Of a stretch of 62,096 nucleotides of DNA, positions 1 to 62,096 are shown piece by piece. Position numbers and translations under genes: made by a program. Position 1 is the first letter of the stretch. The number at the start of each line of letters is the position of its first letter. Origin of the DNA: Acidobacteriota bacterium. Its GTDB lineage: Bacteria; Actinomycetota; Acidimicrobiia; Acidimicrobiales; Microtrichaceae. The notes beneath the pieces were generated by a model, which saw nothing but the letters and a program-made list of their open reading frames with translations, had not been told where the DNA came from and ran no database searches. The stretch is from positions 1 to 62,096 of the forward strand of contig QEUP01000020.1 in assembly GCA_003577145.1 (NCBI GenBank), read 5' to 3'.

Positions 1-102
1 CGACTCCACGCCCACCGGCCCGGCGGGCTCTGTGGGCTCTGTGCGAGCCGCAGCCGGGGCCTCGGCGGGATCGATGCTCACGACGCTCATGGCCCCCATC
101 AT
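1..102 (-). CDS. possible N-terminal fragment of an exported protein
   Basis: This is an open frame read leftwards off the window edge. It begins at a pair of ATG codons at 97-102 and runs 34 codons without a stop. The start is hydrophobic and small-residue rich (MMGAMSVVS) and is followed by an Ala/Pro/Glu-rich stretch, which resembles a weak signal segment followed by a low-complexity linker. No domain is visible because the rest lies outside the window. There is no convincing ribosome binding site, and the fragment could be chance open frame in GC-rich DNA. The 126 bases between it and the RNase P RNA show nothing else recognisable. Confidence 0.25.
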   Translation of the reverse strand, partial: MMGAMSVVSIDPAEAPAAARTEPTEPAGPVGVES

Positions 103-228
103 GAACAACAGCAGTGACAGTCAACGGCTGCGGCGGTCGGATCGACTCTTCCTGGGGGGAACGCAGCTGCGAGCGGTTGTGCGAATCCGATGTTGCTACC
201 GGTAGCGGCAACGGCGATCATGGTTGCA

Positions 229-607
<379 letters not shown>

Positions 608-686
608 GCCTCAGGCGACGGGAACGAGGCCGACACCGTCAGGTGCTCCCGCTGGAATCCCAGCGGTTCCGGGTCATAGCTAATTG

Positions 687-704
687 TTCTAGCCTTGGCT
701 AGAA
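687..704. promoter_or_regulatory. perfect palindrome upstream of the membrane protein gene (possible operator)
   Basis: Positions 687-694 (TTCTAGCC) and 697-704 (GGCTAGAA) form a perfect 8-bp inverted repeat around a TT centre. It lies in a locally AT-richer stretch between the RNase P RNA and the next gene, about 40 bp before the strong ribosome binding site at 743-750. Position and symmetry suggest a repressor or activator site; the cognate regulator is not identified. Confidence 0.4.
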
Positions 705-843
705 ATATTGCTGGGCTCACCTTCGAGTATCTCGACCCGAGCAAGGGAGGACCGCCCTGAGCGCACGCCCCGATGCCGCGAGCCCCCCTGATCCCGATCC
801 TGGGGCCCGCACCGTTCGTGATGAGCGTGCCGACAGGATCGCC

Positions 844-1998
844 GTGGTGCACCGCCAGGCCCGATCGGGCCTGCTCGTCGCTGCCGCCTTCGCCATCGGA
901 GCCGCCCTGGCCGCCGTCCTACCCCATCAGACGGGTGCCTGGCTCCCGCTTCACCTGTTCCTGGTAGGCACGGTCCTCAGCTCGATCTCGGCGGTGGCGC
1001 CGATGCTGGCGGTCGCCTGGTCGGCAGCGCCCCCACCATCCGACGCGATAGTGCGGCTGCAACGGGTCCTGCTGTTGCTCGGTACGCTCGGGGTCGCCTT
1101 CGGCCGCGAGTTCGACCGCGGGGTGCTCCTCATCGCGCTGTCCGGCACTGCCGTTGCCTGCTCCCTGGGGCTGCTGGCGGTGCTGCTCGCTCGCATCCGC
1201 CGTCACGCGGTCGTGGCTCGCTTCAACCCGGCGATAGACGGCTACCTCCTAGCCGTGGCGTTCGGTCTGGTCGGATCGGGCCTCGGGGTCGCTCTGGGAG
1301 GTGGTGCAAGCGGGGGCGGGATCCGAGCGGCGCACCTGACGGCCAACCTGCTCGGCCTCGTGGGGCTGGTCATCGCGGCAACTCTGCCCTACATGACTGC
1401 CACACAGATCCGCTCCAAGATGGCCAGACGGGCAACACCGGCAGCGCTACGGGCAACCACCGCGGCAATGGCATCAGCAGTCGCGGTCGCGGTGGTGTCA
1501 CTGACGCTGGGCCAGACGCTCCTCGCGACCACCGGTTACCTGCTCTATGCAGCAGGGATCCTCGCCACCGTCGCGCTCTGCCCGATCCCCCGGATGCGCC
1601 AGCTCCGCTGGGCCGGCCCCAGGCTCGTGCTGCTGGGCACGGGGGTGTTGTGGTGGGCGGGTGGCGTAGTTGCGATCGCCACGAGCACCGTGAGCGGCCC
1701 GGGGGCCTCCACGCGCCTGGTCTCGGCGTTGGTCATCGGGGGCTACGGCCAGATCCTCGCCGGGTCCGTCGCCTACCTCGCGCCGGTGCTACGCGGCGGT
1801 GGCCACGCGCGCCTCGGTCAGGGATTTCAGATCACGCGGAGCCCGGTTGTCGTCCTCGCCGCCAACGTCGCGGCGTTCGGAGCGCTGTTCGGGTCACCGC
1901 TGACGGTCGCAGCCGGCATCGGCGTGTGGCTGGCAGACTCGGCCCTGCGCGCCACCAGGCTCATGACCTCCAGTCGCAACGCGAGGCAGCAACAATGA
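844..1998 (+). CDS. polytopic membrane protein, resembling the membrane domain attached to actinobacterial multicopper oxidases
   Basis: This is a 384-aa, very hydrophobic protein with roughly ten to twelve predicted membrane segments and almost no soluble domain. The motif around residues 170-190 (HLTANLLGLVG then TLPYMTATQIRSKMA) and the late segment GGYGQILAGSVAYLAPVL resemble the membrane module seen in NnrS-like or copper-oxidase-linked actinobacterial proteins; this is by recollection of family pattern, not a search. The start is uncertain. A textbook Shine-Dalgarno (AAGGGAGG, 743-750) sits six bases before an in-frame CTG at 757, and the frame is open from there. The GTG at 844 is therefore a conservative start and a CTG start adding 29 residues is plausible. 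The stop overlaps the next gene's ATG (ATGA), so the two are probably translated together. Confidence 0.75.
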   Translation: MVHRQARSGLLVAAAFAIGAALAAVLPHQTGAWLPLHLFLVGTVLSSISAVAPMLAVAWSAAPPPSDAIVRLQRVLLLLGTLGVAFGREFDRGVLLIALSGTAVACSLGLLAVLLARIRRHAVVARFNPAIDGYLLAVAFGLVGSGLGVALGGGASGGGIRAAHLTANLLGLVGLVIAATLPYMTATQIRSKMARRATPAALRATTAAMASAVAVAVVSLTLGQTLLATTGYLLYAAGILATVALCPIPRMRQLRWAGPRLVLLGTGVLWWAGGVVAIATSTVSGPGASTRLVSALVIGGYGQILAGSVAYLAPVLRGGGHARLGQGFQITRSPVVVLAANVAAFGALFGSPLTVAAGIGVWLADSALRATRLMTSSRNARQQQ

Positions 1999-2837
1999 CC
2001 ATGGACACGCAGCTCGAGGTCGCCGAACGATTCAGGTCCCTGGGGTTCACGCAGGATCTCAGGGCCGAACCAGCCGCGCGGATCCGGTGCTCGTGCGGCG
2101 CGTTGTGGGATGCCTCGGCTTGCGGCATCGCACACGTCGCCCGCTTCGAGGGCAACTCCAACCCTGACGACGAAGCCATCCTCGTCGCGCTGATGATGCC
2201 CTGCGGTCACCGCGGCCAGCTCACAGGGGGCTACGGGCCGTCAGCCGATCTGCTCACCGTCGAAGTGCTGAACGCGCTCCCGCCGCCGCAACCGGGATCG
2301 GAGGCCCACCACGCGCAGCAAGGCTCCACCGAACCGATCGAAAGAGGCGGCGACCCACCCTGCTGGGCGCACCTCATGGACGACACACCGGCGGTCCTCG
2401 GAGATCCAGACCTTGCCCAGATCGTGCGCCGGCTCGCCGACGCCGTGATCATCTGCGACCCGTCGGGCACCATCGTCTTCTGGAACGACGCCGCCACGTG
2501 GGTGTTCGGCTGGGGCCCCGTCGAGACGCTCGGGGAGTCACTCGACCTGATCATCCCCGAACGCCTGAGGGAACGACACTGGCGGGGCTGGCGCGAGGTC
2601 ATGACGACGGGGCGGACCAACTACGCCGACCGGCTGCTCGAGGTTCCCGCGCTGCGCCGGGACGGCCAGAGCATCTCCATAGCGTTCACGGTGTCCCTCC
2701 TGCACGACCCGGCCGGCAACATCCGGCTGATCGCGGCGGTGATCCGCGATGACACGCAGCGCTGGCAGGAACGCCGTGAGCTCCGCCGTGAACTCGAACG
2801 CCTGACGGCCCAGCCCGACCTTCGCGGCGACAGCTAG
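1995..2837 (+). CDS. PAS-domain protein with Cys-containing N-terminal domain
   Basis: This is a 280-aa protein starting at the ATG that overlaps the previous stop codon. Residues about 1-95 form a small domain with CSCG and a later PCGH motif, suggestive of metal binding, and of no family I can name. Residues about 135-265 are a PAS fold (DAVIICDPSGTIVFWNDAA, then the S-box-type AVIRDDTQRW end). A short charged helix ends the protein, and there is no kinase, cyclase or DNA-binding output domain. It may therefore act as a sensor partner of the membrane protein with which it is coupled, with redox or ligand sensing through the PAS pocket. That role is inference; the PAS call is firm. Confidence 0.75.
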   Translation: MTMDTQLEVAERFRSLGFTQDLRAEPAARIRCSCGALWDASACGIAHVARFEGNSNPDDEAILVALMMPCGHRGQLTGGYGPSADLLTVEVLNALPPPQPGSEAHHAQQGSTEPIERGGDPPCWAHLMDDTPAVLGDPDLAQIVRRLADAVIICDPSGTIVFWNDAATWVFGWGPVETLGESLDLIIPERLRERHWRGWREVMTTGRTNYADRLLEVPALRRDGQSISIAFTVSLLHDPAGNIRLIAAVIRDDTQRWQERRELRRELERLTAQPDLRGDS

Positions 2838-2843
2838 AACCGA

Positions 2844-3731
2844 TCAGCCCGCGCCGGCCAAGACGAGGAGGCCGGCGACGACCTCGACCCGGCGGGTCAG
2901 CCCGATCAGGTGCCCTTCGCCCTCGATCGAGTGCAGCGCCGCCCCGGGGATGGCCTCGGACAGGCGTGTCCCCCAGGCGGGAGGGACCAGCGAGTCCTCG
3001 GTACCCGACCAGATGGCGACGGGCCCGGCGATTTCGGCCGGATCGAAGCGCCATGGCCGCACCCATGCCCTGTACTCCTCGACGAGGCCTCCCGGTTCGG
3101 TGGCTGCAGCCCCCATGTTGGCACCTGCCCATTCGGCGTTGTCGATCATGGCGGTCCGGTCGGCCGCCGATGACTTGCGGGAGCCGACCTTGGCCATGCG
3201 CTCCGGGAACAGCTCGCCGAGCCTGCCGAGCGTGGTGAACGTGGCCCGGGCAACGGCCGGGTGCTCGTGGGAGAGCTTCGTCAGCCGCTGGTCCATCTCG
3301 TTGAGCTCGGCGAAGGTGGCTTCGTCGTCGAGAGGAGGACATCCGGCGATGACCGCGGTCGCCTTCACCCGACCGGCAAGACGGTGGGCGACCGCCAGGG
3401 CGTACTGACCGCCCATCGACCAACCCATCGTGGCGAACTCCCCGATGTCCAAGGCGTCGAGAAGCTGAACGACGTCGTCGACCCAATCGAGGGTGTCCCG
3501 GCCGGGCTTGGGGCTGGAGGTGGCTATGCCCGGCCGGTCCGGGGAGATGATCCGTGCGCCCAGCGCCTGTACCTCGGCGGCCACCGGTTCGACGTCGAGA
3601 CGGCACACCAGTCCGCCATGGTTGTTGAGGATCGGATAGCCCGCAGGGTCGCCGAACTCGCTCCATCCGAGCTTGCGACCGTCGCCCAGGCCCATCGAGT
3701 GATCGGACGCAGGGTCATGCTCGAAGCTCAT
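2844..3731 (-). CDS. alpha/beta hydrolase
   Basis: This is a 295-aa alpha/beta-hydrolase fold protein of usual length with no signal peptide, so it is cytoplasmic. The nucleophile elbow is GWSMGG (Ser near residue 105). The acid is the Asp of GTEDSLVP and the catalytic His is in EGEGHLIG near the C-terminus. The substrate cannot be told from sequence; relatives hydrolyse esters, lactones or haloalkanes. It is convergent with the PAS gene (6 bp apart) and downstream of the cupredoxin lipoprotein gene on the same strand. Confidence 0.85.
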   Translation of the reverse strand: MSFEHDPASDHSMGLGDGRKLGWSEFGDPAGYPILNNHGGLVCRLDVEPVAAEVQALGARIISPDRPGIATSSPKPGRDTLDWVDDVVQLLDALDIGEFATMGWSMGGQYALAVAHRLAGRVKATAVIAGCPPLDDEATFAELNEMDQRLTKLSHEHPAVARATFTTLGRLGELFPERMAKVGSRKSSAADRTAMIDNAEWAGANMGAAATEPGGLVEEYRAWVRPWRFDPAEIAGPVAIWSGTEDSLVPPAWGTRLSEAIPGAALHSIEGEGHLIGLTRRVEVVAGLLVLAGAG

Positions 3732-3822
3732 GGCGACATGCCGCTGTCGCAGCCCCGGGGATCAGCCTTCTCGAAGCTCTCGCGTCTCACCGCCGGACCC
3801 CCGGGTCGAGAACAGCTTGCGG

Positions 3823-4987
3823 TCAGGAAACCTGGAAGACCTCGAACATGTCATGTCCGATGGCGTGAGGCGGTCCCCCGGCGCGATCGCTGACGAAGCA
3901 CACCGCGGCATAGGTGTTGCCGCTCTCCAACGGAACCGAGAAGGTCCCCGACAGCCCCGGAGAGAAGACCCCGCTCCCACCTATGAAGGCACTCTGGAGG
4001 TCGATGCCGTCAAAGGCATCCGGCGGTGGGGTGCCCTCCTCGGCCGCCGCGAGGAACTCGGGCAGGTTCTCCTCGACCACCGCCGGATCCAGATCGGCGA
4101 AGTCGAACAGCTGGACGTGGTGCAACTCGTCCGGACCTTCGTTGGTGAAGGTGTAGGTGTCACCGGCTTCGACGTCGACCTCGAACTCGTGGTCGGTCGA
4201 GATGATCGTTCCGTCGGTCTCGGGCAGCTCACCTTCTTCTTCACCCGAGACAGTCGTCTCTGCAACCAACAGAGTGGGCCCCACAGCGTCCTCCGAGGAC
4301 GTGTCATCGGTGGTCCCGTCGGACGAGGTGTCATCGGTGGTCCCGTCGGACGAGGTGTCATCGGTGGTCCCGTCGGACGAGGTGTCATCGGTGGTCCCGG
4401 GACGAGGTGTCATCGGTGGTCCCGTCGGACGAGGTGTCATCGGTGGTCCCGTCGGACGAGGTGTCATCGGTGGTCCCGTCGGACGACGTGTCATCGGAGA
4501 CGTCGTCAATCGGAAACGCACCGGGGTTCTCGATCCACACGAAGTACGAACCAGGTTCGAGGGTCACCGCAGAGGGCGGCCCATCGACGACGACCCCGGC
4601 GTTGGCCTCGATGTAGTCGGGTATGGGCCCGGCTTCGACCGCACTGGTCATCGCATCCTGGAGCTCCTCCTCGGTGGTGCCCTCGGTGACCTTGGTGAAA
4701 TCGACCTCACTGCCTTCGAAGCCCTCAACGCCGGCTTCCACCTCCACGGTGACCTCGACCACGCCGGCGCCGATCTCCTCAGGGACCTCGATGCTGTCGG
4801 CAGTCAGGGTGACGGTCACAGACCTCGAAGCCGCCTCGGTCGCCGTCGTCGTGGTCTCCTCTTCGGTCGTGGACGAGACCTCAGCGCTTGTTGTGGTGCC
4901 GCCGCCATCGTCGTCGCTGCAGGCCACGGCCAACACGGCCAGTGCTGCAGCCAGCAAGAGCATTGCCCTGAAACCTGTCCTGGACAT
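3823..4987 (-). pseudogene. two-domain cupredoxin-like lipoprotein, frameshifted within its repeat linker
   Basis: The gene starts at ATG 4987 behind GGGAGGAAC and encodes a lipoprotein signal ending in LAVLAVAC, then a Thr/Glu-rich linker. Next come a first beta-sandwich-like domain without obvious metal ligands, a (TTDDTSSDG)n linker, and a second domain with type-1 copper-like ligands (HH in DELHHVQLF, then Cys-Phe-Val and PPHAIGHDM). The frame is broken in the linker. One 27-bp repeat unit (4382-4406) has only 25 bases, so the upstream frame stops at 4385 while the downstream half stays open to 3823. As written the product would be about 200 aa and lack the copper-site domain. A true mutation, a phase-variable switch or a repeat-related assembly error are all possible. 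The second domain's intactness suggests the break is recent or artefactual. Confidence 0.75.
4301..4497. repeat. 27-bp tandem repeat, seven units plus a partial one, one unit short by 2 bp
   Basis: Units start at 4301, 4328, 4355, 4382, 4407, 4434 and 4461, with a 10-bp remnant at 4488. Six units are 27 bp. The fourth (4382-4406) reads CCCGGGACGAG where the others read CCCGTCGGACGAG, a loss of two bases. On the minus strand each unit encodes TTDDTSSDG, so the array is the hydrophilic linker of the lipoprotein gene. Units are otherwise virtually identical, pointing to recent expansion or gene-conversion-like homogenisation. Confidence 0.95.
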
Positions 4988-5213
4988 CGTCTGTTCCTCC
5001 CGGCCGACAATGGGCCTCCGAGCCGGAGCGAAAGCGTAGCCGAGCACATCGTCCGGTCGGCAGATGCTGCGACTTGCGCGTGCTCAGGGCCGCGGACGGT
5101 GGCGCGGGGGGTCGAACGCCATCGTGCGTCGACGAGCCCATTGCCCGAGACACGGCCTGGTCCTAACCTCGCGCCGGACGGAGGCGTGATCTAATCCGCA
5201 GGAGGTTCGCGCG

Positions 5214-6308
5214 ATGGCCGGCACGCGATCACGCGGCCGGGTGCAGGCCGCCATGCTGACGACACTGGTGACGATGGTCTTGTCGTCGCTTTCCCCGTCA
5301 GCTGTTGCGGCGCCCGGCTCTTCGCAGGTGCAGGGTCTGCCTCTCGACACTCCACCTCCAGATGACTTCATCTCCGTGGAACTGGTCGGCGAGACGGACC
5401 TCGCCGTTGCCGGTTCAGTGCCGGCTGCGGCTTTCGACGCGATCACCGATGCGTCGGGTGTCGCCGTCGTCGCCGGTCAGGGGGAGCTGTCCGACGGCTC
5501 CCATGTCGCCATCCTGGCGGTGCGCTACCACCCGAGCCTGCCCGTCGGACCAGCCATCGTGATGGCCACCGATCCCGACTCGGGGAGTTCGGCCGCGGCT
5601 TTGGCGCTCGTTGCCATGCGGCAGTTCCCCGGGTCGATCGTGAGCCTGTTTGGCATCTACGGCGGTGTTTCCCGCAGTCCGAAGGCCAGAGGCATCGTCT
5701 CGGTCACCCTCCATGACGTGAGCCCGATGGTCGACTCGACCTGGATGGGCTCGGGAAGAGCCTGGTACGGCTTCGAGGAGGACCCACCGGGCCCCGGGTA
5801 CGGCGACACGCTGGTGGCCCAGTACCACCACCTGCTCGATGACCGGCTGACCTTCAGCACCTGCTCCGTGCCGGCGGCTTGGCAGATCCAGTATCGGGAG
5901 GTCGTGGCCTACCCCGACTGGCCGATACCCCCCTTCGAGCACCCCGAGCATGGCGCGCTCTACACCGGCCCGGTGAACACCAAGACGGTGACCTCGGCAC
6001 TGATCGAGGACTGCACCCACCTCATCTCCAGCGGCTTCGAACCCGCGTCATCGGGCTGGATCGACGATGATCCCGTGCCCCGCTGGGTCTTTTACTTCAG
6101 TGAGCCGCGCATCGAGTACCGGATCCGTCCTCTCGACCAGTTCGGCCGACCGTTGGCGCCTTGGTCCGCCAGCTTCATCGGGTACCCCCACCGCTACAAC
6201 GACCCGTGCTGGGACTTCGGCCGGTGGGAGTGGGGTGCCCCCGAATGCCTGGCCGCCCCACCCCGCCCCTTCGACTGGGGTGACGAGCCGCTGCCGCCCG
6301 GTTGGTGA
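5214..6308 (+). CDS. secreted protein of unknown function
   Basis: This is a 364-aa protein preceded by GCAGGAGG. A signal peptide covers about residues 1-38 (basic start, hydrophobic core, cleavage near AVAAPGS). The mature protein has no membrane segment and is rich in Trp, Tyr and Pro towards the end (WDFGRWEWGAPE, WGDEPLPPGW). It contains two or three widely spaced Cys residues that could form disulfides. I do not recognise a domain. It is divergent from the cupredoxin lipoprotein gene, with a 226-bp intergenic region that carries no obvious palindrome. A strong hairpin follows the gene. Confidence 0.7.
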   Translation: MAGTRSRGRVQAAMLTTLVTMVLSSLSPSAVAAPGSSQVQGLPLDTPPPDDFISVELVGETDLAVAGSVPAAAFDAITDASGVAVVAGQGELSDGSHVAILAVRYHPSLPVGPAIVMATDPDSGSSAAALALVAMRQFPGSIVSLFGIYGGVSRSPKARGIVSVTLHDVSPMVDSTWMGSGRAWYGFEEDPPGPGYGDTLVAQYHHLLDDRLTFSTCSVPAAWQIQYREVVAYPDWPIPPFEHPEHGALYTGPVNTKTVTSALIEDCTHLISSGFEPASSGWIDDDPVPRWVFYFSEPRIEYRIRPLDQFGRPLAPWSASFIGYPHRYNDPCWDFGRWEWGAPECLAAPPRPFDWGDEPLPPGW

Positions 6309-6398
6309 AAGCCGGCGAATTGAGCCATTCGACCTGTCGACTCAGAGCGCGTGACGCGCTACAGCTAGAGGCCACGGCGGCTGGGGAACAGCCACCGG

Positions 6399-6426
6399 CG
6401 AAGGCCTGACCCTGGTCAGGCCTTCG
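6399..6426. terminator. hairpin between convergent genes (bidirectional terminator)
   Basis: This is a perfect 13-bp inverted repeat: CGAAGGCCTGACC at 6399-6411 and GGTCAGGCCTTCG at 6414-6426. It lies between the stop of the secreted-protein gene at 6308 and the stop of the minus-strand gene at 6491. There is no long T-run, as is common in GC-rich actinobacteria. Confidence 0.65.
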
Positions 6427-6490
6427 TGCTTCGCTCCCCCGGCCGGCAGCGCCTCGCACCCACTACAGGGGCGCACCAGGGGCGAGCCCC

Positions 6491-6952
6491 TCAGTAGCCG
6501 TCGATCTTGCGGTGATCCCAGGAGACGACCCGCTCGGGCTTGATCTCCACCGCCACTCGCTTGGCGGCGAGCCCCGCAGCCATGACCTCGGCCTGCTCGG
6601 GGCTCTCCGGATTCCAGTAGCGGTCGATCACCGACCGGGCGCAGGACAACACCGCCTCGCTGTCGCGGTGAATGGTCACGGTGCCGACGATCTCGACACC
6701 TCGTAGCTCCTCGTAGACCTCGCCGGCCTCCACCAGCACCGTGACCCGGGGATCCCGTTCGAGGTTCTTCACCTTCTGGGACTTCTGGTAGGTCTCGAAC
6801 GCGGGACGGCCGTCGATGAACCCGTACCACATGGCCACCAGGTGGATGCTGCCGTCGGGCCCGAAGCTGGCCACGTTCATCACGTGGCGCTCACGGAGGA
6901 AGGCCTGGACCTCCTCCTCGGTCATCTTGATCGCATCCCTGCGCTTGGCCAT
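6491..6952 (-). CDS. PPOX-class flavin/F420-dependent family protein
   Basis: This is a 153-aa split-barrel protein of the pyridoxamine-phosphate-oxidase-like superfamily. Diagnostic stretches are MNVASFGPDGSIHLVAMWY, then TYQKSQKVKNLERDPRVTVLVEAG and a final RVVSWDHRK. Actinobacterial members with this pattern bind F420 or FMN and reduce small molecules; the substrate is unknown. I start it at the ATG of MAKRRDAIKM (6952) because the upstream in-frame residues look non-coding. It is cytoplasmic. Confidence 0.8.
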   Translation of the reverse strand: MAKRRDAIKMTEEEVQAFLRERHVMNVASFGPDGSIHLVAMWYGFIDGRPAFETYQKSQKVKNLERDPRVTVLVEAGEVYEELRGVEIVGTVTIHRDSEAVLSCARSVIDRYWNPESPEQAEVMAAGLAAKRVAVEIKPERVVSWDHRKIDGY

Positions 6953-7019
6953 GAGCGACAACTCTACCCACGCGCCGGGAGCCACCCCCTCGGTGAGTCG
7001 GCTCCCTCGCTGGATCTGC

Positions 7020-7820
7020 TCAGGCAGTGTCCTTGAACAGCTCGGGCGCCACCGGGCAATCCACCCGGCCGAGCGCCGCTACGGGCTCCTCGAGTCCGCG
7101 TGGGCCCAGCACCCGATCCACGAGATCGAGGGGAACGACGTCATCGTCGCAGTCCCAGGGCTCGTCGGCCTGGTCCAGCCGACCGATCAGCGAGCCCCAC
7201 ACCCGCGCCGGGAGGAGACGGCCCACACCTGCCACCAGCCAGACAGGCACACCGGCCAGCGTGGCCACCGCAGCCGCCGCCCGTGAGCCGGCGACCGCGA
7301 GGAACTCCTCGGGTCCCACCGCCGATGCCTCCAGCACGACAAGGTCGCACTCCGTTGCAGCCGCACCCAGGCCCGCCAGCCGTACATAGACGCTGTTCAC
7401 GTCGCGGGTGTCGAGCACGTCCACGAAGCGGCCACCCTCTTCGAGGGTGTCCACCACCAGCACCTCGAGGTCGCCCCGACGGGGTAGTGCTCTGGCGATC
7501 ACATCGGGCCATCCCACGACCAGCACGCTGGCGTTGTCGGGAAGAGCATGTGCCAGCTCCTGTGCGGTCGGATCGGCGCCCATCTCCTCTACCGCCGACC
7601 GGGCTGCCTCGAGCGGATCGGGGTCGGTCAGGACCCGCGAGCACAGCCACCACAGGGGGCCCGAGGTCAGCTGACGAGCGACGACCCGGCGGCAGGCGGT
7701 CACCAAGCTGTTGGTGTCACCCTGGAAGGTGGCCAGCGACGCCGCGGTCTCCTGGACCAGCAGGTCCTGGGGCGCGCCTGATGAGCGCACGACGTAGCGG
7801 AGCCTCTCGATCGGATGCAC
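7020..7820 (-). CDS. eIF2B/initiation-factor-2B-alpha-like protein
   Basis: This is a 266-aa protein beginning with GTG at 7820; the longer frame has arginine-rich, non-coding-looking residues. The N-terminal helices (ETAASLATFQGDTNSLVTACRRVV) and the central Rossmann-like part (ASVLVVGWPDVIARAL, LEVLVVDT, CDLVVLEASAVGP, then WLVAGVGRLLPARVW) resemble the eIF-2B alpha/beta/delta sugar-isomerase-like fold. No function is assigned. It is divergent from the gene at 7952, with about 130 bp between them that holds no clear palindrome. Confidence 0.6.
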   Translation of the reverse strand: MHPIERLRYVVRSSGAPQDLLVQETAASLATFQGDTNSLVTACRRVVARQLTSGPLWWLCSRVLTDPDPLEAARSAVEEMGADPTAQELAHALPDNASVLVVGWPDVIARALPRRGDLEVLVVDTLEEGGRFVDVLDTRDVNSVYVRLAGLGAAATECDLVVLEASAVGPEEFLAVAGSRAAAAVATLAGVPVWLVAGVGRLLPARVWGSLIGRLDQADEPWDCDDDVVPLDLVDRVLGPRGLEEPVAALGRVDCPVAPELFKDTA

Positions 7821-7951
7821 GACGACGAACCTAGCCCTTGGGTGAGGTGCGACCGGCGGCTGCGGCCTGTCGCAGGAAGCACGGCAGGGGCCGCGGGAGC
7901 CTCCTCTCGGGATCTGCTCGCGCACAGCTCACTGCGCTACCTTTCCCCGAC

Positions 7952-8437
7952 GTGGCGTCCATACCCCCAGAACTCGAGCTGCGGCCGCTCAACGGCGGCA
8001 CACGAACTGCCGCCGAGCAGCTGACGATGTTCCATCTCGTCTTCGCGGTCATCGACCCGTACACCTACGAGAGCAGTTGGATCCTCGAGACAGCAGCGCG
8101 CATCCTCACCAACTTCTTCGGAGCCGATTGCCGGGTCGCCTGGCTGGTGACCGGCGACGAGAAGGCCGCCCGCGAGTTCCTCGGTCCTCTCGCCGAGAGC
8201 ATCCTCACCTTCGTCGACCCCGACCGTGAAGTCGTGAAGGCGCTCGAGATCAGCGAGCTTCCCGCCTTCGTCCACATCAGCCAGGACCTGTCGATCGAGG
8301 CCAGCGCGCAAGGCTGGGACCCAGCCGAGTGGCGTGAGGTGGCCGAGAACCTCGCCGAGAAGATGTCATGGACCCGCCCGGTGATCCCGGTTGACGGTGA
8401 CCCGGTGGGATATCCGGGTACTCCTGCCCTCAGCTGA
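7952..8437 (+). CDS. thioredoxin-fold-like protein without CXXC
   Basis: This is a 161-aa protein. I place the start at GTG 7952 (VASIPPELELRPLNGG); upstream codons in the frame are Arg/Ala rich and unlikely to be translated. The order of elements (TMFHLVFAVIDPYT, then DCRVAWLVTGDEKAAREF, then ELPAFVHISQDLS) suggests a thioredoxin-like fold with a cis-proline loop at LPAF but no redox cysteine pair. A redox role is therefore unlikely and a binding or structural role more so. The function is unknown. Confidence 0.6.
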   Translation: MASIPPELELRPLNGGTRTAAEQLTMFHLVFAVIDPYTYESSWILETAARILTNFFGADCRVAWLVTGDEKAAREFLGPLAESILTFVDPDREVVKALEISELPAFVHISQDLSIEASAQGWDPAEWREVAENLAEKMSWTRPVIPVDGDPVGYPGTPALS

Positions 8438-8525
8438 CCCATTTCGCCACCAAGGGCACTCAGACCAACGCGCAACGAGAGAACGGGACCGCGAGGTTCC
8501 TCCGTCGGTTCGGTAACCTCCGGCC

Positions 8526-9122
8526 ATGCCCGCCCGCGCGACCGAGCGAGACCTGGTCGTCGAGGCGGCAGCCGAATGCTTCGCGGAGGCGGGTATCGCG
8601 GCCACGACAGTGGACGAGATCGCACGGCGGGCCGGGATATCCCGCGCGTCCGTCTACCGCTACGTCGGCGGCAAGCAGAAGCTGGTCAGCGAGGTCGTCC
8701 TGCGCGAAGCGGTGGACGTGGTCGAACACCTCCACAACGAGACCGGCAGGGTCACCTCCACCGACGACATCCTGCGCGTCTTCGTGTCCGAGGCGATCCG
8801 GGTCATCCAGCAGCGTCCGGTGCTGTCACGCGCAGTCGGGCCCGACCTCCACATCACAATTCCCGACCTCACCTACGAGATCTCGATGATGCCGGTGCTG
8901 CTCGAAGGCATTCTGTCGGTCCTGATGCCCCTGCGCGGGCAGGTGCTCGTACCCGACGCCGAGGAGAGGCTGGTGATCATCGTCGAAGAGGTGATCAGGT
9001 TCGTGATCGCGCGGATCACGACCCCGACCCTGGACGGTAGGGCCCGAGACCCCGCAGCGGCCGGCGAGCGAGCGGTGGCGGTCTTCGGGCCGGCGCTGGC
9101 CCAGCTCGCGGTCGGCAGCTGA
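8526..9122 (+). CDS. TetR-family transcriptional regulator
   Basis: This is a 198-aa protein with a classic N-terminal helix-turn-helix at about residues 8-55 (AAAECFAEAGIAATTVDEIA, then AGISRASVYRYVGGKQKLVSE). The all-helical C-terminal part would be the ligand and dimer domain. It follows the thioredoxin-fold-like gene by 88 bp and is convergent with fumarase. No target operator is evident beside it. The ligand is unknown. Confidence 0.9.
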   Translation: MPARATERDLVVEAAAECFAEAGIAATTVDEIARRAGISRASVYRYVGGKQKLVSEVVLREAVDVVEHLHNETGRVTSTDDILRVFVSEAIRVIQQRPVLSRAVGPDLHITIPDLTYEISMMPVLLEGILSVLMPLRGQVLVPDAEERLVIIVEEVIRFVIARITTPTLDGRARDPAAAGERAVAVFGPALAQLAVGS

Positions 9123-9153
9123 GCGGCCGGCCTTCGCCGCATCGGCGCAACCG

Positions 9154-9174
9154 GGCGCTGCCTGCGCCAGCGCC
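9154..9174. terminator. short hairpin between convergent TetR and fumarase genes
   Basis: GGCGCTG (9154-9160) and CAGCGCC (9168-9174) form a 7-bp stem with a 7-nt loop in the 58-bp gap between two convergent stops. There is no T-run, so the terminator role is inferred from placement. Confidence 0.4.
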
Positions 9175-9180
9175 AATGTG

Positions 9181-10578
9181 TCAACCGCCTTCGGTCATGG
9201 CTATGACATCTAGTGCGGCGTCGAGTTCCTCGTCGCTCATCAACCCCCGCTCCAAGGTGATGTCACGGATGCTCCTACCGGTCCGCGTGGATTCCTTGAT
9301 GATCTCGGCCGCCTTCTCGTAACCGATGTAGGGGTTGAGAGCGGTACCGATCGACGGCGAGGACTCCGCGTACTGCTTGCAGCGCTCCTCGTTGGCGACG
9401 ATGCCGTCGATGCACTTGTCGGCGAAGACAACCGACACGTTCGCCAACAGCCGCAGCGATTCGAGCAGGTTGTGGGCCATCATCGGCATCATGACGTTGA
9501 GCTCGAAGGCGCCCTGGGACCCTCCGAAGGCGATCGCGGTGTCGTTGCCGATCACCTGCGCGACGACCTGCGTGACAGCCTCGGGTATCACCGGGTTCAC
9601 CTTGCCGGGCATGATCGACGAACCGGGCTGCAGGTCGGGCAGGAGGATCTCCGAGAGGCCTGTGCGGGGGCCGCTGCCCATCCAGCGGATGTCGTTGGCG
9701 ATCTTGTGGAGAGCCACCGCCAGCACCCGGAGCTGACCCGAGGTCTCCACCAGCGCGTCGCGGGAGCCCTGAGCAGCGAAGTGGTCGCGAGCCTCCCTCA
9801 ACGGCAGGCCGGTCCGCTCTGCGAGACGCTGGACGACCATGTCGGCAAAGGCTGCGGGGGCGTTGATGCCGGTCCCGACTGCCGTGCCGCCCAGCGGCAG
9901 CTCACCGAGGCGCGGTAGGGAGTCACGCAGCCGCTCGATGCTCTGCTCGACCTGCGTGGCATAGCCGCCGAACTCCTGTCCGAGCGTTACCGGCGTTGCG
10001 TCCATCAGGTGAGTCCGCCCGGACTTCACGATCTTGGCGAACTCGGCCTGCTTCTTGCGAAGCGAACCCGCCAGATGCTCCAGCGACGGGATCAGGTCGA
10101 CGACGACGGCCTCGGTGGCAGCAATGTGGATGGCCGACGGGAACACGTCGTTGGACGACTGCGAGGCGTTGATGTGATCGTTCGGATGGACCGACTCGCC
10201 GGAGAGCTTCTCGGCGGCCAGCCGCGCCAGCACCTCGTTGGCGTTCATGTTGCTCGACGTACCCGAACCCGTCTGGAACACGTCGATGGGGAAGTGCTCG
10301 TCCCATACGCCCTCAGCCACCTCCTCGCCGGCCTCGGCGATGGCGGCGGCGATCCTGTCGTCCACGCCGGGCACGTGACCGAGCTCGGCGTTGACGTGGG
10401 CGGCCTCGGCCTTGATCAACGCCAGCGCTCGTATGAGGCGACGGTCGATGGTGAGGCCGGAGATGGGGAAGTTCTGCACCGCGCGGTGGGTCTGGGCTGC
10501 GTACTTCGCGTCGGCCGGCACACGGACCTCGCCCATCGAGTCGCGCTCGACCCGATACTGGGGTTGTTCATCGCTCAT
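9181..10578 (-). CDS. fumC: class II fumarate hydratase
   Basis: This is a 465-aa enzyme of the fumarase/aspartase superfamily, interconverting fumarate and L-malate in the TCA cycle; it is cytoplasmic and homotetrameric in the family. The signature [11 protein letters not shown] is present, as are the substrate-binding stretches [31 protein letters not shown] and the catalytic-His region [18 protein letters not shown]. The length is standard and the start ([21 protein letters not shown]) matches the family's beginning. The downstream esterases are on the same strand but functionally unrelated. Confidence 0.95.
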
Positions 10579-10591
10579 GCTGAGGAAGGTA

Positions 10592-11674
10592 TCAACTGAG
10601 GGGGTGGGCCTCGAAGAACTCCCACATCACCTCGTTGGCGTCGATCTCGAAGGTGGTCGGCCCGGTGATCGACTCGATCAGCCCGTTGACCTCGCTGCCC
10701 GGCCAGGCGTGGCCGCCTCCCTCGACGATGTACAGCAGGACCTCGGCGCCTTCGGGGCACCCTGCAAAGGCCCGGAGGCGGACGTGCTCGCTGACCTGCG
10801 TCTCCTCGAAATCGGGCCCGCAGCCGTTGCGCTCGGCGATGGTGGCGACGGCCTCGGGGATCGGCTTGATCGCTTCGGCGAGCGCCGCGAGCCGTTCGGT
10901 GTCCTCGTTCACCGGCAACGTCATTGCCCCCTCTCCCAGGGACCCGTCGAAGGTGACGAACTGGTCTTCGGTCCCGTGGAACGCGACCGTCGGGACGGGA
11001 CGCTCCGGGTCGCACTCGGGGATCGCCGCCACCCCCGCAACCGGGGCTGCCGCGGCGATTCGGTCACTGAGGTCGCATATGAGCAACGAGGTCATCATGG
11101 CCCCGTTGGACAGGCCGGTGACATATACCCGGTTCTCGTCGATGCAGAGCCTCTGGCCAACGTCGTCGAGGACCGCGGCGATGAACTCGACGTCGTCAGG
11201 CAGGTCCTCGACCCGAGCGGCGTTCCAGTAAGCGATCTCACCTGTGCCCTGCGGGGTCACGACGGCGAAGCCCTCCTGTTCCCCGAGTGCCCTCATGTCG
11301 CTCATCGCAGTGTGGATGCTGGCTCCCTCCATGTAGCCGTGCAGGTCCAGCACCAGCGGTACCGGCTCGACACCGTCGTGAGCGGCGGGGACGTACTGCA
11401 CGAACCAGCGATCGAGCCCACCGCTTTGCAGGTCGACGGTGCTCTCGCCCGCCTCCACGGCCAGCTCAGCACCGCAACCCGGCGAAGGGGCCGGCGTGCC
11501 AGCGGTTTCGGCCGCCGGGTCGGCTGCGTCACCGTCGCCCGCCACCTCGCTCTCCCCGGCGACTGAGCCGTCGCCGGGCTCGGCTGCCGGCTCCTCATCC
11601 GACGAGCAGGCCGCGCCAATGAGCGCCAGCAACGCGACCAGCGTCGCGAGGGGTTGCATGACAGATCGTCTCAC
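10592..11674 (-). CDS. lipoprotein esterase of the polyhydroxybutyrate depolymerase/LpqC family
   Basis: This is a 360-aa exported lipoprotein with lipobox IGAAC followed by an acidic Ala/Gly linker to about residue 65, then an alpha/beta-hydrolase domain. The catalytic triad is visible: Ser189 in TGLSNGAM, Asp in FHGTEDQF, and His in GGGHAWPGS. Paired Cys residues suggest disulfides. Members cleave short-chain esters, PHB oligomers or feruloyl esters at the cell surface. The start is set at GTG 11674 because GGAGG lies five bases upstream. It lies 30 bp downstream of a same-length paralogue that has lost the serine, so the two look like a tandem duplication. Confidence 0.88.
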
Positions 11675-11704
11675 CAATTCCTCCAGAGCCGGAACGGGGT
11701 GACC

Positions 11705-12787
11705 TCAGCCGGCGATGGCGTGGTCCTGGAAGAAGTCCCACATCGACTCGGTCGCGTCGATGGCGTCACTGCCGGCTCCGATCACCTCCTCGAAGACCTG
11801 ACCCTCGACCGTACCCGGCCAAGCGTGGGCCATCCCAACGACTGTGTAGACGAGGACCGCCGCGTTGTTCTCGCAGCCCTGGTACAGGTTGAGCTTCACG
11901 TCGGCCGCCACCGAGGTCTGCGTGGTCGGCCCGTCACAGCCGTTTTGCTCTGCCCAGGCCTCGGCGAACTCGATGACCCCGGGCACGTCGATCGCCGCGA
12001 TCAGCAATTCGGTCTGCTCGTCGGTGGGGAGGACGAACGAACCCGGCCCGATACCACCTTCGTAGAGCTGCCAGGTGTCCTCGGTGCCGTGATAGACGAC
12101 CGTGGGCACCGGGCGCTGCTGGTCGCACGGCTCGGGCAGGTACACGCCGGCGACGAGCGCGATGGCCGTGATCCGGTCGCTCAGGTCACAGGCCAGGACC
12201 GTCACCATCTGGCTGCCCATCTCGTGGCCGGTCGCGTACACCCTGCGTTCGTCGATGCACAGGCGGTTCGCCAGTTCGTCGATCACCGCCTCGATGAAGG
12301 CGACGTCGTCGGCCAGCGCAGGGTCGCGGACCACGTTCCAGTACGGGTACTCGCCCAGCCCTTGGGGCTCGACGGTGATGAAACCCTGTTCCTCGGCCAG
12401 GTCGTGCATTCCGCTGATCGACACCTGCACGTTGGCGGGGCTGATGTAGGGGTGCAGGTTGATCACGAGCGGCACGGCGGTCTCGCCGTCGTAGTTGCTC
12501 GGGACGTAGTAACCGGCTACCCGCTCCAGCGCGTCGGATCGGATATCGAGAGCTTGCTGGCCTGTCTTGGGCACGGCGTCGGCTGCACAGCCCTGCGATT
12601 CCGCGGGCGCGGTGACCGAAGGGGTCTCGGTGGTGCCCTGGACACTCGGCTCGGGTGCCTCCTCATCCACCGTGCTCGACGTCGCCGCCACCTCGACGTC
12701 GCCGCCACCTGAGCACGACGAAGCCATCAAGCCCGTCGCGAGCAACGAGGCCAGCAGGAGGGCATGCCACCGAGATCGCACCGCCAT
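11705..12787 (-). CDS. catalytically degenerate paralogue of the neighbouring lipoprotein esterase
   Basis: This is a 360-aa protein, exactly the length of its downstream neighbour, with lipobox LMASSC and the same acidic linker. The two align without large gaps across the hydrolase domain (CIDERRVYATG, then CDLSDRIT and LVAG). At the nucleophile elbow the neighbour reads GLSNG but this protein reads GHEMG, placing Glu189 exactly where Ser189 should be. Asp (YHGTEDTW) and His (GMAHAWPG) are retained. It should be unable to act as a serine hydrolase and may bind a ligand, pair with the active copy, or use another chemistry. The start at ATG 12787 is supported by an upstream GGGGAGA. Confidence 0.85.
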   Translation of the reverse strand: MAVRSRWHALLLASLLATGLMASSCSGGGDVEVAATSSTVDEEAPEPSVQGTTETPSVTAPAESQGCAADAVPKTGQQALDIRSDALERVAGYYVPSNYDGETAVPLVINLHPYISPANVQVSISGMHDLAEEQGFITVEPQGLGEYPYWNVVRDPALADDVAFIEAVIDELANRLCIDERRVYATGHEMGSQMVTVLACDLSDRITAIALVAGVYLPEPCDQQRPVPTVVYHGTEDTWQLYEGGIGPGSFVLPTDEQTELLIAAIDVPGVIEFAEAWAEQNGCDGPTTQTSVAADVKLNLYQGCENNAAVLVYTVVGMAHAWPGTVEGQVFEEVIGAGSDAIDATESMWDFFQDHAIAG

Positions 12788-12953
12788 GGGATTCTCCCCG
12801 ATATCTCTCTCAAACCGACGCATGAGGGAGACTCACCCACCCTCGTCCCGCCGGACGCTCAGCGATGCCCGCACGGACCGGACACCACTCCCAGAGGGTA
12901 CGCCAAACCGCAGAGAGTGGCCAAAGGCGCCGGCAAGTCGCCGGGGAAGCTCC

Positions 12954-13748
12954 TCAGCGGGCGGTCCAGCCCCCGTCGACCACGATCGTCTGGCCCGTCA
13001 CATAGCTGCTCGCCTCACTCGCCAGGAAGAGGAGTACGCCGTCGAGCTCGTGCTCATCGCCGCCGCGGGCCATCGGGGTGTTGCTCGCGAGGAACGCCAT
13101 CGAATCAGGGTCGCCGAACATCTTCTCCTGGGTCATCTCGCTGGGAAACCAGCCCGGCGCTATGGCGTTCACCCGCAGGCCCTTGCGCGCCCACTGGACG
13201 GCCAGCTCACGCGTCAGGTTCACCACGGCGCCTTTGGTCGCGCAGTAGCTCGCCTGCTTGACCGGAGCCGAGGCGACCAGCCCCAGCATCGACGCGATGT
13301 TGACGATGCTCCCGTGACCCTGATCGATCATGTGCCGCGCAACCGCTTGGGTCAGCATGAACAGGCCGTTGAGGTTCGTGTCCATCACCTCCAGCCACTG
13401 ATCTATCGGCTCGTCCTCAGCCGGCCCCTGCGTGCTGATCCCGGCGTTGTTGACGAGGACGTCGATGCGTCCGCCGACCTCCATGGTGCGCTCGACCAGG
13501 TGAGCCACGTCCTCGGCTCGGGTGACGTCGCAGGCGACCGGCGCGACCCCTTCGAGGCCTCGCGACAGGCTGTGGAGCCGATCGACGCGTCGCGCCGCGG
13601 CGATCACCGTGGCTCCCGCCGCATGCAACACCCGTGCGAACCGATCGCCCAGGCCGCTGGACGCACCGGTCACGATGGCAACTCGGTCGTCGAGGCGGAA
13701 CATCGCCGACGGATCGATCGTCGGCTTGGCGGCAGCAGTCGTCGACAT
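12954..13748 (-). CDS. short-chain dehydrogenase/reductase
   Basis: This is a 264-aa classical SDR. It has the NAD(P)-binding TGASSGLG near residue 28, NNAG, the catalytic Ser in NIASMLG, and YCATK (YxxxK). The Asn-Ala-Ile-Ala-Pro-Gly loop after LRVNAIAPGW is typical. An Arg-Arg after the second strand (AARRVDRL) hints at NADP preference. The C-terminal VDGGW ending is standard. It starts 11 bp after the TetR gene stop on the same strand, so it is probably co-transcribed with that regulator. The substrate is unknown. Confidence 0.92.
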   Translation of the reverse strand: MSTTAAAKPTIDPSAMFRLDDRVAIVTGASSGLGDRFARVLHAAGATVIAAARRVDRLHSLSRGLEGVAPVACDVTRAEDVAHLVERTMEVGGRIDVLVNNAGISTQGPAEDEPIDQWLEVMDTNLNGLFMLTQAVARHMIDQGHGSIVNIASMLGLVASAPVKQASYCATKGAVVNLTRELAVQWARKGLRVNAIAPGWFPSEMTQEKMFGDPDSMAFLASNTPMARGGDEHELDGVLLFLASEASSYVTGQTIVVDGGWTAR

Positions 13749-13759
13749 GGCGCCAGAGC

Positions 13760-14425
13760 CTATTCGCGCGGCTCGTCCGGGCCCGAGGACCAGGTCCCGT
13801 AGAGCGCGTGCAAGCCCAGCGTGGCGTTCTCGATGAGCTCGTCGTCGCGCTCGGGGTCGCCGACCTCGAGCCAGGCCAGGACAGCGTCGGCCACGTACCC
13901 GACCAGGGTCCGGGTGGCCCACGCCCTGAGGACGGCATCGGGAACGGTCTCGCCGACGAGGTGCTCGGCCGCGGTGTACATGAGGTCGCGGAAGTGCTCG
14001 GCGTACTCGGCGAACGCCTCTTCGCGAGGGGCGTGAACGATGAGGAGCCGGAAGCCGTCGGGGTTCTCACGGGCCACGGTCATGAGCGCCCGGACCGCCA
14101 CGCCTCGCCTGTCGCCGAGGTTCAACCCCTTCACGAACTCCTCGGCGAGGCGGCCGTGGACCTCGTGGAGGATGGCCTCGTACAGCGCCGCTTTGGAGTC
14201 GAAGTGCCGGTAGACGATCAGCTTGGTTATCCCGGCCGCGGCGGCGACGTCGTCCATCGACGTGGCCGCATAGCCGCCCCGGGCGAACGAGGTGGCCGCA
14301 GCAGCCAGGATCTGGGCACGGCGCTGCCCACGGTTGAGCAGCTGTCGGGCGGGCTCGGTGGTCCCGGGTTCGACGGGTCGCGCCTGGCGCGCCTTGGCGG
14401 TCCCGAATCGTGGATGCGTTGCCAT
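13760..14425 (-). CDS. TetR-family regulator divergent from the oxidase/luciferase-like pair
   Basis: This is a 221-aa protein with a basic N-terminal extension, then the TetR helix-turn-helix at about 30-80 (AAAATSFARGGYAATSMDDVA, then AGITKLIVYRHFDSKAALYEA). The C-terminal domain is helical. An inverted repeat TATAC-N6-GTATA begins 4 bp upstream of its start codon, in the gap to the divergent gene at 14540. This suggests autorepression and control of the divergent pair, with the SDR as its operon partner. Confidence 0.9.
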   Translation of the reverse strand: MATHPRFGTAKARQARPVEPGTTEPARQLLNRGQRRAQILAAAATSFARGGYAATSMDDVAAAAGITKLIVYRHFDSKAALYEAILHEVHGRLAEEFVKGLNLGDRRGVAVRALMTVARENPDGFRLLIVHAPREEAFAEYAEHFRDLMYTAAEHLVGETVPDAVLRAWATRTLVGYVADAVLAWLEVGDPERDDELIENATLGLHALYGTWSSGPDEPRE

Positions 14426-14428
14426 GGG

Positions 14429-14444
14429 TATACAGCCGAGTATA
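14429..14444. promoter_or_regulatory. inverted repeat TATAC-N6-GTATA, candidate TetR operator
   Basis: TATAC at 14429-14433 and GTATA at 14440-14444 are perfect inverted arms around AGCCGA. This is an AT-rich site directly against the TetR start and within 110 bp of the divergent oxidase gene. The position is typical of a self-regulating TetR operator. Confidence 0.5.
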
Positions 14445-14539
14445 GACTCCCGGGTTACAGCTGCTTCGCACCAATCATCTCCACCGGGCCAGGCGCGAGG
14501 CGGCTGCTGCGTCGTATCCGTACACGGGGGGGATCACCG

Positions 14540-15643
14540 ATGACGACGACCACGAAGCTCGAGTACACCGAGACCGAGCTGCTCGCGTCGCACGACTACG
14601 CCGAGGCGCTCGTGGCGGCGGGCCGGACCTGCCATGGAGGGTTCCTAACCGACGGGAGCTACCAACCGCCCCGCACGCTCCACCGGGAGCCCGCAATCGA
14701 GGCCTGGCAGCAGAGCCACACCAACCGCTTCGGGACCCAACTGCTCGACCTGCCTCTCGACACCTGGCCCCGGAACTTCCCCAACGTCGCGCAGGCCAAG
14801 TACCTCCTGAGCAGGGGGGTGACCGAGCCGATCATCTCGACACTCACCCGGATCGGAACCGTCGAGGGCTTCGGCGGGTTCCTCCGCTTCACGCCGATAC
14901 CGGACTGGGACAGGGTCGTCGCCGAGGACCTGGCCGGAACCGCCACCGCCCATCTCGACCGGGGCCTGATCGAGGCCCACGCGCGCGACGAGGCCGGCTT
15001 CGGCGACCAGGCGGGCCACAACCAGATGTGGTTCGCCATCCGTGACATCGCCTTCGACAACCCCGTCACCGAGGACCAGACCAAGCTGATGCTCGAAAGC
15101 ATGGGTATCGTCGACCCCGGTGGAGGCATGCCCGACTTCGAGAAGCTGCGTGAGGCGGCCATGGCCACCAGGCTCACGCCTGCCGACGTGGACTTCACCC
15201 TCGAGGCGTTCCTTCAACAGCTCACCCGCCTGCTGCTCATCGAGATCTCCGCCTTTCACGTGTTCGCCTGGGCAGAGGAGGTCCTGGCGGACCCCGAGGT
15301 GGCTGCCGGCGACGGGGAGGCGGCCCGCCTCGTCTCCTACATCAGGGCCGACGAGACCCCTCATGTCGGCTACATCAAGACCGTCCTCAGCGAGCTGCGC
15401 GATCGCACGATCGTCGGTGACGAGTACATGTACCTCGGCCGGGAGATAGTGGACTCCATCTGGGACGCCGCGCTCGACGAGAGCCTGAACGTGCGCTGGC
15501 CCGAAGGCGTCGACCTCACCATGCGCGAGATCGAGCACGCCGTCGAGGGCCGGCCCGACCGCGACGCCCTCCTGGAAGGCTTCCATGCCCTGGGCTCGAT
15601 CCGCCCCGACAGGGACGGCCATTGGATCGGCGTGCACACCTGA
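14540..15643 (+). CDS. putative ferritin-like or heme-oxygenase-like diiron protein
   Basis: This is a 367-aa soluble, mostly helical protein of no family I can name with certainty. It carries clustered potential iron ligands: Glu145/His147, Asp150/Glu151 and His160 in one helical region, Glu235 and His240 in EISAFH, and Glu272-x-x-His275 in RADETPHVGY. That arrangement suits a non-heme diiron oxygenase or oxidase. It lies 42 bp upstream of a luciferase-like flavin/F420 oxidoreductase and divergent from the TetR-SDR pair, suggesting a small oxidative pathway under one regulator. The ATG at 14540 is preceded by GGGGGGAT. The diiron assignment is inference. Confidence 0.65.
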   Translation: MTTTTKLEYTETELLASHDYAEALVAAGRTCHGGFLTDGSYQPPRTLHREPAIEAWQQSHTNRFGTQLLDLPLDTWPRNFPNVAQAKYLLSRGVTEPIISTLTRIGTVEGFGGFLRFTPIPDWDRVVAEDLAGTATAHLDRGLIEAHARDEAGFGDQAGHNQMWFAIRDIAFDNPVTEDQTKLMLESMGIVDPGGGMPDFEKLREAAMATRLTPADVDFTLEAFLQQLTRLLLIEISAFHVFAWAEEVLADPEVAAGDGEAARLVSYIRADETPHVGYIKTVLSELRDRTIVGDEYMYLGREIVDSIWDAALDESLNVRWPEGVDLTMREIEHAVEGRPDRDALLEGFHALGSIRPDRDGHWIGVHT

Positions 15644-15685
15644 CGCCACGCACTGCTCGATCCCTCACCCACTGGAGACCCACGA

Positions 15686-17041
15686 ATGAAGTTCGGCATC
15701 TTCTACGAGCACCAGCTACCCCGCCCCTGGGACACCAACGCAGAGCTCGCGCTGATACGAGACGCCCTCGACCAGGTCGAGCTCGCCGATCGGCTCGGGA
15801 TCGAGTACCTGTGGGAGGTCGAGCATCACTTCCTCGAGGAGTACTCGCATTCGAGCGCTCCCGAGGTGTTCCTGGCTGCCGCCAGCCAGCGGACCGAGAA
15901 CATCCGCCTGGGCCACGGCATCATCCAGACCGCACCCGGCTACAACCACCCGGTACGCACCGCCGAGCGTGTCGCCACCCTCGATCTGGTCTCGGGAGGC
16001 CGCGTCGAGTTCGGATCCGGTGAGTCGTCATCGGAGGCTGAGCTCGGAGGCTTCGGCATCGAGGTCTTCACCAAGCGGGAGCAGTGGCGCGAGGGTCTCG
16101 AGGTCGCCATCCGCTGCCTCACCGAGGAGCCGTTCACCGGCTACGCGGGCGAGTACGTGTCTGTGCCGCCCCGCAACGTCGTGCCCAAGCCGGTGCAAAG
16201 GCCCCACCCACCCCTGTGGGTGGCGTGCTCGCGCAGAGACACCATCCTGCTGGCCGCCGAGTTGGGGATCGGGGCGCTGACCTTCGCGTTCATCGATCCC
16301 GAGGAAGCCCGAGGCTGGCTGACCGACTACCAGAGCGTCCTCGCCGAGAGGTGCGTGCCGATCGGCAAGGCGGTGAACCCCCAGGTCGCCTGCGTGACCC
16401 CCATGATGTGCCACCCCGACGAACGGCGGGCCATCGAGATGGGTCTCGAGGGGGGCAACTTCTTCGGCTACTCGCTGGCGCACTACTACGTGTTCGGCGA
16501 GCACCGCCCGGCACGTACCAACGTCTGGGAGGAGTTCATCCAGCGTCGCGACGCCATGGGTTACTCACCCGAGGCCGCCATCGCAGCCGAGCAGGAGACG
16601 CTCGGTGCCAAGATCGCCGCCGGCGACAACACCGGTCTGCGAGGCGCGGTGGGTACGCCCGAGCAGATCCGTGAGTTCCTCCGTCGCTACGAAGAGGCCG
16701 GCGTCGATCAGCTGATCTTCGTGATGCAGGCAGGGCGCAACCGACACGAGGACATCATGGAGTCCCTGGAGAGGTTCGGCACCGAGATCCTCCCGGAGTT
16801 CAAGGAGCGCGACGAGAAGGCGGCAGCCGCCAAGGCACGCAGGTGGGAGCCGCTGATCGAGCAAGCCATGTTGCGCAAGGCCGACGACGCCCCCGAGATG
16901 CCCGCCGACTACGTCATGAAGGCCTACCCCAAGCAGATGATCGACCGGGCGGGCAACGAAGACGGGCAGCAGTTCCTCGACAGGTTCGCCAACGAGCAGG
17001 CAGCCGGGAGCCGCGACAGCGACCTCGGGATACTCGGCTGA
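15686..17041 (+). CDS. luciferase-like (LLM class) flavin/F420-dependent oxidoreductase
   Basis: This is a 451-aa TIM-barrel protein of the bacterial luciferase-like family. The opening MKFGIFYEHQLPRPW, then EHHFLEEYSHS, RLGHGIIQTAPGYNHPVRTAERVATLDLVSGGR and the VPKPVQRPHPPLWVA stretch are diagnostic. The barrel ends near residue 370. About 80 extra C-terminal residues, rich in charged residues (KERDEKAAAAKARRWEPL, then YVMKAYPKQM), make it longer than usual. Such proteins use FMNH2 or F420 to oxidise or reduce organic substrates. It is probably co-transcribed with the preceding diiron-like gene. Confidence 0.9.
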   Translation: MKFGIFYEHQLPRPWDTNAELALIRDALDQVELADRLGIEYLWEVEHHFLEEYSHSSAPEVFLAAASQRTENIRLGHGIIQTAPGYNHPVRTAERVATLDLVSGGRVEFGSGESSSEAELGGFGIEVFTKREQWREGLEVAIRCLTEEPFTGYAGEYVSVPPRNVVPKPVQRPHPPLWVACSRRDTILLAAELGIGALTFAFIDPEEARGWLTDYQSVLAERCVPIGKAVNPQVACVTPMMCHPDERRAIEMGLEGGNFFGYSLAHYYVFGEHRPARTNVWEEFIQRRDAMGYSPEAAIAAEQETLGAKIAAGDNTGLRGAVGTPEQIREFLRRYEEAGVDQLIFVMQAGRNRHEDIMESLERFGTEILPEFKERDEKAAAAKARRWEPLIEQAMLRKADDAPEMPADYVMKAYPKQMIDRAGNEDGQQFLDRFANEQAAGSRDSDLGILG

Positions 17042-17114
17042 GCTGCGCCGTCCCGGCAGTCAGCCCGGCAATCAGCCCTCTACCTGCTGATGGCCGCCTC
17101 GCCGCCCGCCTTCT

Positions 17115-17165
17115 CCTTCTTGGCAGCAATACCCCCTCTATGCGCTGAAAACGCTGCCAAGAAGG
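17115..17165. terminator. long hairpin between convergent genes
   Basis: A perfect 13-bp stem (CCTTCTTGGCAGC at 17115-17127; GCTGCCAAGAAGG at 17153-17165) encloses a 25-nt loop. It lies between the stop of the LLM gene and the stop of the minus-strand GGDEF-EAL gene, so it can serve both strands. Confidence 0.65.
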
Positions 17166-17201
17166 GAAGGGGGAGGCGCGCGGTGTGTACCCGCTCAAAG
17201 G

Positions 17202-19673
17202 TCATCGGCTGCGATGGCGCAGACCGATGAGCCGGCGGAACTCGGGGAGGGGTTGGGGCATGCCGATGTGGTGGCCCTGGCCGTAGTCGCAGCCCAGGCT
17301 GCGCAGCAGCACGAGTTGCTCGGCGGTCTCGACGCCTTCGGCAACCACGGCCAGGTCGAGGATGTGGCCGAGGTTGGTGGTCGCCTCGACGATGGCTGTG
17401 TCATGGGACTCGGTCCCGAGCCCGTCGACGAAGGAGCGGTCGATCTTGAGCGCATGCACCGGGAACCTCTTGAGGTAGCTCAGCGAGCTGTACCCGGTGC
17501 CGAAGTCGTCGACGCTGACGACGATGCCGAGCGAGGTGAGCTCGCGCAGGCGCTCCTCCACCACCTCGGGTTCGTCCATCAGGGCGGTCTCGGTGATCTC
17601 GAGGCAGAGGTTCGTCGGGGTGCAACCTGCCCCTTCCAGGGCTTCACGGACTGTGTCAACGATCTCGGGTCGCCCCAGTTGACGGGCCGAGATGTTGACG
17701 CTGACGCTGATGGCGTGGGTCGCCAGCCGATCGGCGTTCCAGCGTGCGGCCGCGAGGCAGGCGTTGTCGATCACCCAACGACCTATGGGCACGATCAGGC
17801 CGGTGTCCTCGGCCAGATCGACGAAGTCCGCCGCCCGGAGCCGGCCCAGGTCGGGGTGATCCCAACGGAGGAGGGCCTCCCCGCTGACGATGCGGCCGCT
17901 TCCGAGCTCCACCACCGGCTGGTAGTCGATGGCGAACTCGTCGTTCTCCAGCCCCTTCTTGAGAGCCTCCTCGAGCAGGAGTCGCCGCACGGCGGTGGAG
18001 CGCATCTCGTCGTTGTAGAAGGCCCACTGGTCGCGACCCCGATCCTTGGCCCGGTACATGGCGGCGTCAGCATGGCTGAGCAGCTCATTGGGATCGGCGT
18101 CGGGATCGCCGGTGGTGACCAGACCGATGCTGGCTGACGCGCGGGTGGTGTGCTCGACACGGGAGTGGCGTAGCACGAAGGGCCGCGAGATGGCCTCCCG
18201 GATGCGCTCGGCCACGTCGATCACGTCGCTGGGGTCGCCGACGTCCTCGATGAGGACCGCGAACTCGTCACCACCGAGGCGTGCCACCGTGTCGGTCGGG
18301 CGCATGATGGCACGAAGGGCCTGGCCGACTGCTTTGAGCAGTTCGTCACCGAGCGGATGACCGAACCCGTCGTTGACCAGCTTGAAACGATCGAGGTCGA
18401 GGAACAGCACAGCCACTGTGCCCGCCTCCCGGCGGAGACGGCGAAGGGCCTGCGCGGTGTGGTCGATGAAGAGGCTGCGGTTGGCCAAGCCGGTGAGCGG
18501 ATCGGTGAGGGCCTGCTCGCGCAAGGCCTCCTCGATCCGTTTGAGGTCGGTGATGTCACGGATCACGCAGATGACCTCGTCAGATCGGTCGGGAACGACA
18601 CGGTTCTCGAAGTGATGGATCGCGCCGAGGAATTCGAGGTCGTATTCGATGCGCTGCAGCTCCCCGGTCTCGAGGGCGGCGGCAATGGCCTGCATGCCCA
18701 GCTCGGCCACCGAGGCCGGGAGCACCTCGGTGATCTTCTTGCCGATCGCCTCGGAAACCGTCAGGAAGCGCTCGTAGCCGGGGGTGCGACGGACATCGAG
18801 GAACTCGCCCTCGGCGCTGAGGCGGAGGATGAGATCCGGGACTGCTTGCAGGAGAGCGCGATGGCGCGCCTCGGACTCCGCCAGCTCGTGCTGGGTACGG
18901 AGCCGCTGGTCGATGTCGGCGATGTGAGTCATCACAGCGATCGGCGCGCCGTGCTCGTCGCGCAACACCGAGCCGGTGATGCTCGACCAGGTCTCGGTGC
19001 CGTCCCGGCGCAGGTGCCGCTTCTGGTAGTGGAAGCCGCCCGATGACCCCGAGCCGAGCTGCTCGGCGATCAGCCTGTCGTGCGCCCGGTCCTCGGGGTG
19101 GGTGATCTCGACCACATCCAGCGCCAGCATCTCGTCGCGGCTGTAGCCGAGGCGTCGGCACAGCGCCTCGTTGACATCGACGAACCTGCCGACCTCACCG
19201 TCGCGCAACGACACGACCGACATGCCCACCGGCGAGTCGTGGAAGGCGTGCCGGAGCTGCTCGTCTGTCACGTGGGTGTGTACTGCTCTGGCGGTGATGT
19301 CCTCGATGATCTGAGCCAGCATCCGATCACCGAGCGGCGTCAGGATGTACCGGTAGAAGCCGGCCGGTATGTTCTCGTCACCGTAGGCCTGCTCGCCTCG
19401 CGCCTCGGTTTCCTCGAGAGCGCACCTGAGCCCGACATCGATGAACCTCTCGCCGGGCACGCCTTCGAGGAAGTTGGGGAACACCTTGCCCACCGTCTTG
19501 CCGACCAGCGCGTCCCAGTCGACGGCACTGCTGTCGTTGGCGGCCCGGTTGGCGGCCACTATCCGGAAGTCCTCGACCCGGTCGGTGTCGGCACGCCAAA
19601 CGACCACGGGAAACGGAAGTGCCTCGAACACCAGCGACATCAGGGTGTTCGGGTCCGGATCTCCAGGAGCCAT
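17202..19673 (-). CDS. PAS-PAS-PAS-GGDEF-EAL cyclic-di-GMP turnover protein
   Basis: This is an 823-aa soluble signalling protein with three PAS-type sensor domains (about 10-110, 120-240, 255-375), a diguanylate cyclase domain (about 385-545) and an EAL phosphodiesterase domain (about 560-805). The cyclase motif GGDEF is intact and preceded at the correct distance by an RxxD inhibitory site (RPTD). In the EAL domain the metal and catalytic residues are present: EALLRW, VSVNISARQL, EITET, DDFGTGYSSLSYL, KIDRSF and VAEGVET. Both activities could be functional, with the PAS domains setting the balance. I start it at ATG 19673 (MAPGDPDPN). There are no membrane segments. Confidence 0.93.
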   Translation of the reverse strand: MAPGDPDPNTLMSLVFEALPFPVVVWRADTDRVEDFRIVAANRAANDSSAVDWDALVGKTVGKVFPNFLEGVPGERFIDVGLRCALEETEARGEQAYGDENIPAGFYRYILTPLGDRMLAQIIEDITARAVHTHVTDEQLRHAFHDSPVGMSVVSLRDGEVGRFVDVNEALCRRLGYSRDEMLALDVVEITHPEDRAHDRLIAEQLGSGSSGGFHYQKRHLRRDGTETWSSITGSVLRDEHGAPIAVMTHIADIDQRLRTQHELAESEARHRALLQAVPDLILRLSAEGEFLDVRRTPGYERFLTVSEAIGKKITEVLPASVAELGMQAIAAALETGELQRIEYDLEFLGAIHHFENRVVPDRSDEVICVIRDITDLKRIEEALREQALTDPLTGLANRSLFIDHTAQALRRLRREAGTVAVLFLDLDRFKLVNDGFGHPLGDELLKAVGQALRAIMRPTDTVARLGGDEFAVLIEDVGDPSDVIDVAERIREAISRPFVLRHSRVEHTTRASASIGLVTTGDPDADPNELLSHADAAMYRAKDRGRDQWAFYNDEMRSTAVRRLLLEEALKKGLENDEFAIDYQPVVELGSGRIVSGEALLRWDHPDLGRLRAADFVDLAEDTGLIVPIGRWVIDNACLAAARWNADRLATHAISVSVNISARQLGRPEIVDTVREALEGAGCTPTNLCLEITETALMDEPEVVEERLRELTSLGIVVSVDDFGTGYSSLSYLKRFPVHALKIDRSFVDGLGTESHDTAIVEATTNLGHILDLAVVAEGVETAEQLVLLRSLGCDYGQGHHIGMPQPLPEFRRLIGLRHRSR

Positions 19674-19751
19674 TGCCTGCCTCTCGGTGGCTCTCCAACG
19701 CGGTGGCAGCCTCCCCGTCAGGCTAGGCCCCGCTCCCACCAACGCCTACCC

Positions 19752-19811
19752 AACGCGATTTGTGAACCCAAAAGGCCCCTATAGGGGCCACGCGCGTTCA
19801 CAGAACGTGAT
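19752..19811. repeat. palindromic intergenic element, copy A
   Basis: This 60-nt element has core GGCCCCTATAGGGGCC (19774-19789), flanked symmetrically by TGTGAAC (19761-19767) and GTTCACA (19796-19802). It is nearly identical to copy B and is bordered by an 8-nt direct repeat (AACGCGAT and AACGTGAT). It lies just downstream of the stop of the PKD protein gene, and just upstream of the GGDEF-EAL gene. Confidence 0.9.
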
Positions 19812-19829
19812 TGCTGCTGGTGGCTTCGT

Positions 19830-21488
19830 TCAGGATCCGTCCTTCAGGGCCCAGGTCCCCCAGTAGAACTCGAGGTTCATGAAGGCCCCAAGTCCCCAGT
19901 AGAAGGCCTTACCCCAGACGGTGTCGCCCCCGTCGAGCAGTCCGGTGAAGACGAAGGCGTCGATTCCCGCCTCGGGGATCCGGATCTGCCCGAGGTGGAT
20001 GGGGAGTATCCAGAAGCGGTTCACGTTGATCGTCACGTTGCGATCACCTGCGGTCGTACTCAACGTCGCCGACCCGTTGACCGACGAGATCCCGAACTGA
20101 TCGCGCGCGATCGACAGGTCTCCTGCAGTCATCGCGCCCTCGACCGTCTTGTGGGCTTGATCGGAGGGTTGACGCTCTCCGAGGAAGGCGAAGGCATCTC
20201 CGTCCACGTCACCGACGACCATCGGAGCCGCCAGGCCCGCGGTGTCGGACTGACCGTCGGAGTCGACGATGGTCACCGTCGGCGAATAGGTGCCGCCGGC
20301 GTACAGGCCGTATATGTTCCAGTCGTACCGAGTCGTGGTGGTCTCCGTGTCAACGGTGCCGTCTCCGTTCAGGTCCCACCGGTACCGCTCGATCGCGTCG
20401 GGGGCCTGTGAGTTGAAGGCACTGAGCTGGACGATGCTGATCTCGTCAGCAGTTCCTTGTACGACGTCGAGCACCGCGACCGGTGGCCCGTCGTCGACCG
20501 GCACTCGGTCCACGTCTATCTCACCGAACGAGCTGAGCGTTCCGTTGGACGCCTCATAGGCAAGACTGAAGTCGTAGGTACCATCGGGATCCAGGTTGAG
20601 GGTGCAGTCTCCGTCGACATCACACACGAAGTCGTGCGAACTCGGGCCGATCTCACCCGAATAGGAGTTCAACCAGCCGTAGTCGACAACCTCCAGAGGG
20701 AGCCCGTCGGGGGAGTAGTCGTTGTCGAGGACGTTGAACGATGCGCTGGCGCCCTCGTCGACCACCAGGTCGTCACGTCCCAGCACCGGGTACGACGGCG
20801 GGTCCGCGGGGTAGGCGAATTGGAACGCGCGCGGGATCGCCAGCTCGCTGAGGGAGTGATGGAAGACGGTGCCGCCGACGCGCCCCTGCCAGTCCTCCAT
20901 GCCGATGAGACCCTGGGATTGCGAGGGCTGCTGGATGCCGGCGTAGAGCAGATCCACGTCGCCGTTCTCGTGAAGCTGTGCCTGCGCGGTGGCAGACGCT
21001 TGGTCCTCGGATTGGTCCTCGGACAGGTCGAACTCGATGACCGCGATTCGATCTGGTGCCGTGCCCACAACTTCGAAGCGATAGCTCGACTGCGCCGGAT
21101 CCCAGCGTGTGTAACCCAACACGGATATCACCGAGTCGGGGGACCCGTAGTCGGGTAGCGAGTAGAACGCGGGTGGATCGCTCGGTGGAGGTTGGAAGGT
21201 CAGGTATGCGTCCTCACCGTTCAGCCAGAGCCGGTCCGCCATCGAGCCGTAGTAAGGGAACTCGAAGGGCAACTCGACCTGCCCCCAGCCGTTTGTGTCG
21301 AGAGCCACCTCTTCAGCCGCATCGATCCAATTCAGCGGCACCTCGGAGCACTCATAACCGAACTCGTCGAACACGCCGTCACAGTTGACGTTCGCATGGG
21401 TCGCGCCTGCGACGGGCACGAGCAGCACGCCGAGCAGCGCGATGCACAGCATGGCCACGAAGGCCCTCACCGAGCCGTAGATCCTCAT
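19830..21488 (-). CDS. secreted surface protein with PKD/cadherin-like domains
   Basis: This is a 552-aa exported protein starting at ATG 21488 behind GGAGGGG. The signal peptide ends near residue 28 (PVAGATHA). After an N-terminal beta-rich domain (DTNGWGQVELPFEFPYYG, the nidogen-like or jelly-roll type seen with PKD proteins), there is a cadherin/Ig-like segment beginning VLGRDDLVVDEGASASFNVLDND. A PKD domain follows (RYRWDLNGDGTVDTETTTTRYDW, then YSPTVTIVDSDGQSD). A final 120-residue beta-rich region has no assigned family. There is no C-terminal sorting motif. The gene is bracketed by two nearly identical palindromic elements in direct orientation, so it may be exchangeable as a unit. Confidence 0.82.
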   Translation of the reverse strand: MRIYGSVRAFVAMLCIALLGVLLVPVAGATHANVNCDGVFDEFGYECSEVPLNWIDAAEEVALDTNGWGQVELPFEFPYYGSMADRLWLNGEDAYLTFQPPPSDPPAFYSLPDYGSPDSVISVLGYTRWDPAQSSYRFEVVGTAPDRIAVIEFDLSEDQSEDQASATAQAQLHENGDVDLLYAGIQQPSQSQGLIGMEDWQGRVGGTVFHHSLSELAIPRAFQFAYPADPPSYPVLGRDDLVVDEGASASFNVLDNDYSPDGLPLEVVDYGWLNSYSGEIGPSSHDFVCDVDGDCTLNLDPDGTYDFSLAYEASNGTLSSFGEIDVDRVPVDDGPPVAVLDVVQGTADEISIVQLSAFNSQAPDAIERYRWDLNGDGTVDTETTTTRYDWNIYGLYAGGTYSPTVTIVDSDGQSDTAGLAAPMVVGDVDGDAFAFLGERQPSDQAHKTVEGAMTAGDLSIARDQFGISSVNGSATLSTTAGDRNVTINVNRFWILPIHLGQIRIPEAGIDAFVFTGLLDGGDTVWGKAFYWGLGAFMNLEFYWGTWALKDGS

Positions 21489-21599
21489 CTGCCCCTCCAG
21501 CACCTCAGAGATCGCCAGCCAGAACACCCATGGCGACGCCATGTGACCCTACGAAGCTTCCGGGAGCCTGTCCGTAAAGCGCGTTACACAACCCCGCCG

Positions 21600-21659
21600 A
21601 ACGCGATTTGTGAACCCAAAAGGCCCCTATAGGGGCCACGCGCGTTCACAGAACGCGAT
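21600..21659. repeat. palindromic intergenic element, copy B
   Basis: The core GGCCCCTATAGGGGCC is at 21622-21637, with flanking arms TGTGAAC (21609-21615) and GTTCACA (21644-21650) and perfect terminal direct repeats AACGCGAT at both ends. It differs from copy A at essentially one base. It reaches into the thiolase-like gene, supplying its stop codon and last few codons. Confidence 0.9.
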
Positions 21660-23100
21660 AGAAGGGGCCGTCGCCGGCGATCTCCACCGTGGCGCCCACC
21701 AGGTTGACACCGGCGAGCTCTGCCATGGTCGAGCGGGTTGCCCCCAACGCCGCGCGGGTCCCATCAGCGAGTGTCGCATACACCGGTGCTGCCACAACCC
21801 CGCCGTCCTTGCCGTAGGCGACGGTGGCCGCATCGACGGTGGCGAGCCCCTCGGGCCTGTCGGTGATCGGCACCGCAGTGGCGTCGATCTCGGCTTGGGC
21901 AGTGCTGGTGTCGGCCTTCACGAAGCCATCCGCTGGAGCTCGGCCGCCGTAGACGCCGATGGAGTGCTTGGTGGTGAACCAGCCCAACCCACTCACGAGC
22001 GCAAGCCTGTCGGTCCCACGGAGCCTTTCGACGGCGGTGGCGATCGAGTGCATCGGGTAGTTGTTGCCAGGCCCACCGAAGTAGGGCAGACCGCCGGTGA
22101 TCGTCAGCCCTCGTGGGTCGTCAAGAGCCAGACCGAGTGCCTCCGCACCAACCTCGACTGCGGAAGGGAAGCAGGAGTAGAGGTCGATGAGATCGACGTC
22201 GTCGATGACGAGCCCGCCGGCGCCGAGCGCGGCTGCACCCGCTGCGGCTATTGCCGGTGAGGTCGTGAAGTCAGGACGGGCGACGGGGTACCACACGTCG
22301 TTGACGTCGGCGCCCGACCAAACGAACACGGCTCGGTCCGCCGCACCGAGCCCGCGCGCCACCTCCAGCGAGGTCAGGAGCAGCGCCGCCCCCTGGTCGA
22401 CGTAGAGAAACGCCGACATCAGCTTGGTGTAGGGGTCCGCCACGACCCTGTTGGTCTCCGACGGCTCCGCCAGGTCAGCCGCTGTTCGCTCCTCGGGAAA
22501 CCAGGCGTAGGGGTTGGCGGCCGCCACCTTGGTGAACGGTGCCATCAGGTCGCCGAGATGTTTGCGCTGCTCGGAGAAGCTGCGGCCCGCCTTGGCCGCG
22601 ATGGCACCCTCGAACATGGCGTAGACGTGCGCGGGCAGGATCAGCCCGATGGCCGTCTCGGTATCGTGGAGCCCGGGTCGTTCGACACCCACCACCTCGT
22701 CAGGCGCCGGTGCAGTCGGCGTGAGGCCTTCGGCCCCGCGACGAGCCGAGTTGACCGCCTCGGCGCCGGCAAGGAGGACCGCGCCGATCTCTCCGCGGGC
22801 GATGGCCTCCGCTGCCCTGGTGACCAGCAGCTGGGGGGTGTTTCCCCCGATGCAGGTCGTCTCGGCTCGCCGTGGAGTAACGCCGAGCCGAGCCGCCAGG
22901 TCACCCGCAGGACGATCACCGCCCCCGTTGATCACGTTGACCACCGTGATCGCGTCAAGCCGGTGCTCGATGCCGCGAGCCTCTGAGATCGCGCTCAGCG
23001 CGGCGCGTTCCATGAGCTCCACCGGCGTGACGAGTTGGTCCTTCTCGGTCACCTGACCCACGCCGACGATCACGGGTGTGCGCGCTGGGTCGATGGACAT
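21646..23100 (-). CDS. thiolase-superfamily protein (acetyl-CoA acetyltransferase/lipid-transfer type)
   Basis: This is a 484-aa member of the thiolase superfamily of the long, lipid-transfer-like subgroup. The nucleophilic Cys is in TTCIGGNTPQ (near residue 82), and the conserved GGLPYFGGPGNNYPMHSIA and TKHSIGVYGG segments carry the His motifs. The usual C-terminal CGSG is not obvious, so thiolysis chemistry is uncertain. It probably acts in fatty-acid or sterol side-chain breakdown. An operator-like site shared with the alcohol dehydrogenase promoter lies about 75 bp upstream. The last codons are provided by palindromic element B. Confidence 0.85.
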   Translation of the reverse strand: MSIDPARTPVIVGVGQVTEKDQLVTPVELMERAALSAISEARGIEHRLDAITVVNVINGGGDRPAGDLAARLGVTPRRAETTCIGGNTPQLLVTRAAEAIARGEIGAVLLAGAEAVNSARRGAEGLTPTAPAPDEVVGVERPGLHDTETAIGLILPAHVYAMFEGAIAAKAGRSFSEQRKHLGDLMAPFTKVAAANPYAWFPEERTAADLAEPSETNRVVADPYTKLMSAFLYVDQGAALLLTSLEVARGLGAADRAVFVWSGADVNDVWYPVARPDFTTSPAIAAAGAAALGAGGLVIDDVDLIDLYSCFPSAVEVGAEALGLALDDPRGLTITGGLPYFGGPGNNYPMHSIATAVERLRGTDRLALVSGLGWFTTKHSIGVYGGRAPADGFVKADTSTAQAEIDATAVPITDRPEGLATVDAATVAYGKDGGVVAAPVYATLADGTRAALGATRSTMAELAGVNLVGATVEIAGDGPFYRVL

Positions 23101-23172
23101 CGCTGCTCCAATCGCTCGGGCCCTCGCTACGCTCGCGGTGGTGCCCGGCTCGGTCCGGCACAGACTACCCGC

Positions 23173-23194
23173 TTACTGATCTGTGGATCAATAA
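23173..23194. promoter_or_regulatory. operator-like inverted repeat upstream of the thiolase-like gene
   Basis: TTACTGA (23173-23179) and TCAATAA (23188-23194) are near-perfect inverted arms separated by eight bases. Read on the opposite strand, the site at 29991-30012 matches it closely, sharing GTGGATCA in the centre. It lies between the thiolase-like gene start and the end of a TetR gene, which is the likely but unproven regulator. Confidence 0.55.
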
Positions 23195-23201
23195 CACCAG
23201 C

Positions 23202-23825
23202 TCAGCGGGGGCGCAGGCCGTCGAGCAGGAGGCTGACGACGAACTCGGCGGCTTCGGCCGAGCTGAGGCCGTCGTCGGTGCTCAGCCGGCGATAGGCGAG
23301 CTGGCCGATCAGCGATGCAGCCGCATAGGCGACCACGCGTGGCGGCGCATCGCGGACCATTCCCTTGCGCTGGGCGTCACTGACCGCGTATTCCAGATCG
23401 CCGAGGAAGCGATCGAAGATCGTCAGCAGGTGACGGGTGAACCGTTCGCTGATGGCGGTCGCGTCACGAAACAGGAGCTTGGAGGCTTCCCGGTCGGCGT
23501 CGAAGAAGTCGAACACGGCCCGGACCGAGCTCTGCAGCGCCGACTCGACATCGGTCACCGATTCGTCCTTGAGGGCAGAATCGATCGAGTGCCGCAGTGC
23601 CGCTTCCTGCTCGTCCATCAAGGCGTCGAACAGCTCGTCTTTGGAGTCGAAGTACCAGTAGAGGGTGCCGTAGGAGACGCCCGCAGCGCGCGCGATGTCG
23701 GCCATGGTCGCGGCGTGGAAGTCGCCTGAGGAAAAGACCTGCTTCGCTGCGGCGAGGATCACCTGGCGGCGCTGTGACTTCTCGGCATCGCTGACCGCGC
23801 GACGGAACTCGGATCTACCTGCCAC
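23202..23825 (-). CDS. TetR-family regulator
   Basis: This is a 207-aa protein, with GTG at 23825 taken as the start. The N-terminal helix-turn-helix (AAAKQVFSSGDFHAATMADIA, then AGVSYGTLYWYFDSKDELFDAL) is canonical. The C-terminal helical domain (SVRAVFDFFDADREASKLLFRDA, then SERFTRHLLTIFDRFLGDLE) resembles FadR/KstR-like actinobacterial lipid regulators in general layout. It lies directly upstream of the thiolase-like gene on the same strand, with an inverted repeat in the gap. The same motif occurs before the alcohol dehydrogenase operon, so it may control both. The ligand may be an acyl-CoA, by inference only. Confidence 0.9.
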   Translation of the reverse strand: MAGRSEFRRAVSDAEKSQRRQVILAAAKQVFSSGDFHAATMADIARAAGVSYGTLYWYFDSKDELFDALMDEQEAALRHSIDSALKDESVTDVESALQSSVRAVFDFFDADREASKLLFRDATAISERFTRHLLTIFDRFLGDLEYAVSDAQRKGMVRDAPPRVVAYAAASLIGQLAYRRLSTDDGLSSAEAAEFVVSLLLDGLRPR

Positions 23826-23842
23826 GCCCGCACGGCGCCGAC

Positions 23843-24871
23843 TCACTGCGTGACCGGCACGAAGTCGGGGGGCAGCAGGGCGTCGTCGATGCCCGGATCG
23901 TCGGCACGGCGGCCGAGTTCGGCATGAGCGGTGCCTGCGAGTGACCACTGCCGCCAGGTGACCCAGCGCCCGCGCTGGTACCTCTCGTAGGTGATCAGCG
24001 CGTCGGCGCGCTCGGTGTTGGTGCACACCGCCGCAGCCCCGTCGGGATCCCGGTAGCCCACCGCAACGCAACGTTCGGAGGGCATGTCGACGTCGACCCG
24101 GAGTCGGCTGCGACCGATGGTGCCCGACACCGACCACCCGGGCAGGCCGAGCCGCGTGCGGAACAGCGGCGCCGCCAGCAACGGGTTGCGGGGCCAGTCC
24201 ACGCCGTCGATTCGAAGCTGGAGCGAAGCCAGGGGCGCCAGTCGTCGCAGCGGTGGTCGTCGAGCGGACGCGGTGACCATCTCCAGCACGTCTCCCCCGC
24301 CCAGATCGGCGTGAAGCCAGGCCCACCGCTGGGCGTTGCCGTGCCCGTAGATCCGGGAGATGCCCCCGAGACCGCGCCTGAGGACGATCTCGTTCTCGTC
24401 GATCGTGACCGAGCCTGCAATGTGCGCCGCCGGCGCCGGGACCACTTGAGCCGCCGGGAGCAGCTGCTTGCGCCACACGGCCTCGGGGAAGGTGTAGAGG
24501 GGTGGGCTCTCGTCCTGGTAGGTCAGGTCCCACGAGATCGAACCCGCGCGTCCACGCATGACGCCGTCGCCGACTGTCACTGCACCGGAGTCGCCCGCGA
24601 CATCCACCCAGGCATCGCGGGACAACGCCGCACCGGGTGAAGCAAGCGGGTACGGCCCGAAGCGCTCGAGCCGCGGCTTGGCATCCCGAGCGAACACTGC
24701 GAACCAGCCGAGGGTGTGCGGGTCTGCGCCGCGGTCAGGCGCCACGTTCTCGACGTGGAACCAGTATCCGCTTCCGGTGTCGAGATCTGTCCAGGTGGCG
24801 TACCACACCTCGAGGCGGTGGGGCTCGCCCCGCCAGCGGGGACGACCCAGTACCTCGGCGGTGGTCCTCAC
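23843..24871 (-). CDS. AttH/CrtC-like lipocalin-fold protein
   Basis: This is a 342-aa protein starting at GTG 24871, which overlaps the stop of the upstream small membrane-protein gene (GTGA). It contains the repeated beta-rich features of the carotenoid-hydratase/AttH lipocalin group: LEVWYATWTDLDTGSGYWFH, then GSISWDLTYQ and the WAWLHADLGGG stretch. There is no signal peptide. Relatives bind or modify hydrophobic compounds such as carotenoids and other isoprenoids, which suits the neighbouring GMC oxidase and lipid genes. The assignment rests on pattern resemblance only. Confidence 0.6.
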   Translation of the reverse strand: MRTTAEVLGRPRWRGEPHRLEVWYATWTDLDTGSGYWFHVENVAPDRGADPHTLGWFAVFARDAKPRLERFGPYPLASPGAALSRDAWVDVAGDSGAVTVGDGVMRGRAGSISWDLTYQDESPPLYTFPEAVWRKQLLPAAQVVPAPAAHIAGSVTIDENEIVLRRGLGGISRIYGHGNAQRWAWLHADLGGGDVLEMVTASARRPPLRRLAPLASLQLRIDGVDWPRNPLLAAPLFRTRLGLPGWSVSGTIGRSRLRVDVDMPSERCVAVGYRDPDGAAAVCTNTERADALITYERYQRGRWVTWRQWSLAGTAHAELGRRADDPGIDDALLPPDFVPVTQ

Positions 24872-25215
24872 GACAGCAGCCGCTCGCGTCGCCGCGCCAG
24901 GCGACGCCCCAAGTGGAGCCACAGCGGGTAGGTGGCGAACAGGCCGGCGGCCACCAGATCCGTCTGCCGGGGCGGATCGCGGTATTCGACGGCGGTCACG
25001 CCCGAGTTGAGCATCCAGTCCCGCCCCGACCGGGCACCCATCGCCTTCCACACCGGCTTGGTCCAGCCCTTCTCCAGATAGAGCGAGATCGAGGTGCCGA
25101 TGAACACGCCGAGTACCGCGGCGCCCGCGATTCTGGCAGCCTTCTCACTGGGAGCCAGTTCTTCGATGGCAACCCCGGCGCCGATGAGCAATGGTGGATC
25201 CACCAGGAAACTCAT
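24868..25215 (-). CDS. small membrane protein of unknown function
   Basis: This is a 115-aa protein from ATG 25215, with a hydrophobic segment at about residues 28-48 (ARIAGAAVLGVFIGTSISLYL) and another near 88-102 (DLVAAGLFATYPLWLHL). It ends in an Arg-rich tail (RRLARRRERLLS). It is translationally coupled to the downstream lipocalin-like gene and divergent from the GMC oxidase gene. The start region is 60 bp from the GMC start. It may anchor or partner the lipocalin-like protein; that is inference. Confidence 0.6.
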   Translation of the reverse strand: MSFLVDPPLLIGAGVAIEELAPSEKAARIAGAAVLGVFIGTSISLYLEKGWTKPVWKAMGARSGRDWMLNSGVTAVEYRDPPRQTDLVAAGLFATYPLWLHLGRRLARRRERLLS

Positions 25216-25275
25216 GTACGCGACGGTAGGGCGGCCGGGCGGCAGTCCGCAACGGCCGGGACAGGTGGTGAGATC

Positions 25276-27135
25276 ATGAGACTCCCCGAACGGGCCATAG
25301 CCGGTGTCAGCTCGGCCCTGCTTCCGCCGGAGGCCGGAGGCCGGCCGGCCGAGAAGCTGCTGCCGGTGCTCACCAGCGGCCTGGAGCGGATGGACGGGCT
25401 GCAACGCACAGCCATCGTGGGCGCGCTCCTCGCCATCGACGGCTATGCGCTCGCCACGACGCGCCATCGCCTCGCGGACCTCGACGAGAAGGGCCGGGAC
25501 AGGGTGCTGAGCCGGCTGGCTGCCGGTCACGCCGGCAGGGACCTGCTCATGGCCGCCAAGGCCTTCCTCCTCCTCATGGCAGGGGCCGACCAGTACCGCG
25601 ACGAGATGATCGGGCGCGGCAACCGCTTCCCACCGGCACGTCCCGACCCCGACATGAACGTGGTCCCGTCGTCGGGCTGGGCCGACGATCACCGTTGCGA
25701 CTACGTGGTCATCGGCTCCGGCGCAGGCGGCGCAATGGCCGCGCGCAGCCTGAGCCGCGCCGGGGCGGCGGTCGTGATCGTGGAAGAGGGACGGCGCCAC
25801 GGTGTCGAGGAGTTCCGTCGCGAGCACCCGATCGCCCGCTTCCAGTCGATGTACCGCGAAGCAGGGGCCACCCTCGCGCTCGGGCGCCCGCCCATCGCCT
25901 TGCCGATCGGACGGGGCGTCGGCGGCACTACCCTCGTCAACTCCGGCACCTGCTACCGCACGCCGGCGCGTGTGATGCGACGCTGGAGGGACACCTGGGG
26001 TGTCCCGATGGCGGACCCGGCGGTGTTCGATCCCTACCTCGACGATGTCTGGGACACGCTTCAGGTCGCCCCCGCTCCCGCCGATGTGATCGGCCGCAAC
26101 GCCGAGCTCACCATCGAGGGGGCCGGCCGCCTCGGATGGAAGGCATACCCGCTCAACCGCAACGCGCCGGGTTGCGCGGGCTCGTGCCAGTGCGCGATCG
26201 GGTGCCCTCGCAACGCCAAGGGCGGCGTGCACCTGAACGCACTCCCCCAAGCGTGCGAGGCGGGGGCAGTCATTCTGAGCGAGGCGCGCGTCGTGCGCAT
26301 CCTCACGGAACGGGGCCACGCGACGGGGGTGCTGGCGCGCCGCCGCGATGGGTCGTCGTTCACCATCCACGCGGCGCAGATCGTCGTGGCGGCCGGTGCG
26401 ACCGAGACTCCTCCCCTCCTCGCGCGGAGCGGCCTGGCACGACATCGCGAGCTGGGCCGGAACATGGCCATACACCCGGCGCTCTCCCTGGCCGGGCGGA
26501 TGGAGGAGAAGGTCACACCTTGGCACGGGGTGCTCCAGAGCGCCGGCGTCGAAGAGCTGCACGACGTCGACGGCATCCTGATCGAGGCCACCTCCACTCC
26601 CCCGGGGATGGGGAGCATGACCCTGCCCGGCCACGGCCGTCGGCTGCTCGAGGAGATCGCCCGCGCCGACCATCTGATGGTGCTGGGGGCGATGGTCAGC
26701 GACAAGCCCTCCGGTCGGGTGGTGGGAACCCCGGCAGGGACGCTCATCGGATACAACCTCGCCGGCGACGACGCCTACCGCCTCAAACGAGCGCTCGTCG
26801 CCATGGGAGAGCTGGCGTTCGCAGCCGGTGCTCACGAAGTGCTCACCGGCATCCCGGGTCACGAGACCGCGTCGGACCTGGACGAGCTGATCGAAGCGGT
26901 GCGCCGCAGCGACATCAAGGCGCTGCACCTGGCCGCGTTCCACCCGACCGGTACCGCGCGCATGGGCCGGGACCCTCAACGCTGCCCTGTTCGACCGGAC
27001 GGGAGGCTCAGAGGAGTCAGCGGCGTCTGGCTGGCGGACGCTTCGATCCTGCCGAGCTGTCCCGAGGTGAATCCTCAGGTCTCGATCATGGCCATGAGCC
27101 TCGCCGTCGCTGATCGCATGCTCGAGGCGGCCTGA
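25276..27135 (+). CDS. GMC-family flavin oxidoreductase (long-chain alcohol oxidase type)
   Basis: This is a 619-aa GMC oxidoreductase. After a helical N-terminal region (about 1-130) comes the FAD-binding VIGSGAGGAMAARSLSRAG, then GVGGTTLVNSGTCYRTP and a Cys-rich insertion CAGSCQCAIGCPRNAKGG. The C-terminal catalytic segment is HPTGTARMG, followed by VWLADASILPSCPEVNP. The helical N-terminus and Cys insertion resemble plant/yeast-like long-chain fatty alcohol oxidases. It would oxidise a hydrophobic alcohol to an aldehyde. It starts at ATG 25276, 60 bp from the divergent membrane-protein gene, so a shared promoter region is likely. Confidence 0.9.
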   Translation: MRLPERAIAGVSSALLPPEAGGRPAEKLLPVLTSGLERMDGLQRTAIVGALLAIDGYALATTRHRLADLDEKGRDRVLSRLAAGHAGRDLLMAAKAFLLLMAGADQYRDEMIGRGNRFPPARPDPDMNVVPSSGWADDHRCDYVVIGSGAGGAMAARSLSRAGAAVVIVEEGRRHGVEEFRREHPIARFQSMYREAGATLALGRPPIALPIGRGVGGTTLVNSGTCYRTPARVMRRWRDTWGVPMADPAVFDPYLDDVWDTLQVAPAPADVIGRNAELTIEGAGRLGWKAYPLNRNAPGCAGSCQCAIGCPRNAKGGVHLNALPQACEAGAVILSEARVVRILTERGHATGVLARRRDGSSFTIHAAQIVVAAGATETPPLLARSGLARHRELGRNMAIHPALSLAGRMEEKVTPWHGVLQSAGVEELHDVDGILIEATSTPPGMGSMTLPGHGRRLLEEIARADHLMVLGAMVSDKPSGRVVGTPAGTLIGYNLAGDDAYRLKRALVAMGELAFAAGAHEVLTGIPGHETASDLDELIEAVRRSDIKALHLAAFHPTGTARMGRDPQRCPVRPDGRLRGVSGVWLADASILPSCPEVNPQVSIMAMSLAVADRMLEAA

Positions 27136-27196
27136 GCTCTGCTTGGATCGACCGGGCGCGCCTGGTGCGAGCCCGGCGCGGACGAGCGGTCCCAGA

Positions 27197-28177
27197 TCAG
27201 ACCGGGGCGGCGGAGCGGAGGCTCGCCAGCGAGTCGAGGGCTGCTTCGGCCTCCTCGACGAAGCGCGCCACCAGGTCGCCGGCCGGGACGATCTCGTCGA
27301 TCGCTCCGGTTGCCTGGCCCGCGGCGTAGCACTCCTTGTCAGGATCGACTTCGGCAGTCTCGTCACCACCGAGGTGCAGGGCGTTGTCGGACACGGATCG
27401 CATCATCTGCATCGGGAAGGGCTGGAGCTCCTCGGGATGCTCGTCGAAGTAGTCCGTGTAGCTGTTCCGCAGGCATCGCATGGTCTTGCCGCTGAAGGCG
27501 CGGCTGACAGTCGTCCCGTCCTCGGCGGTTCGGAGCAGCGCGTCCTTGTAGCCGGGAACTGCACGTGCCTCCGGGGTGGCGATGAAGCGGGTGCCGACCC
27601 ACACCCCGTCAGCCCCGAGCGCCAGCGCTGCGGCGAGGCCTCGCCCGTCGAAGATCCCACCGGCTGCCACCACCGGGACCCTGTCGCCGACGGCGTCCAC
27701 CACCTGCGGGACCAACGGCATCGTGGCAACCCTGCCGGTGTGGCCGCCGGCTTCGGTTCCCTGGGCGACGACGATGTCACAGCCGGCGTCGACGGCCCGG
27801 ACGGCATGGCTCACCTTGCCGCACATGTTCACCACCAGCAGGTCGTGCTCGTGGCACAGCGACACGACCTCTGAAGGGACGCCGAGGCCGGCCACGAACA
27901 CGCCGGCACCGCCCTCGATGATCCGGCTGACCAGATCGGCCATGTCGCCTGGCATGGCAGTCAACAAGTCCACACCGAAGGGCTTGTCGGTGAGGGAGCG
28001 GACGAGGCCGATCTCGGTCTCCATCTGCTCCGGGAGCATCGTTGCCGCACCCAGGCAGCCGAACCCACCGGCTTCGGAGACGGCGGCACAGAGCTGGTGG
28101 TACGCAACCCCTCCCATGCCGGCAAGCATCACCGGATGGTCGATGCCGAGCAGATCCGTGAGTCGTGTGCGGAGCAT
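27197..28177 (-). CDS. nitronate monooxygenase family flavoprotein
   Basis: This is a 326-aa TIM-barrel FMN enzyme related to 2-nitropropane dioxygenase and FabK-type reductases. Diagnostic segments are the opening IDHPVMLAGMGGVA, the catalytic-His motif GTEAGGHTG, and the FMN-phosphate loop VVAAGGIFDGRGLAAALALGADGVWVGTRF. The reaction may be oxidation of alkyl nitronates, but many members act on other enolate-like substrates. It is last in a three-gene operon (alcohol dehydrogenase, CMD-like protein, this gene); the 19-bp gap to the CMD-like gene supports co-transcription. Confidence 0.9.
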   Translation of the reverse strand: MLRTRLTDLLGIDHPVMLAGMGGVAYHQLCAAVSEAGGFGCLGAATMLPEQMETEIGLVRSLTDKPFGVDLLTAMPGDMADLVSRIIEGGAGVFVAGLGVPSEVVSLCHEHDLLVVNMCGKVSHAVRAVDAGCDIVVAQGTEAGGHTGRVATMPLVPQVVDAVGDRVPVVAAGGIFDGRGLAAALALGADGVWVGTRFIATPEARAVPGYKDALLRTAEDGTTVSRAFSGKTMRCLRNSYTDYFDEHPEELQPFPMQMMRSVSDNALHLGGDETAEVDPDKECYAAGQATGAIDEIVPAGDLVARFVEEAEAALDSLASLRSAAPV

Positions 28178-28196
28178 GGAGTCGTCCTTCCTGCAT

Positions 28197-28778
28197 TCAG
28201 GTCACATCGGGTGGTCGTGTTCCATCGGGCGGCCAAGGTGCTGCGCCGTCCTCGAGGTCGATGGCGAGCGAGCGCAGCACCACGGAGATCATCTGCCAGG
28301 CGCCGATGGCGCTGACCAGTTCGATGAGAGCCTCGGTGTCGCCGACGGCGCTTGCGCATTCCGCCCAGGTCGCAGAGCTGATCGCACCCCTGTCGATCAC
28401 CTCGTCACTGGCCGCGAGCACAGCCCTGTCCGCCGGCCCGAAGCCGGTGTGCGCGCGCCAGTCGCGGACAGCGAGGACATCGGGCTCGTCGATGCCGACG
28501 CCCCGGGCGATGGGCCAGTGTTGTGTCCATTCGTAGACCGAGCCGGTTCGCCACGCGATCCGCATGATGACCAGCTCGCGGAGCCTCGCGTCGAGGCTGT
28601 TCCTCAACAGCAGTTGTTCGAGGAGGTCGTAGAGCCTCCTGGCGAGCGGCGGGTGCTGGAGCAACACCTGGAAGACCCTGAGGTCGGCCATCCCCTCGGG
28701 GACACCACCGTCGACAGCGGCTCGCCGCGCCGCCTCGAGCCCGAGTTGGCCGATTCGGCTGCCGCCTCGCGGGGTCAC
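28197..28778 (-). CDS. carboxymuconolactone-decarboxylase/AhpD-like protein
   Basis: This is a 193-aa protein starting at GTG 28778, which overlaps the alcohol dehydrogenase stop (GTGA), so it is translationally coupled. The family core is seen in RELVIMRIAWRTGSVYEWTQHW, where the usual helical His-containing motif lies. The AhpD-type CxxC is absent, so peroxidase activity is unlikely. It could be a decarboxylase-like or binding partner in the same oxidation pathway as the flanking dehydrogenase and nitronate monooxygenase. Confidence 0.83.
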   Translation of the reverse strand: MTPRGGSRIGQLGLEAARRAAVDGGVPEGMADLRVFQVLLQHPPLARRLYDLLEQLLLRNSLDARLRELVIMRIAWRTGSVYEWTQHWPIARGVGIDEPDVLAVRDWRAHTGFGPADRAVLAASDEVIDRGAISSATWAECASAVGDTEALIELVSAIGAWQMISVVLRSLAIDLEDGAAPWPPDGTRPPDVT

Positions 28779-29914
28779 CTCGGCCCACCCTGTTCGGGGA
28801 CGATGACCCCGTGGACGGGTGCGGTCTCGTCGCCCTCGCCTGCCATCGCGACGAGGAGGTCGGCGGCACCACCCAAAGAGACCGTACGACGAGGCAGCTC
28901 GTCGAACGGGTAGGCACCGGAGGCGAGGAGATCCAGGGCCGCCCGGTAGGCCGGTACGTCCACGCCCAGCGCGCCGAGTATCCGCAGTTCCTTGAACACG
29001 ACCATGTCGGGTGCGAACCCCGGCGCACCTGCCGAGCCCTTGGTGCCCGCCAGGACGATCGTTCCTCCTGCCCGCGCCAACTCGACGGCCTGGGCGACGA
29101 CACCGGGTGCCTTGGCCGTCACGTCGACCACGACGTCGGCGAGCCCGCCGGTTGACCCGCGGATGGCCTCGACCGGATCGTCGACGGTTACGTCGACGGT
29201 GAGATCGGCCCCGAAGCGCTGGGCCATCTCGAGGCGGGGTGCGTCGCGGGCACCGTGGCCGGTCACCATCACGAAGCCCGCTCCGGCCTCCCGAACCGCC
29301 GCCACCGCGCAGAGCCCCCGAATGCCGGGCCCGAGTATCGCCACGACAGCCCCCGGCTTGGTCTCGGGAACGGTCACCGCCCACCTGATGCCCGCTCCCA
29401 GCGGGTTGAACACGGTGGCGAGCACCGGGTCGAGCCCGTGGGGCACCTTCAGCAGCATCGAGTCCGGCGACAGGTACTGGTGGGTCGCGTAGCCACCCCA
29501 CAGCGATGGTGGTGTCGCCACCGGTACGAACCCGTACATGTCGCCCAGGCCGTGATTGCGACAGTGCCGGTAGTTGCCCTCGATGCAGCGCTCACAGGAG
29601 CGACACGACTGGAACACCTCGACCGCCACCCGGTCACCGGTGACCACTCCCAACCTGTCGGCAGCCACCGGGCCGATCTCCTCGATGAGGCCGACGCTCT
29701 CGTGGCCGGGGATGAAGGGGGCACCGGTCGGGAGAGTGCCGGTGAACTGCTCGTGGTCGGTGCCGCACAGGCCACAGGCTTCGACTCTCATCAAGGCGTC
29801 ATCGACTGTGATCTCGGGGAGGTCGAACTCCTGCAGGGTCAGCCGGCGGGGTGCCTCGAGCACCAGCGCCGTGGCGCGGCCAGGTCCGGCGTGGCCGGAA
29901 CTCGACTGGCTCAT
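28775..29914 (-). CDS. zinc-dependent medium-chain alcohol dehydrogenase
   Basis: This is a 379-aa MDR-family dehydrogenase. The catalytic-zinc ligands appear as CGLCGTDH and GHESVG, and the structural-zinc Cys set as CRSCERCIEGNYRHC. The Rossmann motif is GPGIRGLCAVAA. It would oxidise an alcohol with NAD(P)+. It is the first gene of an operon with the CMD-like and nitronate monooxygenase genes. An operator-like inverted repeat lies 77 bp upstream and is shared with the thiolase-like promoter, linking the two sets of genes. Confidence 0.92.
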   Translation of the reverse strand: MSQSSSGHAGPGRATALVLEAPRRLTLQEFDLPEITVDDALMRVEACGLCGTDHEQFTGTLPTGAPFIPGHESVGLIEEIGPVAADRLGVVTGDRVAVEVFQSCRSCERCIEGNYRHCRNHGLGDMYGFVPVATPPSLWGGYATHQYLSPDSMLLKVPHGLDPVLATVFNPLGAGIRWAVTVPETKPGAVVAILGPGIRGLCAVAAVREAGAGFVMVTGHGARDAPRLEMAQRFGADLTVDVTVDDPVEAIRGSTGGLADVVVDVTAKAPGVVAQAVELARAGGTIVLAGTKGSAGAPGFAPDMVVFKELRILGALGVDVPAYRAALDLLASGAYPFDELPRRTVSLGGAADLLVAMAGEGDETAPVHGVIVPEQGGPR

Positions 29915-29990
29915 GGCCGTCCTCTCTGCCCCCCTACAGCGGTCTGGCTGGTGCCGGGCGCTGCGCTCCGGCCCGTCCCGACCCTAGCCC

Positions 29991-30012
29991 TTACTGATCC
30001 ACGAGTCAATAA
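29991..30012. promoter_or_regulatory. operator-like inverted repeat upstream of the alcohol dehydrogenase operon
   Basis: TTACTGA (29991-29997) and TCAATAA (30006-30012) have the same arms and the same 8-bp spacing as the site at 23173-23194. Reverse-complemented, the two sites fit TTAYTGA, three pyrimidines, then GTGGATCARTAA. The conserved centre argues for one regulator acting at both promoters. Confidence 0.55.
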
Positions 30013-30024
30013 GCCAGCCCAAGC

Positions 30025-30082
30025 CGGTTCTGTGAACGCGCGTGGCCCCTATAGGGGCCTTTTCGGTTCACAAAACGCGTGG
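30025..30082. repeat. palindromic intergenic element, copy C
   Basis: The core GGCCCCTATAGGGGCC is at 30044-30059, with arms TGTGAAC (30031-30037) and GTTCACA. Relative to copies A and B it is inverted: the GCGCGTGG side is on the left and the CCTTTT side on the right. It lies between the alcohol dehydrogenase promoter and the stop of the metallopeptidase-like gene. Confidence 0.9.
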
Positions 30083-30107
30083 GTCGGTTACAGGACGCGT
30101 GACCTGC

Positions 30108-31325
30108 TCAGCTGCAGGCGGTGAGGCGGAGGGAGTCGCCGGCTTCGGCGATGTCGGCTGCTTCCTGGTTCGCGGACCACTCCTCCAGTGCGGCGAGGAG
30201 CTCGGCGCGATCCTCGGCGGTGTCCATCACGAAGTCGACCCGCACGCAGAACGAGTCCCCCTCCTCCCACGCCACGTACCAGTCCCCGCCCCACCCCTCG
30301 GCCGCCTGCTCGGCGTCCACCCGCTCCACCTCGGAGTCGAGCAGCTCGACGAGGACCAGCTCACCGAAGGCTCCCTCGTCGACCACCTCGCCGTCCGCCG
30401 GCGGTGCCTCGACTGCGACGGCTCCCTCACCGTCCAGATAGGCATCGGGGTGCAACAGCTGCTCGCTCGTCGTGGGCGGCTCGGCGAAGGCGGCCTCGAT
30501 CGCCGCTTCGCCTCCGTCATCGACGATGGCACTCACCAGCCCGGGCCCGGCCAGATAGGGGAACGACAGCACCTCGGTGAGGATCGGGGGGATGTCGGAC
30601 ACGTCGGTGTCCCCACCCGTGCTCAGCTCCTCCTCGGTCGCCTCGAACTGCTCCTGGGAGGAGAGCGTCTGGCGATACTGCTCCTCCACCCTCATCGCAC
30701 TGCCCTCGACGAGCACGCTGAAGCCGAAGGCCGATTCGTCGTCGGCATCGTCGAGATCTTGACGGTCGAGGTCGTAGAGCTGGTCGTCGAGCGCATGAGT
30801 CAGCTCGTGCACGAGCACCACCCTGACGAAGGGAGTCAGCTCGGTGCCGCGCACCACCAGCTCCGCTGCCTCGGGGTCGTAGAAGCCGACGACGCCGACC
30901 CCGAGCAGCTTCCTCAGCGACTCGGCGAAGTCCACCCCTTCCTCGACCAGTCCGAGGGCGACCAGCAGCCGGCCGGTCCGGTCGATCTCGTCACGATCCT
31001 CCTCGAAGTCACGAAGGAGACGCTGGATGAACTCGTCGTCACCCACGAAATGGACCTGCGGCTCGGAGCTGAACTGCTCGTTCCTGGCGGCCTCGATGAA
31101 ATCGATGATCTCGTCGATGGCCACCTCGAACTCGTCGGGCACCGGCTGCCCCGTCGTCGACGGGGTTGAGGAGGTCGGCGGTTCATCCTGGGTGCTGGTC
31201 GATCCCGGGCCCGGCGAGGCCACGTCGCCGCGAGTGGCCAGGTAGAGCACACCGGCCAGCAGTGCGATGCCCAGCGCGGCTGCGAGTGCGAACACCGCCG
31301 CGCGCGACGAACCCGCTCTCTCCAT
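30108..31325 (-). CDS. membrane-anchored HExxH metallopeptidase-like protein
   Basis: This is a 405-aa protein with one N-terminal transmembrane segment (about residues 9-30), then a Ser/Thr/Pro linker to residue 65 and an acidic extracytoplasmic domain. The zinc-protease motif HELTHALDDQ (near residue 175) is present, and a later Glu in LVEGSAM is a plausible third ligand, as in gluzincins. Its strongly acidic composition suggests a cell-surface protein. I do not recognise a named peptidase family, and the substrate is unknown. The start ATG 31325 follows GAGGAAT. Confidence 0.72.
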   Translation of the reverse strand: MERAGSSRAAVFALAAALGIALLAGVLYLATRGDVASPGPGSTSTQDEPPTSSTPSTTGQPVPDEFEVAIDEIIDFIEAARNEQFSSEPQVHFVGDDEFIQRLLRDFEEDRDEIDRTGRLLVALGLVEEGVDFAESLRKLLGVGVVGFYDPEAAELVVRGTELTPFVRVVLVHELTHALDDQLYDLDRQDLDDADDESAFGFSVLVEGSAMRVEEQYRQTLSSQEQFEATEEELSTGGDTDVSDIPPILTEVLSFPYLAGPGLVSAIVDDGGEAAIEAAFAEPPTTSEQLLHPDAYLDGEGAVAVEAPPADGEVVDEGAFGELVLVELLDSEVERVDAEQAAEGWGGDWYVAWEEGDSFCVRVDFVMDTAEDRAELLAALEEWSANQEAADIAEAGDSLRLTACS

Positions 31326-31491
31326 ATTCCTCCTCGGCCCCCGGCACTGGCTCTCAGGCTACGTGAGCCGGGACAGCGTTCGACGTCGGACACAGCCGGC
31401 GGTCGTGGGTTGTCCGGTAGCGTCGGCCCCGCAGAGGAGCTCAGCAGAGGGGGTCGACAGAAGTGAGGAAGCAGCTGACCAGGGAAGCGGC

Positions 31492-32517
31492 GTGAAGCCG
31501 GTCCGCTTCAGCGTCGTGGGGGTCGAGCACCTGCACGCCTTCCTCCAAGCGGGCTTGCTCGTGGAGGCTGGTGCCGAGCTCGTGTCGTACTTCTCCCCCG
31601 AGGGAGATCTTCTCGCAGGCTTCTCCCAGATGTTCCCCCAGGCACGGCGCGTCCCGGACCAGCGGGAGATAATGCTCGACGACACCATCTCGCTCGTCGT
31701 GTGCGCCGCGCGGCCCGACCTCCGGGCTGCCACAGCCGTCGAGGCGATGCAGCACGGCAAGGACGTCTTCGTCGACAAGCCGGGTGCGACGACGTTGGGG
31801 CAACTCGAAGAGCTGCGCCGCGTCCAGAGCATCACCGGGTGTCGCTGGGTCGTCTTCTTCTCCGAGCGCCTGACCAGCCCGGCCACCATCAGGGCTGGTG
31901 AGCTCGTCGGGGCGGGCGCAATCGGAGAGCCCGTCCACACGACAGGCCTGGGCCCCCATCAGCTCACTTCGAGCCCGCGACCGGAGTGGTTCTTCGACCC
32001 GGCACACACAGGCGGGATACTCGCCGACCTGGCTTCGCACCAGGTCGATCAGTTCCTCCACTTCACCGGTGCCCGCGACGCGCGGGTCCAGGCCGCTCTG
32101 GTGGCCAACTGGAACCGGCCGGATCATCGGGACTTCGAGGACTTCGGCGAAGTCCTCCTCAGCTCTGCCGGAGCAACCGGCTGGGCCCAGGTCGACTGGC
32201 TGAGCCCCGACGGTTTGGGGACCTGGGGGGATGTCAGGCTGACGATCCTCGGCACCGAGGGAACCATCGAGATCCGCAAGAACATCGACCTGGCGGGGCG
32301 GTCCGGTGGAGATCACCTGTTGATCGTCGACGACCGGACCGTGCGCCACGTCGACTGCACCGGCGTGGAACTGCCCTTCGCGTCGTCGCTGCTGGCCGAC
32401 GTGCTGGACCGTACCGAAACGGCCATGACGACGGATCACGCCTTCCGGGCCACCGAGTTGGCCCTGCAGGCACAGGCGCAAGCGACCCGCCTCGGCCTGT
32501 TGAGCGGCCAGTCCTGA
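31492..32517 (+). CDS. Gfo/Idh/MocA-family oxidoreductase
   Basis: This is a 341-aa NAD(P)-dependent oxidoreductase of the sugar/inositol dehydrogenase superfamily. The Rossmann start is divergent (FSVVGVEHLHAF instead of GxGxxG). The catalytic-lysine motif is DKPGATT (the family's EKP) and GGILADLASHQVDQFLHF carries the conserved Asp and His. The start is GTG 31492, preceded by AGGGAAGCGG. The substrate is probably a polyol, sugar or related cyclic compound; the loosened Rossmann glycines make cofactor use less certain. It is divergent from the metallopeptidase-like gene. Confidence 0.85.
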   Translation: MKPVRFSVVGVEHLHAFLQAGLLVEAGAELVSYFSPEGDLLAGFSQMFPQARRVPDQREIMLDDTISLVVCAARPDLRAATAVEAMQHGKDVFVDKPGATTLGQLEELRRVQSITGCRWVVFFSERLTSPATIRAGELVGAGAIGEPVHTTGLGPHQLTSSPRPEWFFDPAHTGGILADLASHQVDQFLHFTGARDARVQAALVANWNRPDHRDFEDFGEVLLSSAGATGWAQVDWLSPDGLGTWGDVRLTILGTEGTIEIRKNIDLAGRSGGDHLLIVDDRTVRHVDCTGVELPFASSLLADVLDRTETAMTTDHAFRATELALQAQAQATRLGLLSGQS

Positions 32518-32538
32518 TCCGAAGTCGTCCGCACGAGA

Positions 32539-33189
32539 TCAGTCGGCTCGACGCTCGTCCCCGTCGGGCACCAGCCGCCGGGCCACAACGTGTCGGCGGA
32601 TCCAGGCGTGCATCGCTATGCCCGACGCCACTCCTGCGTTGATCGATCTGGTCGACCCGAACTGGGTGATCGAGCAGGTCAGCGACGCTGCCTCGCGGGC
32701 TTGCTCCGACAAGCCCGGTCCCTCCTGGCCGAACACCAGCACGCAGCGTTCGGGCAAGTCGACCGACTCGATCGGAACGGAGCCCGGCAGGTTGTCGACA
32801 CCCACCACCTCGAGCGAGGAGCCCTCGGCGAAGGCCATGAGGTCCTCGATGGCGCGATGGTGGCGTATGTGCTGATAGCGGTCAGTGACCATCGCGCCGC
32901 GTCGGTTCCAGCGCTTCTGGCCGACGATGTGCACCTCGGCCGCGAGGAAGGCGTTGGCGTTGCGCACGACGGTGCCGATGTTGAGGTCGTGCTCCCAGTT
33001 CTCGATCGCGACATGAAACGGGTGACGCCTCCGGTCGAGGTCGGCCACGATCGCGTCGTGATGCCAGTAGCGATAGCGGTCCACCACGTTGCGCCGGTCG
33101 CCCTCGGCGAGCAGCACGGGATCGAGGCGTGGGTCATCGGGCCAAGGCCGTGGGTGTGGACCGACGCCATGTGGCTCGGGAAGTGCCAT
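32539..33189 (-). CDS. TrmH/SpoU-family RNA 2'-O-methyltransferase
   Basis: This is a 216-aa SPOUT-knot methyltransferase that would methylate a ribose in rRNA or tRNA using S-adenosylmethionine. The three family motifs are clear: NIGTVVRNANAF, then VLVFGQEGPGLSEQ and STRSINAGVASGIAMHAW. The N-terminal 45 residues are charged and could help RNA binding. I start it at ATG 33189 (MALPEPHG). It is convergent with the Gfo/Idh gene. Confidence 0.92.
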   Translation of the reverse strand: MALPEPHGVGPHPRPWPDDPRLDPVLLAEGDRRNVVDRYRYWHHDAIVADLDRRRHPFHVAIENWEHDLNIGTVVRNANAFLAAEVHIVGQKRWNRRGAMVTDRYQHIRHHRAIEDLMAFAEGSSLEVVGVDNLPGSVPIESVDLPERCVLVFGQEGPGLSEQAREAASLTCSITQFGSTRSINAGVASGIAMHAWIRRHVVARRLVPDGDERRAD

Positions 33190-33232
33190 GGAGCAACATC
33201 GTGACCGAATCGGCAGGCTCGATCCAAGCAAG

Positions 33233-33970
33233 TCAGATCGCGCGGACCACGAGGACGGCCACCGCGGCCACGAGCACCACGAGCACCACGGTCTCGAAGG
33301 TGCGCGACGCCATCCGTCTCGACAGCCGGATGCCGATCGGGAACACGACCACGACCGGCACCAACGCCAGCGCGCTGGCAACCAGAGTGCTCCAGGTGTA
33401 GAGGCCGAGCACGGCGATAGAGATCGCCTGTACCAGGCTGAACAGGGCGAACAGCGTGGTCGTGCTGAACAGGTAGGCGTCGCGGGGGAGACGGAATGCG
33501 TGGAAGTACGTCCCTATCAGCGGTCCACTTATGCCAGTCGCTCCGTGCAACGCACCCGAGACCACTGCAACCAGCGGCGCGGTCGGCTTCGTCACCCGCT
33601 CCGACAGCCGGAAGTCGGGATGTACCAGCAGCACCACGACGTAAAGGGTCACCAGCGAGGCGAGCACGAGCGCCAGGGAGGTCTCGTTCAGCTCCTCCAA
33701 CACGAGCGCGCCCAGTGGAACGGCCAGCGCCCCGAGCACGAGCATCACCCCCACGTGCCGGGAGTCGCCTCTGGCGCTCCAGCTGTCGGTGACGAGCCAG
33801 GCGTTGGACAGCACCGAGGGAAGGGCCATCACCACCACCGCCGTCTCCACGCCGAGGGGTATGGCCAGCACCGGTACCGCGATCAGCGGCAGACCGAGGC
33901 CGGTCACCGACTTGATGAGGGACCCCGCGGCTACCGCCAGGGCGACGTACACGAAGTCGGGCGCGCTCAT
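33233..33970 (-). CDS. TauE/SafE-family membrane permease
   Basis: This is a 245-aa integral membrane protein with about seven or eight membrane segments. The two family half-motifs are present: LIKSVTGLGLPLIAVPVLAIPLG at the start, and SGALHGATGISGPLIGTYFHAF in the middle. The family exports sulfite, sulfoacetate or other organic anions; with two sulfatases elsewhere in the window, a sulfur oxyanion is possible but unproven. ATG 33970 is chosen (MSAPDFVY). Confidence 0.88.
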   Translation of the reverse strand: MSAPDFVYVALAVAAGSLIKSVTGLGLPLIAVPVLAIPLGVETAVVVMALPSVLSNAWLVTDSWSARGDSRHVGVMLVLGALAVPLGALVLEELNETSLALVLASLVTLYVVVLLVHPDFRLSERVTKPTAPLVAVVSGALHGATGISGPLIGTYFHAFRLPRDAYLFSTTTLFALFSLVQAISIAVLGLYTWSTLVASALALVPVVVVFPIGIRLSRRMASRTFETVVLVVLVAAVAVLVVRAI

Positions 33971-34161
33971 GCGTCGCTCGTGCGGCAACGAAGCGACACT
34001 GGAACGTCCTGGTTCGTGCCCGACATCGACGGCAGGCTAGCCCCCGACATGTTCTGAATGGTCCGTTCCAGGCTGCGGGACCTGCTGCAGCAACCCTCCC
34101 CCTTGACCGGCGCCTCGCTTGGTCCACACACTGGCGGCACCCGGATACTCGGAGGCCCGCC

Positions 34162-35535
34162 ATGACCGACCTGGCCCAGCGACTCAGCGACATCGTCTCT
34201 GCTGACGGCGTGCTCGCCGGCGGCGCCATAAGCGAGGACTACACCCACGACGAGGCCCTCACCGCAGGGCACGTGGTGCCCGATCTCGTCGTGCGGCCGG
34301 CGACCACGGCCGAGGTCGCCGGGGTTCTTCGGTCCGCCAACGAGCAGGGGATCCCGGTGACCGCCCGGGGCAGCGGCACAGGGCTGTCGGGGGCGTGCGT
34401 ACCGAAGTCACGAGGGATCGTGCTGTCGATGGAGAGGATGAACCAGATCCTCGAGATCGACCTCGAGAACCATGTCGCCGTCGTCCAGCCCGGTGTCACC
34501 CTCGATCAACTCGACGAGGCCACCGCGCCCCACGGCCTGATATGCCCGATCTACCCGGGGGAGAGCAGCGCCTCGCTGGGAGGCAACGTCGCCACCAATG
34601 CCGGCGGGATGAGAGCGGTCAAGTACGGCGTCACCCGCCATCAGGTGCTCGGCCTCGAAGCGGTGCTCCCGACGGGTGAGGTCATCCGCAGTGGCGGCAA
34701 GTTCGTGAAGTCCACCAGCGGCTACGACCTCACCCAACTGATAATCGGCTCCGAGGGAACGCTGGCCGTCGTGACCGAGGTGACGCTTCGACTCCATCCC
34801 AGGCTGGCGTACACATCCTGCGTGCTGGCCCCCTTCCGGAGCCTGCGAGAGGTCACCGGGGCAGTCCCGACGATCGTGGGCAGCGGCCTCGACCCGGTGA
34901 TCCTCGAGTACATCGACATGATGTCGATGGCAGCCACCACGGCCAACGTCGGCCTGGAGCTGGGCATACCCGATGAGATCCGCGACGCCGCCCTCGCCTA
35001 CCTGGTGGTCGTCATGGAGAACAGCCGCGCCGACCGGCTGGACGAGGACGTCGCCGCAGTGAGCGAGCTGGTGCTGGAGCTCGGCGCGATGGACGTCTAC
35101 GTGCTGCCACCTCACCCGACTGCACAGCTGCTCGAAGCGCGTGAGAAGGCCTTCTGGGTCGCAAAGCAGAACGGTGCCGACGACATCATCGACGTCGTCG
35201 TGCCGAGAGCCTCGATCCCCGACTACCTGGAGCGGGTCGCCGAGCTGGCGCAGGAACACGCAGCCCTCGTCGCCGGCGCCGGTCACGCCGGCGACGGAAA
35301 CGTCCACCTCGCGATCTTCCAGCCCGACACCGAGAAGCGGGGCGAGCTCATGCGCGGGATACTTGCTGCCGGTCTCGAGCTCGGCGGCGCCATCTCGGCC
35401 GAGCACGGCATCGGATCGGAGAAGCGGCCCTACTTCAACGAGCTCGAGGACCCGGCCAAGCTGGCGCTCATGAGGCGGCTGAAGGCCGCGTTCGACCCGC
35501 AGGGGATACTGAATCCGGGCACGCTCTTCGACTGA
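34162..35535 (+). CDS. glcD: FAD-linked 2-hydroxyacid dehydrogenase (GlcD type)
   Basis: This is a 457-aa flavoprotein of the glycolate oxidase/D-lactate dehydrogenase family. The FAD-binding PCMH domain is clear (TARGSGTGLSGACVP, then GGNVATNAGGMRAVKYGVTRHQVLG and TSGYDLTQLIIGSEGTLAVVTE). The C-terminal FAD-oxidase domain carries HAGDGNVH and EHGIGSEK. It would oxidise glycolate, D-lactate or a related 2-hydroxyacid to the 2-oxoacid. It lies 28 bp upstream of a thiamine-diphosphate enzyme on the same strand, so the product may be passed to that enzyme. No GlcE or GlcF subunit lies nearby. Confidence 0.88.
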   Translation: MTDLAQRLSDIVSADGVLAGGAISEDYTHDEALTAGHVVPDLVVRPATTAEVAGVLRSANEQGIPVTARGSGTGLSGACVPKSRGIVLSMERMNQILEIDLENHVAVVQPGVTLDQLDEATAPHGLICPIYPGESSASLGGNVATNAGGMRAVKYGVTRHQVLGLEAVLPTGEVIRSGGKFVKSTSGYDLTQLIIGSEGTLAVVTEVTLRLHPRLAYTSCVLAPFRSLREVTGAVPTIVGSGLDPVILEYIDMMSMAATTANVGLELGIPDEIRDAALAYLVVVMENSRADRLDEDVAAVSELVLELGAMDVYVLPPHPTAQLLEAREKAFWVAKQNGADDIIDVVVPRASIPDYLERVAELAQEHAALVAGAGHAGDGNVHLAIFQPDTEKRGELMRGILAAGLELGGAISAEHGIGSEKRPYFNELEDPAKLALMRRLKAAFDPQGILNPGTLFD

Positions 35536-35563
35536 TCGGCCCCGCCGGCGACAAGGAGGAAAC

Positions 35564-37117
35564 GTGAAAGGCGCTGAGGCACTGATCAAGACACTCGTAG
35601 ACAGCGGTGTCGAGGTCTGTTTCATGAACCCGGGCACTTCGGAGATGCACTTCGTCGCCGCTCTCGACAGAGTGCCCGGGATGCGCGGCGTGCTCGCGCT
35701 CTTCGAAGGTGTCGCCACGGGTGCAGCCGACGGCTACGCACGCATGACCGGCAAGCCGGCGTCGACCCTCCTGCACCTCGGTCCCGGGCTTGCGAACGGC
35801 TTGGCCAACCTCCACAACGCACGGCGCGGGGCAACACCTGTGGTGAACATCGTCGGCGAGCACGCCACCTACCACAAGCAGTACGACGCCCCGCTCGAGT
35901 CCGACATCGAGGCGATCGCGGGGAACGTGTCCGGTTGGATCATGTGCCCCCGAACGCCCGAGCAGGTCGGCCCCGACGCCTCTGCCGCGGTGGCGGCGTC
36001 CTACGGTCCGCCTGGCCAGGTCGCGACTCTGGTGCTGCCCGCCGACGTCACCTGGCTGGAAGCCGGTGGACCGGCTCCCCCCGCGCCCCACGCGGCGCCG
36101 ACCGAGGTACCCATCGAGCGCGTCGAGGATGTCGCCAAGGTCATGGCGGCCGGCGAGACCTCGGCGCTGCTGGTCGGGGGGTCGGCATCCCGACGAGACG
36201 CCTTGCTGGCCGCCGGGAGGGTGGCCGCGGCATCAGGGGCGAAGCTGCTCGCCGAGACCTTCCCGTCACGCCTCGAGCGAGGCGCCGGACTCCCGGCGGT
36301 CGAGCGGCTGGCGTACCTGGCGGAGTTCATCCTGGCCCAACTCGACGGGATCCGAAACCTGGTGGTCGTCGACACGAGGACACCGGTTGCCTTCTTCGCC
36401 TACCCCGACAAGCCGAGCCTCCTCGTGCCCGAGGGCTGCACGGTCCACCTGCTGGCCGCTCCCGGCGAGGACGCAACCGGCGCGCTCCAGGCGCTCGCCG
36501 ACGTGCTCGGCGCACCCGACGAGGTCGCCACGCAGCCTCCGTCCCGCCCCGATCGGCCCACCGGGGAGATCACCGCCGAGGCGGTCGCCAACGCCATTGG
36601 AGCGTTGCTCCCCGAAGGGGCCATCGTCTCCGACGAGGCCAACACCGCCGGCCTCTGGATACCGGCCGCCACCGCCGGCGCACCCCCCCACGACTGGCTC
36701 TGCCTCACCGGGGGCTCCATCGGCCAGGGCATGCCGGTGGCCACCGGTGCGGCTGTGGCCTGCCCGGACCGGCCCGTCGTCAGCCTCGAGGCCGACGGCA
36801 GCGCCATGTACACGCTCCAGTCCCTTTGGACCCAGGCACGCGAAGGCTTGGATGTGACCACCGTCGTGTTCAACAACGGCTCCTACGCGGTGCTGAACCT
36901 CGAGCTCGCCCGGGTCGGCGCCGAGCCGCCCGGTCCACAGGCCGAAGCCATGCTCGACATCTCCCACCCCGACCTCGACTTCGTGTCGCTGGCACAGGGC
37001 ATGGGTGTGGAGGCATCGAGACCCGAGACGATGGACGAGTTCTGTGACCGGTTCGCCGCGGCGGTCGCCGGCGACGGACCGAACCTGATCGAGGTGGTGC
37101 TCCCCGCGGGGTTCTGA
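35564..37117 (+). CDS. thiamine-diphosphate enzyme (acetolactate synthase/benzoylformate decarboxylase-like)
   Basis: This is a 517-aa protein that begins with GTG 35564 after a perfect AAGGAGGAA site. It has the three-domain ThDP-enzyme plan: the cofactor-activating Glu in FEGVATGAADGYARM, a middle domain, and the ThDP-Mg motif EADGSAMYTLQSLWTQAREG ending in NNGSY. It is shorter than true acetolactate synthases and lacks their FAD-loop features, so a 2-oxoacid decarboxylase or carboligase is more likely. It is paired with the GlcD-like gene upstream; together they could turn a 2-hydroxyacid into an aldehyde or a carboligation product. Confidence 0.88.
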   Translation: MKGAEALIKTLVDSGVEVCFMNPGTSEMHFVAALDRVPGMRGVLALFEGVATGAADGYARMTGKPASTLLHLGPGLANGLANLHNARRGATPVVNIVGEHATYHKQYDAPLESDIEAIAGNVSGWIMCPRTPEQVGPDASAAVAASYGPPGQVATLVLPADVTWLEAGGPAPPAPHAAPTEVPIERVEDVAKVMAAGETSALLVGGSASRRDALLAAGRVAAASGAKLLAETFPSRLERGAGLPAVERLAYLAEFILAQLDGIRNLVVVDTRTPVAFFAYPDKPSLLVPEGCTVHLLAAPGEDATGALQALADVLGAPDEVATQPPSRPDRPTGEITAEAVANAIGALLPEGAIVSDEANTAGLWIPAATAGAPPHDWLCLTGGSIGQGMPVATGAAVACPDRPVVSLEADGSAMYTLQSLWTQAREGLDVTTVVFNNGSYAVLNLELARVGAEPPGPQAEAMLDISHPDLDFVSLAQGMGVEASRPETMDEFCDRFAAAVAGDGPNLIEVVLPAGF

Positions 37118-37157
37118 CCGGCTCCGGTCGGGGGTCATGGTACCGGCGTGGCGTGGG

Positions 37158-38681
37158 TCAACCGGCCGAGCAGACCTGTGGCAGGCGCCTGCGGGGCTCG
37201 GCGACGGTCAGGTCCTCCAGCGTCGCCAAGAGCTCGGCTCTGTCTGGCCCGAGGGCGGGATCGGACCACCGGTTGGACAGCTCGCCCGGGTCCTCGATCA
37301 GGTCGTACAGCTCGCTGTTGGGCGGGTTCACCAGGTCGTGGGTGATCCGGAACCGTTCGGTGGTGAGTGTCCGGAGTTGGAAGACCCCGGGGGCCACGTC
37401 GTCCTCGGTCAGGACATGCGAGCGGGGTTCGCCGAACAGCGAGGTGCCCTCCATGTGCGGCGGCACCTCGAGCCCGCATGACGAGAGCAGGGTGGGCGCC
37501 AGATCGATGGTTCCGACCGGCGCGTCTACCGACCCGCCGACCGCCACGCCGGGGCCGGCCACGATCAGGGGAACCTGCAGCAGGGCCTGGTAGTGGAGCG
37601 GGCCCTTGAGGATCATCTGGTGCTCGCCCATGAAGTCGCCGTGGTCGGAGGTGAAGACGACCAGCGTGTCGTCTGCGAGCCCGGACTCGGTGAGGGCTCC
37701 GAGGATGCGGCCGATGGAGCTGTCGATCTGAGCGATCATGCCCCAGTACGCCGCGAGGATCGAGAGCTGCTCGTGCTCGCTGAAGAGCGCCCAGCCGGGG
37801 TTGGCCCACTCGAGCTCGGTTCCCCGGAAGCCCTGCGTCCAGGCCTGGTGATGGGGCGGCTTGCGGGCGAACTCCTCAGGATGGGCTGCCGGGAGGACCT
37901 CGAGCATGTCCGCGGGTCGGTAGCGGTCGCACCATGGGGCGGGTGGGTCGAAGGGGTGGTGGGGATCGGGGAAGCTGACCCAGCAGAAGAAGGGTCGGTC
38001 GACCTCGCCGAGCCACTCGATGGCGCGGTCGGCGATCCAGTGGGTGTGGTGCTCCTCCTCCGGTAGGTGGTTCCGCCAGGTCTGGGTCGGGTCCCATTCG
38101 CGTCCATCGGCTTCGGGCTGCATGAGCCGCAACCGCTCGACCCCCTTGTCGCGGCCATGGCGGAACAGGTGCCGTCCGTAGTGCAGACCCATGGGCGGTG
38201 GGCCGAAGCCCCAGTTCCAACGCCCCACGGCGGGCGCCAGGCGGATGTTGTGCACATCGGAGGTGAGCTCGACGTGGTCGAACCCGAAGTAGGGCCCGAA
38301 CCAGTCGTGGGCGACGAGCGCGGCGTCGGGCACGGATTCGACCGCCCCGGTGGGGAGATCCGGGTAGTAGGAGGCAAAGTGGGCCTTGCCGAACAACGAG
38401 GTGGAGAAGCCGCCGGTGCTGAAGGCCGCGGCGAGCGACTCCCGGGCCGCTCCGGCCGGCAGGTCGATGCCGTTGCGCACGACGCCGCTGCTGGAGGGGT
38501 ACGTACCGGTGAGGATTGCCGCCCGGGCCGGCATGCAGTAAGGGTTCTGTGTGCGAGCCCGGGTGAAGGTGGTACCCCGGCCGGCCAGCGCGTCGAGGTT
38601 GGGTGTCGCCTCCAGCGCATCGCCGTAGGCGCCGAGCGTCGTGGCCTTGTGCTGGTCGGTGGTGATGAGCAGGACGTTCAC
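37158..38681 (-). CDS. Cys-type sulfatase, first copy
   Basis: This is a 507-aa sulfatase of the alkaline-phosphatase superfamily, taken from GTG 38681 (VNVLLITTDQHK). The formylglycine signature is CMPAR (residues about 49-53, NPYCMPARAAILTG), so the nucleophile is a Cys needing FGE-type maturation. Metal ligands are seen at TTDQH and FTSDHGDFMGEH. There is no signal peptide, so it is cytoplasmic or exported by another route. The substrate is unknown; family members act on sulfated sugars, choline sulfate or alkyl sulfates. A second, divergent sulfatase lies at 47081. tRNA-Leu lies 24 bp upstream of the start. Confidence 0.93.
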   Translation of the reverse strand: MNVLLITTDQHKATTLGAYGDALEATPNLDALAGRGTTFTRARTQNPYCMPARAAILTGTYPSSSGVVRNGIDLPAGAARESLAAAFSTGGFSTSLFGKAHFASYYPDLPTGAVESVPDAALVAHDWFGPYFGFDHVELTSDVHNIRLAPAVGRWNWGFGPPPMGLHYGRHLFRHGRDKGVERLRLMQPEADGREWDPTQTWRNHLPEEEHHTHWIADRAIEWLGEVDRPFFCWVSFPDPHHPFDPPAPWCDRYRPADMLEVLPAAHPEEFARKPPHHQAWTQGFRGTELEWANPGWALFSEHEQLSILAAYWGMIAQIDSSIGRILGALTESGLADDTLVVFTSDHGDFMGEHQMILKGPLHYQALLQVPLIVAGPGVAVGGSVDAPVGTIDLAPTLLSSCGLEVPPHMEGTSLFGEPRSHVLTEDDVAPGVFQLRTLTTERFRITHDLVNPPNSELYDLIEDPGELSNRWSDPALGPDRAELLATLEDLTVAEPRRRLPQVCSAG

Positions 38682-38704
38682 GGGTACCAGCCTTGCCGTT
38701 GCCG

Positions 38705-38791
38705 TGCCCGGGGCGGGATTCGAACCCGCACGGTGGTGGTCCCACCAGGGGGGTTTAAGCCCCCCGCGTCTACCAGTTACGCCACCCGGGC
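38705..38791 (-). tRNA. tRNA-Leu (anticodon UAA)
   Basis: This is an 87-nt class II tRNA on the minus strand. The acceptor stem pairs GCCCGGG (5' end, 38791) with CCCGGGC. The long variable arm and the anticodon loop CUUAAAC identify leucine, and the T-arm has GGTTCGAATCC. The discriminator is A; the CCA end is not encoded. Confidence 0.96.
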
Positions 38792-38884
38792 TCGTCCCAC
38801 CGTATGCCAGGCGCCCCGGGGGGGCTCGTATGGCGTCGGTCTTTGGTCCCCGCTGTGACGAACTGGGGCTGGCTTTGCGTGGCG

Positions 38885-38912
38885 GCTGTCGATAACGTTC
38901 GTTATCGACAGC
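38885..38912. promoter_or_regulatory. perfect palindromic operator candidate upstream of the diiron-ferredoxin operon
   Basis: This 28-bp site has perfect 13-bp arms around a TT centre. The left arm GCTGTCGATAACG spans 38885-38897 and the right arm CGTTATCGACAGC spans 38900-38912. It lies 29 bp before the first ATG of the operon, where a repressor would block the promoter. Such long perfect symmetry is typical of TetR-type dimer-pair sites; the regulator gene is not adjacent. Confidence 0.65.
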
Positions 38913-38941
38913 GTCGAGAGAGGCAACGACGATGGGGGACG

Positions 38942-40042
38942 ATGATGGGGGCAGTCGCCGACCGGTCATATGACCGGCTACCCGAGTACAACCCGCTGGG
39001 CATGCCACTGGACTGGGCCTGGCTGAGAGGGGTCGGCAGCGAGTGGGGGGTGCGTCCCAAGCCCAGCGCCCGGGGCCTCACGATGATGGACATCGCCGTC
39101 GGCAGCTACGGCGAGGTACCGGAGCAGCCACAGCACCGTTCGATGGCCCCGCGGGGATGCGACATCGACGGGGAAACACCCGACATGGGCTACATCCTCA
39201 ACCGCAAGTCCCAGGTCTGGTCCGAGAACGTCGCAGAGCTGTACGAGGAGGCGGTGGCCCGGCAATGGTCAGCCACCCGTGACATCCCCTGGGGCGAGCT
39301 GCGGGAGCTGCCCGACGACATCGAGCACGCCATCTGTCAGCTGTGCACGACCCTCTCCGAGATCGAGATGATCGCCGCTGACCTCCCCGCCAAGTGGATG
39401 TGGCGCATGAACCACGACTTCGTCGAAGCCAAGATGTTCCTCTGCACCCAGATCATGGACGAGGCCCGTCACACCGAGGTCTTCCGCAAGCGGGCGCTGG
39501 CCAACGGAGGCGGTCTGCTCAAATCCCGGTCAGGCGCCTCCAGCCTCCTGCGCACCATCATCGAAGCCAAGACCTATACGCAGGCCTCCGCGCTCATGCA
39601 TCTCCTGGGTGAGGGCTTCATCCTCGACGTCTTCCGCCAGGGCGAGCTGATCGCGCCCACCGATGTCGAGAAGAAGATCTTCCGCATGGCCATGCAGGAC
39701 GAGGCCCGCCACGTCGCCTACGGCACCCTCCACATCCGCTACAGCATCGAGCACGATCCCGACGTCGCCGAGGAGATCCACGAAGCCCTCGACCACGGCG
39801 AGGGTGTGCTCATGGAGTTCGGCACCCAGCCCGACCTCACCACGGCCATTGCCCTACTGCTCGCCGGCAGCGCCGACGACGTCGAGGAGAAGGGGTTCCC
39901 GATGCAGCAGGCGATGGCGGTCAAGCTCCTCACCTCCTATCTGGCTCGCTGCGAACGGGCCGGCTTGAACCGGCTCGAGCGCACTCTCCTTCCCGTCGAG
40001 ATGCTCGGGATCGACCGGCAACAAGGCATCCCCGCGGCGTGA
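38942..40042 (+). CDS. ferritin-like diiron-carboxylate protein (likely oxygenase)
   Basis: This is a 366-aa helical protein of ribonucleotide-reductase-R2/AurF-like type. The four-helix diiron ligand pattern is visible: Glu140 or Glu142 (TLSEIEMIA), ExxH at 174-177 (DEARH), Glu224 (GEGFILDVF) and ExxH at 254-257 (DEARH again). These spacings match a carboxylate-bridged diiron site. The next genes encode an SCP2-like protein, a zinc ribbon and a ferredoxin, suggesting an oxygenase with a dedicated electron donor and a lipid-like substrate. The start is ATG 38942, with an adjacent second ATG at 38945. A perfect palindrome precedes it. The substrate is unknown. Confidence 0.82.
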   Translation: MMGAVADRSYDRLPEYNPLGMPLDWAWLRGVGSEWGVRPKPSARGLTMMDIAVGSYGEVPEQPQHRSMAPRGCDIDGETPDMGYILNRKSQVWSENVAELYEEAVARQWSATRDIPWGELRELPDDIEHAICQLCTTLSEIEMIAADLPAKWMWRMNHDFVEAKMFLCTQIMDEARHTEVFRKRALANGGGLLKSRSGASSLLRTIIEAKTYTQASALMHLLGEGFILDVFRQGELIAPTDVEKKIFRMAMQDEARHVAYGTLHIRYSIEHDPDVAEEIHEALDHGEGVLMEFGTQPDLTTAIALLLAGSADDVEEKGFPMQQAMAVKLLTSYLARCERAGLNRLERTLLPVEMLGIDRQQGIPAA

Positions 40043-40055
40043 GGAGGCAGCGATC

Positions 40056-40508
40056 ATGACCGAGGGCAATCGCATCGACAGCGTCGACTTCTTCGACAGC
40101 CTGGCTGCCAACATGAACTCACGACCGACCGAGTACGAGGTGCTGGGCGACGTGGACATCGACCTGGGCCTGCTCATGCGCCGTCGCGACGACGGGGACT
40201 TCCGGCTCCGCCTCCGCTTCGAGGGCATCGAGTGCACCGGCGTTGCAGAGGCCGAGGACGGCGACGAGAAGCTGGCCGACTGCTATCTCGACGGAGACAT
40301 CGACGCCTGGCAGGCGATGTTCGATGACATCGCCGACAACGGCCGAGCCGTGGGACGCCAGACGATCAACAGCCTGACCCTTGTCGGCGAGGCGATCCGG
40401 GTGCGGGGCGATGATCCGCTCGGGATCGACAAGTTCTTCCGCTACAACCAGACAATGCAGGCCTTCTTGGACGGTGCGGCTCAGCTCGCGTCGGCCGGGG
40501 CAGGCTGA
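40056..40508 (+). CDS. SCP2-like sterol/lipid-binding domain protein
   Basis: This is a 150-aa cytoplasmic protein, 13 bp after the diiron gene. The alternating beta-strand pattern (DVDIDLGLLMRRRDDGDFRL, then LADCYLDGDIDAWQAMFDDI and NSLTLVGEAIRV) resembles the SCP2 sterol-carrier fold, in which a hydrophobic cavity holds sterols or acyl chains. It could present a lipid to the neighbouring diiron enzyme. Resemblance is moderate; an unrelated small alpha/beta fold is possible. The position in the operon is certain. Confidence 0.6.
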   Translation: MTEGNRIDSVDFFDSLAANMNSRPTEYEVLGDVDIDLGLLMRRRDDGDFRLRLRFEGIECTGVAEAEDGDEKLADCYLDGDIDAWQAMFDDIADNGRAVGRQTINSLTLVGEAIRVRGDDPLGIDKFFRYNQTMQAFLDGAAQLASAGAG

Positions 40509-40519
40509 AGGGATCAGTC

Positions 40520-40720
40520 ATGGACGCACCGACCTGTCCCTCCTGTGGGGACGCCCTCACCCGGGTGCTCGACCTCCCGTATGGTTACTGGGAGTGGAAC
40601 GGGACAGAATACGAGCTCAAGAGCACCTCACAGAGGGTCGACGTGGCACCATGGGCCTGCGCCGGATGTCTCGGCGAGCTACGCGACTTCCATCCTCAGG
40701 ACAAGGTCTCCAGGACCTGA
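40520..40720 (+). CDS. 66-aa zinc-ribbon protein
   Basis: This is a tiny protein with two CxxC knuckles, CPSCGD near residue 6 and CAGC near residue 47, joined by a Trp/Tyr-rich stretch (YGYWEWNGTEY). The two pairs should bind one zinc or iron, rubredoxin-like in spacing only. It is 11 bp after the SCP2-like gene and 33 bp before the ferredoxin. It may be an electron-transfer or assembly partner for the diiron enzyme. The start ATG 40520 follows an AGGGATCA stretch. Confidence 0.7.
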   Translation: MDAPTCPSCGDALTRVLDLPYGYWEWNGTEYELKSTSQRVDVAPWACAGCLGELRDFHPQDKVSRT

Positions 40721-40753
40721 AGGGCAGACGATGAACGCCGACGGAGACAGCAC

Positions 40754-41173
40754 GTGAGCCACAAGGTCGTCGAGGAGGCCTGCATCGGCTGCGGCGGATG
40801 CGAGTACGCCTGCCCGACCGGTGCGCTGCGCAAGACCGATTCGTTCCTCGGGCTGTTCGTGATCAACCCACTCACCTGCAACGACTGCGGGGAATGCGTC
40901 GACAAGTGCCCGACTGACGCCATCATGCCCGACCCCGATTGGGTCGAGTGCAACAACACCGGCTGCCCTCTCACGTCGAAACGGCTGGCCGACATCGAGT
41001 GCTCGGTCTGGCAGGATCGCTGCCCCGAGTGCAAGACGACGCTGTGGCGCAGCGCCGAGGGCGACTGGGAATGCCCGCGCTGCGGCATGGGTCGCAAGGT
41101 GCAGTGCCCCCGCACCCACCGTCTCGACGAGATCAAGGCGCGCTATCCCGAGGTCATCTCCTCGACGATCTGA
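40754..41173 (+). CDS. 2x[4Fe-4S] ferredoxin with C-terminal zinc ribbon
   Basis: This is a 139-aa protein from GTG 40754. Residues about 8-58 are a bacterial two-cluster ferredoxin: CIGCGGCEYACP and CNDCGECVDKCP. The rest contains a further Cys pair (CNNTGC) and two zinc-type knuckles (CPEC and CPRC), a fusion not usual in simple ferredoxins. It ends the diiron operon and is the most likely electron donor for it. The last gene ends 11 bp from a convergent minus-strand gene. Confidence 0.9.
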   Translation: MSHKVVEEACIGCGGCEYACPTGALRKTDSFLGLFVINPLTCNDCGECVDKCPTDAIMPDPDWVECNNTGCPLTSKRLADIECSVWQDRCPECKTTLWRSAEGDWECPRCGMGRKVQCPRTHRLDEIKARYPEVISSTI

Positions 41174-41184
41174 GTGCGACAGCG

Positions 41185-41535
41185 TCAGGCGACGGCGCCG
41201 GCATGGTCGGGTACCGGCCGCAGGTGAGCCCGTGGAGCCGCTTGCGTCAACGCATCCCAGAGGTGACGGCGGATGCGGGCGGCCATCACCCCCGAGAGGT
41301 TGTTGGCGGCCACAACTCCCTCGACGAGGTCGGCCATGACCGCTGCGAAGGGCCGATCGGCGACCTGCAGCGCGACCATCACCCCGGTCGGCCGACGGGT
41401 GATCGCCCGATCGACACCCGGAGTCCGCGGCGGGGTGCGAAACGACGGTGAGACCAACGCCAGGGAGCGGGCCGCCTCGCTCACCACCCTCACCGCCTCG
41501 CTGAACTGAACCGCGACCCCTTCCATACCGATCAT
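41185..41535 (-). CDS. hypothetical small protein
   Basis: This is a 116-aa protein from ATG 41535, with a second possible start at 41526. It is helical in appearance and rich in Ala, Val and Arg (AAVMADLVEGVVAANNLSGVMAARIRRHLW). There are no Cys pairs, signal peptide or recognisable domain. Its tail ends His-Ala-Gly-Ala-Val-Ala. It is convergent with the ferredoxin gene and divergent from the ABC-importer operon. It is retained because codon use looks like its neighbours; the function is unknown. Confidence 0.45.
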   Translation of the reverse strand: MIGMEGVAVQFSEAVRVVSEAARSLALVSPSFRTPPRTPGVDRAITRRPTGVMVALQVADRPFAAVMADLVEGVVAANNLSGVMAARIRRHLWDALTQAAPRAHLRPVPDHAGAVA

Positions 41536-41757
41536 CCTGAGGGGGACCGGTGACAATCCGGACTCCCCCGGCCCCGCCCCTCACGCCTCCGACACCGGAG
41601 CGTGACGGGTCGACCACCCGACATCGGTGACGAATGGCACACGCCGCGCAGGGATGACACACTGAGGCGCCTGTTGGCTGTGTGAACGGTCGTATGCGAC
41701 TGGGGCGCACGGCTTCATCGGCTGGCGGAACCGGGAAGTCGAGATATGGGAGTTGAA

Positions 41758-43368
41758 ATGGGAGGAAGCGGGAGCGGTCCACGTCGCGGTGTCCGTGGAG
41801 GACGCCACGTGCCCTACAACGGGCTCACCAGGCGCGAAATGCTCAAGCTCAGCGCCGCCGGGGTGATCATCGCCCCGGGTGTGGGAAGCCTGCTGGCAGC
41901 CTGCTCGGACAAGTCGATCGACTCCGGTGGCGGCGGCGACAACACCAACACCGGGCCGACGCAGTTGGCCGACGACTTCACCGTCGACGTCGACACCATC
42001 AAGATCGGCGTGGTTGCCCCCTTCAGCGGGGTCTTCGCCTGGCTGGGCGACGTGGTCAACGAGTCGCTCGACATCGCCCTCGGTGAGATCAACAACCAGA
42101 TGGGCGGCTTCGGTGGTGCCAAGGTCGAGGCGGTGCGCGCCGACGCGGACGTGCTCGAGCTCGCCGAGGGCACCAACCGCGCCTACAACGAGCTGGCGAG
42201 CCAGGACGACGTGTCGGGCATCATCTGGTGCACCGCTCTGGGGCTGGACTTCCTCTTCACCGACGTCGAGCGGGATCAGATGCCCATCGTGTCGGTGTTC
42301 CAGGACCTCCAGCTCGAACAGAAGCTGTGGCCCAACGCCGGCCCCCAGTCGGTCTTCCAGACGCTGCTGCCGTTCGATATGGCGCTCGACGTGGTCGGAG
42401 GCTACCTGGCCGACGACCGCGGGTACACCAACACGCTGCTGGTGCGCGATTCGCTCCTCACAGCCCTCTACCAGGAGCGGGTGCTCGAGCTCTACGAGGA
42501 GACCGCCGAGAAGTTCAACCTCGAAGCCCTGTCCGAGGTGACCTACACCACCGGTGCGGGTGATCCGGGAGGCATCGTCTCCCAGATGGAGGACAGCAAC
42601 TGCGAGACAGCGGTGATCGTGGGAACCCCCGACGACACCGCGCTGATCGCCAAGGAGCTCCAGGCCCGGGACATGGACTTCGTGGGCCGCTCGGCCATCG
42701 AGGCCGGCGAGTTCCGGCCACAGCTCTTCGGCACCCCGGCGAACATGGGCGAACCCCGCTGGATAGACCTCGCCGAAGGTGCCGCCAAGCAGGGCTGCCT
42801 CACCGCCTGGCACCTGGCAGGGATGCTGTACCTGCCCAACCTGCCCATCCACGAGATGGTCAAGAACAACACCCCCGACCTGAAGCTGACCGGCGGCGAG
42901 GAGTCACCGGCCGACGCGCTCTGGGCGATCCTGCAAGGCATCAGGGTCGCGGGAACGGCCAAGGACCGCACCGCCATCTGGATGGGAATGGAGCAAACCG
43001 GCGAGATCCAGTTCACCACCCTGCCATTCGAGTTCACCGAGGAGAACCACCTCCGCGTGCGCCCCGAGGAGGCAGTGCTGGTGTCCCCCGAGTACGGCCC
43101 CGAGGCGAAGTCCCCCTTCACCCCGGGACCGGCCGACACCGATCCCCCTTACGTGCTGGGCAAGGAGTGGCAAGAGGGCCAGGCCAACTTCGGGTACGAG
43201 TTCGGACCGGTACAGGTCGTGCGCCCCACCGTGGAGATCAACAGGGAGATCCATCCCGAGACCGTCGACATCATCCTCGAGCAGGGCTACGGCGATCAGG
43301 CGGTGAAGGAGCCTCCCGACGCAGTAGGCCTCGACGTCGAGATGACCGACAACGGAGACCTCTTCTGA
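41758..43368 (+). CDS. Tat-exported substrate-binding lipoprotein of a Liv-type ABC importer
   Basis: This is a 536-aa protein. The signal has a twin-arginine motif (LTRREMLKLS) and a lipobox (LLAAC), so it is likely Tat-exported and lipid-anchored. The mature part is a periplasmic-binding type I fold of the branched-chain amino acid (LivK) group: DTIKIGVVAPFSGVFAWLGDV, then GVEGIIWCT-type hinge motifs such as VSGIIWCTALGLDFL. It is the first of four Liv-type genes in a row. I start at ATG 41758, which has GGGAG five bases upstream; 41746 is possible. The ligand may be an amino acid, amide, urea or aromatic acid. Confidence 0.9.
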   Translation: MGGSGSGPRRGVRGGRHVPYNGLTRREMLKLSAAGVIIAPGVGSLLAACSDKSIDSGGGGDNTNTGPTQLADDFTVDVDTIKIGVVAPFSGVFAWLGDVVNESLDIALGEINNQMGGFGGAKVEAVRADADVLELAEGTNRAYNELASQDDVSGIIWCTALGLDFLFTDVERDQMPIVSVFQDLQLEQKLWPNAGPQSVFQTLLPFDMALDVVGGYLADDRGYTNTLLVRDSLLTALYQERVLELYEETAEKFNLEALSEVTYTTGAGDPGGIVSQMEDSNCETAVIVGTPDDTALIAKELQARDMDFVGRSAIEAGEFRPQLFGTPANMGEPRWIDLAEGAAKQGCLTAWHLAGMLYLPNLPIHEMVKNNTPDLKLTGGEESPADALWAILQGIRVAGTAKDRTAIWMGMEQTGEIQFTTLPFEFTEENHLRVRPEEAVLVSPEYGPEAKSPFTPGPADTDPPYVLGKEWQEGQANFGYEFGPVQVVRPTVEINREIHPETVDIILEQGYGDQAVKEPPDAVGLDVEMTDNGDLF

Positions 43369-43411
43369 CCGACACGAAGCGAGTGCAGTAGAACAAGCGG
43401 GGCGACGAGAG

Positions 43412-44317
43412 ATGGAAGACCTGGTACTGGTCCTGCGGGTGGGCCTCGTCGAGGGCTCGGTTCTCGCTCTCATCGCGTTCGGCTACTCGCTCATCTTCGC
43501 GACCACGAGGGTGGTGAACTTCGCCCAGGGTGCGCTGGTCCTCGTGGGCGGGATGGCCTACCTGCAGTTCGCCGACGCCGCCTTCACCGAGGTGCCCGTG
43601 TGGCTGGCCGCCATCCTGGCGATCGCCGTCGCGGCGGCCGCGGGCGCGGCGGTCTACGCCGTGGCGATCTTGCCACTCGGCCGTTTCAATCCGACCGTCG
43701 ACATCGGCTGGATCATCACGACCTTCGCGATCGGTGCGATCCTCATGGAGCTCGTCGCCAGGCGCTACGGCACGCTCTCCTACCCGGTTCCCCCCATCAT
43801 CGCCTCCGTCAACGGTTGGGAAGGGAGTTCCGTCGCCGAGGTACCCGTGAGCGTCGAACAGGTCACCCTGGTGCTGGGGACGCTGGGGCTGCTCGCCGTG
43901 CTCGAGCTGTTCCACCACAAGACGATCTACGGCAGGGCGTTCAGGGCGGTGGCCCAGGACTCGCAGATGGCTTCGATGCTGGGCATCTCCGTTCGTCGGA
44001 TGGTCGTGCTGTCGTTCGTGCTGGCCGGAGCGCTGGCCGCCGTGGCCGCCCTCCTGGTGGGGCCGCTCATCAACGTGGGGCCGCTGCCCTTCCAGCTGTT
44101 CGGGATCCAGGCGTTCATAGCCGTCGTCCTGGGAGGGCTGGGCAGCACACGAGGGGCCATCGTGGGCGCCTACATCGTCGGGTTGCTCGCAGCGTTCCTT
44201 CAAGTGGTGCTCGGATGGACCGACTACGTGCAGTTCATCGTCTTCGGCGTCTTCCTCGTCGTGTTGGCGGTGCGGCCCACGGGCATCTTCGGTGAGCCGC
44301 TGGTGGAGAAGGTATGA
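43412..44317 (+). CDS. livH: Liv-type ABC permease, LivH subunit
   Basis: This is a 301-aa inner-membrane permease with about eight membrane segments. The family opening GLVEGSVLALIAFGYSLIF and the cytoplasmic EAA-like region GRAFRAVAQDSQMASMLGI are present, as is the QAFIAVVLGGLGSTRGAIVGAYIVG block. It moves the ligand delivered by the preceding binding protein. Its stop overlaps the next start (ATGA at 44314-44317), so it is translationally coupled with the fused permease-ATPase. Confidence 0.9.
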   Translation: MEDLVLVLRVGLVEGSVLALIAFGYSLIFATTRVVNFAQGALVLVGGMAYLQFADAAFTEVPVWLAAILAIAVAAAAGAAVYAVAILPLGRFNPTVDIGWIITTFAIGAILMELVARRYGTLSYPVPPIIASVNGWEGSSVAEVPVSVEQVTLVLGTLGLLAVLELFHHKTIYGRAFRAVAQDSQMASMLGISVRRMVVLSFVLAGALAAVAALLVGPLINVGPLPFQLFGIQAFIAVVLGGLGSTRGAIVGAYIVGLLAAFLQVVLGWTDYVQFIVFGVFLVVLAVRPTGIFGEPLVEKV

Positions 44318-46254
44318 GTGAGACCACCCGCTCCGCCACCGCCGGTGATCGGGACGAACCGTTGGCCGACGAGGCCGCGGTGATCGGCACCGACGAACCG
44401 GGCACGGGACCGGGGACGGGCCGGGCAGCTCCGGGGCGGCTTCCCAGGCTGTTGATCCGCCTCGTCGGCCCGGCATTGTTGACCCTGTTCATCGTCGCCA
44501 TCGGCGAGACCCAGGCGCCGGTATTGCTCGGCGACGACCGCCAGTGGATCCTCGCGGCCACCGCCGCGATCTCCCTGGCGACGGCGGCGGTGGCCCTCAA
44601 CATCTTGATGGGCTTTACCGGGCTCTTGTCGCTGGGCCATGCGGCGTTCTTCCTCGTCGGTGCATATGCGTCGGGTGTGTGGGCGGGCAAGATGGGGCTG
44701 GCCGGCCTGGCGAGCTTCGGCGTGGCCGTCGTCGTCGGTGCCGCGGTGGGCATCTTCCTGGCGCTGTTGTGCTGTCACCTCAAGCCCTTCTACCTGACGG
44801 TCGTGACCTTCGGCTTCGGCCTGCTCGTTCCCAGCCTGACCCTCGCCTTCCCCTCGGTGTTCGGTCGCGAGCCCACCGTCGATCCGATCGCCTACCAGGA
44901 TCTCCCCTACGCCCGCGGCAACGAGTTCCTCGGCGAGTACTACACCGGGGCGATCATCCTGGGCCTGGCACTGCTGTTGGCCTGGAACCTCTACCGGAGC
45001 CGCTGGGGCCGTGCCCTGCGCACCATCCGTGAGTCCGAGGTCGCCGCCCGGGCCAGCGGGGTCAACACCTACTGGTACAAGGTGGCGGCCTTCTCGGTGT
45101 CGGCCGCCATAGTCGCCGCCGCCGGCGCCGTCACAGCTCATGGTGTGAGCATCATCTCCCCCGAACTGGTTCCCCCGAGCGCCAACCTCGAATACGTCAT
45201 CGCGGCGTTCATCGGCGGGCTGGGGACATTGGCCGGCCCGGTGGTGGGAGCCTTCGCCATCGGCTTCGGGCTCGAGACCGGACCTGTCAGCGACCTGGTA
45301 GGCGACTGGAGGGCCGCGCTCGTCGCCGGGGTCGGGATCGTCGCGGTGGTGCTGCTCCCGCGGGGCATCATGGGTGCGCTCAGCCGGGGCATAGGGCGGT
45401 TGCGGTGGTACCGGTCGCTGCACACCTCCCCGCCGCTGGCACCCGACGCCAACCCGGCTCCACCCCCACGTGACCTCCCGCCCGACGGTGCCCCGATCCT
45501 GGAGGCGCTCGGCGTGACCAAGCACTTCGGCGGCCTCACCGCCCTCAACGAGTTCGACCTGACCGTCACCCGGGGCACCATCCACGCCCTCATCGGCCCC
45601 AACGGCTCGGGCAAGTCGACGCTGGTCAACGTCGTCACCGGCTTCTACCCGCTCACCCGGGGTCGCCTGCGCCTCAACGACGAGGACATCACCAGAACCA
45701 ACACGATGCACCGCACGCGCAAGGGCCTCGCCCGGACCTTCCAGAACGTGCAGGTGTGCCGCCGCACGTCGGTCCTGGAGAACGTGATGGTCGGCGCCCA
45801 CACGAGGAGCCGCACGAGCCTCACCAGCGCCCTGATCGGGCTCCCGGTGGTCTCACGCGAGTCGCGCCGGGTCGGCGACCGGGCCCAGCAGATACTCGAG
45901 TTCGTGGGACTGAACGACAAGCGTGACGAGCTGGTCAGCAGCCTGCCCTTCGTCGATCTGCGCAAGGTCGAGATCGCCCGGGCGCTGGCGGCTGACCCGT
46001 GGCTGCTGCTGCTCGACGAGCCCGGAGCCGGCATGCACCCGAAGGAGCTGGACGAGCTCAAGAACCTCATCGGCGCGATACGGAACCAGGGTGTGACAGT
46101 CCTTTTGATCGAGCACCACATGGACGTCGTGATGGAGCTCGCCGACATGGTGACGGTGCTCGACTACGGCACCAAGATCGCCGAGGGCACCCCGGCGCAG
46201 ATCCAGGCCGACCCGCGGGTGATCGAGGCCTACCTCGGGACGGGCGCGGAATGA
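44314..46254 (+). CDS. livMG: fused LivM permease and LivG ATPase
   Basis: This is a 646-aa fusion. Residues about 1-45 are a charged cytosolic tail and 45-365 a LivM-type permease (LLSLGHAAFFLVGAYASGVWAG, then ASGVNTYWYKVAAF and FIGGLGTLAGPVVGA). From about 385 to 640 it is an ATP-binding domain. Walker A (GPNGSGKST near 428) and Walker B (LLLLDEP near 565) and the H-loop His (LIEHHMD) are intact. The C-loop near 545 reads SLPFVDLRKVEIARAL rather than the LSYGQQ-like signature, losing the Gly and Gln. That suggests one degenerate ATPase site in the LivG-LivF pair. It overlaps the next start by ATGA. Confidence 0.92.
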   Translation: MSETTRSATAGDRDEPLADEAAVIGTDEPGTGPGTGRAAPGRLPRLLIRLVGPALLTLFIVAIGETQAPVLLGDDRQWILAATAAISLATAAVALNILMGFTGLLSLGHAAFFLVGAYASGVWAGKMGLAGLASFGVAVVVGAAVGIFLALLCCHLKPFYLTVVTFGFGLLVPSLTLAFPSVFGREPTVDPIAYQDLPYARGNEFLGEYYTGAIILGLALLLAWNLYRSRWGRALRTIRESEVAARASGVNTYWYKVAAFSVSAAIVAAAGAVTAHGVSIISPELVPPSANLEYVIAAFIGGLGTLAGPVVGAFAIGFGLETGPVSDLVGDWRAALVAGVGIVAVVLLPRGIMGALSRGIGRLRWYRSLHTSPPLAPDANPAPPPRDLPPDGAPILEALGVTKHFGGLTALNEFDLTVTRGTIHALIGPNGSGKSTLVNVVTGFYPLTRGRLRLNDEDITRTNTMHRTRKGLARTFQNVQVCRRTSVLENVMVGAHTRSRTSLTSALIGLPVVSRESRRVGDRAQQILEFVGLNDKRDELVSSLPFVDLRKVEIARALAADPWLLLLDEPGAGMHPKELDELKNLIGAIRNQGVTVLLIEHHMDVVMELADMVTVLDYGTKIAEGTPAQIQADPRVIEAYLGTGAE

Positions 46255-47000
46255 GCGACGCCGTTCGACCCGGGCCCACGGTGCTCAGCGTGCGCGACCT
46301 GGTCGTGACCTACGGTGCCGCCACCGCGTTGCACGGCATCAGCTTCGAGGTGCACCAGGGGGAGGTCGTGACCATCATCGGCGGCAACGGCGCGGGCAAG
46401 ACCACCACGCTGCGGACCGTCTCGGGGGTCAGTGAGGTCATCCAGAAGTCCACCGGCGAGATCACGTTCCGCGAGCAGCGCATCGACGGCATGCCTGCCC
46501 ATCGGATCGCCAAGATGGGCCTCGCGCACATCCCCGAGGGCCGCCGGGTCTTCCCCCAGCTGAGCGTGGCCGAGAACCTGGAGCTGGGCTCGTTCCGGCG
46601 CCGAGGCGACCGGGCCGCGGTGGCCGAGGACCTGGCCGACATGTACCGGCGCTTCCCGGTACTGGCCGAACGCAAGGAGCAGTATGCCGGGCTCCTCTCG
46701 GGTGGCGAGCAGCAGATGCTCGCGATCGCCCGAGGGCTGATGGCCGGGCCGTCGTTCCTGGTGATGGACGAGCCGTCGCTGGGACTGGCGCCGCTCATCG
46801 TCAACCAGATGTTCGAGATCATCCAGCAGCTCGCAGCCGACAGCGGGGTCACGATCCTGCTGGTCGAACAGGTGGCCACCAAGGCCCTGGCGGTGGCCGA
46901 CTACGCCTACGTGCTCGAATCGGGTGCCATAACCGCTCATGGGCCCGCCGGGGAGCTCGCCGCGGACCCCTTGGTGAAGAAGGCCTACCTGGGCGGCTAG
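46251..47000 (+). CDS. livF: Liv-type ABC ATPase, LivF subunit
   Basis: This is a 249-aa ATPase and the last gene of the importer. Walker A is GGNGAGKTT, the signature LSGGEQQMLAIARGL is canonical, and Walker B is LVMDEPSLGLAP. The H-loop position holds Gln (LVEQVA), as is common in LivF. It would pair with the ATPase half of the preceding fusion, which has the degenerate signature. Palindromic element D follows the stop by 5 bp. Confidence 0.95.
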   Translation: MSDAVRPGPTVLSVRDLVVTYGAATALHGISFEVHQGEVVTIIGGNGAGKTTTLRTVSGVSEVIQKSTGEITFREQRIDGMPAHRIAKMGLAHIPEGRRVFPQLSVAENLELGSFRRRGDRAAVAEDLADMYRRFPVLAERKEQYAGLLSGGEQQMLAIARGLMAGPSFLVMDEPSLGLAPLIVNQMFEIIQQLAADSGVTILLVEQVATKALAVADYAYVLESGAITAHGPAGELAADPLVKKAYLGG

Positions 47001-47004
47001 CTCA

Positions 47005-47062
47005 CCCGTTCTGTGAACCGAAACGGCCCCCATAGGGGCCCTCCGCGTTCACAAAACGAGTT
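47005..47062. repeat. palindromic intergenic element, copy D
   Basis: The core at 47025-47040 reads GGCCCCCATAGGGGCC, one base off the other copies. Arms TGTGAAC and GTTCACA are present, as are the outer CGTT and AACG sides. It fills the 80-bp gap between the convergent stops of livF and the second sulfatase. Confidence 0.9.
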
Positions 47063-47080
47063 CGGGAGCTCTTGATCGGG

Positions 47081-48658
47081 CTAGGTGAGGCCGAGGCGCT
47101 CGAACTGCTCGGCTGGCGCCTCCACCTCTTCCAGCGCCGACCGCAACAGCTCCTCGGCGTCGTTCTCGTCGCGGCCGCCGGCCAGGTTGGCCTCCTCGTT
47201 CGGGTCCTCGTCGAGGTCATAGAGCCGGTTGCCATCGAAGGGCGGCCCTGCCGCCCAGTACGGGTACATGTCGCCGGGCTGGAACGGCTGGCGGATGACG
47301 GGTGCGTCGCTGCCCGGCATGAAGGCCAGCTCCGCCCGGCGATCCGGCCGGGGCATCCGGATCCGGGGGAGCCCCTTGATGGGCATTGTCGACCAGCGGT
47401 TCGACCACATGGCCAGCGGGTCGTTGTTGCCGTCGGGGCATCGCACGTACTTGCGGTGCCCGTCCATGACGTGGACCTCACGGCCCCAGACCCCGGCCAG
47501 GACCGACTCGCGCACCGACCGCTGCTGCCCCGTTATGAGCGGCACCAGCGACCGGCCGTGTGTCCGGTGCTCCAGCGTGACCCCGAAGATGTCGGCCAGC
47601 GTGGCCGACAGATCCACGCTCGTGGTCAGCGCAGCGATGCTGCCGGCCCTCACACCGGGCCAGGCGACGAGCAGCGGGATGTGCACCAGCGGCTCGTAGA
47701 GGGGGACCGCGGGCTTGCCCCAGAGGTCCTTCTCGCCCAGGTAGTGCCCGTGGTCGGTGCAGAGAACCACTGCGGTGTCGTCCCACAACCCGTTGCGATC
47801 CAGCGCGTCGAGCACACGGCCCAGCCAGTGGTCGATCATGGACAGCTTCGAGCCGTAGTTGCTGCGAAGCTGCCGGGCCTGCCGTTCGGTCAGGTCGCCG
47901 CGGGCGACGACATCCCTGCCGTAGGGCGGCCAGATGAGGTGGGGGCCCTCCCAGTCGGGGTCATACATCGACATCCACGGCTCGGGGGTGTCGAAGGGCT
48001 CGTGCGGATCGAACTCGTCCACGAACAACAAGAACCTGTCGTGCACCCCGGCGTTGTCGTCGAGCCAGCTCGCCGCCGCGGCCATCGTCCGCGGACCGGG
48101 CCAATCCTGTTCCTCCCGGAACCAGGTGCGGCTCTTGTCGTAGGGCATCCCGATCGGGCTGGGCACCGCCGGCAGCGCCGGCGCGCCGACATGGGACGGG
48201 TCGGGGCGGGTCTTCCAGGCGTCAGCCTCGCTGCCGCGCAGGTACTCCCAGCCGGTGAAGTCCGTGTGGTAGTTCTCGCCACCGGTCTCGAACAGGTGCG
48301 GGTGGTCCGCCACCATCATGCTCGTCACCCCAGCCAGCGTCAGCCGGCGGACGATGGAGTCCTCCCACACCTCTATCGACCCCCAGGGCCTCCAGAGGAA
48401 GTCGAGTGCTCCCACCAGGATGTCGTGACGGGCGGGCATGCACGGCAACGAGCCGGCGAAGTGCCGGTCGAAGCGGAGCGCGCGGGCCGCCAGGCGGTCG
48501 AGGTTCGGCGTGTCGAACTCGCTGCCTCCGTAGCTGCCGAGCATGTGCCGGTTGAGGCTGTCGAGCAACAAGACGATCACGTTCCTCGCCTCTCGGGCTG
48601 TCCCCGCCGCAGTCCCGTCTGTGCCCGCCGCCGTCCCGTCTGTGTCGATCCCGCTCAT
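47081..48658 (-). CDS. Cys-type sulfatase, second copy
   Basis: This is a 525-aa sulfatase. The formylglycine signature is CMPAR in SLPCMPARHDILVG. Metal ligands are seen in LLLDSLN near the start (where the usual first Asp-Asp is Asp-Ser) and in CTDHGHYLGEKDLWGKP. The N-terminus (MSGIDTDGTAAGTDGTAAGTA) contains a short tandem repeat that is probably disordered. It differs widely from the copy at 37158. Phosphonate-monoester hydrolases are related and cannot be excluded. The substrate is unknown. It is next to the Liv-type importer, whose ligand might be a product of desulfation. Confidence 0.9.
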   Translation of the reverse strand: MSGIDTDGTAAGTDGTAAGTAREARNVIVLLLDSLNRHMLGSYGGSEFDTPNLDRLAARALRFDRHFAGSLPCMPARHDILVGALDFLWRPWGSIEVWEDSIVRRLTLAGVTSMMVADHPHLFETGGENYHTDFTGWEYLRGSEADAWKTRPDPSHVGAPALPAVPSPIGMPYDKSRTWFREEQDWPGPRTMAAAASWLDDNAGVHDRFLLFVDEFDPHEPFDTPEPWMSMYDPDWEGPHLIWPPYGRDVVARGDLTERQARQLRSNYGSKLSMIDHWLGRVLDALDRNGLWDDTAVVLCTDHGHYLGEKDLWGKPAVPLYEPLVHIPLLVAWPGVRAGSIAALTTSVDLSATLADIFGVTLEHRTHGRSLVPLITGQQRSVRESVLAGVWGREVHVMDGHRKYVRCPDGNNDPLAMWSNRWSTMPIKGLPRIRMPRPDRRAELAFMPGSDAPVIRQPFQPGDMYPYWAAGPPFDGNRLYDLDEDPNEEANLAGGRDENDAEELLRSALEEVEAPAEQFERLGLT

Positions 48659-48716
48659 CGCGACTCCTCCTCACCGGTGACCGCTCAGGCTATTCGCGGG
48701 TGCCAGACTCTTGTCC

Positions 48717-49631
48717 ATGGGGGAGGGCTTGCTGACGCCTGCTCAACAGGATGTCCTGGACCAGCTCGGCGCCGGACGCGACGAGCGCCCTGTCTTCGAC
48801 GCCGGCCTGTGCCAGGAACTGCGTGCCGAGCTCGAAGCGGGCCTCGCCCCCGTTGCCGCGCGGTTGGACGAGGGTGAGAAGGTCTTCGTGAACAAGCACG
48901 ACCTCGGACGGGTCCACGGTTGCGAGGAGCTGTTCCATCTCGAACAGGAGGCCGGTTTCGAATGGTCACCGGCCACGGCCCGCGGAGCGGTGACCCACAA
49001 GGCGATCGAGCTGTCGGTGACCTGGCGGGGTGAGGCCGCACCCGCAGATCTGGTCGAGGAGGCCATAGCTCGACTCGAGGCCGGCGACGCCAACCTGGCC
49101 GACTGGCTCCAGACCTGCTCGGAGGCCGATCGCGCCGAGCTGAGGGTGGAAGCCGGGCGCCGGCTCATCCAGTTCCTGGAGTGCTGGCCCCCGCTGCGCA
49201 AGCAGTGGTGGCCCTCTCCTGAGACGTCCATCCGGGCCGAGCTGTGCGGGGACCGGTTCGTCCTGCGGGGCAAGGTGGACCTGTCTCTGGGGCGCAGCGA
49301 GGGAACCACCGCGGGAAAGGTCTTCGTCGACTTCAAGACCGGCGGGGTGGCCGCCCACCATCGCGACGACCTCCGCTTCTACGCCCTGCTGGAGACGCTG
49401 CGCCGCGGCGTACCGCCCCGGCTCCTGGCGACCTCGTACCTGGATCAGGGTCGCCTCGACCAGGAACCGGTCACAGTGGATCACCTCTACGCCGCCGCGG
49501 CACGCGTCATCGACGGTGTCAGGCGCATCGTCGAACTGGGGCACGGGTCCACACCGGTACGGCGAGCGGGACCGGCCTGCCGCTGGTGCCCGGCGATCGA
49601 AAGCTGTCCCGACGCCGACGTCGGGCCCTGA
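48717..49631 (+). CDS. stand-alone PD-(D/E)XK nuclease with Cas4/AddB-like iron-sulfur cysteines
   Basis: This is a 304-aa RecB-like nuclease. Motifs in order: GAVTHKAIE (His94), GKVDLSL (Asp188), DFKTGG (Asp205, Lys207) and DLRFYALL as the distal helix. One Cys near the N-terminus (Cys69, VHGCEELF) and three at the C-terminus (Cys288, Cys291, Cys297) match the four-cysteine arrangement that binds 4Fe-4S in Cas4 and AddB-type nucleases. Unlike those, it is neither beside cas genes nor fused to a helicase. It probably acts on DNA ends in repair. The start ATG 48717 is preferred over TTG 48711. It is divergent from the sulfatase gene. Confidence 0.85.
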   Translation: MGEGLLTPAQQDVLDQLGAGRDERPVFDAGLCQELRAELEAGLAPVAARLDEGEKVFVNKHDLGRVHGCEELFHLEQEAGFEWSPATARGAVTHKAIELSVTWRGEAAPADLVEEAIARLEAGDANLADWLQTCSEADRAELRVEAGRRLIQFLECWPPLRKQWWPSPETSIRAELCGDRFVLRGKVDLSLGRSEGTTAGKVFVDFKTGGVAAHHRDDLRFYALLETLRRGVPPRLLATSYLDQGRLDQEPVTVDHLYAAAARVIDGVRRIVELGHGSTPVRRAGPACRWCPAIESCPDADVGP

Positions 49632-49678
49632 TCACGGGTCCTTCGTGGATGAGGGGCGACGGCCTCCGGGCCCGCGGC

Positions 49679-50998
49679 TCAGTGCCGGTTCGCTTCGCTG
49701 TGCGCCTCGTCTGCCCCGCTCATGGCCTGGAGACGCCCCGTGACGATGAAGTAGACGGTGGTGAGGACGAGCAGCACGCCGGCACTCACGGCAGTGGCAC
49801 GGATGCCGACCCACTCGGCTACCTGACCCCAGGCGATCAGCCCGAGGGGCAACGCGCCGGTGAGGAACATGATGTAGACCGCCAGGGTCTTGCCACGCAT
49901 GTCCTCGCGGACCAGCAACTGGATGGTGGTGTTGAGGCTGGCGGCTATTGCCAGGTAGGCGCCCCCGAAGACCAGGAGCGCGACGAGGGCGAGCCCGTAG
50001 CTCGGGGCGACGCCGACCGCGGCAGTGGCCACCCCGTAGGTGAGCATGGCGATCACCATCATCGTGCTGCGACTCAGCGCGGCGCCCTTGCCGAGTATGA
50101 GGGGAGCGAACAGGACCGAGCCCAGCCCTGCGGCACCGTAGAGGAGACCGGCGCGGATACCCTCGCCGGTCAGCGCTTCGGGGGCACCGGTCCGCCCGAT
50201 GCCGAAGACGTCCTCAGCCACCACCGGCAAGAACGCGAACAGCGGGCTGCCCAACCCCGCCACCGCGGTGATGCCGATGAAGCAGGCGACGATGCCAGGG
50301 ACGCCTCTGGCGTAGCGAACGGCATCCACGAACTCCGAGATGATCCTCGGGCGCCCCCCGCGTTGCCCGGGGAGCCGTTCGGCCCGGATCGCCAGCAGCG
50401 CGACCAGGACCGCCCCGAAGGAGCAGAAGTTGATGAACAACGCCGTGGAGACCCCGAAGGCGAAGATGATCGGCCCGGCGAGGAACGGGCCCAGGGCACG
50501 AGAGGCGTTGAACTGAGTCGAGTTCAGCGTGATGGCGCTGAGGAGCATGCTCCGCGGCACGAGTTGACTGACGAACGCCTGCCAGATTGGGATGTTGAGC
50601 CCACCGGCCAGACCGTAGGCGAAGGCGAGGACGGTGAGGTTGCCAGGAGTGGCGCGACCCGAGGCGACCACCGCGTACATCCCGAAGGAAACCGCGGCCA
50701 TCACCGCCTGGGTGATGAACAGCAGCATGCGTCGGCTGAAGCGATCAGCGAGCGCCCCACCGACGGGGCCGAGGACCATGATGGGGATGAACTGGAAGAA
50801 GCCGGTGATCCCGACGTTGGCTGCGCTCCCCGTCAACTCGAAGATGACGAAGGGGATCGTGACGTTCTGCATCCACGACCCCGTATTGGACAGCAGCGCT
50901 CCGAACCAAAAGAGGCTGAAGTCGCGGTACTTGAACACTGCTACCGCTTCCCTGAGGCCCGGCTTGGCCGTCGTGGGCTCTTCGCGGGTCTCGGACAT
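49679..50998 (-). CDS. MFS transporter
   Basis: This is a 439-aa major-facilitator protein with 12 predicted membrane segments, of the EntS-like (MFS_3) type. The conserved loop after helix 2 is GGALADRFSRRMLLF. The start VFKYRDFSLFWFGALLSNTGSWMQNV is typical of this subgroup, as is PFLAGPIIF with a conserved Asn-Ala-Ser-Arg (NASRALGP) before it. Such proteins usually export siderophores or small drugs. No biosynthetic genes lie nearby. The tail is hydrophilic. Confidence 0.92.
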   Translation of the reverse strand: MSETREEPTTAKPGLREAVAVFKYRDFSLFWFGALLSNTGSWMQNVTIPFVIFELTGSAANVGITGFFQFIPIMVLGPVGGALADRFSRRMLLFITQAVMAAVSFGMYAVVASGRATPGNLTVLAFAYGLAGGLNIPIWQAFVSQLVPRSMLLSAITLNSTQFNASRALGPFLAGPIIFAFGVSTALFINFCSFGAVLVALLAIRAERLPGQRGGRPRIISEFVDAVRYARGVPGIVACFIGITAVAGLGSPLFAFLPVVAEDVFGIGRTGAPEALTGEGIRAGLLYGAAGLGSVLFAPLILGKGAALSRSTMMVIAMLTYGVATAAVGVAPSYGLALVALLVFGGAYLAIAASLNTTIQLLVREDMRGKTLAVYIMFLTGALPLGLIAWGQVAEWVGIRATAVSAGVLLVLTTVYFIVTGRLQAMSGADEAHSEANRH

Positions 50999-51081
50999 GC
51001 ACGACGCAGGCTATCGGCGGCCGGTGTGACCTGTGCTCGCGGGTGCGGTCACGGCACAACCACCGGAGTAGAGTCCAGCGC

Positions 51082-52011
51082 ATGGCGGCTCCCGAAGAGG
51101 CACCGGTCCCCGAGGATCGGCCCCCCGACACCGATACCGCTGAGGCCGTCGATCTACGCCTCCACCAGCCCGAGGACCACGGCGCGCTGGTCCATGTGGC
51201 AGCGCCACCCCAACCGAGCGATCCGCGGCTGAGCGACGTCGACGAGTGGGGCCGGTCCGAGCACATGCGCGAGATCGCCCGCAAGGCGTACGACCCCGTG
51301 TACCGCCACTGGTTCCGGGTCGAGTGGGAGGGCATGGAGAACATACCTCGCAGCGGCGGGGCCCTGCTCGTGGCCAACCACGCCGGTGCCATCCCGTCCG
51401 ACGCACCCGCCATCATGCACGGCATCGAGAAAGAGCTCGGCCGCCCCGTGTACGGGCTCGCCGACAACCTCTTCAAGTCGATCCCGCTGATCGGCACGAT
51501 GTGGGCGAGGGTCGGCGGCGTCGCCGGGCATCCCGACAACGCCTACCGGCTCCTGCGCGAGCAGCGTCAACTCGTGCTGGTGTTCCCCGAAGGGGCGAAG
51601 GGGCCGGGGAAGACCTGGAACGAGCGCTACCGGCTCCGGCGCTTCGGCCGGGGCGGCTTCGTCGAGATCGCCATGCGAGCAGGTGTGCCGGTGGTTCCCA
51701 TCGCCTTCGTGGGAGCCGAGGAGTCGATGCCGATCGTCTTCCGCCTGCAGACGCTCGCCAAGGTGTTCGGCCTGCCGTACGCTCCGGTCACCGCCAACGT
51801 CTTGGCCCTCGGACCGGCCGGGGCCCTCACCTACTTCCCGGCCAAGTTCAAGATAAGGGTCCTCGAGCCGGTCGAGTTCAAAGACGTGCTGCCCAACCAG
51901 GAGCGCTACTCACGCAACCGGGTGATGGACGAGTCCGAAGCCATCCGCGAGAAGATCCAAGAGGCCCTCTACGACATGCTCCGCGAGCGCCAGTCGATCT
52001 GGAGGGGATGA
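51082..52011 (+). CDS. lysophospholipid acyltransferase (LPLAT family)
   Basis: This is a 309-aa acyltransferase. The acceptor motif is NHAGAIPSDA (His near residue 105, followed by Asp) and the second block is FPEGAKGPGKTWNERY. It is of the type that acylates lysophosphatidate or a related lipid using acyl-CoA or acyl-ACP. The N-terminal 65 residues are acidic and low-complexity, and probably disordered. It is the first of a three-gene operon, the next gene starting at its stop codon. ATG 51082 is chosen because the upstream in-frame stretch is Arg-rich. Confidence 0.87.
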   Translation: MAAPEEAPVPEDRPPDTDTAEAVDLRLHQPEDHGALVHVAAPPQPSDPRLSDVDEWGRSEHMREIARKAYDPVYRHWFRVEWEGMENIPRSGGALLVANHAGAIPSDAPAIMHGIEKELGRPVYGLADNLFKSIPLIGTMWARVGGVAGHPDNAYRLLREQRQLVLVFPEGAKGPGKTWNERYRLRRFGRGGFVEIAMRAGVPVVPIAFVGAEESMPIVFRLQTLAKVFGLPYAPVTANVLALGPAGALTYFPAKFKIRVLEPVEFKDVLPNQERYSRNRVMDESEAIREKIQEALYDMLRERQSIWRG

Positions 52012-53060
52012 TGGGCCGAAGAGTGCTCGTGACCGGGTTGGGGACCTTCTGGGGTGGAAAGGTCGCGCAGGCCCTGGAGAAGGACCCCGGCGTCGACGTG
52101 ATCGTGGGCCTCGACACGACCGAGCCGACCATCGAGCTCGAGCGCACCGAGTACGTCCGCAGCGACGAGAACTACTCCATCCTCAACCGCATCGTCCGCG
52201 CCACCCAGGTGGACACGATCATCCACACGTTCCTCGTCGTCGACTCCACCTCCGTCGGCTCCCGGCGACTCCACGAGGTGAACGTCATCGGCACCATGAA
52301 CCTCTTCGCCGCGGCCTCGGCCTCCGGCAGCAAGGTGCGCGACGTGGTCGTGAAGTCCTCCACCCTGGTGTACGGAACCTCGATGGAGGACCCGGTCTGG
52401 TTCACCGAGAACACGCCCCGGTCGCACACTCCCCGAACTCCCGTCGAGCAGAGCCTCGAGGAGGTCGAGGGCTATGTCCGCGACTTCGCCCAGGACAACC
52501 CCCATGTCACCGTCTCGTTGCTTCGCTTCTCGAACGTGATCGGTGCCGACATCTCCACGCCACTCACGCGCGCGCTCCGACTCCCCCTCGTGCCGTCGAT
52601 CATGGGGTTCGACCCGCGCTTCCAGTTCGTGGACGAAGACGACGTCATCAACTCGATCCTGTTCGTCCTCGAGCACGACCAGCCCGGCATCTACAACGTT
52701 GCCGGCGACGGTCTCCTCCCCTGGAGCGAGGTCGTCGACATGTGCGGCAAGAGGAGGGTCCCGCTCCCGCCTCTCGGAACGGAGCTGGTGGCCTGGCCCC
52801 TCCGCAGGCTCGGGATCTTCGAGATCCCCGACGAGTACTGGGGCCTGCTCCGCTACGGGCGAGGGGTCGACAACCGCAAGCTCAAGGCCGCCGGCTTCAC
52901 CTACAAGCACACGTCGGCCAGCGCGGTGGAAGCGTTCGTCCGCGGGATGCGCCTCAGCGGCACCGTCGGAGAGCGCGAGCCGGAGTACAAGTACGAGCGT
53001 GACGTCGAGCAGTTCTTCCGTCACTCGCCGGCAGTGGTCCGTGAGACGACCTCGGACTAG
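52011..53060 (+). CDS. NAD(P)-dependent epimerase/dehydratase family protein
   Basis: This is a 349-aa extended short-chain dehydrogenase. The Rossmann motif is modified (VTGLGTFWGGKVA, in place of GxxGxxG). The SSTLVYG region carries the catalytic Ser, but the usual YxxxK is missing at its expected place, where the sequence reads RTPVEQSLEEVEGYV. That makes redox activity uncertain and suggests an atypical or binding role. GGAGG lies five bases before ATG 52011, favouring it over 52008. It overlaps the acyltransferase stop by one base, so the pair are likely co-functional in lipid metabolism. Confidence 0.82.
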   Translation: MGRRVLVTGLGTFWGGKVAQALEKDPGVDVIVGLDTTEPTIELERTEYVRSDENYSILNRIVRATQVDTIIHTFLVVDSTSVGSRRLHEVNVIGTMNLFAAASASGSKVRDVVVKSSTLVYGTSMEDPVWFTENTPRSHTPRTPVEQSLEEVEGYVRDFAQDNPHVTVSLLRFSNVIGADISTPLTRALRLPLVPSIMGFDPRFQFVDEDDVINSILFVLEHDQPGIYNVAGDGLLPWSEVVDMCGKRRVPLPPLGTELVAWPLRRLGIFEIPDEYWGLLRYGRGVDNRKLKAAGFTYKHTSASAVEAFVRGMRLSGTVGEREPEYKYERDVEQFFRHSPAVVRETTSD

Positions 53061-53066
53061 AGCGTC

Positions 53067-53825
53067 ATGACCTCGAGCCTCCTCCGCACACACATCGAAG
53101 ACGGCGTAGCGGTCGTCACCCTGAGCGACCCCGAGCGCCGCAACGCACTCAACCTCGACATGTGCGGCGAGATCGTCGCGCTCTTCGATCGCCTGGAGGC
53201 CGACGGCGAGGTGGGTGCGGTGGTGCTGACCGGTGAGCCCCCGGCGTTTTGCGCCGGAGCCGACCTGTCCAGGCTCGGCAGCTCCCAGCGGGACGGGCTC
53301 GAGCTCATCTACGAGGGCTTCCTCCGGGTCGCCCGGTCACCCCTCCCGACGATCGCCGCCGTCAACGGAGCAGCAGTCGGTGCCGGCGTCAACATGGCGC
53401 TGGCGTGTGACGTGCGGATCGCCGGCAGCCGGGCCCGCTTCGACACCCGTTTCGTGCAGCTCGGCCTCCATCCGGGTGGTGGCCACACCTGGCTCATGAG
53501 ACGCCTCGTCGGCGAACAGGGCGCCATGGCTACGGTGGTGTTCGGTGAGGTCCTCGACGGCCACGAAGCCGAGCGCGTGGGCCTGGTCTGGAGATGCGTG
53601 GAGGACGACGAGCTCCTCGCCTGCGCGACCGAGCTGGCTGCCAGAGCTGCCTCCGGACCACGCGAGCTGGTCCGGCGGGTCAAGGCCTCGGTGCAGGCAA
53701 TGAGCCTCGTCGAGTCGCATGACGACGCGGTGCAGGCCGAGCTCGAGCAGCAGATCTGGTCGCTCGGCCAACCGGAGTTCGTCGAGCGGCTGGCCGCCCT
53801 GCAGAAGAAGATCTCCAAGGGTTGA
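53067..53825 (+). CDS. enoyl-CoA hydratase/isomerase family protein with atypical active site
   Basis: This is a 252-aa crotonase-fold protein. The oxyanion-hole segments are clear (FCAGADLSRL, then NGAAVGAGVNMALACDVRIA). In typical hydratases one catalytic Glu lies within GGGCEL, where this protein has GAGVNM (Asn), and the other within QPEILLG, where it has TRFVQLGL. Both acid residues appear to be missing. It may thus catalyse a decarboxylation, hydrolysis or isomerisation. It ends the acyltransferase-epimerase operon, 6 bp after the preceding gene, pointing to acyl-CoA chemistry. Confidence 0.9.
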   Translation: MTSSLLRTHIEDGVAVVTLSDPERRNALNLDMCGEIVALFDRLEADGEVGAVVLTGEPPAFCAGADLSRLGSSQRDGLELIYEGFLRVARSPLPTIAAVNGAAVGAGVNMALACDVRIAGSRARFDTRFVQLGLHPGGGHTWLMRRLVGEQGAMATVVFGEVLDGHEAERVGLVWRCVEDDELLACATELAARAASGPRELVRRVKASVQAMSLVESHDDAVQAELEQQIWSLGQPEFVERLAALQKKISKG

Positions 53826-53833
53826 GGCTGCGC

Positions 53834-54457
53834 TCACTCGACCCACTCGGCCTGTAGCTCGGCGCGCCGCACCTCCCATTCCTCGACGGTGATGCCGTAG
53901 CGGACGTGGTCTTCCCACACCCCGTTGATCTCCAGGTAGCGCTCGGCGATCCCCTCGTCCCTGAGCCCCAGCTTCTCGACCACCCGCCGGCTCGCCTTGT
54001 TACGGGGGATGATGGCTATCTCGAGCCGGTGCAGGCTCAGGTCCTCGAAGCAGAAGCGGAACACTGCCACCAGCGCCTCGGGGATGAAACCCTTACCGGC
54101 GTGCTTCTCGTCGATCCAGTAGCCCACGTAGGCGCTCTGGAAGGGCCCGCGGTGGACTGCCGAGACGTTGACCTCACCGATGAACACACCGTCGGTGAAC
54201 ACCCCGAACCCGAAGCCGGTCCCGAGCTGACGCTCCCTGCGACGGGCGCTGCAGCGCACCGCAAAGGCGTCCCTGTCCTCGACCGTGTCGGGCTGGCCCG
54301 GAGCCCGGCGCGGCTCCCACGGCACCAGCCAGTCATGGCAGCGGCGACGGACCTCGCGCCACTGCTTGAAGTCACCGACCGTAAGGGGTCGCAGGCTGAT
54401 CCGTCGACCGAGGAGGGTCGTCATGGTCACGTCCGAGCCTGTGGAATCGCGTCGCAT
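53834..54457 (-). CDS. GNAT N-acetyltransferase (RimJ/RimL type)
   Basis: This is a 207-aa acetyltransferase. Motifs: VGYWIDEKHAGKGFIPEALVAVFRF (acetyl-CoA-binding region) and IIPRNKASRRVVEKLGLRDEG, typical of RimJ/RimL N-terminal protein acetylases. I choose ATG 54457, which lies 4 bp after the aminotransferase stop, giving tight coupling; ATG 54424 is an alternative. It may acetylate a ribosomal protein N-terminus or another amine. It is last in the long minus-strand block. Confidence 0.9.
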   Translation of the reverse strand: MRRDSTGSDVTMTTLLGRRISLRPLTVGDFKQWREVRRRCHDWLVPWEPRRAPGQPDTVEDRDAFAVRCSARRRERQLGTGFGFGVFTDGVFIGEVNVSAVHRGPFQSAYVGYWIDEKHAGKGFIPEALVAVFRFCFEDLSLHRLEIAIIPRNKASRRVVEKLGLRDEGIAERYLEINGVWEDHVRYGITVEEWEVRRAELQAEWVE

Positions 54458-54461
54458 CGGA

Positions 54462-55550
54462 TCACCCCAATAGCTCACGGAGCGCACCGATCAGGTTGGT
54501 GACGTTGCGGTGCCGCGCCGTGTGGCCCATACAGCCTATGCGCCAGAGCTTGCCCGAGAACGCGCCGAGTCCCCCGCCGACCTCGATCCCGTAGACGTTC
54601 AACAGCTGCGCCCTCACCTCCGCCTCGTCGATCCCTTCGGGGACCCACACCGTGGTCAGCTCGGGCAGCCGGTGGCCCTCCTCGGCGAAGAGCTCGAATC
54701 CCAAACCCTGCAGCCCTTCCTGCAGCCTCTGGCCGCAGGCCCGGTGCCGCTCGATCACCGAGGGCAGGCCCTCGGCGAGGATCGTGTCGAGCGCGGCGTG
54801 CAGGGCGAAGACCAGCGAGATCGGCGCGGTGTGGTGGTAGGCGCGTGCCGAGCCGGTTTCGACGTAGTCGGCGATCATCGAGAAGTCCAGGTACCAGGAG
54901 CGGCTGCGGTCGACGAGCCTCTCCCGGGCACGGGGTGACACCGTGACCGGCGCCAACCCGGGCGGCGTACCGAGGCACTTCTGGGTGCCGCTGTAGGCCA
55001 GATCGACTCCCCAACCGTCGATGTCGACCGGTATGCCGGCGAGCGAGGTGACGCAGTCGACCAGCAGCAACGAGTCGCCCTTGCCGCTGCCGAGCTCGGC
55101 GATGTCGTTGCGAACCCCGGTAGAGGTCTCGGCGTGCACCACGGCGATCACCTTCGGGGAGGGATGCGCTTCGAGCAGTTCCTGCGGGTCCAGCGCTCGG
55201 CCCCACTCGGCCTGCACCCGCACCACCTCGGCGCCGCACCTGGCGGCAACCTCGCACATCCGGTCACCGAACACGCCGTTGACGCCGACGACCACCACAT
55301 CGCCGTCTTCGACGGTGTTCACGAGGCACGCCTCCATCCCCGCCGAGCCGGTGCCGCTCACCGGGAACGTGAGGCTGTTGGAGGTCCTGAACACCGTGCG
55401 CAGGTTCTGGTTCACCTCGTCGAGGACGGTCAGGAACTCGGGGTCGAGGTGCCCGAGCATCGGCCGGCCCAGGGCCCCGACGGCTTCGGGGTAGGGATTG
55501 CAGGGGCCTGGGCCCATCAGGACTCGATCGCTCAACGGCATCGCAGGCAT
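54462..55550 (-). CDS. class V aminotransferase (alanine/serine-glyoxylate type)
   Basis: This is a 362-aa PLP enzyme. The start LMGPGPCNPYPEAV, the Schiff-base Lys in YSGTQKCLGTPPG, and ETSTGVRNDI are typical of alanine-glyoxylate and serine-glyoxylate aminotransferases. It would convert glyoxylate to glycine using alanine or serine. It starts 5 bp after the Ppx/GppA gene, so it is likely to be co-transcribed. The GlcD-like glycolate dehydrogenase elsewhere in the window is a potential glyoxylate source. Confidence 0.92.
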   Translation of the reverse strand: MPAMPLSDRVLMGPGPCNPYPEAVGALGRPMLGHLDPEFLTVLDEVNQNLRTVFRTSNSLTFPVSGTGSAGMEACLVNTVEDGDVVVVGVNGVFGDRMCEVAARCGAEVVRVQAEWGRALDPQELLEAHPSPKVIAVVHAETSTGVRNDIAELGSGKGDSLLLVDCVTSLAGIPVDIDGWGVDLAYSGTQKCLGTPPGLAPVTVSPRARERLVDRSRSWYLDFSMIADYVETGSARAYHHTAPISLVFALHAALDTILAEGLPSVIERHRACGQRLQEGLQGLGFELFAEEGHRLPELTTVWVPEGIDEAEVRAQLLNVYGIEVGGGLGAFSGKLWRIGCMGHTARHRNVTNLIGALRELLG

Positions 55551-55555
55551 GGTAG

Positions 55556-56479
55556 CTACCTGCGATGGCGCGCCTGCTGGGAGAGGACGAGCCCGTCGAG
55601 TATGTCGGCCTCCGAGACCAGGCACTCGTCGAAGTCGAAGAAGCGCATGATCCCCACGAGCACACAGCAGCCACCCACGATCACGTCCGCCCTTCCCGCT
55701 TCGAGCCCGGGGTTGGTCTTGCGCTGCTCGACGTCTTCGGTGGCCAGGGTCCGGAACACGTCCTCGGCAGCCGAGCGCGTCAGACCGAAGTGATGGATCA
55801 CCTCGGGGTCGTAGGTCGCCAGGCCGATCTCGACCGCGGCCACGGTCGTCACCGTCCCGGCCAACCCGACCAAGCACCGGGCCCTTCGGCTGAGCGACAG
55901 CTCGCGCTCCACGTCCTCGAGGTGGGCCTGGACGACCGACAGCGTGGCACTGAGCTCCTCGGGCAGCGGAGGGTCGTGAACCAGGTACTTCTCGGTCAAC
56001 CGGACACAGCCGAGGTCCACCGAGACGACACCCTCGCAGGAGCGGGTGCCGACCGCGAACTCGGTCGAACCCCCGCCGATGTCGGCAACCAGGAACGGCC
56101 CCCCTGCCGGGTCGAGCTCGCTGGTGGCACCCAGGAACGAGAGCTCACCCTCCTGCTCACCGGTCAGGAGCTCGGGCCGGGTGCCAATCGCCGCTTCGGC
56201 ACGGTCGAAGAAGTCTGCCCTGTTGTCGGCGTCGCGCGCGGCGGAGGTCGCCGTCATGCGCACGCGGGAGACACCATGGGCGTCCATCTCCTTGCGGTAG
56301 CCCTCCAGGACCGCGATCGTGCGGTCGATGGCCTCCTCTGCGAGGTGCCCGCCGGCAGCGACACTTTGGCCCAGCCGGGTGATCGCCATCAGGCGGGTGA
56401 CGGTCGAGGACCCGTCGCTGATCAGCAGCCTGGTCGAGTTGGTACCGCAGTCGATGGCCGCGCACAGCCGGGCGCTCAT
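55556..56479 (-). CDS. ppx: exopolyphosphatase/guanosine pentaphosphatase (Ppx/GppA)
   Basis: This is a 307-aa member of the ASKHA-fold Ppx/GppA family, close to the short actinobacterial form. Motifs: AAIDCGTNSTRLLI (phosphate 1), LTGEQEGELSFLGAT, and VADIGGGSTEFAVG (phosphate 2), with GLAGTVTTVAAVE near the C-terminal half. It hydrolyses polyphosphate or pppGpp in the cytoplasm. The gene overlaps the upstream DUF501 gene (ATGA at 56476-56479), the classical actinobacterial pairing. Confidence 0.95.
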   Translation of the reverse strand: MSARLCAAIDCGTNSTRLLISDGSSTVTRLMAITRLGQSVAAGGHLAEEAIDRTIAVLEGYRKEMDAHGVSRVRMTATSAARDADNRADFFDRAEAAIGTRPELLTGEQEGELSFLGATSELDPAGGPFLVADIGGGSTEFAVGTRSCEGVVSVDLGCVRLTEKYLVHDPPLPEELSATLSVVQAHLEDVERELSLSRRARCLVGLAGTVTTVAAVEIGLATYDPEVIHHFGLTRSAAEDVFRTLATEDVEQRKTNPGLEAGRADVIVGGCCVLVGIMRFFDFDECLVSEADILDGLVLSQQARHRR

Positions 56480-56931
56480 CGCCGGCTTTCCTCGGTGAGC
56501 CGGCGCTGGACCCACCGACCGACCGGATCGTCGCCGCCGGCGAGGAACCAGGCGTAATGGGCGTGCAGGCACTTGACCCCGCGCCGGGTGCCCCCGACCC
56601 CGCCGGTGGGGACGGGTCCGGTGTGGCCTGCGGGAAGCGCGCCGGATCGCTCGGCGGAGTAGCGGCGATGTGCGTCGGCAACAGCTTCGGCGGGGCAGGC
56701 GGCCTCTGCCTGCTTGACCCCCCCGGCGGCTTCGAGGCGCCCGATGCGGGCGCGCAGCTCGGGATCGACCAGCCAATAGCGCGTGGGCATGGGAGTCCCG
56801 TCGTCGAGCAGCGGGGAGTTGCGGATCACCACCGGCGAGCCGTGCTCGGCGCGCACCACGATCTCGAAGGCTCCACGCGGCTCCCGCCCGAGGAGTTCGG
56901 CCACTGCCGCTTCATCGGCGCTTGTGGTCAT
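56476..56931 (-). CDS. DUF501 family protein
   Basis: This is a 151-aa protein of the actinobacterial DUF501 family. Diagnostic segments: LLGREPRGAFEIVVR, then PTRYWLVDP and GVGGTRRGVKCLHAHYAWFLAGGDDPVG. The Cys/His stretch (CLHAHYAWFL) is conserved in the family and could bind metal. The function is not established. It is coupled to ppx by an ATGA overlap. Confidence 0.9.
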   Translation of the reverse strand: MTTSADEAAVAELLGREPRGAFEIVVRAEHGSPVVIRNSPLLDDGTPMPTRYWLVDPELRARIGRLEAAGGVKQAEAACPAEAVADAHRRYSAERSGALPAGHTGPVPTGGVGGTRRGVKCLHAHYAWFLAGGDDPVGRWVQRRLTEESRR

Positions 56932-56976
56932 CCCCTTCTTCCTGCGCGCTCCGGCGTCTCTGGGCGACGCCGGACC

Positions 56977-57699
56977 TCACCTCCGCCGCCGGATGAGCCA
57001 GCGGAGGACGATGAGCGCGCCGATGACTGCCAGCACCGGAGCCAGGCGCTTGATGATCGGGACACCGGCGACCCCGGCCAGATCGACCGGTTCGGCCTCG
57101 GGGTGCTCGACCCGGCGCACCGCTCCCGCTGCCGGCACCGGCTCGGCCTTCTCGACGGGCGGCTCATCGGCGGGCGCCGCCTGCGGTTCCGCCGCCTGCG
57201 CGGGTGCAGCCGGCTCAGGGACGGCTGCCTGCGGTTCCGGGTCCGCCGGCCCGCCGCTCGAGAGGACCCTCGACTGGAGGTTCTCGGCGAACTGCGCCAT
57301 CAGCTTGGCGCTCACGTCTGCCATGACACCGCGGCCGAACTGGGCCACCCGGCCGGTTACCGTCAGGTCGGTGTTGACCACAACCCGGGTACGGCCGTCG
57401 CTCTCGGTGAGCTCGGCGGTGATGGTGGCCGCAGCGTTGCCCTGGCCGCGGGTGTCCCGGCCGTCGGCTTGCAGCACCGCCCGCCTGGCGACATCGTCCT
57501 TCTCCACGAAGGTGGCTCGCCCCTTGTACTGGGCAGTGATGGGGCCCACCTTCACCTTGATGACGCCGCGGTACTCGTCCCCTTCGATCTCCTGGAGCTG
57601 GGCTCCGGGCAGGCACGGCGCGATCGTCTCCACGTCGGTGAGGACCTTCCACGCCTCGTCCGCCGAGACGGGCACAATGAATTCGTTGATCAGCTCCAT
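56977..57699 (-). CDS. coxG: CoxG-like SRPBCC protein with C-terminal membrane anchor
   Basis: This is a 240-aa protein. Residues 1-150 are a CoxG/SRPBCC domain (MELINEFIVPVSADEAWKVL, then CLPGAQLQEI and FGRGVMADVSAKLMAQFAENL). This is followed by a Pro/Ala/Glu-rich linker (about 155-200) and one C-terminal membrane segment ending RWLIRRRR. CoxG is a membrane-anchoring accessory of aerobic carbon-monoxide dehydrogenase and of related molybdenum hydroxylases. The start overlaps the preceding MocA-like gene end. No large subunit lies within the window. Confidence 0.9.
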   Translation of the reverse strand: MELINEFIVPVSADEAWKVLTDVETIAPCLPGAQLQEIEGDEYRGVIKVKVGPITAQYKGRATFVEKDDVARRAVLQADGRDTRGQGNAAATITAELTESDGRTRVVVNTDLTVTGRVAQFGRGVMADVSAKLMAQFAENLQSRVLSSGGPADPEPQAAVPEPAAPAQAAEPQAAPADEPPVEKAEPVPAAGAVRRVEHPEAEPVDLAGVAGVPIIKRLAPVLAVIGALIVLRWLIRRRR

Positions 57700-58247
57700 G
57701 CTCGGAGATCCTCCCAGGTGTCGATGTCGGCCGCTTCCCCGGTGCACGCTACCGCCTCTACCAGGTCGGGCCGACTTCCGAGGAGCCGGCGCGCACCCGA
57801 ATCGCCTGCGGTCGGCAGATCCTCCCAGACCTCCCGGGCAAGCCTCACCGGCGGCCGCCGCTCACCGCCGTAGCTGGCCGTGGCGAGGGGCGACTCGCTG
57901 GCGGCCACCGCCCTCCAGCAGGCCGGGGTGACCAGCGGCTGATCACCCAGGCCGATCACCACCGCTTCGTGACCGGCGGCACCGGCGGCGGCCACCCCGG
58001 CCCGCAGCGAGGTCGCCAGGCCGTCCTCCCAGCGGGGGTTGACCACCACCGTGACCGCGTCGGGCAGCAGGTCGCCGAGCTCGACCGCGCCGGTCACCAC
58101 GAAGGTCTGGTCCAGCCCCGCGGCCAGCGCCGCCGCGATCGAGCTCCCGATCACGGTGCTGCCCCTGAAGGGGGCCCGCAGCTTGTGACCGGCGACGTCG
58201 AATCGTCTGCCACCCCCCGCCGCCAGGACGACGGCGGCAACGCTCAC
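57690..58247 (-). CDS. MocA-like molybdenum cofactor nucleotidyltransferase
   Basis: This is a 185-aa nucleotidyltransferase of the MobA/MocA group. The start VLAAGGGRRF followed by HKLRAPFRG gives the nucleotide-binding loop, and GLGDQPLVTPACW contains the metal-binding Asp. Such proteins load cytosine onto molybdopterin for xanthine-dehydrogenase-family enzymes. It overlaps coxG by 10 bp at its 3' end and begins with GTG 58247, overlapping the DUF1707 gene stop (GTGA). Confidence 0.88.
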   Translation of the reverse strand: MSVAAVVLAAGGGRRFDVAGHKLRAPFRGSTVIGSSIAAALAAGLDQTFVVTGAVELGDLLPDAVTVVVNPRWEDGLATSLRAGVAAAGAAGHEAVVIGLGDQPLVTPACWRAVAASESPLATASYGGERRPPVRLAREVWEDLPTAGDSGARRLLGSRPDLVEAVACTGEAADIDTWEDLRAWS

Positions 58248-58855
58248 AGCTGCCTCGGGCCCTTGCGGAAGGGATGTGACCGGACGGTGACGCCACCGAG
58301 CACCGCCCGGCTGCGCACCCTCACCAGCGGGCCACCCCCTTGGCTCACCGAGCCCTTGACCCGGTAGTCCTTGCCCCCCAGCACCGCATAGCCGCTGAGC
58401 TCCACGGGTGTTCCTTCCGTGACCACCACGTCGACGCCGCCGAACACCGCGGTCGCCACGACCACCACGCCCTCGTCGGGGAGCTCGGCTTCGGTGAGAT
58501 CGAGCTGGCAGCTACCCATCACCGCCACGGCATGGACGCGTGCGTCGGGCTTCCACGGGCCCCTCCGCTTGGCACCGGAGAGCACGCTCACGACCCGGCG
58601 GGTGCGCGTCTCGGCGACCGCCACAGCCGAGGGCTGCGGGGGAGCAGGCAGGTCGGCGGTCAGCCCGTAGAGCTCGATTCCGGTGCGGGCGCGATACACC
58701 TCTCCGACCCGGCTGGAGAACTCGTCCATGCTGATGCGCCCTTCGCCGGCGCTCGCCTTGAGGTGCTCGACGACGCGGTCGCGCTCGGCGTCTGAAACCC
58801 GCAGCTCCGGCGACGGCCGCGGCACTTCCTGAGGCTGGGCCGGCAGGTCCTCCAT
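58244..58855 (-). CDS. DUF1707 protein with cell-wall-active (DUF2154-like) domain
   Basis: This is a 203-aa protein. Residues about 17-70 are a DUF1707 domain (LRVSDAERDRVVEHLKASAGEGRISMDEFSSRV). The C-terminal part (AVMGSCQLDLTEAELPDEGVVV, then VFGGVDVVVTEGT and LGGKDYRVKG) resembles the LiaF-type adhesion-like beta domain that follows DUF1707 in many actinobacterial proteins. There is no membrane segment. The function is unknown; possible roles are in envelope-stress sensing or regulation. It is coupled to the MocA-like gene. Confidence 0.88.
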   Translation of the reverse strand: MEDLPAQPQEVPRPSPELRVSDAERDRVVEHLKASAGEGRISMDEFSSRVGEVYRARTGIELYGLTADLPAPPQPSAVAVAETRTRRVVSVLSGAKRRGPWKPDARVHAVAVMGSCQLDLTEAELPDEGVVVVATAVFGGVDVVVTEGTPVELSGYAVLGGKDYRVKGSVSQGGGPLVRVRSRAVLGGVTVRSHPFRKGPRQL

Positions 58856-58933
58856 GGCATCAGTGTGTCAGACGCTCGCGGGTGAGCGCACCGGAGCTGG
58901 ACCCGCTCGAGGGGCGGCCGGGCCCGGCCGGCC

Positions 58934-60340
58934 TCAGCGAAGCACCTCGAAGAGCTCGCTCGCCGAGGCCCGCAGCTCTGTGGCGATGCGCGACGGGTCA
59001 CCCGCCACGTCGGGATCGACGGTGATGCCCACCCCCAGCTCGTCGCCATAGGAGAGGACGCCCACGATGAGGGCCACGTTGCCCACGACGTCGATGAACG
59101 GGTGCAGTCCCAACAGGCGCGACTCCCACAGGTAGAGCGGCTGGCGGGACCCGGGGATGTTCGACACCGCGAGGTTCACCAGCGGCTGGCGCGCCAGCAG
59201 CCGGGGGACCACCGCCCGCAGCACCGGTGGGGGAACGAAGTCGGCTATCGCGAACAGGTGTGGGGTGAGCGGGTTGGCGGGTGAGCTGGCGTGCTCGTGC
59301 ATGCGGGAGTGGATCAGCCGCACCCGCTCCAGAGGATCGTCGACAGCCATCGGCAGTAGCACGTTCGTGATCGAGAACCGGTTGCCCAGCGCAGCCGTTG
59401 AATCCGGGCTACCGATCGGGATGAGCGCACGCGGCTCGGCCCTGGCGCTGATGCAACGCCCACCGGCCTCCATCCGGCGACGCAGCGCACCGGTGACGAT
59501 CGCCAGCACCACGTCGTTGACGGTCGCACCGCACGCCTCCTTGACCGCGACGATGTCGGCCAGCGGCAGCGAACCCCAGGCGAAGGCCCGCCGCCGGCCG
59601 ACCGGTCCGGTGAAGGGGAGCTTCGGCGCGGTTGGCGGCAGGCCGCTGCCGAGCGAGCGGGCCAGCGATGCTATCTGCCGAGGGTCGGTGAAGGTACGGG
59701 TGAGGTCGATGGCGAGATCGGCCTGGCGGCGGGTGCGCTCGGCCAGCGACCGGGCCGTCAGGTCGATGACGCCGGGCGTCTCGTCCGGTGACCACTGGTG
59801 GGGCCGGCTCCGGTAGCGCCGGGGAGCGGGGTCGAGCAGCAGCGTGGCTGCCGCGTGGAGGGCCAGGCCGTCGGCCATGACGTGGTGGGCGCGGATGACC
59901 ACGGCCACCGCCTCCGTCTGGTGCTCGCCGCCGGCGACCTCGCTGCCGACGCCCTCGATGAGGTGCAGGTCCCAGAGGGGGTGAGCGAGGTCCATTGGCT
60001 CGCTGAGCAGGCGGCCCATGAGCTGCCTCAACGCCTCGGTCCCCCCAGGCGGGGGCAGCCGGTGATGCTTGGCGTGGCGGGCGATGTCGAAGTCGGTGTC
60101 GTCGACCCACACCGGTGGGGCCAGGTCCGCCAGCACCGGGGCGATGCGCTGGCGGAAGCGGGGCAAAGCACCGAGGCGGGCTTCGGCGTGGGAACGCAGG
60201 GCGGCGACTCGCAGCCGTCCCCGGCGGTCCTTCAACGGTTCCGCCTCGAAGAAACACAGCGCCCCGATCTGCAGCTGCGTACCCGGAGCGGCCGCGGACA
60301 GCAATGCGGCGTCCTCGGCAGTGAGCGCTTCGGGGGTCAC
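58934..60340 (-). CDS. wax ester synthase/diacylglycerol acyltransferase
   Basis: This is a 468-aa WS/DGAT enzyme. It esterifies long-chain alcohols or diacylglycerol with acyl-CoA to make storage lipid. The catalytic HHxxxDG is HHVMADG (near residue 155), with PLW in HPLWDLHLIEG and the downstream AVSNIPGS motif intact. The length and domain order fit the actinobacterial family. It is cytoplasmic or membrane-peripheral. It sits between the XdhC-like and DUF1707 genes on the same strand and may belong to the same unit, though no functional link to the molybdenum genes is evident. Confidence 0.93.
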   Translation of the reverse strand: MTPEALTAEDAALLSAAAPGTQLQIGALCFFEAEPLKDRRGRLRVAALRSHAEARLGALPRFRQRIAPVLADLAPPVWVDDTDFDIARHAKHHRLPPPGGTEALRQLMGRLLSEPMDLAHPLWDLHLIEGVGSEVAGGEHQTEAVAVVIRAHHVMADGLALHAAATLLLDPAPRRYRSRPHQWSPDETPGVIDLTARSLAERTRRQADLAIDLTRTFTDPRQIASLARSLGSGLPPTAPKLPFTGPVGRRRAFAWGSLPLADIVAVKEACGATVNDVVLAIVTGALRRRMEAGGRCISARAEPRALIPIGSPDSTAALGNRFSITNVLLPMAVDDPLERVRLIHSRMHEHASSPANPLTPHLFAIADFVPPPVLRAVVPRLLARQPLVNLAVSNIPGSRQPLYLWESRLLGLHPFIDVVGNVALIVGVLSYGDELGVGITVDPDVAGDPSRIATELRASASELFEVLR

Positions 60341-60403
60341 GCCGACACGTTAGACATCACGCGCCGGGCAGCGATGCGGCCAAAGGTCCCCTTCAGCGAC
60401 GGA

Positions 60404-61192
60404 TCAGGAGTGGATGGGACCCTGCGCGTCGCGCAGCGACGGGGCGGAGCGGCCGGTGCGCAAGGCGATGATCTCGGCGACGATCGAGACCGCGGTCTCC
60501 TCGGGCGTGCGGGCGCCGATGTCGAGGCCGATGGGCGCCATGACCCGGGCGAGGTCCTCGTCGCAGACCCCTTCCTCGCGCAGCTTCTCGACCCGCGCGG
60601 CGTGGGTGCGGCGCGAGCCCATCACACCGATGTAGCCGACGTCGGTCCGCAGAGCGGTGACGATGGCGGGTACGTCGAACTTGTGGTCGTGGGTGAGCAC
60701 GCAGACCGCGTCACGCGAGCCGAGCTCGCCGCCCTCGCGTTCGAGCAGGTGATGCGGCCAGTCGGCGACGACCCGGTCGGCCTCCGGGAAGCGCTGCGCG
60801 GTGGCGAAGACCTGCCGCGCGTCACAGACCGTGACGTCATACCCCAGCACCTTGGCGGCCCGCACGAGAGCGGCGGTGAAGTCCACCGCACCGAAGATGA
60901 GCATGCGCGGCGGCGGCGCGAACGACTCGATGAACACAGCCACTTCCTGCTGGCCGGCCTCCCCGTGGGGCCCGTAGTGCCGCATGCCGGTGATGCCGGC
61001 CGCCAGCTCGCCCGCCAGGTCGCGGGCGACGACCCGGTCGAGATCACCGTCACCGAGGCCGCCGAGCAGCTCGCGCCCGGGTCGGTAGAGCAGCTTGGCT
61101 CCCTGCTTCTGACCCTCGATCACCGTCGCCAAAGCGACCGGCTCGCCGCGGCGCAGGCACTCCTCGAGCTCTTCGAAGACCGGCCGCGTCAC
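60404..61192 (-). CDS. XdhC/CoxI-family protein, C-terminal Rossmann part
   Basis: This is a 262-aa protein. Its second half carries the XdhC Rossmann domain: RMLIFGAVDFTAALVRAAKVLGYDVTVCDAR, then VLTHDHKFDVPAI and VGYIGVMGSRRTHAAR, ending in PIGLDIGARTPEETAVSIVAEI. It would help insert or sulfurate the molybdenum cofactor. The N-terminal XdhC-CoxI domain is on the separate upstream gene, with overlap ATGA at 61189-61192; the two together equal one usual XdhC protein. Confidence 0.92.
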   Translation of the reverse strand: MTRPVFEELEECLRRGEPVALATVIEGQKQGAKLLYRPGRELLGGLGDGDLDRVVARDLAGELAAGITGMRHYGPHGEAGQQEVAVFIESFAPPPRMLIFGAVDFTAALVRAAKVLGYDVTVCDARQVFATAQRFPEADRVVADWPHHLLEREGGELGSRDAVCVLTHDHKFDVPAIVTALRTDVGYIGVMGSRRTHAARVEKLREEGVCDEDLARVMAPIGLDIGARTPEETAVSIVAEIIALRTGRSAPSLRDAQGPIHS

Positions 61193-61509
61193 CAGTCCAG
61201 CGGTTCTATGAAGAGGTGGATGGTGCCACCACAGGTGAGTCCGACGGCGTAGGCCTCGTCGTCGCTGTAGCCGAAGCTGACCACCCGGCGCCGGCCCGTC
61301 GCCAGGATGTCGAGCGCTTCGGTGAGCACCGCGCCTTCGACGCAGCCCCCCGACACCGAACCGGCGACCTCGCCGTCCTCGCTCACCGCCATCGCCGCGC
61401 CGGGACCGCGCGGGCCCGAACCCTCCACCTCGATGACGCGGGCGATCGCCACCTTCTTGCCCGCGCTGCGCCAGCGGTTGAGATCGAGGAGTATCTCCCT
61501 CACGGTCAC
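61189..61509 (-). CDS. XdhC/CoxI-family protein, N-terminal domain on its own gene
   Basis: This is a 106-aa protein consisting only of the N-terminal XdhC/CoxI domain. Motifs: VAIARVIEVEGSGPRGPGAAM, GEVAGSVSGGCVEGAV and GLTCGGTIHLFIEPL, with a Cys at each of the two GC motifs. It is immediately followed by and overlapping the C-terminal half, so it functions as a split XdhC. It is upstream-most of the molybdenum-accessory genes in the window. Confidence 0.92.
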   Translation of the reverse strand: MTVREILLDLNRWRSAGKKVAIARVIEVEGSGPRGPGAAMAVSEDGEVAGSVSGGCVEGAVLTEALDILATGRRRVVSFGYSDDEAYAVGLTCGGTIHLFIEPLDW

Positions 61510-61760
61510 ATCTCTCCTACCAGCCCGAGTCGTGCCGGCACAGCCGACTCTACCGGCCGGCGACCGGCACCCGGACTCCGTGGCTTCGGTGAGGACAGCT
61601 GGTGTGTACCCCGGCGTTCACCCATCACGTGGCGCCAACCCTCACCACCACGCATCCGCACCCACGTCAAATGAGGGACTCTCCCCACTCCAACGCGCAG
61701 GGCCGAACCACGTGATCGTCACCCCCCTCAAAGCAGCAATTCCGTGATCGGCGACACAAG
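61510..61760. other. intergenic region
   Basis: This is about 250 bp between the XdhC N-domain gene start and the gene end at 61761. It is less GC-rich than its surroundings in places. I see no hairpin with a stem longer than 7 bp, no palindromic element copy and no convincing coding frame. A promoter for the minus-strand XdhC-to-GNAT block probably lies here. Confidence 0.4.
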
Positions 61761-62096
61761 TCATGAGCTGTCGCATCCCACAGCGCTCTCGAACTCCTCA
61801 ACCGAGTTGGCGAGGCCAGGTGACTCCCCATCTCCCGCGTACCGGATCGAGCCAACCATGAGCTCGTCCAGCCGGACACTCGCGAACGCAGGCGGAAGCG
61901 ATTCACCCGCATCGGTCGACCGTTCGGCCATGAACGACATCTCCACGTCATCCGGAGCCTCATCGACCGACCGGTCCAGATCCACCGAGGTCGAGAACCC
62001 AGGCGGGGCGACACCGACGACGAACTCGTAGATGGCAGCACCGAGGGTCCTGTGTGGTGCGCATCTTGGTGGCGAAGGTGCCCTCGGCGTAAGCGG
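61761..62096 (-). CDS. C-terminal fragment of an unidentified protein, possibly frame-interrupted
   Basis: The frame is open leftwards from inside the window edge to a stop at 61761. The readable C-terminal part contains GAAIYEFVVGVAPPGFSTSV, then acidic residues (DRSVDEAPDDVEMSF) and a Cys near the end. In the rightmost 60 bases a different frame reads sensibly (EGTFATKMRTTQ), so a frame break near 62050 is possible. No family is recognised. The true start is outside the window. Confidence 0.35.
   Translation of the reverse strand, partial: PLTPRAPSPPRCAPHRTLGAAIYEFVVGVAPPGFSTSVDLDRSVDEAPDDVEMSFMAERSTDAGESLPPAFASVRLDELMVGSIRYAGDGESPGLANSVEEFESAVGCDSS

Follow-up and report, generated by a model that had tools for sequence, protein, structure and literature searches.

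The 62,096-bp stretch of DNA analysed here (contig QEUP01000020.1, hereafter the window) contains four genes that form a real conserved unit. They encode, in this order, a ferritin-like diiron protein (DI), an SCP2-fold protein (SCP), a small zinc-ribbon-like protein (ZNR) and a ferredoxin (FD) (Table 1). We lean, with somewhat better than even confidence, towards the view that this cassette specifies a diiron monooxygenase that depends on ferredoxin and acts on a hydrophobic substrate of the acyl or isoprenoid type, with the SCP2-like protein as carrier and with use at low oxygen. Control sequences common to related genomes suggest that scarcity of oxygen induces the four genes.

Table 1. Genes of the cassette and upstream control elements (positions in the window)
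Feature	Position	Strand	Remarks
Degenerate DevR/OsdR-like box, TCGGTCTTTGGTCCCC	38836-38851	+	-106 from DI start
Inverted repeat, 13-nt arms, predicted TetR-family operator	38885-38912	.	at -51 from DI start
Inverted-repeat core, GATAACGTTCGTTATC	38891-38906
DI, ferritin-like diiron oxygenase-type protein	38942-40042	+	366 aa, ORF
SCP, SCP2-fold protein, putative hydrophobic-substrate carrier	40056-40508	+	150 aa, ORF
ZNR, small zinc-ribbon-like protein, putative zinc site	40520-40720	+	66 aa, ORF
FD, ferredoxin, GTG start	40754-41173	+	139 aa, ORF

Organization and distribution of the cassette

The four ORFs are present in the order proposed in the initial annotation, and the intergenic gaps that it gave (13, 11 and 33 bp) agree with the ORF coordinates. 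When the same order was sought in related genomes, all four genes were found in order at 40 of the 46 related loci; five others are cut by contig ends and at one (locus L040, genome G063) the ferredoxin is absent beside the cassette and is located elsewhere. The genes do not lie apart in most genomes, which favours the cassette reading, and the order conserved across related loci rules out chance ORFs. Locus L034 and most of L148-L158 come from genomes that the 46 loci already represent, and they were counted once, while L239-L242 and L306 were left out of the analysis.

ZNR was found only in cassettes of subfamily A, to which the window belongs, and at none of the 14 loci of subfamily B. Ten of these 14 loci have DI, SCP and FD without ZNR, and two have DI and SCP alone. 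Locus L175 carries a broken cassette in which SCP was not detected, and locus L169 a frameshifted one, with the ferredoxin reading cut short and Ser at one cysteine position. The distribution is patchy, the window's subfamily being scored in 12 of the 345 genomes of the class. The cassette also occurs in records titled Candidatus Microthrix. The host group as a whole consists of little-studied actinobacteria.

A recently acquired island was considered and set aside; the G+C content of the cassette in 1-kb windows (0.646-0.672) is close to that of the downstream flank (0.657-0.686) and a little below that of the upstream flank (0.689-0.726). The patchy occurrence and variable neighbours also raised the idea of an anti-phage defence module. 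The PADLOC models gave no match for DI, SCP or ZNR, and the only match, a weak one, was between the Fe-S region of FD and 42 residues of BrxP (E 5e-5); this candidate was dropped as well. Among the literature matches listed, from a search that left most subscription journals outside, no paper dealt with this gene set judging by title or start of abstract.

Properties of the encoded proteins

The putative diiron ligands of DI (E142, E174, H177, E224, E254 and H257) are invariant in all 59 aligned homologues. The proposed diiron pocket was judged by this conservation and by the fold match of the model. Both bear out a fold of the diiron type and a complete set of six ligands, and DI can be placed in the ferritin-like diiron superfamily by its E, ExxH, E, ExxH pattern on a predicted helical bundle. 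Of the 45 complete proteins of subfamily A, 33 entered the structure and ligand alignment. The model reaches an overall pLDDT of 69, with some stretches under 50; Foldseek returned no match for it at E <= 0.001. The core (residues 121-352) superimposes best on aldehyde-deformylating oxygenase (VIA Z 23.3, rmsd 2.2, 210 residues), followed by VlmB-type proteins (Z ~22), R2lox (Z 18.9) and methane monooxygenase (Z 18.8). By sequence profile there are PDB matches to R2lox and a VlmB homologue. All 33 family members compared are matched by the R2lox models of NCBIfam; the score of the window's DI (40.9 bits) is below the curated cut-off of 194. A Pfam scan at E <= 1 gave only DUF455, Ribonuc_red_sm and a herpes family.

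The second protein had been called SCP2-like, and its model (pLDDT 93.0) supports the SCP2 fold: the best PDB match in Foldseek is 1wfr (E 3.9e-6, TM-score 0.69), and 2cx7 is matched as well (E 3.1e-5). By sequence profile SCP approaches SCP2 only at E 0.3; Pfam gave no SCP2 match and only a sub-threshold phage-tail match. ZNR contains a CxxC and a (C/H)xxC motif.

FD had been described as a two-cluster ferredoxin with a zinc-ribbon tail. The two [4Fe-4S] motifs (C10/13/16/20 and C42/45/48/52) and the ribbon (C90/93/107/110) are indeed present, and that description missed a further conserved quartet, C66/71/83/118. All 16 cysteines are invariant in 36 of 36 ferredoxins (27 of subfamily A, eight of B and one of C); the count took in 27 of the 41 subfamily A ferredoxins (window + 40) and left out two ferredoxins of subfamily B (L159 and L165) and that of L169. 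FD matches Pfam Fer4 (E 2.4e-13), and its score against NCBIfam FdxA (48.6 bits) is below the cut-off of 65. The FD profile was detected in each of the seven genomes tested that have the oxygenase family and in neither of the two that lack it. The linked ferredoxin is thus borne out as proposed; the term "self-contained" for the oxygenase is overstated, because the cassette contains no ferredoxin reductase and one genome has its ferredoxin elsewhere.

Control sequences upstream of the cassette

The inverted repeat ends 29 nt upstream of the in-frame ATG at 38942, as initially reported. Its 13-nt arms (38885-38897 and 38900-38912) are 100% complementary, but they are separated by a 2-nt TT spacer, so that 26 of the 28 bases pair and the palindrome is not perfect in the strict sense. 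The core GATAACG-NN-CGTTATC has three exact copies in the 4.05-Mb genome to which the window belongs. With up to two mismatches there are 11 sites, compared with one for the reversed control, which rules out a chance palindrome. The view that it is the cassette's own regulator site is not supported: the palindrome is found in only 9 of 47 cassette promoters (<=1 mismatch), it also fronts other genes and the predicted regulator, a TetR protein, is encoded elsewhere. It is rather a rare operator-like site common to the cassette, a paralogous oxygenase operon, molybdenum enzymes and a TetR gene. In two genomes it fronts ethylbenzene-dehydrogenase-like alpha-subunit genes (in one, match to 2ivf at E 1e-192); the scores of the molybdenum-enzyme genes behind the palindrome are below the NCBIfam cut-offs.

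The predicted regulator at the palindrome is the TetR-family protein encoded away from the cassette. Its orthologues occur in six of six palindrome-positive and in one of five palindrome-negative genomes, and seven of nine TetR genes carry the 16-mer, at one to three mismatches, close upstream. Another candidate is the GntR-family protein of the C26 operon of the window's genome, since an exact palindrome site lies just upstream of its gntR gene and a gntR gene also precedes DI at L166 of subfamily B. We regard this candidate as quite unlikely: the TetR orthologues track the palindrome (in a profile test that covered TetR alone), the 260 nt upstream of the L166 gntR gene show no palindrome site, and G065, the genome of L166, has none at <=1 mismatch.

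A de novo palindromic motif search revealed a DevR/OsdR-type box in 36 of 42 orthologous promoters; five regions had been dropped, four as near-duplicates and one for its length of 31 nt. The motif agrees with the OsdR consensus AGGGCCGATCGGCCCT given in PMC5069765. Its log-likelihood was 193, against 27-37 for shuffled sets, a gap that is somewhat generous because the nulls were three shuffled sets with 10 starts each and the data had 40 starts. Among 18 promoters of subfamilies B and C that lay outside the search sample, nine scored above the shuffled 99th percentile. An M. tuberculosis DosR consensus, which played no part in finding the motif, gave a slight gain (mean of 12.8 positions in the promoters versus 11.7 in the shuffles). 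This box is more widely conserved than the palindrome and was not mentioned in the initial annotation.

The window's own box has a PWM score of 4.1, below the 90th percentile of shuffled promoters (4.8), while the equally distant boxes of most orthologous promoters reach 9-14; it has probably decayed. A loose form of the pattern was not enriched either in the window's genome (9 forward versus 16 reversed-control sites) or in nine genomes (54 versus 81). Among 13 stretches picked by eye, some boxes front genes for cytochrome oxidase, NosZ, PCuAC, CBS and PNPOx proteins, and some front di-haem peroxidase/MauG-like genes. A DevR-like regulator is encoded in all nine tested genomes, and in one of these a box precedes the regulator's operon. 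No published regulon containing the cassette was found among the literature matches listed.

Proposed function and alternative explanations

According to the monooxygenase reading, DI would bind two metals through its six conserved ligands, and SCP, judging by its predicted fold, would hold or present the hydrophobic substrate. Gene linkage, co-occurrence and cluster motifs point to FD as the electron donor that would feed the diiron site for O2 activation, FD itself being reduced by a cellular reductase. ZNR may be a small structural or docking subunit of this subfamily only. For most lineages, a response regulator of the DevR/OsdR type would act at the box, which lies some 73-137 nt ahead of the start, to induce the set when oxygen is low or NO is present. 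In a subset that includes the window, a TetR-family regulator may bind the palindrome, which lies about 50 nt ahead of the start, and be released from it by a lipid-like ligand.

The neighbouring genes differ between lineages, and an attempt to read the substrate from conserved neighbours failed in subfamily A, where neighbours are lineage-specific and no fixed catabolic ones were found. Lipid hints come from fatty-acid desaturase genes near the cassette at 14 loci (two homology clusters) and from an acyl-CoA dehydrogenase cluster at 15 subfamily A loci. Acyl-CoA dehydrogenases are abundant genes, which weakens the latter hint. The subfamily C cassette adjoins amidohydrolase and hydantoinase genes.

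The desaturase genes, the likeness of the DI core to aldehyde-deformylating oxygenase and the lack of fixed catabolic neighbours in subfamily A would also fit a biosynthetic role, in which the enzyme would serve, under oxygen shortage, to desaturate, hydroxylate or deformylate one of the cell's own membrane lipids, quinones or hopanoids. This is possible but rather doubtful, as the subfamily C neighbours and the molybdenum enzymes behind the palindrome look catabolic or respiratory and the patchy occurrence would be unusual for a core lipid step. We consider it very unlikely that DI is protective and reduces O2, peroxide or NO via FD, like rubrerythrin-type or flavodiiron systems. The hypoxia/NO-type box and its presence before respiratory oxidase, NosZ and peroxidase/MauG-like genes speak for such a role; against it, the constant SCP2-fold partner has no obvious part in gas detoxification and the closest structural matches of the DI core are enzymes that oxidise a substrate.

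If the monooxygenase reading is right, the cassette represents a new type of multi-part diiron oxygenase that has a carrier of its own and an unusual ferredoxin, and that belongs, by its promoters, to the low-oxygen programme of Acidimicrobiia-type actinobacteria. It becomes testable which hydrophobic compound is oxidised at the oxic/anoxic edge by these bacteria, mostly known from metagenomes, and whether mycobacteria and streptomycetes are the limit of the DevR-type hypoxia response. Since the molybdenum enzyme is co-regulated, one may also ask whether hydroxylation that needs oxygen and hydroxylation that does not are paired within a single regulon. A more far-reaching and unlikely proposal is that a lipid-sensing TetR protein, acting in a layer with an oxygen sensor of the DevR type, controls two chemically unlike hydroxylases for one kind of water-insoluble substrate. 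One would be the O2-dependent diiron oxygenase, with an SCP2-type protein as dedicated carrier and a 16-Cys ferredoxin with two extra Cys4 sites, and the other a water-dependent molybdenum hydroxylase of the ethylbenzene/steroid-C25-dehydrogenase type. The same inert C-H bond could then be opened with or without oxygen.

Comparison with known systems

Cyanobacterial aldehyde-deformylating oxygenase (ADO; PDB 4rc7, 4kvq), a ferredoxin-fed diiron enzyme with a fatty substrate, is the best structural match for the DI core fold. However, identity is about 14%, DI is longer at its N terminus by roughly 120 residues, and the Pfam scan at E <= 1 gave no family-level match to ADO. The partner of ADO is an acyl-ACP reductase, whereas that of DI is an SCP2-like protein, and no likely acyl-ACP/CoA reductase is seen among the four proteins of the cassette. 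R2lox, known for its Mn/Fe site and Tyr-Val crosslink, and VlmB-type proteins are the best sequence-profile matches, but DI is far below the curated R2lox cut-off and, unlike them, has fixed partner genes for SCP, ZNR and FD. Operons of bacterial multicomponent monooxygenases such as sMMO and toluene monooxygenase encode a second hydroxylase subunit and an effector protein, neither of which belongs to the conserved unit of DI, SCP, ZNR and FD.

SCP has the same predicted fold as the Thermus SCP2 protein TT1886 (PDB 1wfr, 2cx7) but differs from SCP2 (sterol carrier protein 2) in lacking a Pfam SCP2 match and in being operon-bound to an oxygenase. FD shares two CxxCxxCxxxC motifs with FdxA-type 2[4Fe-4S] ferredoxins and differs from them by eight further invariant cysteines and a score below the FdxA cut-off. 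The cassette resembles DevR/DosR and OsdR regulons in the OsdR-consensus palindromic box of most orthologous promoters, while the window's own promoter, with its degenerate box, falls outside this likeness. Finally, the palindrome of the window also fronts genes resembling the alpha subunits of ethylbenzene dehydrogenase and steroid C25 dehydrogenase (type II DMSO-reductase family); enzymes of the ethylbenzene dehydrogenase type are molybdenum enzymes that use water, not O2, and are regulon companions of the cassette rather than its relatives.

Organization and distribution of the cassette

ORF calls in the window bore out the four tandem genes of the initial annotation, with the same order and gaps of 13, 11 and 33 bp, encoding the diiron protein (DI), the SCP2-like protein (SCP), the 66-aa zinc-ribbon-like protein (ZNR) and the ferredoxin (FD). 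The "perfect 28-bp palindrome" described before DI was worded slightly too strongly, since its 13-nt arms are fully complementary but are separated by a 2-nt TT spacer. The window is contig C45 of its own genome (4.05 Mb, 68 contigs, 96.6% complete). The cassette lies on the 5' side of a tRNA-Leu gene and therefore does not appear to be a typical 3'-end integration. Other features of the window, including ORFs upstream of the cassette (34162-38700), are listed in the table.

Location of the cassette genes and of further features (L, fetched loci; G, genomes; C, contigs within a genome)
Feature	Location	Strand	Remarks
DI	window 38942-40042	+	
SCP	window 40056-40508	+	
ZNR	window 40520-40720	+	
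FD	window 40754-41173	+	
Palindrome	window 38885-38912		
RNase P class A RNA, bacterial	window 231-609	+	Rfam RF00010, 230.6 bits
tRNA-Leu (anticodon taa)	window 38704-38791	-	ends ~150 nt before DI start
FAD-linked oxidase-like ORF	window 34162-35535		name read from sequence
Thiamine-diphosphate enzyme-like ORF	window 35564-37117		name read from sequence
Sulfatase-like ORF	window 37158 onward	-	name read from sequence
Region with three minus-strand genes divergent from the gntR-DI-SCP operon	L009:3878-6941 (own genome, C26)	-	palindrome between; one DUF455 member (E 2.4e-17), two without Pfam hit, one of which reads like another ferritin-like protein
Sec-dependent nitrous-oxide reductase (NosZ)	L206:196-2181 (G237:C29, Acidimicrobiia-type)	-	TIGR04246, 799 bits, above cut-off
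FAD oxidoreductase gene behind the palindrome, followed by another like it and by a 172-aa protein	L303:4980-9165 (G069:C74)		172-aa protein SCP2-like by reading, no Pfam hit
FD-like gene	G069:C74:45852		~11 kb from L303 palindrome site
Palindrome sites before integrase-like ORFs	G237:C74:31607; G342:C22:162251		related genomes

A single scan of the GTDB species genomes for DI homologues gave 46 loci with 71-79% identity; by record title these are MAGs of Acidimicrobiia, Actinomycetes, Actinomycetota or similar, with one labelled Proteobacteria. The same gene order, which the initial annotation had proposed to look for elsewhere, was found at 40 of the 46 loci with all four genes present. FD is truncated by the contig end at L049, the contig ends before FD at L053, L061, L074 and L083, and at L040 there is no FD beside ZNR though the contig continues; the genome of the latter locus (G063) has one FD-like gene elsewhere. 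The neighbours of the cassettes of the window type (subfamily A, with ZNR) vary between lineages.

In a profile search of 345 genomes of the window's class, 33 matched at E <= 1e-30 and 12 of them, own genome included, scored as the window's subfamily. A sample of 396 genomes from the phylum gave 11 matches at E <= 1e-25, and the seven of these marked "same phylum" reached at most 256 bits vs at least 720 bits for the twelve. Thus, the cassette is a unit of patchy distribution that, in the genomes sampled, does not extend beyond the window's class. Broken copies were seen in two MAGs (L169, frameshift; L175, SCP missing) and may represent pseudogenes or assembly errors.

Paralogous families and conserved residues

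Two DI paralogues are present in the own genome. In subfamily B (14 loci) the arrangement is DI-SCP-FD at 10 loci, DI-SCP at two, including the one in the own genome, and a lone DI at two; ZNR was found at none of the 14 loci examined. The subfamily C gene of the own genome lies beside two Amidohydro_2 genes and the hydantoinase A and B genes, and two of the three other subfamily C loci likewise contain homologues of hydantoinase B and of the two amidohydrolases. Neither SCP nor FD was detected at the seven subfamily D loci. An alignment of 33 A, 14 B, 4 C and 7 D proteins plus one TetR-linked relative shows all six putative diiron ligands without variation.

The 16 cysteines of FD, kept in 27 A, 8 B and one C sequences, comprise two [4Fe-4S] motifs and two further quartets. 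The latter, which may be grouped as C66/C71/C83/C118 and C90/C93/C107/C110, are candidate ligands of Zn, Fe or a third cluster. The FD profile matched all seven tested genomes with the oxygenase family and neither of the two without it.

Promoter elements

A de novo palindromic motif search over 42 upstream regions, with three shuffled sets as null, revealed a DevR/OsdR-type box, AGGGnCnnnnGnCCCT, at -73 to -137, with a log-odds of at least 6.4 in 36 regions and a total log-likelihood of 193 vs 27-37 in the shuffled sets. The six regions without the box are those of the window cassette, L039, L062 (where the upstream region spans just 96 nt), L066, L078 and L084. Outside the training sample, 9 of 18 subfamily B/C promoters scored above the 99th percentile of shuffles (7.9), seven of them above the shuffle maximum (10.9). 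The window's own promoter scored 4.1, below the 90th percentile of shuffles, and its DevR/OsdR-type box seems to have decayed. As published, the OsdR consensus is AGGGCCGATCGGCCCT and a narG2 site is AGGGACCTTCGGCCCC (PMC5069765).

The exact loose box pattern occurred at 54 sites in nine genomes vs 81 for the reversed control, and hence is not enriched genome-wide. From 13 box stretches picked by eye, mostly with A/T-rich centres, 10 adjacent proteins were run against Pfam; the hits were cytochrome oxidase subunit II, di-haem peroxidase/MauG, a weak cupredoxin, SDR, Amidohydro_2, PCuAC, the nos propeller (NosZ), CBS and PNPOx, and one protein was hitless. The box lies 70 nt before the start of the NosZ gene. 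Another box precedes a small ORF and, after it, the gene of a DevR-like regulator, adjacent to the sole HisKA_3 match of that genome; the best PDB match of this regulator is DevR (3c3w, E 2.3e-62), with VraR behind (2.7e-36). A DevR-like regulator was found at E <= 1e-67 in all nine genomes tested, including the own genome, where its gene adjoins a PAS-type kinase and universal-stress-protein-like proteins (as named from sequence) and three box-like sites lie in one gap ~4 kb away.

In the own genome, the palindrome sequence GATAACGNNCGTTATC occurs three times exactly and twice with one mismatch; allowing two mismatches gives 11 sites vs one for the control. These five best sites precede this cassette, the gntR-DI-SCP operon, two type II DMSO-reductase alpha-like genes (TIGR03479, below cut-off), and tetR followed by enoyl-CoA hydratase. 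Ten other genomes contain 11 sites at up to one mismatch, in five of them, vs none for the control in all ten. Five of the 11 sites precede A or B cassettes, one an orthologue of a DMSO-reductase-like gene (86% over 478 residues), one a TetR orthologue (53%) and one FAD oxidoreductase genes; two lie 21-32 nt before ORFs that read as tyrosine-recombinase/integrase-like, and one is unassigned. Of 47 subfamily A promoters, nine have the palindrome at -47 to -51 (up to one mismatch), and of 14 subfamily B genes, two are preceded by it at -48.

TetR is present in all six palindrome-positive and in one of five palindrome-negative genomes; G141 (TetR weak) and G063 (none) were searched for TetR outside the palindrome scan. 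The 16-mer occurs at 1-3 mismatches close upstream of seven of nine TetR genes. This co-occurrence and the upstream 16-mer argue that the palindrome is most likely the operator of the predicted TetR regulator. Five of the nine TetR genes are followed by a further diiron-type gene, the one tested being a sub-threshold AurF match. Thirteen of the 47 cassette promoters (L043, L049, L051, L055-L057, L062, L064, L067, L068, L074, L083, L041) contain a second, unrelated repeat, GTGAGAC...GTCTCAC, at roughly -51 to -91.

Proposed function and comparison with known systems

The components of the cassette are consistent with a ferredoxin-fed diiron monooxygenase, with a hydrophobic substrate held by the SCP2-like protein. 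The analysis established promoter sites, cluster motifs, predicted folds, conserved ligands and the linkage of the genes; the metals, the O2 chemistry, the class of substrate, the path of the electrons, and the signals and binding of the regulators are inferred from these. The SCP2 fold, the resemblance of the DI core to aldehyde-deformylating oxygenase (ADO), and nearby genes for fatty-acid desaturases and acyl-CoA dehydrogenases favour an acyl or isoprenoid substrate, and the DevR-type box favours predicted use at low oxygen. The molybdenum enzyme companion, one alpha-like protein of which, when tested, had ethylbenzene dehydrogenase 2ivf as its best PDB match (E 1e-192), suggests, without proving it, that O2-dependent and O2-independent attack on related substrates is under common control. 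Its family includes steroid C25 dehydrogenases, for which water-dependent hydroxylation of sterol side chains is described (PMC6016249).

Among the papers listed by the literature searches, none was found to describe the gene set, the 16-Cys ferredoxin or the double control; the single cassette proteins belong to known superfamilies. ZNR carries CxxC and (C/H)xxC motifs. The SCP model (pLDDT 93.0) matches Thermus SCP2 at E 3.9e-6; a Pfam scan of SCP gave no SCP2 hit, and by sequence profile the similarity reached only E 0.3. The DI model, built from a 33-row alignment, has a mean pLDDT of 69.0, with residues 31-63 and 83-107 below 50, and Foldseek alone gave a best E of 0.0036. The best alignment of its core is with ADO (Z 23.3; 210 residues, rmsd 2.2), ahead of VlmB-type proteins (Z ~22; 248-255 residues), R2lox (R2-like ligand-binding oxidase; Z 18.9) and sMMO hydroxylase (Z 18.8). 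The six diiron ligands of ADO follow the same order as the putative ones of DI, with nearly the same spacing.
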